Shown here piece by piece: positions 1 through 32,372 of a stretch of DNA of 32,372 nt. The notes under the pieces are model-generated. The model saw only the letters and a program-made list of their open reading frames with translations. It did not search any database and was not told where the DNA came from. This DNA is from Candidatus Gastranaerophilales bacterium. Lineage in GTDB: Bacteria; Cyanobacteriota; Vampirovibrionia; Gastranaerophilales; Gastranaerophilaceae. Both the position numbers and the translations under genes were made by a program. The stretch is from positions 1-32,372 of the forward strand of contig CALUSJ010000044.1 in the NCBI GenBank assembly GCA_944323405.1, read 5' to 3'. Positions within the stretch are counted from its first letter, which is position 1. Every line of letters begins with the position of its first letter.

Positions 1-1
1 G

Positions 2-604
2 CCTTTTCTTGAATATTTAATGGAAAATATGCTTCAATACGGAGCGGATGAGTTTGTACTCTGTGTCGGACATATGCGGGAAATTATTATGGATTATTTT
101 AAAACCGAATTCCACGGGCGTCCTGTAAAATATTCTGTAGAGGAAGAACTCTTAGGAACCGGCGGCGCTATTAAGCAGGCTTTTGAAGAATTTGGGATAG
201 AAGATGGGATAATCTTGAACGGCGATACGTTTGTAAAGATGGATTATGCAGAGTTTTATAGAAAAATGCAGGGTGAAAAACTCGGACTTGCGCTCAAGTA
301 TGTTGAAAACGCTTCGAGATACGGGCTCGTGAAAACAGAATGCGAAAGAGCGGTTGAGTTTACGGAAAAGAAAGATACGGATGAGGCTGGGTTTATAAAT
401 GCCGGAATTTATTATGTGAAGAAGGATTTGTTTGAAGAGATTTCGGATAAAAAATTCTCGTTTGAAAAAGTTGTTTTGGAGGGAATGGTTGGGGAATTGA
501 AACCCAAATTTTATAAGACAGAGGATTATTTTATAGATATCGGAATCCCAGAGAGCTATAGACAGGCATGCGCCGAACTCGAAAGAGAGGTCTTGAATGC
601 CTAA
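2..604 (+). CDS. hddC: Sugar-1-phosphate guanylyltransferase, HddC-like (5' end outside window)
   Basis: Nucleotidyltransferase (GT-A/NTP_transferase fold) that probably joins GMP to D-glycero-alpha-D-manno-heptose 1-phosphate to give GDP-heptose. The frame is open to the left edge and reads [10 protein letters not shown], the usual stretch after the lost N-terminal GxGTRL/KPM signature, so the ATG at 20 is internal and the gene is truncated by the window. Visible family features are the LLGTGGAI segment, the LNGDTF metal-binding motif, and a C-terminal [10 protein letters not shown] segment. It overlaps the next gene by 8 bases; that gene is a GmhB-type phosphatase, and this pairing is typical of GDP-D-glycero-D-manno-heptose operons. 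The nearest alternative is mannose-1-phosphate guanylyltransferase, but the GmhB neighbour and the separate manC at 24188 favour the heptose enzyme. Confidence 0.8.
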
Positions 605-1088
605 TAAAGCCTTATTCTTAGACCGTGACGGTGTAATCAATGTAGACAAACATCACGTTTATAAAATCGAGGATTGCGAATTTATCGATGGGATTTTTGA
701 TTTGTGTAGAAATGCTAAGTCAGAAGGCTACCTGATAATCGTAATCACAAACCAGGCAGGCATCGCTAAGGGTAAATACACCGAGGAGGATTATTTCAAA
801 TTCAGAGATTATGTGCACAAAGAGTTTGAAAAGCAAGGCTGCCCAATCGATGCGGAATACTTTTGTCCTTATCATACAGAAGCCGTAATCGAAAAATATC
901 GTAAGGATTCATTCGACCGCAAACCAAACCCCGGCATGATATTAAAAGCCCAAAAAGATTTCGATATCGACCTAAGCCAATCCATCCTCATCGGCGACAA
1001 ACAAAGCGATATCGAAGCCGGGAAAAGAGCGGGAGTGGGGAAAAATATTATTGATGGAGGAAATGATGTCTTTAAAGAAATATTTTGA
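597..1088 (+). CDS. gmhB: HAD-IIIA phosphatase, GmhB-like heptose-1,7-bisphosphate 7-phosphatase
   Basis: Cytosolic HAD-superfamily phosphatase that should remove the 7-phosphate from heptose 1,7-bisphosphate, one step before the guanylyltransferase just upstream. Motif I is LDRDGVI with nucleophile D9 and acid/base D11, motif II is in ITNQAG (residues 50-55), motif III is in RKPNPGM (K109) and motif IV is GDKQSD (133-138). The 163-residue length is slightly short of the roughly 180-190 usual for GmhB. The Zn loop is degenerate: C90 and H93 are present (CPYH), but the two later cysteines expected before RKP are S105 and D107. The start ATG lies inside the end of hddC (8-base overlap). Base composition at the 3' end is richer in GC than the genes that follow. 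HisB-N-type phosphatase is the main alternative. Confidence 0.82.
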
Positions 1089-1959
1089 AAAATTATTGAA
1101 AAAAGATAAAATAAAAAATATTCAACAAGAAATCTGTTATATAAGGCAAGATTTGCTTAATACTTATTATCTTAATCTTGAAATATATAAAAATCAATTA
1201 TATTTATTAAATGATTTAAATGTCTTAAAAGACAATCATTGTAATATTAAATTCTTTGCAGAAAAGGATTGTGCAGCTGAAAGTAACGATTGTAAATATC
1301 CAGAAGCAACCTTGGATGGTATGACTAGACATCCGTCTTTCACAAAAAGAATAATTGAACTTTTTGGAGAGGAAGCATCTCTTCTTGATATAGGCTGTGG
1401 TGCCGGAGGTATTGTTTTTGATGCCATAATGCAGGGTATAGTAGCTTTTGGAATAGATGGCTCTGATTTCAATAAAAAGATAGGTCACGGTTACTGGAGT
1501 ATTTTAAAAAACAATCTGCTTACTTGTGATGCCACTAAAAAATATTACTTTGAAAAAGAAGGAAAACCTTATAAGTTTAAAGTAATTTCTTGTTGGGAAT
1601 GTTTAGAACATATTCCTGAAACCCTTATTCCTAATTTTTTAAATAATGTTTTTCAAAATCTAGATAAGGATGGTTACTTTTTAGGTTCAATCTCAAAACT
1701 TCCATACGAGAAAGATGGTATTATTTATCATATAACATTGAAGGATGTTACTTGGTGGAAATCTAAGTTTAATGAACAAGGTCTTTCATTTCAAACACAT
1801 AGTTTTACGCCATTTCTAATTCAAGATTTTTGTAGAGGTACAGGTCTAGGTTGGCAAGATTTGCATACTAATTATATTAAATACCCAGAAAATGGGATTA
1901 TTTTTGTTGCCAAAAAGATGGAAAATGTGTATGCAATACAACCCCGGGGGGGGAGGTAA
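1066..1959 (+). CDS. Class I SAM-dependent methyltransferase of the glycan operon
   Basis: Predicted Rossmann-fold methyltransferase, 297 residues from the chosen start. Motif I is [10 protein letters not shown], the acidic end of strand 2 is GIDGSDF, and the post-III region reads WECLEHIPE, as in sugar and glycan O-methyltransferases of the Methyltransf_11/23 type. A charged, helical N-terminal segment of about 60 residues precedes the domain. An SD (GGAGG, 1056-1060) sits 5 bases before ATG 1066; the frame is open further left to a TTG at 1051, but those starts overlap the SD. It overlaps gmhB by 23 bases. The last codons run through an 8-G tract (1946-1953), so the C-terminus is sensitive to slippage. 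The sugar it methylates cannot be told from sequence. Confidence 0.78.
1946..1953 (+). repeat. Poly-G tract (G8) at the end of the methyltransferase gene
   Basis: Eight consecutive G, preceded by four C, in otherwise very AT-rich DNA and inside the last codons of the methyltransferase gene. As given, the frame closes at 1957-1959. With one more G the frame would continue for 14 residues to a TAG at 1995-1997, just before the SD of the next gene (2005-2011). With one fewer it would stop at about 1965. Such tracts are known contingency loci in surface-glycan genes of other bacteria; here that role is inference. Confidence 0.7.
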
Positions 1960-2018
1960 ATGTTAATTTTGGTCAAGTTCATAAGTATGTTGCATAGCAA
2001 AACTAAAGGAGTTTTATT

Positions 2019-4463
2019 TTGAAAGAGAGTATAAATTTATATAATATAATAGACAGTTTTTGTTCATTTATTTATTGCTTATATAAAATTAATTTATATA
2101 AACTTTTAAGTCATTTTCCTTTTTATAAAATAAAAGCTTTAAATAAAGTAAAAAAGTATGAAGAGCTACTAGAACAAAATTTAAAATTATATTTTTTATC
2201 TGAAAAATTTTCTATAAACAATTTAAGTCAAATGATGGCTACAAACTTAGATATTATAAGGGCTAAAGCTAATATTATAAATAGAGATAGTGGAAAAAAA
2301 TTTATTTTAATAATAGGTTCGTTAAAATATGCCAGTTATTTGTCTTTATATTCAAATTCTATATTAAAATCTCTAGAATATAAAAATATAGTAGTTCACT
2401 TTTTTGACATATTATCGGGAAAATTAATAAGAGTTGATAATGAAACTTATGAACAAAATGAAGATTACAAAGAGGTATTGTATAGTTCTAGTATAGAAAA
2501 TATTGATGCTTCTATGTATGATATTTCTATACAAATAATAGATGCAAATTTTGAATTGGTAACTCCTTTAAAGCCTGCAAAAATAGCATATGCATATATT
2601 ATACCAGTAGATAATGAAAAAATATATGAAAATGTAAGTAATACAGTAAATATTAGTTTTGATGCGGTATTGTATCCTATAAAAGGAATGGATGATGTTT
2701 TATACAAAAACGAAGTTTTGTTACCTAAATTTTATATTCCTTTTTCAATAGATTTAAATTTGTATGAAAGATTTAATTTTTATCCCAATGAAGATAAAGT
2801 AAAAATTTGTTTTATAGGTAATATTAAAGATTTAGAATTATATTTTAGGCCTCTTTTAGTAATAAATAATTTTTTAATAAAAAATAATATTGATATTGAA
2901 TTTATTTATTTTGAAGCAAATCCAAATTTTCAAAGAGAGTGTATAAAAGATGAAGAATGTATTGTAAAAAAATTAGAAAAATTACAAACAAGCAATATTA
3001 AATTAAAAAAAGGTTTTTTATATTTACTACCACCTGAAATTTATGAAATAAATAAAAAATTTGATTTAATAGTTTATACTGAAAATGTTGAAAATTATAT
3101 GTATAATCCTATCCAAAGTGTAACTTGCGGAAAATGTGCAGTATTTCCGAATACATATAAAATTTCGGGATTAATTTCTAATGTTGAAGGTTGTTATAAA
3201 TATGCAATGAATAATAAAATTGATAATATTATTTCTATAATAAAAGATTTTGTAAACAACAAGAAAAAAATATATAGTAAGAATAGTGTAAGTAAAAGAA
3301 AAGATATTGGAAAAATATATAGTTTAGAAAATAATAAAATATTTTATAATCAGTTATTATTTCCTCAAGATTTAATACTAGGACATAATAATGAAATTTT
3401 AAAGTCTGGCCTTCAGTTCAAAGAACAAAATTTATATGTAAAATATAATTATTATGAAAAGCGAAAGGAGTATAATATAAAAGGGGAACTAATCCCTGTC
3501 CCCATTCATGATGCGGGTTTTGGTTCTGTTTTGAATAAATATGTAAGTTTATTAGTATATTCTAAAGAAAATGAAATATATCTTCCGGATTGGCGAATTA
3601 TAAATTTGGCTAGAAATCGATATAATGTTTTTAAAGATCACAATTTTTGGTCTTTTTGTTATGGAAAAGCAGAAGATGAAAATGTTTTTCTTAAAATATT
3701 TGAACTTCCATATAGTGAAGATATAGTTTCAAAAGAATTATATCAATCTGATATTATGTATGAAAAAGCTATTAAACAAAGCTTTTTTACTGAGTACAAT
3801 ATAGAAAAAGAACCAAATCTGGCTCATATGTCTAAAAGTTTGTATAAAGATGATTATTTTAATGAATTTAGAAAAAAATATCATGAAGCATATGAAAAAT
3901 ATATAAAATTAAGACCTGAATATCAAAATAAAATTGATGATTTTTCTGATAAGTATTTAGAAAATAAATTTAAAATAGGTATACATATTAGATGTGCTGC
4001 ACATCCTGATGAATCTATTGAGAATATAGAAAATACAAATTTTCATAAGCATTTTGAAAAATATAATGATGAGATACTTAAAATATTGAAAAATAATAGT
4101 ATTGATGTATTTGATCAAAATTGGGTTTTATATATTGCAACTGATAATGATATTGCATTAGATTATTTTGTTAAAAGATATCCTAACAATATTTTATATT
4201 CTAATGATATTTCACGCCTTACTCGGGAAGAGGAAATGGAATATGAAAAAGATAAAATGGAAGCCGGTAGATATCTTATTGGGTATGAGTTACAGCAGCG
4301 TAGATCAGTAAAAGATTCTTTAAGGAATATTAAATTAGCTGAAGAAATTTTATTTGATATGCAAATTTTATCAAAAATGGATTATTTTATTTTCCAAAAT
4401 TCTAATGTTCCAATGGCTGTAAGTTATATGAATCCAAAGTTAAACATGATTTATCTTGATTAA
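2019..4463 (+). CDS. Two-domain glycosyltransferase with C-terminal fucosyltransferase-like domain
   Basis: Large (814-residue) cytosolic or membrane-associated enzyme, probably acting on a surface glycan. The C-terminal third (about 490-814) resembles GDP-fucose transferases of the GT23/O-fucosyltransferase type: it starts with a GFGSVLN segment, has IGIHIR at 653-658 (the GDP-contacting HxR-type motif), then an IATDND strand, and ends with a DYFIFQNSN segment of the kind that closes the donor site. The N-terminal part (1-480) looks like a second GT-B-type unit with alternating strands and helices (KFILIIGS near 90; an SVTCGKCAVFPN segment near 370). The start is TTG 2019 with SD AAAGGAG at 2005-2011; no ATG is better placed. 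The DNA is strikingly AT-rich except for a short GC-richer patch at the domain boundary near 3478-3530. Donor and acceptor are unproven. Confidence 0.68.
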   Translation: MKESINLYNIIDSFCSFIYCLYKINLYKLLSHFPFYKIKALNKVKKYEELLEQNLKLYFLSEKFSINNLSQMMATNLDIIRAKANIINRDSGKKFILIIGSLKYASYLSLYSNSILKSLEYKNIVVHFFDILSGKLIRVDNETYEQNEDYKEVLYSSSIENIDASMYDISIQIIDANFELVTPLKPAKIAYAYIIPVDNEKIYENVSNTVNISFDAVLYPIKGMDDVLYKNEVLLPKFYIPFSIDLNLYERFNFYPNEDKVKICFIGNIKDLELYFRPLLVINNFLIKNNIDIEFIYFEANPNFQRECIKDEECIVKKLEKLQTSNIKLKKGFLYLLPPEIYEINKKFDLIVYTENVENYMYNPIQSVTCGKCAVFPNTYKISGLISNVEGCYKYAMNNKIDNIISIIKDFVNNKKKIYSKNSVSKRKDIGKIYSLENNKIFYNQLLFPQDLILGHNNEILKSGLQFKEQNLYVKYNYYEKRKEYNIKGELIPVPIHDAGFGSVLNKYVSLLVYSKENEIYLPDWRIINLARNRYNVFKDHNFWSFCYGKAEDENVFLKIFELPYSEDIVSKELYQSDIMYEKAIKQSFFTEYNIEKEPNLAHMSKSLYKDDYFNEFRKKYHEAYEKYIKLRPEYQNKIDDFSDKYLENKFKIGIHIRCAAHPDESIENIENTNFHKHFEKYNDEILKILKNNSIDVFDQNWVLYIATDNDIALDYFVKRYPNNILYSNDISRLTREEEMEYEKDKMEAGRYLIGYELQQRRSVKDSLRNIKLAEEILFDMQILSKMDYFIFQNSNVPMAVSYMNPKLNMIYLD

Positions 4464-4502
4464 TAAAATATAAATGAATAATAAAGGTAGGATAATATAG
4501 AT

Positions 4503-6494
4503 ATGAAAAATAAATTTGCAGTAATATCAACATGGCCAGGGGCTGTATGTGCTGAAAAAGAAGTTTTTGAAAGATTAAAAATTGCAGCAAAAGATCTTGG
4601 TAAAGAGTGTTATATAATATCAGAAGACGGGTATATTCTTGATGAATATCAAAATTTGACAAAAAACAAAATAGATACTAATGAAATTGATTTTATTATT
4701 TCTAGTCATTTTAGAGATTCAAAAAAATTAGATGCTTTTTATTACCATCCTCTATGGAATCCTCCAGATTTTTTGTTAAATGATAATGATTATTCTACTT
4801 TTATAGATAATTATATACAAAATGATGATTTTTTAATTTATGGTGACGGTACAATGTTAAATCATCTAAAAAGTATTTTATTAAATTCTCCAAGGGATTT
4901 AGAAGGTGCATCTTTATTTGTTGCATCTTTTCCAGAAAGTATTATTAAGCCTCCAGCTGAAAAATTTGATAAAATTTTTTATTGCGGTATTAATTGGGAA
5001 ATATTATTTAATAGGGGACAAGGACGTCATGCAGGTCTTTTTAAGACATTAGATAATAGTGGCTGTATTAGAATTTTTGGACCTAATAAAATAAAAGAAT
5101 GGAAAAATAAAAGACCTTGGAAAGGTTATAAATCTTATGAAGGTGAGATTCCTTTTGATGGGGTTTCTATGTTAAATAAAATTAATGAATGTGGTATTGT
5201 ATTATGTCTATCATCTGATTTACATAGAAAAACTGGTGCGGCATCTAGTAGAATTTATGAAGCTATTGCTGGTGGTGCAATTATTATTTCAGATGATAAT
5301 CCGTTTGTAAAAGAACATTTTTCAGATGCTGCATTATTTATTAATTTTAATAAATATGATATAGAAGATACTTATCGTCAGATAATGGAAAAATATCAAT
5401 GGATTCAAGAAAATCCTAAAAAGGTAAAAGAAATAATCTTGAAAGCTCAAGATATTTTTAAAACTAAATTTTCAATGAATAAAACAATTACTAATATTTA
5501 TTTAAATCATGAAAACAGGGAAAAAGCTGTTTCAAAAATGTTATTTGCTCAGAATAATAATGAAAAAATTTCAATTATATATAATTTGGAAGCTAAAACT
5601 TTAGAAGAGAACGTTCAAAATAAACTCAAAAATGTTATTAAAAATATAACAAATCAAATATATAAAAATGTTGAGTTGGTTATTTTATGTGATGAATCTA
5701 TACAGAACAATATAAATAATTATATAAATAATAATATACTATTTCCAATTAAAATAATAGGTTCAAAAATTTATAATTTAACAGGTACAAAAATAATTTC
5801 TTTTGGTAAACAATTTTATAATGCTTTAAATGATATTAAGAGTGATTATTATATTATAATTAATGATTCTGAAATTTGGTATAAAGATCATTTGATAACT
5901 TTAAAACGGCAATTAGAAGATAATCAAAATGCAGATATAGCATATTCAGGAGTTATACAATCTTGGGATAAAAATGCTCTTTCTCAAGTTATTTTTAAAT
6001 TAATTTCTAATAATGAAATTTATAATTTTGATGCAGTTTGTTCTAATGGACAATTTTTGTTTAGGAATAATAATTTGCAAAATTATTATGAATTTACATT
6101 TGATTATATTGATGAATTATTAGTTTATTATTTGATTTTTAATAGTGTATTTAAAGACAAAAAAATATTAGCATTTTCTAAACGAAATACAATATATGTA
6201 AAAAAATATTATGAAGATAAGGTAAACACAGATAATATTATAAAACAAGAAAGATATATTAGAGATTTATTTAAGTATAATTACGTTGATGGCATTATAA
6301 AAAATGATTTTTCGATTTTAAGTAAATTTCAAGACAGGTTAAGAAAAATAATAAGGACTTTTGTTAAATTAGAATTGTTATTTTATGAATTTATACAATT
6401 TTTTATATTATTTGGAAAAAAACGTGATAAAAATAAAAAAATTATATCTATGTTAAGAAAAGATAATAAAGATTTGATAAAGATGAGGAAATAA
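4503..6494 (+). CDS. Two-domain glycosyltransferase (GT-B-like plus GT2-like)
   Basis: 663-residue protein of the same operon. Residues 1-330 look like a GT-B glycosyltransferase: the segment SSRIYEAIAGGAIIISDD (about 248-266) is the donor-binding E-x-x-A-x-G-type region near the end of such domains. Residues 353-560 resemble a GT-A/GT2 domain: KISIIYN start, ELVILCD strand, and IIINDSEIWY near 451-460 where GT2 enzymes carry their acidic metal-binding cluster, here weakened to NDSE. A basic hydrophobic tail follows, so association with the inner membrane is possible. An SD-like AGG lies upstream of ATG 4503, 39 bases after the previous stop, and the next gene starts 4 bases after the stop. 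Base composition is very AT-rich, as in the upstream gene. The linkage it makes is unknown. Confidence 0.65.
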   Translation: MKNKFAVISTWPGAVCAEKEVFERLKIAAKDLGKECYIISEDGYILDEYQNLTKNKIDTNEIDFIISSHFRDSKKLDAFYYHPLWNPPDFLLNDNDYSTFIDNYIQNDDFLIYGDGTMLNHLKSILLNSPRDLEGASLFVASFPESIIKPPAEKFDKIFYCGINWEILFNRGQGRHAGLFKTLDNSGCIRIFGPNKIKEWKNKRPWKGYKSYEGEIPFDGVSMLNKINECGIVLCLSSDLHRKTGAASSRIYEAIAGGAIIISDDNPFVKEHFSDAALFINFNKYDIEDTYRQIMEKYQWIQENPKKVKEIILKAQDIFKTKFSMNKTITNIYLNHENREKAVSKMLFAQNNNEKISIIYNLEAKTLEENVQNKLKNVIKNITNQIYKNVELVILCDESIQNNINNYINNNILFPIKIIGSKIYNLTGTKIISFGKQFYNALNDIKSDYYIIINDSEIWYKDHLITLKRQLEDNQNADIAYSGVIQSWDKNALSQVIFKLISNNEIYNFDAVCSNGQFLFRNNNLQNYYEFTFDYIDELLVYYLIFNSVFKDKKILAFSKRNTIYVKKYYEDKVNTDNIIKQERYIRDLFKYNYVDGIIKNDFSILSKFQDRLRKIIRTFVKLELLFYEFIQFFILFGKKRDKNKKIISMLRKDNKDLIKMRK

Positions 6495-6498
6495 TAAT

Positions 6499-7377
6499 AT
6501 GTATTTAGTAATGGGTGGAAGCGGTTTTTTAGGCCGTTATATTATAAAAAATATTCTTGAACTTACTGATGAAAAAGTTATTGCAACTTTTTCGTCAAAT
6601 AAACCTGAATTAGAAAACGAAAGAATTCATTGGGAAAAAGTAAACGTTCAAGATAGAAATGATATTAATAAAGTTAATAATATGATTGATAACGGTACAA
6701 AGGTAATTTACCTTTGTGCCTATCATCACCCCGATAAAGTAGAAGAAAATCCTGCTCTTGCTTGGGATATTAATATTACATCATTAGCTTATGTTGTTAA
6801 TGCGCTTACTAATGCAGGATGTTTTTATTATTCATCTACTGATACTGTATATGGTGAAGGTAGTATCGATATTTCTTTTACAGAAGATAACCCAACAAAT
6901 CCTGTAAATCTTTATGGTAAAAATAAAGTGCTTGCTGAACAAATCACTATTGCAAAAGGATTTAATGTGGTAAGATTTCCTTTCATTATAGGTACTAGTT
7001 TAGTTGAATATAAAAAACATTTCTTCAATAAAATAGTTGAAGATATCAAGTCAAAAAAAGTAGTTGAAATGTTTAATGATTCATATAGATCTACACTTAG
7101 CTTTAATCAATGTGCAAAATTTTTGATAAAAATTATAGAAAAATATGGTGCTTGTGATGAAAAAATTATTAATATTGCTTCTGACAAGCCACTTTCCAAA
7201 TATGATGTTGTAATTAAAATGTGCGAAGATTTTAATCTTGATAAATCATATGTTAAAGGAATTTCTATAAATAATTGTGATGGCATTTTTAAGGCAAAAC
7301 GTGCCAAAAATGCTGTTTTAGATAATACCAAATTAAAAAAACTACTTAATATTGAAAAAATAGAATTAGAATTTTAG
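6499..7377 (+). CDS. NAD-dependent epimerase/dehydratase (extended SDR)
   Basis: Extended short-chain dehydrogenase acting on a nucleotide-linked sugar, 292 residues. The N-terminus carries the dinucleotide motif MGGSGFLG (GxxGxxG), followed by a strand with an acidic or polar end. The catalytic residues are visible as SSTDTVYG and YGKNK (YxxxK, near 143-147). The short length and the NLYGKNKVLAEQ context resemble dTDP-4-dehydrorhamnose reductase (RfbD) and related reductases, so a 4-keto reductase or epimerase role is possible. SD GAGGAAA precedes the ATG by about 10 bases. It lies between two glycosyltransferases and a cupin, so the product is likely a donor sugar for this operon. The exact substrate cannot be assigned. 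Confidence 0.75.
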   Translation: MYLVMGGSGFLGRYIIKNILELTDEKVIATFSSNKPELENERIHWEKVNVQDRNDINKVNNMIDNGTKVIYLCAYHHPDKVEENPALAWDINITSLAYVVNALTNAGCFYYSSTDTVYGEGSIDISFTEDNPTNPVNLYGKNKVLAEQITIAKGFNVVRFPFIIGTSLVEYKKHFFNKIVEDIKSKKVVEMFNDSYRSTLSFNQCAKFLIKIIEKYGACDEKIINIASDKPLSKYDVVIKMCEDFNLDKSYVKGISINNCDGIFKAKRAKNAVLDNTKLKKLLNIEKIELEF

Positions 7378-7391
7378 AGGATAATTATATT

Positions 7392-7757
7392 ATGTTAATC
7401 GAATTTATAAAACCTGATTTTGAATTCAACGATGATAGAGGAACTATTACACAGCTTGTGCACGATGGCTGGAAGCAGGTCAATTATATTACCACCAAAT
7501 CAGGAGTCTTTAGGGGAGGGCATTATCACAAAAACAACGATGAAGCTTTCTATATTATCTCCGGCCAAATTGAGCTTGAGCTCAATAGTATAAATTCCCA
7601 AGAAAAAGAAGTTCATAATATTAAGTCTGGTGATTTTTTTATCATAAGAAGAAATCTTTTACATAGTTTTAAGTTTTTGAAAGATACAGAACTTATTTCT
7701 ATGTATTCAAATGGTGTTGAAGAAGACGAAGGAATGGATATTTATTCTGTTATATAG
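7392..7757 (+). CDS. Cupin-fold sugar enzyme, WxcM/FdtA or RmlC-like
   Basis: Small (121-residue) single-domain cupin, last gene of the glycan operon. It starts 14 bases after the SDR gene with SD GAGG upstream. The sequence DRGTITQLV near the start, GGHYHKNNDEAFYIISG (cupin motif 1 with paired His and a Glu) and FFIIRRNLLHSFKF (motif 2 with His) match the sugar 3,4-ketoisomerase (FdtA/WxcM C-terminal) and dTDP-4-dehydrorhamnose 3,5-epimerase-like cupins that act on keto intermediates of dTDP- or GDP-sugars. Coupling with the preceding SDR makes a two-step keto-sugar conversion plausible. The base composition in the first half is closer to the rest of the window than the AT-rich glycosyltransferases. 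The specific reaction is inference. Confidence 0.7.
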   Translation: MLIEFIKPDFEFNDDRGTITQLVHDGWKQVNYITTKSGVFRGGHYHKNNDEAFYIISGQIELELNSINSQEKEVHNIKSGDFFIIRRNLLHSFKFLKDTELISMYSNGVEEDEGMDIYSVI

Positions 7758-8068
7758 TTGCTTTTTGCACGTAAGAAATTTTTCTAAGATACTAAACTAA
7801 TTTATCCCCACCACCCACTTTCTATTTAGGGAGGGGGTTCTGTACGCCAGGTACACGCAGTTCCCTCCCTTGCCAAGGAGGCAGGGTGGGAAGGGGCATC
7901 CCGTAAGGGTTTTTGAATATTTTAATAGAACAAAGTTCAAAATAAAAATACCCCTTAACTTCTTCTAAACTCCTAAACCTCTAAACTCCTCAACTCTGCT
8001 AAGTTACCTATTCCCTATTCCCCAAAACGTCCCCTGCCCCTTGTTACTTTCCAACAAACTTGTTTATA
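7758..8068. other. Non-coding spacer between glycan and housekeeping operons
   Basis: About 310 bases with no credible gene. The left part holds the GC-rich inverted repeat at 7828-7870 and continues GC-rich to about 7915, ending with CCCGTAAGGG followed by five T, a weak terminator-like hairpin. The right part (about 7950-8055) is pyrimidine-rich on the plus strand and contains the 11-mer TCTAAACTCCT twice (7964-7974 and 7980-7990), then runs such as ATTCCCTATTCCCC. No coding frame with an SD was seen. Confidence 0.6.
7828..7870. repeat. GC-rich imperfect inverted repeat, REP/MITE-like
   Basis: Outer arms AGGGAGGG (7828-7835) and CCCTCCCT (7863-7870) are exact complements, and inner arms TGTAC (7841-7845) and GTACA (7851-7855) enclose a 5-base loop GCCAG. 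A second small palindrome CCTTGCCAAGG follows directly. The element is much richer in GC than its surroundings and non-coding, as expected for a dispersed extragenic repeat or a strong transcript-end hairpin. Only one copy is in the window. Confidence 0.55.
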
Positions 8069-8097
8069 TTGCGCAAACCTTATTTTTAAGTTACAAT
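8069..8097 (+). promoter_or_regulatory. Sigma70-type promoter for the HEAT-ruvX-tilS-hpt operon
   Basis: TTGCGC (8069-8074) and TACAAT (8092-8097) are separated by exactly 17 bases, and the first gene starts at 8134. This gives a predicted start of transcription near 8104 and a 30-base leader. Confidence 0.6.
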
Positions 8098-8133
8098 CTT
8101 TAGAAGAGAGTGTTTTTTAGAGGGCTTCATTTT

Positions 8134-9729
8134 ATGAATAAAATTCAAATAAAAGCGGAGATTTTAGCAACTTTGACGGCTTTATCAACTTCTGCGCAGC
8201 CTAATTCAGCTTTGATTACTGAGCTAAAAAGAATTGAAGACAAGAAAACGGTTTTGGAAGTGCTTATAAAAGAGCTGGCTAATGCTTCTGAACAAAAAGC
8301 GATGCTTATTTGCTGGCTGCTTATGGAATTGATTGATAAAGAGACTTTGAACGATGAACTCTGGGGTGTTATTAAGTCTCCAGATTTTAATGATAATATT
8401 AAAATGATTGCTTTTAATATGCTTAAAGATTTAGGTAACAAAATCGACTATGATGTTATAAGCGGATATTTTGAGCAGTTTAATGAGCTTATAAACAAGG
8501 AGACAAAAGAACTTCTTGATACAGCCATAATGAATCCTGAAGCACAGATAGATTTCATGGATTTTTTGAATGCCATAAATGATGACGATAAGATGATTCT
8601 AATAAAGTCTTTAGAAGAAGATTATTCTCATGATGCTTTAGCGAATATACTTATTCCTGTTTTTATTTATTATATGGATACAGAGGTTGGAAATGTTGCA
8701 TTGGAGATTTTGGGGCGTTCTAAATCTCAGCTTGCGTATCATGCTTTAGAAAATGCAAAAACTTATGCTCCTGAAAATCTGCTGCAAAAGATTCACAAGG
8801 CCGTTTCTGAGCTTAAGATGGCTGGTATAAGGGTTGATAAGACAGAGGATTTTTATAGAAATATTTTAAAAGAAACAAAGCCTTATAAAACATATGTTTC
8901 ATTCCCTGACGGTCACGGGAACATGGCGATTATTTTTTCTAGAAAAAGGGAAAACAAATCTTTGCAATTCTTAGCAATTGTTATAAATCCAAGATACGGT
9001 ATATTGGATTCTTTTGGATTTAATTCTATGACAGAACAGGATTTTTACAAGATTGTTGATAAGTTTTACAATTATCAAGAACGATATGAAATTTCTCCAG
9101 GAATTGCAAAATATTTGTTAACTCAAGCGGTAGAGAATTCGCATCTTAATAATGAGCCTATTCCTTATGAATATATTTGCTGGCAGAGTATACTTTTAGA
9201 TATTGAGCCGGAAAAACCCGAGATTAATCTTGAAAAAAAAGAGCTTAATCAAAAAGATATTGATAAGTTGTGTTTGAGTGATTATGTTCAAAACTGGTTT
9301 TTTGACGAGATAACATCTGAAGAGTTTAAGGCGTTTATTGACAAGCTTTCTGCTGAATTTAAATCCAGCAAGTTCAATGTAGATTTGGATAAGTTTATTG
9401 CGGATAACTATGATAGTATTTATACTGCAAAAGAGCTTGCGTATAAGATTGTTATGTTTAATATTGCGGCTTATTTAAGGTTTTTAAAAGGCGATAAAGA
9501 GCTTGCGCAGTTGTTTTATTCACTTGGTACTAATTATATGTTTCTTACTAATATTATTAGAAAGAGTATTTATGAATATTATGTCGGCAAGCGGTATTTG
9601 CTCAAGAATCAAAGAAAAGCTGCTAATATTTTTGAAAAGCGTATGCAGCCAAAAGTAGATGATTTTCAACTGCTTCAGCTTGATATGATAATATCAAGCA
9701 TAGAAGCAAGGTGGGTTGATAATGCATAA
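8134..9729 (+). CDS. HEAT-repeat-like protein of unknown function
   Basis: 531-residue protein, mostly helical, first gene of the operon containing ruvX, tilS and hpt. The first 230 residues read as paired helices of HEAT/ARM type (for example AMLICWLLMELID, IKMIAFNMLKDLG, VGNVALEILGRS). A middle beta-containing stretch (about 255-330, with YVSFPDGHGNMAIIFS and FLAIVINPRYGILDSFGF) follows, and the C-terminus is helical again. I see no catalytic motif, signal peptide or membrane segment. An upstream GTG at 8110 is in frame, but ATG 8134 has GAGGG at 8120-8124 and is preferred. Its stop overlaps the ruvX start by 8 bases, so translation is probably coupled. A scaffold role is only a guess from the repeat fold. 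Confidence 0.6.
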   Translation: MNKIQIKAEILATLTALSTSAQPNSALITELKRIEDKKTVLEVLIKELANASEQKAMLICWLLMELIDKETLNDELWGVIKSPDFNDNIKMIAFNMLKDLGNKIDYDVISGYFEQFNELINKETKELLDTAIMNPEAQIDFMDFLNAINDDDKMILIKSLEEDYSHDALANILIPVFIYYMDTEVGNVALEILGRSKSQLAYHALENAKTYAPENLLQKIHKAVSELKMAGIRVDKTEDFYRNILKETKPYKTYVSFPDGHGNMAIIFSRKRENKSLQFLAIVINPRYGILDSFGFNSMTEQDFYKIVDKFYNYQERYEISPGIAKYLLTQAVENSHLNNEPIPYEYICWQSILLDIEPEKPEINLEKKELNQKDIDKLCLSDYVQNWFFDEITSEEFKAFIDKLSAEFKSSKFNVDLDKFIADNYDSIYTAKELAYKIVMFNIAAYLRFLKGDKELAQLFYSLGTNYMFLTNIIRKSIYEYYVGKRYLLKNQRKAANIFEKRMQPKVDDFQLLQLDMIISSIEARWVDNA

Positions 9730-10120
9730 AGTTATGGCGCTTGATGTCGGAACAAAAAGAATCGGTATAGCATTGAGCGATTTCCTTCAAGTAATCGCAA
9801 CTCCGCATTCTTTTATATCAAGGATTCCTGAAGAAAAAGCGATTGAAGAAATTATTAGAATTGCGAAAGAAAACAGGGTTGAAAAAATTGTAGTGGGTAT
9901 TCCTCTTAATATGGATGGCTCAAAAGGCAGTCAGGCTAAAGATTGTATAGAATTTTCACAAAAAATTATTGGTTTTGATATAATATTAGAAGATGAAAGA
10001 TTAACTTCCGAAGAAGCCGAAGAAAGACTTCGAGAAAGAAAAGTTGATTTCAGAAAAAATAAAGGCCTTGTAGATATGGAAAGTGCCTGTGTGATACTAG
10101 AACAATATTTAGGGAAATGA
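9722..10120 (+). CDS. ruvX: RuvX/YqgF family resolvase-like nuclease
   Basis: 132-residue RNase H-fold protein of the YqgF/RuvX family, linked to Holliday junction resolution and to pre-16S rRNA 5' maturation. The family signature is clear: MALDVGTKRIGIALSD at the start with the first acidic residue, VVGIPLNMDGS, then DERLTS and the C-terminal DMESACVILEQYL carrying the last acidic residue. The length matches the family (about 135-140). ATG 9722 is chosen over the in-frame TTG at 9716 because the conserved N-terminus begins there; it overlaps the previous gene by 8 bases. The stop overlaps ATG 10117, and the DUF1292 gene follows, the same ruvX-DUF1292 order known from Firmicutes (yrrK-yrzB). 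Confidence 0.93.
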   Translation: MHKVMALDVGTKRIGIALSDFLQVIATPHSFISRIPEEKAIEEIIRIAKENRVEKIVVGIPLNMDGSKGSQAKDCIEFSQKIIGFDIILEDERLTSEEAEERLRERKVDFRKNKGLVDMESACVILEQYLGK

Positions 10121-10122
10121 TT

Positions 10123-10398
10123 ATGAGTGAAGAAAACGAACAGCAGTATGTAGAAATTATTGACAACGATGGTGAAATCGTTAAATGTGAAGTTTATGAT
10201 GTAATTGATTATGAGGACAAGACTTATGCTCTTCTTTTACCGATAGATGAAGAAGGAGATGAAGATGCCGAAGTTATTGTTATGGAATATGTAGAAGAGG
10301 GTGAGGACTGCTATTTCCAAACAATTGATGACGAAGACGAATTTCAGAGAGTTTGTGAATATATAGAATCATTGGATGAAGAAGACGAGGAAGAATAG
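10123..10398 (+). CDS. DUF1292 family acidic protein (YrzB-like)
   Basis: 91-residue, very acidic small protein. It has the DUF1292 pattern: IIDNDGEIVKCEVYDVI, then a YALLLPIDEE strand and VIVMEYVEEGE, ending in a run of Glu and Asp. No catalytic residues are evident and the family has no established biochemical function; its position next to ruvX is conserved in many low-GC bacteria. Two ATGs are possible, 10117 (inside the ruvX stop) and 10123; the AGGG at 10111-10114 is properly spaced only for 10123. The following Clp N-domain gene begins 2 bases after the stop and its SD lies in this gene's last codons, so the genes are translationally linked. Confidence 0.88.
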   Translation: MSEENEQQYVEIIDNDGEIVKCEVYDVIDYEDKTYALLLPIDEEGDEDAEVIVMEYVEEGEDCYFQTIDDEDEFQRVCEYIESLDEEDEEE

Positions 10399-10400
10399 TT

Positions 10401-11741
10401 TTGTTTGAAAGATTTACGGAACGAGCGGTAAATGTAGTAAGTGAAGCCCAAAAATTAGCAAGCGGTATGGGCTGCGGTGAGGTTTTGCCTGAGCATCTGC
10501 TCCTTGCGCTTGTAATCGAGGCTAAAGGCGTTTCTTTAAAATTATTTAGGATGTATGGTGTAACTTCGGAGGCTTGCAGGACTGAAGTTGAAAAATATAT
10601 TATCAGAACACCGAAGCACAAAGAAAATATCCATTTCAGCCATTCTTTCAAAGATATTTTGAAACATACTCTTGATTTAGCCAGCAGATCGGGTAATACA
10701 AATATTCTTTTTGAGCATCTGTTTCTTTCCGTGATATCTGATAAAAACTCAAATATTCAGGCGATTTTAAATCATTTTAATTTTGATGTTTATAATTCTC
10801 GTGATATTTTAACAAAGCTTGTGCAGCGTAAAATTAAGCGTCTTGAGCACCCAGAAGCTTTGGACGAAGAAAATAAAAACAATAATTTTGAATCAATTTA
10901 TGAAGGCGAGGCTCTTGCCGGGGTTTTAGATGGGGCAGTTTCAAAGCTTTCTGCAAAAGGATATGAAATCTTAGGTACTGAACAGATTATGGCTTCAATA
11001 TTAGAAAATGCCGATAGTGAACTTGTCAAAACTATTAATAATTACGGCTTAAATAGCACGAATTTTGAAGAAAAACTTGCGGAACAGCAGTCAAGACAGG
11101 CTGAATATGAAGGAAAAAAGATTATATTTACTCCGAATGCTTTTTTAATGATGAATTCTGCACTCCAGACAGCCAAAGAACTCGGTTCATCCGTGATTAC
11201 TCCAGAGCATATTGTCTTAAGCGTTTTAAAAACCCAAAAGGGGCTTGCTTATGATATTATCAAGTCTCTTGGTATAAATACCGAAGGACTTTCAAATGAT
11301 ATTTTAAAACCGATAGAAAAACAAATGCCTGAAACGCTTACAATAATGAAGTTAGCAAAAGAAGAGGCCAGAAGGATAGGGCGTAATATTGTAGGTACTG
11401 AAATGTTTCTTCTAGGAATTATTGCAGAGGGTACAAGCAGGGCTTTTGAAGTTTTAAATGATCTCGAAATTACAATGAAAGATGCCCGTATGGTAGTAGA
11501 AAACCTTGTTGGGTACGGCAATGAGTATTTCGATAAAGAAATTATATTCACGGCAAGAGCAAAAAAGGTTCTGGAGAAGGCTTGGCTTTCAGCTAAAAAA
11601 TCTAATAAACCGAAGATAGAAGCGGTTGATTTACTGCTTGCTATAATTGATGAGCCGGATTCATTAGCAATGAAGGCTCTCGATCAGCTTGGCGTGGATG
11701 CTGTTGAAATCAAACACGGAATTCAGGGGCAGTGTATATAA
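10401..11741 (+). CDS. Triple Clp N-terminal-domain protein without AAA+ ATPase
   Basis: 446-residue protein built of repeated Clp_N half-modules. It begins FERFTERAVNVVSEAQ, as ClpC does, and the EHLLLAL-type signature recurs: EVLPEHLLLAL (about 27-37), ILFEHLFLSVI (about 102-112), ILGTEQIMASI (about 190-200), VITPEHIVLSV (about 265-275), IVGTEMFLLGI (about 330-340) and IEAVDLLLAII (about 405-415). This makes six half-modules, or three complete Clp_N domains. There is no Walker A or B, so it cannot be an unfoldase; an adaptor or substrate-receptor role is inference, by analogy with ATPase-less Clp N-domain proteins such as plastid ClpT. The start is TTG 10401, supported by the conserved N-terminus and GAGGAA at 10387-10392. 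Confidence 0.8.
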   Translation: MFERFTERAVNVVSEAQKLASGMGCGEVLPEHLLLALVIEAKGVSLKLFRMYGVTSEACRTEVEKYIIRTPKHKENIHFSHSFKDILKHTLDLASRSGNTNILFEHLFLSVISDKNSNIQAILNHFNFDVYNSRDILTKLVQRKIKRLEHPEALDEENKNNNFESIYEGEALAGVLDGAVSKLSAKGYEILGTEQIMASILENADSELVKTINNYGLNSTNFEEKLAEQQSRQAEYEGKKIIFTPNAFLMMNSALQTAKELGSSVITPEHIVLSVLKTQKGLAYDIIKSLGINTEGLSNDILKPIEKQMPETLTIMKLAKEEARRIGRNIVGTEMFLLGIIAEGTSRAFEVLNDLEITMKDARMVVENLVGYGNEYFDKEIIFTARAKKVLEKAWLSAKKSNKPKIEAVDLLLAIIDEPDSLAMKALDQLGVDAVEIKHGIQGQCI

Positions 11742-11742
11742 A

Positions 11743-13098
11743 ATGGAAGGTTTAGTCACAAGAGTTGCGGATTTTATGAAAAAGTACAATCTGCAAGATA
11801 AAACCATTGTAGTTGGTTTTTCCGGCGGGTATGATTCTATGTGTCTTCTTGATATTATGTCTAAAATTAAAGAATTGCCTGAGTTTGAAGATTTAACTGT
11901 TGTGGCGGCACATTTTAACCATAATTGGCGTGGTGAAGAGTCTTTACGAGAGCAGGAAATCTGCCGGATTTTTGCAGCAGCCAAAGGGTTTGAGTTTTAT
12001 CTTAAAGAAGCTCCAAAAGGTTTAAAGAAAACTGAAAATGAAGCAAGAATTGCAAGATATGAGTTTTTCGAAGAAGCGTATGAAGAATTTGATGCAGATG
12101 CTGTTTTTACGGCGCATAATAAGGATGATAATGCCGAGACGGTTTTATATAGGGTTATAAAAGGAACTGGCCTTGTTGGTCTCAAAGGGATTTCTGAAAA
12201 CAGGGGGTATTTTTACCGCCCGCTTTTAAAGACAAAACGCTCCGAAATCGTTGATTACTGCAATGAAAATAATTTAAGCCCGAACAATGATTCTTCTAAT
12301 TCAAATACCGCTTATACAAGAAATTATCTGCGCTTAAATGTTATCCCAGCATTAGAAAAAATTAATGAAGGGGTAAAAGATGCTTTAAACACGCTTTCTG
12401 CAAATGCAATAAGCGATAATGAAATTATAGAAGAGTACTTGAAAACAATAAGACCGAATATTTTCAGGGATGATAAAATTATTTCGGCTGAATACAAAAA
12501 ACTTTCAACGCCTGTAAAAATGCGTTTTTTACATGAATATATACAGATGCTTGATTTGGATTATGATTACAAAAAAATCAACGAGCTTTTTGATTTTATA
12601 GAAGCCAATATTAATCAGAGAAACGGGAGCACAAAGTCTCTGGCTTCTGCTCTCTGGCTTTATGCTGATGATAAAATCATTGAGACAATTCCTCCGAAAG
12701 TTAAATCAGAAGTTGTTGATTTAAAACAGGAAGTTTTGATTTCTGGTGAAGGCGAGTATAAAATCGGTGATAAAACTTTGAGTATAAAGAAATATGTTGA
12801 TAAAGATATTTTTGTATTCCCTGAATCGACTTCTAATTTTGCGTATGTGGATTTATCAGAAGTTAAATTCCCTCTTATACTGCGCACAAGGAAGGATGGA
12901 GATGTAATAAGACCTTTTGGTATGACAGGCTCTATGAAATTAAAAAAATATATGAATGCTAAAGGTGTTGCAAAGCATAATAGAGACGGAATTTTATTGC
13001 TATGCAATGAAGATGAAGTTCTGTGGGTTTTAGGAGTCGGGTTAAGCAGTAAAATAGGAGTGAGAACAAAACCTACACATGTATTAGAGGTAATATAA
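11743..13098 (+). CDS. tilS: tRNA(Ile) lysidine synthetase
   Basis: 451-residue N-type ATP pyrophosphatase that converts the wobble cytidine of tRNA-Ile(CAU) to lysidine. The PP-loop SGGYDS is at residues 27-32, followed by HFNHNWRGEES, TAHNKDDNAETVLYR and a GLVGLKGI stretch characteristic of TilS; the C-terminal part contains RTRKDGDVIRPFGMTGSMKLKKYM, split by the usual TilS-C fold, and a VGLSSKIG end. The length agrees with long-form TilS. ATG 11743 follows the previous stop by one base with only a weak SD, so coupling is likely; the longer upstream frame overlaps the Clp N-domain gene and is not conserved-looking. It is followed directly by hpt, as in Bacillus tilS-hprT. Confidence 0.93.
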   Translation: MEGLVTRVADFMKKYNLQDKTIVVGFSGGYDSMCLLDIMSKIKELPEFEDLTVVAAHFNHNWRGEESLREQEICRIFAAAKGFEFYLKEAPKGLKKTENEARIARYEFFEEAYEEFDADAVFTAHNKDDNAETVLYRVIKGTGLVGLKGISENRGYFYRPLLKTKRSEIVDYCNENNLSPNNDSSNSNTAYTRNYLRLNVIPALEKINEGVKDALNTLSANAISDNEIIEEYLKTIRPNIFRDDKIISAEYKKLSTPVKMRFLHEYIQMLDLDYDYKKINELFDFIEANINQRNGSTKSLASALWLYADDKIIETIPPKVKSEVVDLKQEVLISGEGEYKIGDKTLSIKKYVDKDIFVFPESTSNFAYVDLSEVKFPLILRTRKDGDVIRPFGMTGSMKLKKYMNAKGVAKHNRDGILLLCNEDEVLWVLGVGLSSKIGVRTKPTHVLEVI

Positions 13099-13099
13099 T

Positions 13100-13636
13100 A
13101 TGAAAAAGATTACGGAAGCGGATTTAAAGGTTTTATTTACCGAAGAAGAAATTCAAAATTCAATAAAGGTTTTGGGTGATAAACTCAATAATGATTATGG
13201 AAGCGAGGAATTGTATTTAATCTGCGTTTTGAAAGGCTCTATAATGTTTACTGTTGATTTGTCAAAATATCTCAAGATGCCTTTAAGAATGGAATTTATA
13301 AGGCTTTCAAGCTACGGCTCTGGGTTTGCATCTACGGGAAAAGTTAATGCTGTTGATATATCACTTCCTGATTTGAATGCTAAAAATGTTTTGATAGTCG
13401 AGGATATTATAGATACCGGCCATACTGCAAGATTTCTGGTTGATTTTATCAGACATAATTTTAAGACAAAATCTTTAAAATTCTGTTCGCTTTTAGATAA
13501 AAAAGTGAAACGCGAAGTCGAAATAGACCCAGATTATTATGGGTTTGAAGTAGATGACAAATTTCTTGTCGGTTATGGGTTGGATTACGATGGTTATTAT
13601 CGTAACTTACCTTATATAGGTTATATTGAGACTTAA
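13100..13636 (+). CDS. hpt: Hypoxanthine phosphoribosyltransferase
   Basis: 178-residue purine-salvage enzyme that makes IMP or GMP from hypoxanthine or guanine and PRPP. The PRPP-binding motif is VLIVEDIIDTGHT, and the flexible loop region contains RLSSYGSG. VLKGSIMFTVDLS near residue 45 and the C-terminal DYYGFEVDDKFLVGYGLDYDGYYRNLPYIG block are split family signatures of HprT (ending in the usual LPYIG). The ATG is one base after tilS and has GAGG 9 bases upstream. It is the last gene of the operon; ftsH, which often follows hpt elsewhere, is not here. A convergent LysM gene lies on the other strand. Confidence 0.94.
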   Translation: MKKITEADLKVLFTEEEIQNSIKVLGDKLNNDYGSEELYLICVLKGSIMFTVDLSKYLKMPLRMEFIRLSSYGSGFASTGKVNAVDISLPDLNAKNVLIVEDIIDTGHTARFLVDFIRHNFKTKSLKFCSLLDKKVKREVEIDPDYYGFEVDDKFLVGYGLDYDGYYRNLPYIGYIET

Positions 13637-13659
13637 TTTTAGTAAGATATTTTCTATCG

Positions 13660-13691
13660 AAAAAAGAGGATGACTTTTTTAGTCATCCTCT
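13660..13691 (-). terminator. Rho-independent terminator of the LysM gene
   Basis: Perfect 11-bp stem AGAGGATGACT (13665-13675) and AGTCATCCTCT (13681-13691) with a five-T loop. Read on the minus strand it is followed by six U (13660-13665), so it fits the LysM gene ending at 13717. The plus-strand side lacks a good U run, so it would stop hpt transcripts less well. Confidence 0.85.
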
Positions 13692-13716
13692 CAAAAAGAG
13701 AATTTATTGGGAATTT

Positions 13717-15111
13717 TTATGTATATACATATTCAACTTTTAACTCGGGGTGTGTACTAGAAAATACGTCTATTTCTTTATTTTTCTGTGCATTTGCCTT
13801 TATAATTTCTTCTGCTCGTTTATCAGCTTCTGCAACACCGTTCTTTGGCGGAACGTATTTGGTCCCGTGCTCTTGCGCATATTTCTGCCAGCTCATTTTT
13901 GTACTTGCTGAAGCGTGCGCATTGCCTAATCCAATTGATTCTAAATGTTTTCTTCTGTCAGCTACTGCTTGTATTATAGATGCTAGGCTTGTTGTTTGTG
14001 TTTCTTGTTTTTGTTTAACAGCTGCTTCTTGCTCTTGTATTGCCGCTTTTTTTCGTGCATTCGCAGCTTCTCTGGCTCTTTTATTCATGAGTTCTTTCAA
14101 ATTCTTTGGCTGGTTATCATTATTGCGATAACGTTTTGATTTTTTTCTGTTTCTAACTCTTAAACTGCGTTTATTTGTTGTAACAGTTTCCGTTTTTTGT
14201 GGTTCTATTGAAAGGGCATCATATTCTTTCTGTAAAGCTTTATGTTCCTTTCTAGAAGGCTTATTAGAAATATAAGACTCAGCAACTTTTTTGTAATCAG
14301 TAGGTTCTGCCAATTGTTTTTCAATAGCTGCAATTTTAGCTTGAGCTTCTGCTGTTGGTTTCATTGCAGGAACTGGAGTTTGCACAGCAAGGGCATCATA
14401 TTCTTTCTGTAAAGCCTTATGAGCTTCTTCAGAAGGTTTATTAGAAATATAAGACTCGGCAACTTTTTTGTAATCAGTAGGTTCTGATAATTGTTTTTCA
14501 ATAGTTGCAATTTTAGCTTGAGCTTCTGCCGTTGGTTTCATCGCTGTAACTGGAGTTTGCACAGCGACATTAACCTTTGGCTCTTGCATAACTTCCTTTA
14601 TTACGGCCTTATTTTTTGTAAATTTTTTCATAAGAAGTTTTACTCCTTTGCCAGCTCCAAACAAGCCAAATGCAGCAACTAATCCTAAACCGGCTCCAAA
14701 TAGTATTTTCCCAATATTGTTTTCTTCACTGCCGCTGTTTTCTTTAGCTACTACAGCCGGTGTTTCCACCTGTTTTGCAGCTGGAGCTTCTGCTGGCTGA
14801 ACTGTTTTTACTTCTTGTTTTATCTGAACAGTATCTACTGGATTTTCAACTTTTGCAGAATCCAAAAGATTGCTTAATTCTACCCTGTCGGCCATTTTTT
14901 CGCTAATTTCTTGAATCTCCCCATCTTGATTTTCAAAAATTGTTACAGGAATTTTTAAGGTGTCGCCTTTGAGTATAACATTTTTGTCCTCAATTTTAGG
15001 GTTTAGCTCCATTAATTTTTCAACAGTGGTAAAATGTCTTTTGGCGATTTTTTCAAGAGTATCACCGCTATAAATTTTTACATAACTTACATTCGAAATT
15101 TCTCCTGCCAT
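13717..15111 (-). CDS. LysM-domain protein with tandem repeats and a hydrophobic segment
   Basis: 464-residue protein. A LysM module (about 9-56: VKIYSGDTLEKIAKRHF ... LKGDTLKIPV) lies at the very N-terminus with no signal peptide before it. A Pro/Ala/Glu-rich linker follows, then a Gly/Ala-rich hydrophobic segment (133-152) that could cross a membrane, and a basic KLLMKKFTKNK stretch. Residues 183-300 are two near-identical 59-residue copies (KPTAEAQAKI ... HKALQKEYDAL). The tail is rich in Lys, Arg, Gln and Ala, with a QKYAQEHGTKYVPP motif near the end. SD AAGGAG precedes the ATG. LysM normally binds peptidoglycan or chitin; without a secretion signal its location and role are uncertain. 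Confidence 0.72.
   Translation of the reverse strand: MAGEISNVSYVKIYSGDTLEKIAKRHFTTVEKLMELNPKIEDKNVILKGDTLKIPVTIFENQDGEIQEISEKMADRVELSNLLDSAKVENPVDTVQIKQEVKTVQPAEAPAAKQVETPAVVAKENSGSEENNIGKILFGAGLGLVAAFGLFGAGKGVKLLMKKFTKNKAVIKEVMQEPKVNVAVQTPVTAMKPTAEAQAKIATIEKQLSEPTDYKKVAESYISNKPSEEAHKALQKEYDALAVQTPVPAMKPTAEAQAKIAAIEKQLAEPTDYKKVAESYISNKPSRKEHKALQKEYDALSIEPQKTETVTTNKRSLRVRNRKKSKRYRNNDNQPKNLKELMNKRAREAANARKKAAIQEQEAAVKQKQETQTTSLASIIQAVADRRKHLESIGLGNAHASASTKMSWQKYAQEHGTKYVPPKNGVAEADKRAEEIIKANAQKNKEIDVFSSTHPELKVEYVYT
14212..14565 (-). repeat. Two tandem 177-bp in-frame repeats in the LysM gene
   Basis: Copies at 14212-14388 and 14389-14565 begin with AAGGGCATCATATTCTTTCT and end around TGGAGTTTGCACAGC, with only scattered differences. 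The unit is 59 codons, so copy-number change would keep the frame. Confidence 0.85.
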
Positions 15112-15273
15112 CTTTAATCTCCTTATCTTAATTTCCCGATGTACTTTTTACTGTTTATTTATATTTATATAAAGTTTTGTTGTTTATATAAATTGCCTTA
15201 TTCTTAACCTAATCTTTACATTTCTTAAATAACAGAGCAAAAATAAATTATGTAAAAATGATAAATTGTATGT

Positions 15274-15279
15274 TATAAT
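15274..15279 (+). promoter_or_regulatory. Consensus -10 box upstream of the AAA+R3H gene
   Basis: A perfect TATAAT lies 24 bases before the mini-ORF start at 15298, with AGGAG at 15286-15290 between them. No good -35 hexamer is seen at 16-18 bases. Predicted transcription would begin near 15286, close to the AGGAG itself, which makes use of that SD uncertain. Confidence 0.5.
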
Positions 15280-15297
15280 AAGAACAGGAGATCAAAA

Positions 15298-15339
15298 TTG
15301 AATCGTTGTCCGCCAAATGCGAGAGCAGAAAGGCTTTAA
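15298..15339 (+). CDS. Possible 13-codon leader ORF before the AAA+R3H gene
   Basis: TTG at 15298 opens a frame for MNRCPPNARAERL and stops at TAA 15337-15339. It has a better SD (AGGAG at 15286-15290, 7 bases before) than the main gene. It is in the same reading frame as the AAA+R3H gene, whose ATG is 9 bases after this stop. It may be a leader peptide for coupled translation or the remains of a longer N-terminus cut by the TAA. No homologue is recognised. Confidence 0.35.
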   Translation: MNRCPPNARAERL

Positions 15340-15348
15340 TATAAAAGA

Positions 15349-16917
15349 ATGATGAACAATTTACAATTTCAAAATGACCTCGAGCGATTATTAGCAATAA
15401 TGCCCCAGAAAGTTGTGTCTAATTTGTCTTCTGATAGATTGGAAGATGTAATAGAAATTGTTTTGGATTTGGGAAGAATTCCAGAAGTTCGTCACTCAGG
15501 CGGAAAGATTGAAAAATTGCATTGTGATGTTGTGAACGAAGAAGACCTCTCGTTTATAACCTCTCATCTTCAGGAGTTTACACACGATAACCGCTCCGGC
15601 ATTCCCGGTACTTTACATAGAATCAGCGCTATTAGAAACCGTCAAGGTAAAGTCGTAGGACTTACCTGCCGTGTTGGTCGTGTTGTTACAGGTACAATTG
15701 ACTGTATAAAAGATATTTGCACACAGGGCAAAAGTATTTTGTTTTTAGGCCCTCCAGGTGTTGGTAAAACTACAAAACTAAGAGAAATTTCCCGCCTTGT
15801 TGCAGATGAATTAGGAAAGCGTGTTGTAATTGTAGATACTTCAAATGAAATTGCAGGCGACGGTGACGTTCCTCATCCTGCTGTCGGTACCGCAAGAAGA
15901 ATGCAGGTTCCGCAGCCAGAGTTTCAAAAAGATATTATGATTGAAGCTGTAGAAAACCATACGCCGGAAGTTATTGTTGTAGATGAAATAGGTACTGAAG
16001 CCGAAGCTCAAGCTGCTAGAACTATTGCTGAAAGAGGGGTTATGCTTATTGCAACTGCGCACGGGAACTGCTTAGAAAGTTTGATAAAAAACCCGACACT
16101 TTCGGATTTAGTCGGCGGAATTCAATCAGTTACATTAGGTGATGACGAAGCAAAAAGAAGAGCTTCACAAAAAACAGTTCTTGAAAGAGAAAAACAGCCT
16201 ACATTTGATATAGTTATAGAGATTCTGGATAGAAATACGCTTGCTGTTTATAAAAATACTTCAGAAGCTGTAGATTATATTTTAAGAGGCTGGCCGATAA
16301 GACCAGAAATCAGAAAAGTCGAAGAAAAACAGGCAGAAACAATTCAGGAGCCGGTAAAACAGGAAGTGCCAGAACAAGCTCAAGATAACAGTATGAATTT
16401 TTCATTCTCTAGACAAAAATATGTAGAGCAGGCAAAACCACTTAAAAAGCTTTATTTATATGCTGTATCTAGGACTATTGTTGAAAAACTGATTGAACGT
16501 TTGAATTTTAATCTGGAGTTAACTAGAAATATTGAAGATGCAGATATCGTAATAGCCCATAAAAACTTTGCTAAAGGCGGGGCTAAGATTCTTAATACTG
16601 CAAAAGAATACAGAGTCCAGATTTTTTATGTAAAAACAAACTCCATGGCTCAAATACAAAAAGTTTTAAAAGATGCGCTTGATATTCGTCCAGGCGATGT
16701 GGAAACTTTACAAGGCTATACTGATGATACTGAAAAAGCTCTTGATGAAGCAAGAGATGCTATAAAAAGTATAATGGAAGGCGCAGAAGTAATTGAGCTC
16801 GCTCCACAAACTACTCAGATACGAAAGCTGCAACACGAGCTTGTTGACCAATATAATCTTATCAGCACATCAGTAGGTGAAGGCGCAGATAGGCACTTAA
16901 GAATCTATAGAAAATAA
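15349..16917 (+). CDS. AAA ATPase with C-terminal R3H domain (Ycf45-like)
   Basis: 522-residue cytosolic protein. The N-terminal part (1-100) contains the LDLGRIPEVRH region seen in Ycf45 and SpoIIIAA-like ATPases. Walker A is GPPGVGKTT (about 134-142) and Walker B is EVIVVDEIGTEAEAQ (about 206-220), with a sensor-like IATAHGN after it. A linker rich in Glu and Gln (about 325-350) leads to a helical region and a short R3H-type domain at the end (HELVDQYNLISTSVGEGADRHL split; HLRIYRK last), which binds single-stranded nucleic acid in other proteins. Homologues are common in Cyanobacteria and plastids; function is not established. The ATG pair 15349/15352 has a weak SD (AAAGG about 16 bases upstream). 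A terminator follows. Confidence 0.85.
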   Translation: MMNNLQFQNDLERLLAIMPQKVVSNLSSDRLEDVIEIVLDLGRIPEVRHSGGKIEKLHCDVVNEEDLSFITSHLQEFTHDNRSGIPGTLHRISAIRNRQGKVVGLTCRVGRVVTGTIDCIKDICTQGKSILFLGPPGVGKTTKLREISRLVADELGKRVVIVDTSNEIAGDGDVPHPAVGTARRMQVPQPEFQKDIMIEAVENHTPEVIVVDEIGTEAEAQAARTIAERGVMLIATAHGNCLESLIKNPTLSDLVGGIQSVTLGDDEAKRRASQKTVLEREKQPTFDIVIEILDRNTLAVYKNTSEAVDYILRGWPIRPEIRKVEEKQAETIQEPVKQEVPEQAQDNSMNFSFSRQKYVEQAKPLKKLYLYAVSRTIVEKLIERLNFNLELTRNIEDADIVIAHKNFAKGGAKILNTAKEYRVQIFYVKTNSMAQIQKVLKDALDIRPGDVETLQGYTDDTEKALDEARDAIKSIMEGAEVIELAPQTTQIRKLQHELVDQYNLISTSVGEGADRHLRIYRK

Positions 16918-16930
16918 TTTGCTCAAAAAA

Positions 16931-16967
16931 AAACCTCTCTTTTTAAGAAAGGTTTGGAATTTTTTTT
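16931..16967 (+). terminator. Rho-independent terminator after the AAA+R3H gene
   Basis: Stem AAACCTCTCTT (16931-16941) pairs with AAGAAAGGTTT (16945-16955) with one mismatch and a TTT loop. GGAA then separates it from an eight-T run (16960-16967). Confidence 0.8.
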
Positions 16968-17196
16968 AATTAATTTTTCATGTGTAGAAGGTTAGTGTGT
17001 AGGTTGTATGAAAGGTTTGTGTCGTGTTTGTTTAATATTTGTCATTTGGTTTATCTTGTTTACATATATATAAAGTATATTTTTAGTATAGAATTGCACG
17101 ATTTTGTAAAATTGTTACAAAAGTTCACAAAATTTTTATGGCGCATTCAAGAAGCAGGAGCAGTGGTATAAAAATGAAAAAGTTTTAATTTTTTTG
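16968..17196. other. Non-coding spacer with GT-rich stretch and small inverted repeat
   Basis: About 230 bases before the acyltransferase gene. The first part (16979-17060) is conspicuously rich in G and T on the plus strand. TTTTGTAA (17102-17109) and TTACAAAA (17115-17122) form an 8-bp inverted repeat with a 5-base loop, about 75 bases upstream of the promoter. The 13-mer AATTGTTACAAAA within it (17110-17122) recurs at 27658-27670 between gatC and murT. An open frame at 16980-17171 has no SD and unlikely composition. Confidence 0.45.
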
Positions 17197-17205
17197 TGAT
17201 ACAAT
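17197..17205 (+). promoter_or_regulatory. Extended -10 promoter immediately before the acyltransferase gene
   Basis: TGATACAAT is an extended -10 element (TGn plus TACAAT). Its expected transcription start is at about 17212, and the ATG is at 17213, so the transcript would be leaderless. No SD is present before the ATG. Confidence 0.6.
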
Positions 17206-17212
17206 CGACAAT

Positions 17213-18295
17213 ATGGATAAAGTTTTTTCTGATAAAATAAACCTATTGAAGGCTCTTGCGATAACTCTTGTTGTATCGGGGCATTTAGAGTTTAGGATGT
17301 TTGATATGTTTCCGCCTTATTCTTTTCAGCTTTCTTTATTTTTCTTTATTTCAGGGATGTTGTTTAAAGATAAATATTTAGATAATGTTGTTGAATTTAT
17401 AAGACGTAGAATTAAGAGTTTATTAGTTTTATATTTTTTATATTCAGCGTTTTATGCTATTGTAACGATAGTAATTGCTCGTCTTACGGGTAAGTTTTGG
17501 GGCATGGAGTTGAGTTTTAAAAACTTTTTTATAACTCCATTTCTTAATGGGCATCAATTTGATTTATCTTGCCCAATGTGGTTTGTGACTCAGTTGTTCA
17601 TGACAATGATAATGTTTTTGTTTTTCCAAAGACAATTGAGAGGCCAAAAAGAATGGGTAAAGGCTGGAATATATACACTAATGGGATTTGCTGCAATCCC
17701 GCTTTCAAAAATTTTTGAACTCAATCCTGTTTCTTTAATTGCTATAAGGATAATGTTTTCTCTATTCTTTGTGTATTTGGGGCATTTATATACACACAAA
17801 ATTCACGGGAATTACAATATTTTTACTCCCAAAATTCTTGGTGCGGTTATTTGTTTACAGGCAATTCTCTGGCATTTTAACAGAGACTTTGACCCTACTC
17901 ACGGAATAGGGCTTAGTTTTGTGCTTGTATGGGCACGTTTTGACTCCCAAATTATTGTTCCAGTTCTAACAAGTCTTACGGGGATTTGGTTTTCACTGTT
18001 TTTTATAAATGTTACTTATGATTATCTTAAAAGTATCAAATTCATAAAACTTGTAGGTGAAAATACCTATCACATAATGGCAAATCATTTGTTTGTAATG
18101 TATATTATTACCGCTGTAATATTTTATATAAAAGGTATTCCTTTTAGCGAAAGGAATGAGCATAATATATATTGGATTTTCAATCCTGTTCAAAACACTT
18201 ATTTGTATTTTGTGTTAACAATGATATTAACCACATATATAGGCGTAGGATTAAAGTTTATTAAAAGCAAAATTCCTGTAATCAAAAACCTATAA
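17213..18295 (+). CDS. Acyltransferase 3 family integral membrane protein
   Basis: 360-residue inner-membrane protein with about ten hydrophobic segments. It starts with the family signature INLLKALAITLVVSGHLEF (catalytic His in the GH pair) and has FFISGMLFKDK a little later, where acyltransferase-3 proteins of the OafA/WecH group carry their F-x-S-G motif. Such enzymes move acetyl or succinyl groups onto exported sugars, so it may modify the same surface glycan as the left operon, though it is far from it. The ATG has no SD and lies directly after an extended -10 element. The 3' end overlaps the end of rsmG on the opposite strand by 14 bases. The acceptor is unknown. Confidence 0.82.
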   Translation: MDKVFSDKINLLKALAITLVVSGHLEFRMFDMFPPYSFQLSLFFFISGMLFKDKYLDNVVEFIRRRIKSLLVLYFLYSAFYAIVTIVIARLTGKFWGMELSFKNFFITPFLNGHQFDLSCPMWFVTQLFMTMIMFLFFQRQLRGQKEWVKAGIYTLMGFAAIPLSKIFELNPVSLIAIRIMFSLFFVYLGHLYTHKIHGNYNIFTPKILGAVICLQAILWHFNRDFDPTHGIGLSFVLVWARFDSQIIVPVLTSLTGIWFSLFFINVTYDYLKSIKFIKLVGENTYHIMANHLFVMYIITAVIFYIKGIPFSERNEHNIYWIFNPVQNTYLYFVLTMILTTYIGVGLKFIKSKIPVIKNL

Positions 18296-18887
18296 TTATC
18301 AAGTTTCTTTCATAGAGTTCTTCAAGAGGAAGTTCATAGTTTATTATATCCAATACCTTAGCATTATATTTTCTCAAAACAGGTTTGGCTTCCTCTAATT
18401 CATCAAAGGTTTTCTTTGATTTGTAAGCAACAAAGTGTCCATCTTTATTCAGTAGCGGTAATACATAACCGCATATTTTTGCTAGATTTGCAACAGCTCT
18501 GCTTGTTATAATATCAAATTGCTGGTTTTTTATATTTTCAACACGGTTGCAAATAGTTGTTAAATTAGTTAATCCAAGTTTTGTTTTTATATTATTTATG
18601 GATTCAATTTTTTTTCTTATGCTATCTATTCCGATAACATTCAGCTCTGGATATTCGATTGCTATTGGAACACAAGGAAACCCCCCGCCGCATCCTACAT
18701 CCAAAAGTTTGCTATCCTTTTGTAAAGGATAGGTTTCAAAAAAAAGTTTTATTGATAAAGAATCATAGATATGTTTTTCAAATAGGTATTTTTCATCATT
18801 TTTTGATATCAAATTCAGTTTTGAATTTTCTTCCAAAAAAGCTGTCATATAATCATTAAAATCTGATTTTATTTTAAATTGCACCAT
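18282..18887 (-). CDS. rsmG: 16S rRNA (guanine527-N7) methyltransferase
   Basis: 201-residue SAM-dependent methyltransferase (GidB) that modifies G527 of 16S rRNA. The signature LLDVGCGGGFPCVPIAIEYP is the RsmG motif I, with GIDSIRKK as the second SAM-binding strand, and DIITSRAVANLAKI and GHFVAYKSK as the later family blocks. The length fits (E. coli 207). The ATG lies inside the 3' end of the AAA/TPR gene (14-base overlap), so it is probably translated by coupling as the last gene of the mla operon; there is only a weak GAGAAAAAG before it. The end overlaps the convergent acyltransferase gene by 14 bases. In many bacteria rsmG sits with mnmG or parAB, which are not seen here. Confidence 0.94.
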   Translation of the reverse strand: MVQFKIKSDFNDYMTAFLEENSKLNLISKNDEKYLFEKHIYDSLSIKLFFETYPLQKDSKLLDVGCGGGFPCVPIAIEYPELNVIGIDSIRKKIESINNIKTKLGLTNLTTICNRVENIKNQQFDIITSRAVANLAKICGYVLPLLNKDGHFVAYKSKKTFDELEEAKPVLRKYNAKVLDIINYELPLEELYERNLIIIGF

Positions 18888-21129
18888 ACTTTTTCTCTAT
18901 ATCTTCAAAAGTTTCTTTATCCATTCTAAGCCGCATATCATTGATTCGTTGTTCAATTTTTATAGTATCTACAGAAGAACCCAATGTTTGTGCGATTCTT
19001 GCAGCTTTAATATATTCTATAAGGGCTTTTTTATGCATTTTAATATCGTTGTAATAATAATCTCCAAGTGCTAAAGAAGCTTCTAGTATATAAAAATCCT
19101 CGTTTATAAATTCTGCACTTTGCTTTGCTTCCAAAAGGAAATTTAAGGCTTTTGGTGAATTTTTCTTAACATAAATCTTTGCAAGATATGAGGCTGTGTA
19201 GTAGATACCATCATAATTATTATTTGCTTTTTCTATATGATAAGCTCGTTTAAAGCAATCTTCTGCATCTGCAAAGTTTTCATTGTCATAATAACATAAA
19301 GCTATATTAGAATACGCCAGAGCTTTATAAGGATTGGTGCCGGAGATGGCTATGCATTTGGCATAATATTCCATTGCAATTTTTTCATCATTCTTGTCAT
19401 CGTTTGCAAGAGCATATTTAAAATATAATTCTGCTAGCACATTATCAGGAGTGTTTTCATCCAAAGAATCCAGAGCTTTTCTATAATACGAGTATGCCTC
19501 TTCCGGGTTATTATTTGCAGAATATATGTTTCCGAGCAGTGTGCAGGAAGATACCATTAATGATTGTGGTGTATCAACAGAATATATTACTTTTTTTATT
19601 GTTTCTATAGCTCGTTCATACTTATACATTTTGTAATACAAATCTGTTATTTCATAATACAAGTACATTAAATTTATAACTTCATTTTGTTTTTTATAAT
19701 ACAGTTCAACTAATTCGTAATAATGCTGAGCTTTTATGTATTCATTTATTTCTTTATAGAGCCGGGCTAATTCAAGTCGTACGACAGATACTGTTCTGGT
19801 ATCTGCTTCTCCAGAATCATGTATTTTTAAAAATTCTTCAATTGCTTCAGTAAACTTTCTTTCTTCAGCAAGCCTCATCGCATTCTTAATTCTTGCATCA
19901 AGACTTTTTGTGCTAGTTGTTTGGCTGGTTGGTTCTTTAGGCTTTACTTCAGAAAGTGTTTCTACAATAATTTCAGATTTTTTCCCTGTTTCCAGCTCCT
20001 CTATACACTTATTATGATATTCTATCTCAGCCCTTAGTGCCTGGCGGGATATCATTATTTCTCTTGTTTGTAGAGGTTCTTTTAGTTGTTTTTCATAAAT
20101 ACTTATAATATACTTATGTAGTTTTATTTCGGTTTTTGGAGGGATTGAAATATTAATATTCTGTTGAAAATAATCCTGAACATATACGGTTTCGCCAACT
20201 AAAAATATCATCAAATTCGATTTTAAATACTCGATTGAAAATTCATCATATAACTCAAATACCGCAAGAGCATTAATAGTCATGCCGTGTCTTATTGTTC
20301 TTAAAAACCAGAAAAAATTTCTAATGGTTGCAGGAATAAGATTTACGTATGTCAATCCCAAAAACGAATCAAAGTTCATTTCTGAATTTGTAAATTTATC
20401 CAAAAAATCGTTCAATGAAATCTTCATTGCTTGAATTATTTTTACAGATAGGGCCGTATAATAGTAATACCCTCGTGTATATTTGTAAAAATCCTCTAGT
20501 GTTGTCTGGGTTGATTGAATATTATTTGTTGACAGAAACTCTTTAAAAAGCTCTTTTGAAAAAGCTTTTAAAAATATTTTTCTATCAGGTTTTAATGTGC
20601 CTAAAACATTTTGAATCATCGCACGTGTAGATACAATGATTTTTATATTCTGCTTAGATGCAATGTTTTCAAAACAATTTATAACAAGTTCTTTATTCTC
20701 ATCCAAAATGTCGTCAAACGAATGTAAAATTATTATAAACGGTTTTTTTATAGAATCGACATACTGCTGAAATTTTACAGCCAAAGTAGTTACTTTTGCA
20801 TTCAAATTAACGGCTTTAGAAATAGAATTCTTTTCAATTGTATCAATAAATGCTAACAATATATCATCGCAAACAGTTGATACTTTGCAATAATACTCAA
20901 GTTTTATTACTTCATTATTCAAAAAATCTGTTACATAATTTATAAATTGCCTTTTCCCGGTTCCTAAAAAGCCGTGAATATATAAAAACTGTTCTTTAGA
21001 AGCAATAAAATCTATTGCTTTCATTATATCAGCATAGTTGTTTTTTAAAAGAAACGGGTTTATTTTGTCTGATTCAGGCAAAATAATATTTTCTTCATCA
21101 ACAGTTTCTGTTAAAAACTTATATTCCAT
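18874..21129 (-). CDS. STAND-like ATPase with C-terminal TPR repeats
   Basis: 751-residue cytosolic protein with a regulatory-ATPase architecture. The N-terminal NTPase has a P-loop GFLGTGKR (53-60) and a strand ending in two Asp (FIIILHSFDDI, about 131-141) as Walker B, then IIVSTRA as a sensor-like strand. A middle helical region (about 210-370) resembles winged-helix parts of STAND ATPases. From about 405 to 740 there are eight or more TPR-like helix pairs (for example ALAYSNIALCYYDNENFADA, AYSYYRKALDSL). It follows mlaD by 45 bases, and rsmG overlaps its end. The role is unknown; TPRs suggest partner binding, and linkage to mla and rsmG may be only operonic. Confidence 0.7.
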   Translation of the reverse strand: MEYKFLTETVDEENIILPESDKINPFLLKNNYADIMKAIDFIASKEQFLYIHGFLGTGKRQFINYVTDFLNNEVIKLEYYCKVSTVCDDILLAFIDTIEKNSISKAVNLNAKVTTLAVKFQQYVDSIKKPFIIILHSFDDILDENKELVINCFENIASKQNIKIIVSTRAMIQNVLGTLKPDRKIFLKAFSKELFKEFLSTNNIQSTQTTLEDFYKYTRGYYYYTALSVKIIQAMKISLNDFLDKFTNSEMNFDSFLGLTYVNLIPATIRNFFWFLRTIRHGMTINALAVFELYDEFSIEYLKSNLMIFLVGETVYVQDYFQQNINISIPPKTEIKLHKYIISIYEKQLKEPLQTREIMISRQALRAEIEYHNKCIEELETGKKSEIIVETLSEVKPKEPTSQTTSTKSLDARIKNAMRLAEERKFTEAIEEFLKIHDSGEADTRTVSVVRLELARLYKEINEYIKAQHYYELVELYYKKQNEVINLMYLYYEITDLYYKMYKYERAIETIKKVIYSVDTPQSLMVSSCTLLGNIYSANNNPEEAYSYYRKALDSLDENTPDNVLAELYFKYALANDDKNDEKIAMEYYAKCIAISGTNPYKALAYSNIALCYYDNENFADAEDCFKRAYHIEKANNNYDGIYYTASYLAKIYVKKNSPKALNFLLEAKQSAEFINEDFYILEASLALGDYYYNDIKMHKKALIEYIKAARIAQTLGSSVDTIKIEQRINDMRLRMDKETFEDIEKKYGAI

Positions 21130-21174
21130 AAGAAGATTTTATATGATATTCAGATAATTTGCAAACAATTTAGT

Positions 21175-22530
21175 TTAAAACATTAATCTGAATAACAAGA
21201 ATCTCTTATTCAATTTTTCAGAGAATTTCTTAAGGTTAGCAACGGTTTCAGAAGTATCTTCGACAATTTGTTTCAGTCCCTCTTTATCACCGTCTTCTCC
21301 GTTTATTGTCTCTAAAGCAGTAGAAACCTCACACATTGTTACATTCAAATTATCAATTGAAGTTTCAATTTTTGTCTTAAGGTTTTCGTCTTTAGTCATT
21401 TGGTTTACAGCTGTTGAGATTTCATTAAGATTTGTCATAATAGCATTCAAATCTTCTCCGAATTCTTCCGCATCAACAGCCCCAATAATAGGAGTCAACT
21501 GCTTTGAAAGATTGTTGATAGAATCAGCTGTTTCATACATCATAGGCTTAAATCTCTCGTCGCCGATTATTCCATTAATATTTGTTGCAAGTTTATTAAA
21601 GTTATTTGAAACATCGCTCATCATCCATAGAACTGCATCTATGTCATTTTTGGATGTTTCAACAAGTTTTTCAGTTTTTTCCAATGTTGTTGTTGCTTGA
21701 GCAGTTAATTCCTTAAAGTTTGTAACAGACTCTCTGATTTCTGCAATCATAGAATCATTGAGAAGCTCATTTATAATCCTGTTTGTTTCTGTTAAAGATT
21801 CAGCAGCTTTATACTGCCAATCCATAAAATCAGCGATTCTCATCGGCTCAACTATTGTGTAAGGAGATGTTTGCTGCGGATAAGGAAGAGCAGTATTATC
21901 TAAAGGTGCTATTCTTAATTTTTCGACTCCGTCAACTTTTACGATTTGTCCAGTCATAAAATGAGGTAAAATTAGACCAGGTAATTCTACGACATAGTCA
22001 ACTTTATACGCATAACTTGTATTAATAGTATCTTTTAGTTCATCTGGAACAAGCTTTGCAGTCATAATCTGTGATTTCTTGACTTTCCCGACATCATAGA
22101 ATTTGTCATCCAGTTTGATTTCAACGGGTGCGCTTGTAGATAATAAATCCTTGTTTACAACGGGGATGTAAACAGAACGAACTTTTGGCGGTGTAATTTC
22201 CAAGAACTGTTCACCAATCAGCCCCGACTGTTGAATAGAAAGCATTGAGGCTTTTGGGATTGTAATTCCCGGTTCTGTAATAACAAACTTCATCTTAACA
22301 TAACTTGAGTCACCATTTACTACCGGCATGATTTCTTCAACTTGTCCGACTCTAAGCCCCATCATCTGAACTCCTGAGCCGGGACGTAAGCCATTCACAT
22401 CTTTAAACTGAACTTCGATTCTTTCAGCCGAAGAAAAAGAACGGCCTTTTACCCACAACACGGTAAAAAGTAATGTAGTTAATGCTACAAGTGTTAGTAT
22501 TCCTACTTTAAATGATGGTGACATTTTCAT
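21175..22530 (-). CDS. mlaD: MCE-domain lipid transport protein (MlaD-like)
   Basis: 451-residue periplasmic protein anchored in the inner membrane by one N-terminal helix (about 8-28, VGILTLVALTTLLFTVLWV). The MCE domain follows (about 37-115: VQFKDVNGLRPGSGVQMMGL, RVGQVEEI, LIGEQFLEI). A second beta-rich stretch lies at about 130-215. The remaining C-terminus (about 235-440) is long, helical and coiled-coil-like, with repeated small hydrophobics, as in cyanobacterial and plastid TGD2-type proteins and unlike the short (183-residue) E. coli MlaD. It is the substrate-channel subunit of the MlaE/MlaF transporter encoded just upstream (20-base gap). GAGG lies 11 bases before the ATG; a second ATG is two codons in. 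Confidence 0.88.
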   Translation of the reverse strand: MKMSPSFKVGILTLVALTTLLFTVLWVKGRSFSSAERIEVQFKDVNGLRPGSGVQMMGLRVGQVEEIMPVVNGDSSYVKMKFVITEPGITIPKASMLSIQQSGLIGEQFLEITPPKVRSVYIPVVNKDLLSTSAPVEIKLDDKFYDVGKVKKSQIMTAKLVPDELKDTINTSYAYKVDYVVELPGLILPHFMTGQIVKVDGVEKLRIAPLDNTALPYPQQTSPYTIVEPMRIADFMDWQYKAAESLTETNRIINELLNDSMIAEIRESVTNFKELTAQATTTLEKTEKLVETSKNDIDAVLWMMSDVSNNFNKLATNINGIIGDERFKPMMYETADSINNLSKQLTPIIGAVDAEEFGEDLNAIMTNLNEISTAVNQMTKDENLKTKIETSIDNLNVTMCEVSTALETINGEDGDKEGLKQIVEDTSETVANLKKFSEKLNKRFLLFRLMF

Positions 22531-22550
22531 CGTTTATATTACCTCATAAA

Positions 22551-23270
22551 TTATGCATTCATTTTCATTGGCCCTTCAAGAGAAGCATTTACAAATTGTT
22601 TTGTGTAAGGAGTGTTCTCTTCTAAAAGCTCCTCTGGAGTTCCTTCAAAAACTGCATGACCATTATACAACATCAAGACAGAATCAGCAGTCCTTTTTAT
22701 GGTTGACATCTGGTGGGTTACAACAATGGAAGCTGCTTTTGTTTCGTTTTTTAATCTCACAATATAATCTTCTATCAATGTAGAAGAAATCGGATCTAAG
22801 CCTGCTGTCGGTTCGTCATAAAGAATTATTTTGGGCTCTGTAACAATAGCGCGTGCAAAGCTTACACGCTTTTGCATACCGCCGGATAATTCAGAAGGAA
22901 ATTTGTCTTCAATTCCTGACAAACCAACAAGCTCAAGTTTTTCTGCGACAACTTTTTCAAGCTCCGCTTTTGTATATTTCCCTCTTAAATCTTTTCTCTC
23001 TTGGAGTGCAAAAGAGATATTATCAAATACATTCAAAGAATCAAACAAGGCTGAATACTGAAACACCATAGCAATATCTCCCCCGGAAGTATTGATTTCT
23101 CCAGAGTCTTTTTCAATAAGTCCGCTTATAAGTTTAAGTACAGTACTTTTCCCAGAACCGCTAAAGCCAACAATTGATAATATTTTCCCATCATCAACCT
23201 TGAATGAAATATTATCAAGAATAACTTTTTTATCAAATGATTTTACTAAATTTTTAACTTCTATACCCAT
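22551..23270 (-). CDS. mlaF: ABC transporter ATPase of the Mla lipid transporter (MlaF-like)
   Basis: 239-residue cytosolic ATPase that powers phospholipid transport with MlaE. Walker A is GFSGSGKST (about 35-43), the Q-loop is in MVFQYSALFDS, the ABC signature is LSGGMQKR, Walker B is IILYDEPTAGLDP, and the switch His is in VVTHQM. VFQYSALFDSLNVFDN and the KR after the signature are typical of the MlaF/Ttg2A group. The ATG has AAGG upstream, 15 bases after mlaE. mlaB and mlaC are absent from this cluster, as in many non-proteobacterial systems. Confidence 0.93.
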   Translation of the reverse strand: MGIEVKNLVKSFDKKVILDNISFKVDDGKILSIVGFSGSGKSTVLKLISGLIEKDSGEINTSGGDIAMVFQYSALFDSLNVFDNISFALQERKDLRGKYTKAELEKVVAEKLELVGLSGIEDKFPSELSGGMQKRVSFARAIVTEPKIILYDEPTAGLDPISSTLIEDYIVRLKNETKAASIVVTHQMSTIKRTADSVLMLYNGHAVFEGTPEELLEENTPYTKQFVNASLEGPMKMNA

Positions 23271-23285
23271 AATTTTGCCTTCATA

Positions 23286-24041
23286 TTAATAGAAAAACAT
23301 TGCCGCAAAGATTAAATCTAATATAACAATTGCAACAAATGACCAAACAACAGCTTTTGTAGTTGCAATACCGACGCCCTTAGCCCCATCTTTTGCTTCC
23401 ATGCCGCAAGTACAGCTTATTAAGGTTATGACAAACCCAAATGCCAATGATTTTAAAATACATACATTAATATCATGTAAATTTAAACCAAACCAAACAG
23501 AGTCAAAGTAAGCTTTATATGTGAGTCCTGAAACTATATTAGAAGCAACAGCGCCGCCAAATATACCAAAAACAGAAGCTACAATTACAACAAGCGGCAT
23601 CATTAAAGTTCCTGCAATAACTCTTGGTGTGAAAAGATAATGGACAGGGTTAACTTTTAAAACTCTTATTGCATCAATTTGTTCTGTAACCTTCATTGTT
23701 GCAATCTCTGATGCCATGGAAGAACCTATCATCGAAATTATTGCAAATCCAGCCATGATAACTCCTTCTTCTCTTACCATTAATATTGCAACAAGCATTC
23801 CTACATAGTTCCCAGCTCCCTGTTTTACCATCTCTCCCGCTACCTGCATTGCAATGATTATTGACGTCATGCCAACAATAGAAAGAGTTATCGGAAGAGA
23901 AGAAACTCCAAATCTTGAGGCCTGTTCCATTATAGATTTTAATGTTGTTGGAAAACTCTTCAGACCTTTTAAAAATTCCAACCCAAATAATGCGACATTC
24001 CCAAGTGTTGAGACAAAACTCGTTATTTCTGCCTCTAGCAT
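23286..24041 (-). CDS. mlaE: ABC transporter permease of the Mla lipid transporter (MlaE-like)
   Basis: 251-residue inner-membrane permease of the MlaE/Ycf63 family. Family features include SSLPITLSIVGMTSIIIAMQ, a hydrophilic loop EGVIMAGFAIISMIGSSMASEI (the conserved E-x-x-P/M-x-L cytosolic helix region, here split), MKVTEQIDAIRVL, PRVIAGTLMMPLV and the C-terminal VVWSFVAIVILD. About five membrane segments are visible. The frame is open to an ATG at 24110, but that codon lies between the -35 and -10 boxes of the promoter; the start at 24041 (MLEAEITSF) gives the usual family length. SD for 24041 is weak. First gene of mlaE-mlaF-mlaD-AAA/TPR-rsmG. Confidence 0.88.
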   Translation of the reverse strand: MLEAEITSFVSTLGNVALFGLEFLKGLKSFPTTLKSIMEQASRFGVSSLPITLSIVGMTSIIIAMQVAGEMVKQGAGNYVGMLVAILMVREEGVIMAGFAIISMIGSSMASEIATMKVTEQIDAIRVLKVNPVHYLFTPRVIAGTLMMPLVVIVASVFGIFGGAVASNIVSGLTYKAYFDSVWFGLNLHDINVCILKSLAFGFVITLISCTCGMEAKDGAKGVGIATTKAVVWSFVAIVILDLIFAAMFFY

Positions 24042-24096
24042 CTTAAATATTTTATAAGTATATGTAGCCTTGTAATATATCTTCACCTTGTGTAGT

Positions 24097-24126
24097 ATTT
24101 TACCACACATTTGGATTAATTTACAA
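24097..24126 (-). promoter_or_regulatory. Promoter of the mla operon
   Basis: On the minus strand TTGTAA (24121-24126) and TAAAAT (24097-24102) are 18 bases apart, giving a start near 24090 and a leader of about 50 bases to ATG 24041. This argues against translation from the ATG at 24110. Confidence 0.55.
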
Positions 24127-24148
24127 ATCTTTTTTTATTCATGATAAA
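24120..24148 (+). promoter_or_regulatory. Tentative manC promoter, overlapping the mla -35 box
   Basis: TTTACA (24120-24125) and GATAAA (24143-24148) with a 17-base spacer precede manC. The -35 shares its bases with the -35 of the divergent mla promoter. The -10 is a poor match, so this is weak. Confidence 0.35.
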
Positions 24149-24187
24149 CTGATTCTAGGGAGTAATTAAAAGAGAAGAGGTGTTAAG

Positions 24188-25579
24188 ATGTATGGATTAA
24201 TATTAGCTGGTGGTTCAGGTAGCAGGCTCTGGCCTTTATCAAGAGAACTTTATCCCAAACAGCTTATTAATATCCAGAATACGGAAAGCCTTCTGCAGGC
24301 AACTTTTGAAAGAATAAAAGAATGCATGCCTGAAGAGAATATTATAAGCACGACCGGCGTTAAACATTTTTCTAACGTTAAATATCAGCTGTCTTCTCTT
24401 TATAAGGATACGGTTGTTTTATCCGAACCTATAGCAAAAAATACTGCTCCTGCAATTGCTGTTGCTGTAAAATTTATAGTTGAAAAATACAATATTGATC
24501 CGATAATTTTAGTTGTTCCATCTGACCATTTAATAAAAGATGTTAAAGGGTTTGTAAATACAGTTAAAGCTGGAGAAAAAATTGCAGAAAAAGGCTATAT
24601 TGTAACATTTGGTATAGAACCTGCATACCCAGAAACAGGTTATGGCTACATAAATATTACTCAAACTGCAATTGAAAACGGTTATAAAGTCAATAAATTT
24701 GTAGAAAAACCTGATACCGAAACAGCGGAAAAATATCTCAAAGACGGAAACTACTTCTGGAACAGCGGTATTTTTATGTTCAAAGCTTCAGTTTTCTTAG
24801 AAGAGCTTGCAAAACTTTCTCCTGAAATTTATTCAGTGTTGGGTAATATCAATTTTAAGTACTCAACTGAAATTCCATTCACAGAGTTTGATAAAATGCC
24901 TTCAATCTCAGTAGATTATGCTGTTATGGAAAAATCCGATAAGATTGCATTAATAAAACTTGAAAGCGATTGGAATGATTTAGGGAGCTGGAAATCAATC
25001 TATGATGTGAGTCCAAAAGATAAGGATGGAAATGTAAAAATAGGGCATATTCTGGATGAAGGCTCTAAAAATTCTTTAATGTATTCTTCTTCAAAACTTG
25101 TTGCAACAATAGGTTTAGAAGATACTGTTATTGTAGAAACAGAAGATGCAATTCTCGCTTGTAAAACAGATAAAACGCAAGACGTTAAAAAGATTTTTGA
25201 GACATTGAAGAAGCAAAATGATAATACGCATCTTGTGCACAAGACAGTTTACAGACCCTGGGGGTATTATACTGTACTTGCGCAAGGCAACGGTTTCTTA
25301 ACAAAAATGATACAGGTTAATCCGGGGCAAAAACTTTCAGTTCAATCACATAACCACAGAAGCGAACACTGGGTTATTTTGGAGGGTACGGCAAAAGTTG
25401 TCCTCGAAGGAAAAGAGTTAATCCTAAGCCCGGGACACAGTGTAGATATTCCTGTAAAAGCAATTCACTCTTTGCAGAACCCTTATGAAAATGTAGTTAA
25501 GGTTATCGAAGTTCAAAAAGGTGATTTGCTTATAGAGGAAGATATTATTCGTTACGAAGATATGTATGGCAGAGTATAA
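24188..25579 (+). CDS. manC: Mannose-1-phosphate guanylyltransferase / mannose-6-phosphate isomerase
   Basis: 463-residue bifunctional (type II PMI) enzyme that makes GDP-mannose. The N-terminal nucleotidyltransferase has LILAGGSGSRLWPLSR and PKQL, VVPSDHLI, FVEKPD and WNSGIFMF. The C-terminal cupin (about 345-460) has RPWGYY, a QSHNHRSEHW metal site with several His, VLEGTAKV, and the SLQNP and VIEVQ segments of the isomerase. The length is the usual 460-480. GAGG lies about 8 bases before the ATG. It stands alone on the plus strand between two minus-strand operons. GDP-mannose is a likely precursor for GDP-fucose or mannose donors used by the glycan genes at the left of the window. Confidence 0.93.
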   Translation: MYGLILAGGSGSRLWPLSRELYPKQLINIQNTESLLQATFERIKECMPEENIISTTGVKHFSNVKYQLSSLYKDTVVLSEPIAKNTAPAIAVAVKFIVEKYNIDPIILVVPSDHLIKDVKGFVNTVKAGEKIAEKGYIVTFGIEPAYPETGYGYINITQTAIENGYKVNKFVEKPDTETAEKYLKDGNYFWNSGIFMFKASVFLEELAKLSPEIYSVLGNINFKYSTEIPFTEFDKMPSISVDYAVMEKSDKIALIKLESDWNDLGSWKSIYDVSPKDKDGNVKIGHILDEGSKNSLMYSSSKLVATIGLEDTVIVETEDAILACKTDKTQDVKKIFETLKKQNDNTHLVHKTVYRPWGYYTVLAQGNGFLTKMIQVNPGQKLSVQSHNHRSEHWVILEGTAKVVLEGKELILSPGHSVDIPVKAIHSLQNPYENVVKVIEVQKGDLLIEEDIIRYEDMYGRV

Positions 25580-25585
25580 CCTCTC

Positions 25586-27275
<1,690 letters not shown>

Positions 27276-27287
27276 TTCAAGAGCCTT

Positions 27288-27314
27288 AAAAAAGAGGGTA
27301 GTTAACCCTCTTTT
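27288..27314 (-). terminator. Rho-independent terminator of gatC
   Basis: AAAAGAGGGT (27290-27299) and ACCCTCTTTT (27305-27314) form a 10-bp stem with a 5-base loop. On the minus strand the stem runs into six U (27288-27293). It begins one base after the gatC stop and separates gatC from pyrG. Confidence 0.85.
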
Positions 27315-27315
27315 C

Positions 27316-27597
27316 TTAGTTAATTTTTGGAACTCTGAAAAATCCGTTTTCTTCATCGGGTGCATTTTTCATTAATTCATCTTTTGTCTGTTCATAATAA
27401 ACTTCATCTTCCCTCATAACATTGACAAAGTCTATCGCATGAGCCATCGGTTCAACATTAGATGTGTCCACTTCATTCATTGCATCAACATGCTTGAGTA
27501 CATCACCTAATTGCTTTGTAAATTTTTCTTTTTCATCTTCTGTTAGTTCTAGACGAGCTAATTTTGCTACATGTTCTACATCTTTTATTGTTATCAT
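27316..27597 (-). CDS. gatC: Asp-tRNA(Asn)/Glu-tRNA(Gln) amidotransferase subunit C
   Basis: 93-residue small subunit of the GatCAB amidotransferase, which corrects misacylated tRNAs. The sequence is typical throughout: VEHVAKLARLELTEDE, a QLGDVLKHVDAMNEVD block, VEPMAH, MREDEV and the C-terminal FFRVPKIN. GGAGTGAG precedes the ATG by about 8 bases. gatA and gatB are not adjacent, which is common outside Firmicutes. It has its own promoter and terminator, so it is a single-gene unit. Confidence 0.95.
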   Translation of the reverse strand: MITIKDVEHVAKLARLELTEDEKEKFTKQLGDVLKHVDAMNEVDTSNVEPMAHAIDFVNVMREDEVYYEQTKDELMKNAPDEENGFFRVPKIN

Positions 27598-27621
27598 AAT
27601 TTTCTCACTCCAATAAAGACA

Positions 27622-27650
27622 ATATTAGCATAAAATAATTAGTTCGTAAA
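27622..27650 (-). promoter_or_regulatory. gatC promoter with extended -10
   Basis: On the minus strand TTTACG (27645-27650) and TAATAT (27622-27627) have a 17-base spacer, and TGC directly before TAATAT makes an extended -10. A palindrome AACAATTGTT (27655-27664) lies just upstream of the -35. Confidence 0.5.
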
Positions 27651-27742
27651 TATAAACAATTGTTACAAAATTTAATAATGTTGAATAAATACGAGCATAA
27701 AAAGTTTTGTTATTATATGATTATATCCTGGAGGATAGTTTT

Positions 27743-29050
27743 GTGAATAAGCTAAGATTTTATTTTTCTCTTTTGTTTGCAAGATTGGTTTCAAGCTTTT
27801 TTAGAATAACCAAACTTTCTTCAGGAACTTCTATTATAGGCGTGCTGGTATTAAGACTATATCCGGGTTTTTTAAAAGAATGTAACAAATATATTTCAAC
27901 GAAAATAAATGTAACAGGAACCAATGGAAAAACAACAACTTCTGGAATTTTGACTCATTTAATAAAAAATGACAGCTATAGTGTTTTGAACAATTCTATG
28001 GGAGCTAATATGCTTACAGGAGTTGTAAATGCGCTTTCTACTGAGCTAAATCCATTTATAAAAACTGATTTTTCCGTTATTGAATCGGACGAAGCATACT
28101 TATCTAAAATATATAATCAGTTTGATGCGGATTATCTTTTGGTAACAAATCTTTTTAGAGATCAGCTGGATCGTTATGGAGAGTTAGCTAAAACCAAGCA
28201 GCTTATACAAGAAGGGATTGATAAAAAAGAAAACCTGACACTTGTTTTGAATGCTGATGATCCTCTTGTTGCGTCGTTTGAAGGAAAAAATAAAATATTT
28301 TATGGTATAGAAAATGTTTATTATGCAGATGAAACACTTAAGACGAAAACTTTTATTGAAGAAGTTTTCACTTGTCCTTGCGGAAAGGAGTTAAAATACA
28401 AAAAAAAGTTTTTTGCTCAGCAGGGACATTATTATTGTGATTGTGGATTTTCAAGACCTGATGTTAAATACAAAGCGGATGTTAGTATTTATAAAGATTA
28501 TTCTATAATAAAAATTAATGATACAAATTATGAAATCCCGTTAATAGGTTTATTTAATGCATACAATGCTTTGGGGGCGATTTCTCTGGCTCTTGAACTT
28601 GGCATAGAAAATATTTCTGAAAACTTAAAAACTTTTAAGGTTGCATTCGGAAGGAGTGAAGTCAAGTTTTTAAACGGCAAAAGAACTCTAATACAGCTTA
28701 TAAAAAATCCTATAGGGGCAAATGAGGTTTTAAAAACTGTTGATAAAAGCTCAAATGTTATGATTGTAATAAACGATAATTATGCAGATGGCCGGGATGT
28801 TTCCTGGCTTTGGGATGCGGAGTTTGAGTTGCTTTCGGGGTGCGAAAAAGAAATTGTGGTTTCGGGAATGCGGGCAGAGGATATGGCACTGAGGCTTAAG
28901 TATGCAGGAATAGATAAAATTAAAATAATAAAAGATATTAATAAAGCGGTTGAATATCTTGGCAGATATGCGGATAATAATATTACAATACTGCCGACTT
29001 ATACGGCTTTGTTGAAAATAAATAAAAACAAAAATTTAAGGAGTGAATAA
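27743..29050 (+). CDS. murT: Lipid II isoglutaminyl synthase subunit MurT-like
   Basis: 435-residue Mur-ligase-fold protein that activates the D-Glu carboxylate of lipid II for amidation by the glutaminase GatD. An N-terminal helix (KLRFYFSLLFARLV) is followed by the P-loop NVTGTNGKTTT, then ESDEAYL, LVTNLFRDQLDRYGE and LNADDPLV. A Cys4 ribbon follows (CPCG ... CDCGFSRPD), and the MurT-specific C-terminal domain (DUF1727) carries INDNYADGRDVSWLWD with the catalytic Asp. GTG 27743 has GGAGG about 7 bases upstream and begins the conserved N-terminus; the frame is open further left to a TTG at 27707. Both metal knuckles are C-x-C, shorter than the C-x-x-C I expect. No gatD lies in the window. 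Confidence 0.9.
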   Translation: MNKLRFYFSLLFARLVSSFFRITKLSSGTSIIGVLVLRLYPGFLKECNKYISTKINVTGTNGKTTTSGILTHLIKNDSYSVLNNSMGANMLTGVVNALSTELNPFIKTDFSVIESDEAYLSKIYNQFDADYLLVTNLFRDQLDRYGELAKTKQLIQEGIDKKENLTLVLNADDPLVASFEGKNKIFYGIENVYYADETLKTKTFIEEVFTCPCGKELKYKKKFFAQQGHYYCDCGFSRPDVKYKADVSIYKDYSIIKINDTNYEIPLIGLFNAYNALGAISLALELGIENISENLKTFKVAFGRSEVKFLNGKRTLIQLIKNPIGANEVLKTVDKSSNVMIVINDNYADGRDVSWLWDAEFELLSGCEKEIVVSGMRAEDMALRLKYAGIDKIKIIKDINKAVEYLGRYADNNITILPTYTALLKINKNKNLRSE

Positions 29051-29775
29051 TGTTATTAGGTGTAAATATAGATCATGTAGCAACTTTAAGAAATGCAAGA
29101 GGAGGAATTGAGCCGGATGTTTTGATGGCTGCTAGAATATGTAAAGAGTGTAACGTTGCTTCGATTACAACGCATTTGAGAGAAGATAGAAGACATATAA
29201 AGGATAAAGATGTAGAAGAAATAAGAAAGCTTCCAAGAGTAAGGCTTAATTTAGAGATGGCAATGACAAAAGAAATGCAGGATATAGCGCTTAGAATTCG
29301 TCCTCACGCAGTATGTATTGTGCCTGAAAAGAGACAAGAAGTCACAACAGAGGGGGGGCTTGATGTAGAAGGCCAGCTAAAGTGGGCAATAGAATTTACA
29401 AAACCTTTATTGGAAAAAAATATAGAAGTAAGTTTTTTTATAGATCCTGATGTACATCAGATTTCGGCGGTGTCAAAGACTGGCGCACCTTTTATCGAGC
29501 TTCATACTGGCAGATATTCGGAAGCTTTTGGTACAGAAGGAGAGGAAAGAGTTTTTGATGAGCTTAAAGGAGCGGCAATTTTTGCGCAGAATTTTGGCTT
29601 GAAAGTTAATGCCGGCCACGGATTGAATTACCAAAACGTAAAAAGAATGCATGAAATTCCAAATCTTGTAGAATTAAATATAGGCCATTCAATAATTTCC
29701 AGAGCTGTATTTGTAGGGCTTGAACAAGCTATAAAAGAAATGAAAACTCTTGTGGAAACAATACCTCTATCTTAA
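29050..29775 (+). CDS. pdxJ: Pyridoxine 5'-phosphate synthase
   Basis: 241-residue TIM-barrel enzyme that closes the pyridine ring from 3-amino-2-oxopropyl phosphate and deoxyxylulose 5-phosphate in DXP-dependent vitamin B6 synthesis. Signatures include LGVNIDHVATLRNARGG at the N-terminus, THLREDRRHI, LNLEMA with the catalytic Glu, CIVPEKRQEVTTEGGLDV, and NAGHGLNY and LNIGHSIISRA at the end. The length matches the family (about 240). Its ATG overlaps the murT stop by one base (TAATG) with GGAG just before it, so the two genes are co-translated; there is no functional link known. Confidence 0.96.
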   Translation: MLLGVNIDHVATLRNARGGIEPDVLMAARICKECNVASITTHLREDRRHIKDKDVEEIRKLPRVRLNLEMAMTKEMQDIALRIRPHAVCIVPEKRQEVTTEGGLDVEGQLKWAIEFTKPLLEKNIEVSFFIDPDVHQISAVSKTGAPFIELHTGRYSEAFGTEGEERVFDELKGAAIFAQNFGLKVNAGHGLNYQNVKRMHEIPNLVELNIGHSIISRAVFVGLEQAIKEMKTLVETIPLS

Positions 29776-29795
29776 AACAAATCTTTTATTATTTG

Positions 29796-29804
29796 TGTTA
29801 TAAT
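29796..29804 (+). promoter_or_regulatory. Extended -10 promoter before the acetolactate-synthase-like gene
   Basis: TGTTATAAT is a perfect extended -10 (TGn plus TATAAT). The expected start of transcription is at about 29811 and the ATG is at 29815, so the leader would be about 4 bases. No SD precedes the ATG. Confidence 0.65.
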
Positions 29805-29814
29805 AGCTACGATT

Positions 29815-31434
29815 ATGTCAAAGCTTATTAACAAAAAACAAACTGTTAATTGTGCGTCAGCTCTGGTTCAGGCTCTGCTAAAAGCGAATGTAGACAGTAT
29901 ATTCGGTTATCCCGGAGCTTCTGTATTAAGCATATATAATGAACTTTCTAAGACAAAGGAAATTAAACATTATCTTGTGAGGCACGAGCAGGCTGCTGTT
30001 CACGCAGCGGAAGGATATGCCAGAGTAAGTGGTAAAACTGGAGCTGTGCTGGTTACTTCTGGGCCGGGGTTTACTAATACTGTTACTGGGATTGCAAATG
30101 CTTATGCTGATTCAACTCCGCTTGTTATATTAGCTGGACAGGTTGCCGATGCAGGAGGGACTGGAAAAAAATTCCAAAATGTTAATATCCCAGCTATTAT
30201 ACAGGAATGCTCCAAGAGGGTTTTGGTTTTCAAGCAAGATGATGATATTGAAGAAATTATTCAAAACGCATTTCAAATTGCTAACTCCGATACAAAAGGC
30301 CCGGTTGTTGTTGTTCTTCCCAGAAACTTATTAGAAAGTGAATACAAACCGAAAAGAAAAACTTTTCAAGAAGAGTATCCTGAAAGTTGTGATTTTTCGA
30401 CTGAAATCCACAATCTTATGCAGTTAATTAATTCTGCTCATAAGCCTCTTGTTTTACTAGGCGGAGGATGTATTCACGCTTCTTGTGAAATAGAAAGATT
30501 TATTGCTAAGCTGCAATGCCCTGTTGTGTCAACTCTTATGGGAATTGGGATTTATCCTGCCGAAAATAATTTATACCTCGGAATGATAGGGCTTAATGGG
30601 GTTCCTGCTGCAAATTCTGCATTAAGTGAATGTGATTTACTTATTGCATTAGGTGTATCTTTTTCTGATAGATCTACTTGTAAAAATTCAAATTTTTCAA
30701 GGGATTTTAAAATTGTTAATATTAATATAAAGCCGGCGCTGAATTCTGTAGATTTAGAAATTACTGTGGACGTGAAGGAATTTTTAAATATTTTTCTTGC
30801 CCAAACTGTAGATATAATACCAAAATCAAAAAAGCTCCTTGTTGCAATTGATTCTTTAAAAGACGAATATATTCCAGAGCAGGATAATACAAAAGTTTTA
30901 CATTCATCATATGTTTTGGAGACTCTGTCTGAGTTTACGAAATATTATGAGCCGGTGGTTGTTACGGATGTTGGTCAGCATCAAATGCTTACGGCGCAGT
31001 TTTTTAATTTTAATAAGCCCTGCAAATTTATAACTTCTGGAGGGCTTGGTACGATGGGGTTTGGACTTCCAGCTTCTATTGGTGCTTATGTCGCAAACCC
31101 TAATAATCTTGTATTAAATATTACAGGCGACGGTTCTTTTCAAATGAATCTTCAAGAGCTTGCAACATGCCGGGAGCATCATATTCCTATAAAAATTATT
31201 ATCATGAATAATGGGTATCTTGGGATGGTAAGAGAATTACAAGAAAAAATTTATAATAAAAGGTTTCAGGTTGAGATGATTAACCCAGATTTTACTAAAA
31301 TAGCTGAAGCTTATGATTTATTTGCCATAAGAGTTACTAAAAAAGAGGAGCTAATTCCAGCTTTAGATAAGGCTATTAAACATGATGGAACGGCGATTGT
31401 TGATATTATGATTGATTCTTTTGAAAATATATAA
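29815..31434 (+). CDS. ThDP-dependent acetolactate synthase-like large subunit
   Basis: 539-residue thiamine-diphosphate enzyme, closest to acetolactate synthase large subunits (IlvB), which condense pyruvate to acetolactate. The FGYPGASVLSIYNEL start, RHEQAAVHAAEGYAR with the ThDP-activating Glu, GPGFTNTVTGIANAY, LGVSFSDRST, and the ThDP/Mg motif TGDGSFQMN ... MNNGYLGM are all present. The segment after the first domain reads GTGKKFQNVN where typical IlvB has GTDAFQE, and the protein is shorter than most IlvB (about 560-570). There is no ilvN or other branched-chain gene beside it, so a specialised or catabolic role is possible. It has its own extended -10 promoter, no SD, and its stop abuts the mfd stop on the other strand. 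Confidence 0.8.
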   Translation: MSKLINKKQTVNCASALVQALLKANVDSIFGYPGASVLSIYNELSKTKEIKHYLVRHEQAAVHAAEGYARVSGKTGAVLVTSGPGFTNTVTGIANAYADSTPLVILAGQVADAGGTGKKFQNVNIPAIIQECSKRVLVFKQDDDIEEIIQNAFQIANSDTKGPVVVVLPRNLLESEYKPKRKTFQEEYPESCDFSTEIHNLMQLINSAHKPLVLLGGGCIHASCEIERFIAKLQCPVVSTLMGIGIYPAENNLYLGMIGLNGVPAANSALSECDLLIALGVSFSDRSTCKNSNFSRDFKIVNINIKPALNSVDLEITVDVKEFLNIFLAQTVDIIPKSKKLLVAIDSLKDEYIPEQDNTKVLHSSYVLETLSEFTKYYEPVVVTDVGQHQMLTAQFFNFNKPCKFITSGGLGTMGFGLPASIGAYVANPNNLVLNITGDGSFQMNLQELATCREHHIPIKIIIMNNGYLGMVRELQEKIYNKRFQVEMINPDFTKIAEAYDLFAIRVTKKEELIPALDKAIKHDGTAIVDIMIDSFENI

Positions 31435-32372
31435 TTAACTAGAATATTTATTAACGGTTTCTTTTATATAATAAAACATTGTAGAAAGACTATTAAAAAT
31501 ATCTTCAAAGGACATATTTTGATTACTAAATAACAAAATAGATTTTCCGTCTTCACAAGCTTTAGGTGCAACAGTAAACTTTATTTTCCGCAAAATATTT
31601 TTATCCAAACCTTGTTTAATTATATTCCATTCATAAGGGGTAAACGGGGTATAAACCCTGATATCATTTCCGGCTTCTCGTATAATTGTAATCCCGCATT
31701 CGGTTGCAAGAAGTCTGAGTTTAATTAATTTTATTAAGTTTTCAACTTCATCAGGAATTCTAGAAAAGCGGTCTTTCCATTCGGACACGATGTAATTAAG
31801 CTCAAGCTCGTTTTTAACGTCTGAAAGCCGCTTATATTCAATCATTTTTTGTTCTTCTGACCCGACCCACTCATCAGGAATATAAGCTGTTACATTAATA
31901 TCAACTATTGCGGGCTTGTTAGCTTTTACGGTTTCTCCCTTAAGCTCGTTTACGGTTTCTTCAAGAAGTTCGCAATACGTATCAAATCCGACGTTTACCA
32001 TATGCCCGTGCTGCTTTGTTCCCAGAACATTCCCGACCCCTCTTATTTCTACATCACGCATAGCAATTCGGTATCCGCTTCCGAGTGTTGTAAACTCTTT
32101 TATTGCCTTCAATCTTTCTGTTGCTTCCTGTGATAGTTCTTTATTTTTCTTGTAGAAACAATAACAATATGCCTGCTTTTCGCTTCTTCCGACACGGCCT
32201 CTTAGCTGATATAACTGCGCAAGACCTAATTTGTCAGCTTCGTGTATAATTATTGTGTTGGCATTAGGTATATCAAGTCCGTTTTCAATGATTGTTGTAC
32301 ACAATAAAATATCGCTTTCGTGGTTATCAAACCCTATTATTACATCCTCAAGCTGTTTTTCGCTTAATTGTC
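31435..32372 (-). CDS. mfd: Transcription-repair coupling factor, C-terminal part (truncated by window)
   Basis: Last 312 or so residues of Mfd, the DNA translocase that removes stalled RNA polymerase and recruits UvrA. The frame is open to the right edge and begins QLSEKQLEDVIIG, so the ORF start at 32304 is internal. Visible blocks are LLCTTIIENGLDIPNANT and RGRVGRSEKQAYCYCFY (helicase motifs V and VI, QLRGRVGRS), then RDVEIRGVGNVLG and the QHGHMVNVGFDTYCELLEE block after motif VI. The rest is the TRCF C-terminal domain. The stop at 31435-31437 directly abuts the stop of the convergent acetolactate-synthase-like gene. No terminator is seen between the two. Confidence 0.95.
   Translation of the reverse strand, partial: QLSEKQLEDVIIGFDNHESDILLCTTIIENGLDIPNANTIIIHEADKLGLAQLYQLRGRVGRSEKQAYCYCFYKKNKELSQEATERLKAIKEFTTLGSGYRIAMRDVEIRGVGNVLGTKQHGHMVNVGFDTYCELLEETVNELKGETVKANKPAIVDINVTAYIPDEWVGSEEQKMIEYKRLSDVKNELELNYIVSEWKDRFSRIPDEVENLIKLIKLRLLATECGITIIREAGNDIRVYTPFTPYEWNIIKQGLDKNILRKIKFTVAPKACEDGKSILLFSNQNMSFEDIFNSLSTMFYYIKETVNKYSS

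Follow-up and report, generated by a model that had tools for sequence, protein, structure and literature searches.

A poly-G tract at the 3' end of a glycan-operon methyltransferase gene of Candidatus Gastranaerophilales, a plausible C-terminal contingency tract

A class I SAM methyltransferase gene in a Candidatus Gastranaerophilales MAG carries eight G in a row within its last codons, and we regard the locus as a plausible C-terminal contingency tract. Our preferred but tentative reading, to which we give somewhat less than an even chance, is that this G8 is a slippage-prone tract ending a glycan-operon methyltransferase in the layout of C-terminal phase variation; that its length varies at this site, and that selection keeps it there, we infer. 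An earlier note had proposed a phase-variable C-terminus in a glycan gene. This interpretation is partly supported: the reading frames, the glycan operon, published precedent for C-terminal switching (PMC2823697) and poly-G loci elsewhere in the MAG speak for it, whereas the tract is no on/off switch of the enzyme. The window, that is the whole stretch of DNA analysed, is contig 44 of the MAG (G000:C44) with a length of 32,372 nt; the MAG comprises 1.76 Mb in 172 contigs. Coordinates of the features are collected in Table 1.

The tract, its three frames and the operon

The tract lies in the context CCCC-G8-AGG-TAA (1942-1959), read as the codons CAA CCC CGG GGG GGG AGG TAA and directly followed by ATG. 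In the assembled G8 frame the stop TAA (1957-1959) comes one residue past the tract, which leaves the run three bases 5' of the stop. With seven G, translation would end at TAA 1963-1965 after a tail of about 3 residues, and with nine G at TAG 1995-1997 after a tail of 14 residues, seven bases 5' of the SD AAAGGAG. The number of G given by the earlier note was thus confirmed, as was its frame arithmetic, in which one G gained adds 14 residues to a TAG ending at 1997 and one G lost moves the stop to 1965. It had further placed this TAG close to the next SD, which is correct for the TAG at 1997.

The PF13489 (Methyltransf_23) match stops at residue 241 of 297, so the whole domain is located upstream of the poly-G tract. 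Since the domain is complete before the tract is reached, slippage cannot turn the enzyme off, and an ON/OFF translational contingency locus at G8 was rejected. As judged from the domain and the frame translations, the methyltransferase gene ends in a homopolymeric run in which slippage alters the C-terminal residues only and not expression, the arrangement expected of C-terminal phase variation. Two further candidates were discarded. A frameshift fusion of the methyltransferase to the next gene was rejected because stops are present in all frames, and the 20-codon ORF opening right after the methyltransferase TAA was rejected as a real coupling peptide on account of its non-coding codon usage; it is probably not a gene.

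Table 1. Features of the window and of two further poly-G loci of the same MAG
Feature	Contig	Position	Strand	Evidence and remarks
Sugar-1-phosphate nucleotidyltransferase, HddC-like	C44	2..604	+	NF049965, E=9e-45, 153 bits; best match, below the 300-bit cut-off
GmhB-like heptose bisphosphate phosphatase	C44	597..1088	+	TIGR00213, 170.4 bits vs cut-off 149.6
Class I SAM methyltransferase, 297 aa	C44	1066..1959	+	PF13489, E=9.4e-12, residues 94-241; C-terminus ..AIQPRGGR and stop at G8
Poly-G tract (G8)	C44	1946..1953	+	Sequence
Alternative 14-residue C-terminal tail and TAG	C44	1953..1997	+	Translation; predicted use at G9 (or G6, G12); coding-like codon log-odds
TAAATG	C44	1957..1962	+	Sequence; G8-frame stop and adjoining ATG, also the core found after G-runs genus-wide
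20-codon ORF	C44	1960..2022	+	ATG right after the methyltransferase TAA; final TGA overlapping the TTG of the gene that follows
Next gene, 814 aa	C44	2019..4463	+	TTG start at 2019; SD AAAGGAG at 2005-2011
DUF4422 glycosyltransferase (L018)	C73	202-1125		G10 at 259-268, between start codon and domain, in frame
Repeat protein with signal-peptide-like stretch (L023)	C110	2910-4397		G12 at 3032-3043, near the 5' end; Pmp outer-membrane repeat match

Codon usage was compared to ask which of the three ends is native. The tail in the G9 frame scored 2.5 bits (13 codons after GAG) against a median of 2.6 for coding segments from the operon. Among dinucleotide shuffles 2-5% attained this value, the tail outscoring 97.7% of the shuffles; for segments read out of frame the share was 8-10%, and for intergenic ones 6%. 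Counting the 14 open codons and the two alternative frames, a non-coding tail this good has a p of about 0.04. Because codon usage in the G9 frame is coding-like, the native protein probably ends with the 14-residue tail, and the assembled G8 would then be one base short of the native length; for both statements the evidence is modest. Close relatives of the methyltransferase were found neither in 65 genomes of the genus and 383 of the order nor in genome_contigs, phages and plasmids, and a PDB search returned generic methyltransferase matches only, none of which extended to the C-terminus. In viral contigs, no other copies of the tract junction with a different G count were found.

The HddC-like and GmhB-like genes upstream of the methyltransferase bear out the glycan/heptose operon setting that had been claimed before. 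Downstream of the 814-aa gene follow another glycosyltransferase-like gene and genes for an RmlD-like reductase and a cupin. With HddC-like and GmhB-like genes on the 5' side and glycosyltransferase-like, RmlD-like and cupin genes on the 3' side, it is a fair reading that the methyltransferase sits in a surface-glycan operon. The gene cluster has a GC content of 0.22-0.32 and is without relatives in the genus. For the protein encoded by the 814-aa gene, no match was obtained in Pfam and NCBIfam and no relative among 97 genomes. Its sequence includes IGIHIR, apparently a motif of the HxR type that is characteristic of fucosyltransferases, and the GC content of its gene is very low (22%); this gene was likely acquired recently.

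Under the preferred reading, replication slippage would add or remove one G while the enzyme is still made, and its last residues would swap among three tails of 1 (G8), about 3 (G7) and 14 residues (G9). The assembled G8 could then be a variant short of one base or, in a mixed population, the minority or the consensus state. Depending on the stop used, the ribosome would terminate 59 or about 21 bases short of the next start codon, and translation of the following gene may be weakly affected.

Long G tracts in the MAG and its relatives

The counts of G-runs in the MAG drop to 10 at G7 and then level off, with six runs at G8, four each at G9 and G10, and three at G12. Compared to an expectation extrapolated from the geometric fall-off of the shorter runs, tracts of at least eight G are clearly in excess genome-wide (17 observed vs about 2.5-4.3 expected, p 3e-6 or less), as are tracts of at least nine (11 vs about 1), and the local expectation is about 3e-4 G8/C8 runs per kb. 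The MAG is thus genuinely rich in long G tracts, and the methyltransferase tract stands at their short end. As runs of exactly eight G show just a mild, marginal enrichment (6 observed vs about 2-3 expected), the G8 tract taken singly could be of chance origin.

Three of the MAG tracts with at least eight G are found inside reading frames, all in glycan or surface genes: the G10 of the DUF4422 glycosyltransferase, the G12 of the Pmp-repeat protein and the G8 of the methyltransferase. Alignments of the DUF4422 glycosyltransferase to its homologues begin only at about the tract end. From their sequence and arrangement, the G10 and the G12 are likely convincing textbook 5' contingency loci, the product of the Pmp-repeat gene is likely a phase-variable surface protein, and the organism probably uses poly-G contingency loci. 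Moreover, four near-identical repeat copies near contig ends (L014, L016, L019 and L024 on contigs C49, C59, C78 and C134) carry G12, G12, G10 and G10, respectively. Since these copies differ, G10 vs G12, tract length drifts within the MAG, and does so faster than the flanks. In related species, in-frame G9 runs occur in genes for a hexapeptide acetyltransferase (L036), a GmrSD-type restriction/defence protein (L037) and a membrane protein (L045), which are further candidates for contingency loci.

Of the 17 long G tracts, eight lie no farther than 560 nt from where a contig ends (p about 2e-4; 0.013 after collapsing the repeat copies). This clustering suggests that contigs were broken at repeats or at tracts of variable length. 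In the genus, repeats of the form Gn-TAAATG/A are often tandem, with units of about 50-60 nt that start at the stop of the upstream gene on the coding strand (L067, L101, L104, L138, L146). A pattern built for the genus-shared repeat unit matched almost only Candidatus Gastranaerophilales MAGs. Rfam gave no match for the window or for the repeats, the sole match being a tRNA in L019.

Alternative explanations of the tract

The tract might instead be a copy of this genus-wide extragenic G-rich repeat, which is found at coding-strand stops and would here supply the TAA of the methyltransferase, the change of tail being a side effect. That the repeat exists is evident from the counts of GGGGTAAATG, with 6-264 copies per genome vs 0-17 for the reversed control and an excess in all 63 of 63 genus genomes; in the genus, TAAATG or TAAATA follows 24% of G5 runs vs 1% of G3 runs. 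Its association with stops is visible in unbiased tiles from six species (800 kb), where 17 of 28 same-strand clusters start -25 to +3 nt from a stop, seven of them sharing the G of TAG, and G-run clusters of the G9-selected set have the same stop-codon placement. The window run fits this position, beginning on the same strand 14 nt before the end of the stop. Its G8-AGG-TAAATG, in which AGG separates the G-run from TAAATG so that the core adjoins indirectly, resembles the interrupted cores in L079, L085 and L104, and other genes read through such tracts in a like manner, ending in ..SDYKGGGK, ..YKSLGGGG or ..QLMGGGKWR before the stop. Nevertheless, the sequence following TAAATG in the window is no closer to the repeat unit than shuffled sequences are, in a test of a kind that 30 of 40 real units pass and that a quarter of the sampled real copies therefore fail too. 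Furthermore, this MAG shows the motif less strongly (GGGGTAAATR, 48 vs 9), only 3 of 13 same-strand copies there are near a stop, a TAAATR within 0-3 nt has a chance of about 1%, and the codons downstream of the window tract are coding-like in the G9 frame. Because the window is without a downstream unit and the motif is weaker in the MAG, we rank this explanation second, behind C-terminal phase variation, and consider it unlikely, albeit with some weight. A far-reaching extension, in which hypermutable stop-attached Gn-TAAATR runs would form a genus-wide system altering protein ends and termination of many genes, with the window copy tuning the methyltransferase and the next gene through three stops, is in our view very improbable.

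The run may also be neutral, decaying or due to chance: the loss of one base from a run of G9 (or shorter) would have cut the tail by 13 residues with no effect, and no selection would act. The methyltransferase domain is intact, about 2 runs of exactly eight G are expected in the MAG by chance, and a low-GC cluster (0.22-0.32) without relatives in the genus is a pattern frequent in recently acquired genes, all of which would agree with a neutral run. We find it rather doubtful, considering that locally a G8 is expected by chance only about 3e-4 times per kb and that in-frame tracts of at least eight G in the MAG are limited to surface and glycan genes. Alternatively, the assembly could hold a homopolymer miscount or the consensus of a mixed population, the real gene having nine G and the longer end. 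The G9 tail appears native, which would agree with such an error, and the MAG is split into 172 contigs, with eight of the 17 long tracts close (560 nt or less) to a contig end. On the other hand, the contig is unbroken at the methyltransferase tract, and short-read assemblies, should this be one, seldom miscount runs of 8-9. We consider an assembly error improbable.

Relation to known systems and significance

C-terminal phase variation as we propose it for the methyltransferase has its closest precedent in H. canadensis, where eight genes with 3' poly-G tracts, assembled at G10 or more, show read-level variation and where frame-dependent tails measure a few to tens of residues, as in flaG with 2/0/16 (PMC2823697). 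Similar C-terminal cases are known from N. gonorrhoeae (PMC5320596). The window shares with both species a 3' poly-G tract, a domain that is translated first and tails of comparable kind (1/about 3/14), and the location of several of the genes in one clustered region is a further likeness to C-terminal phase variation. It differs from H. canadensis in tract length, G10-14 being assembled there vs G8 in the window, and in phylum (Vampirovibrionia). While all C-terminal tracts of H. canadensis are G10 or more (PMC2823697), G8 tracts have been reported as variable in N. gonorrhoeae (PMC5320596).

With the poly-G contingency loci in glycan genes of Campylobacter and Helicobacter the window has in common a poly-G tract in an AT-rich genome and a glycan operon, and the G10 on C73 and the G12 on C110 are likely examples from the same MAG. 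In contrast to those loci, the methyltransferase tract is at the 3' end and cannot turn the enzyme off. The nearest published analogue of the genus GGGGTAAATR repeats are the G-rich stop-proximal repeats GGGNATC and GGGGA(C/T)T of Xanthomonas and Nostoc (PMC4692102), which are likewise located near or over stops on the coding strand. The Gastranaerophilales unit differs from these, having a longer, length-variable G-run and, in several species, a tandem arrangement of units of about 50-60 nt; the window copy is without the repeat unit.

Our literature search found no paper joining Gastranaerophilales with phase variation. The tract alone is a modest finding; more promising are the genus-wide stop-codon repeat and the pair of 5' contingency loci. 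If the methyltransferase tract varies, it would add a C-terminal contingency locus for this gut-dwelling, non-photosynthetic sister group of cyanobacteria.
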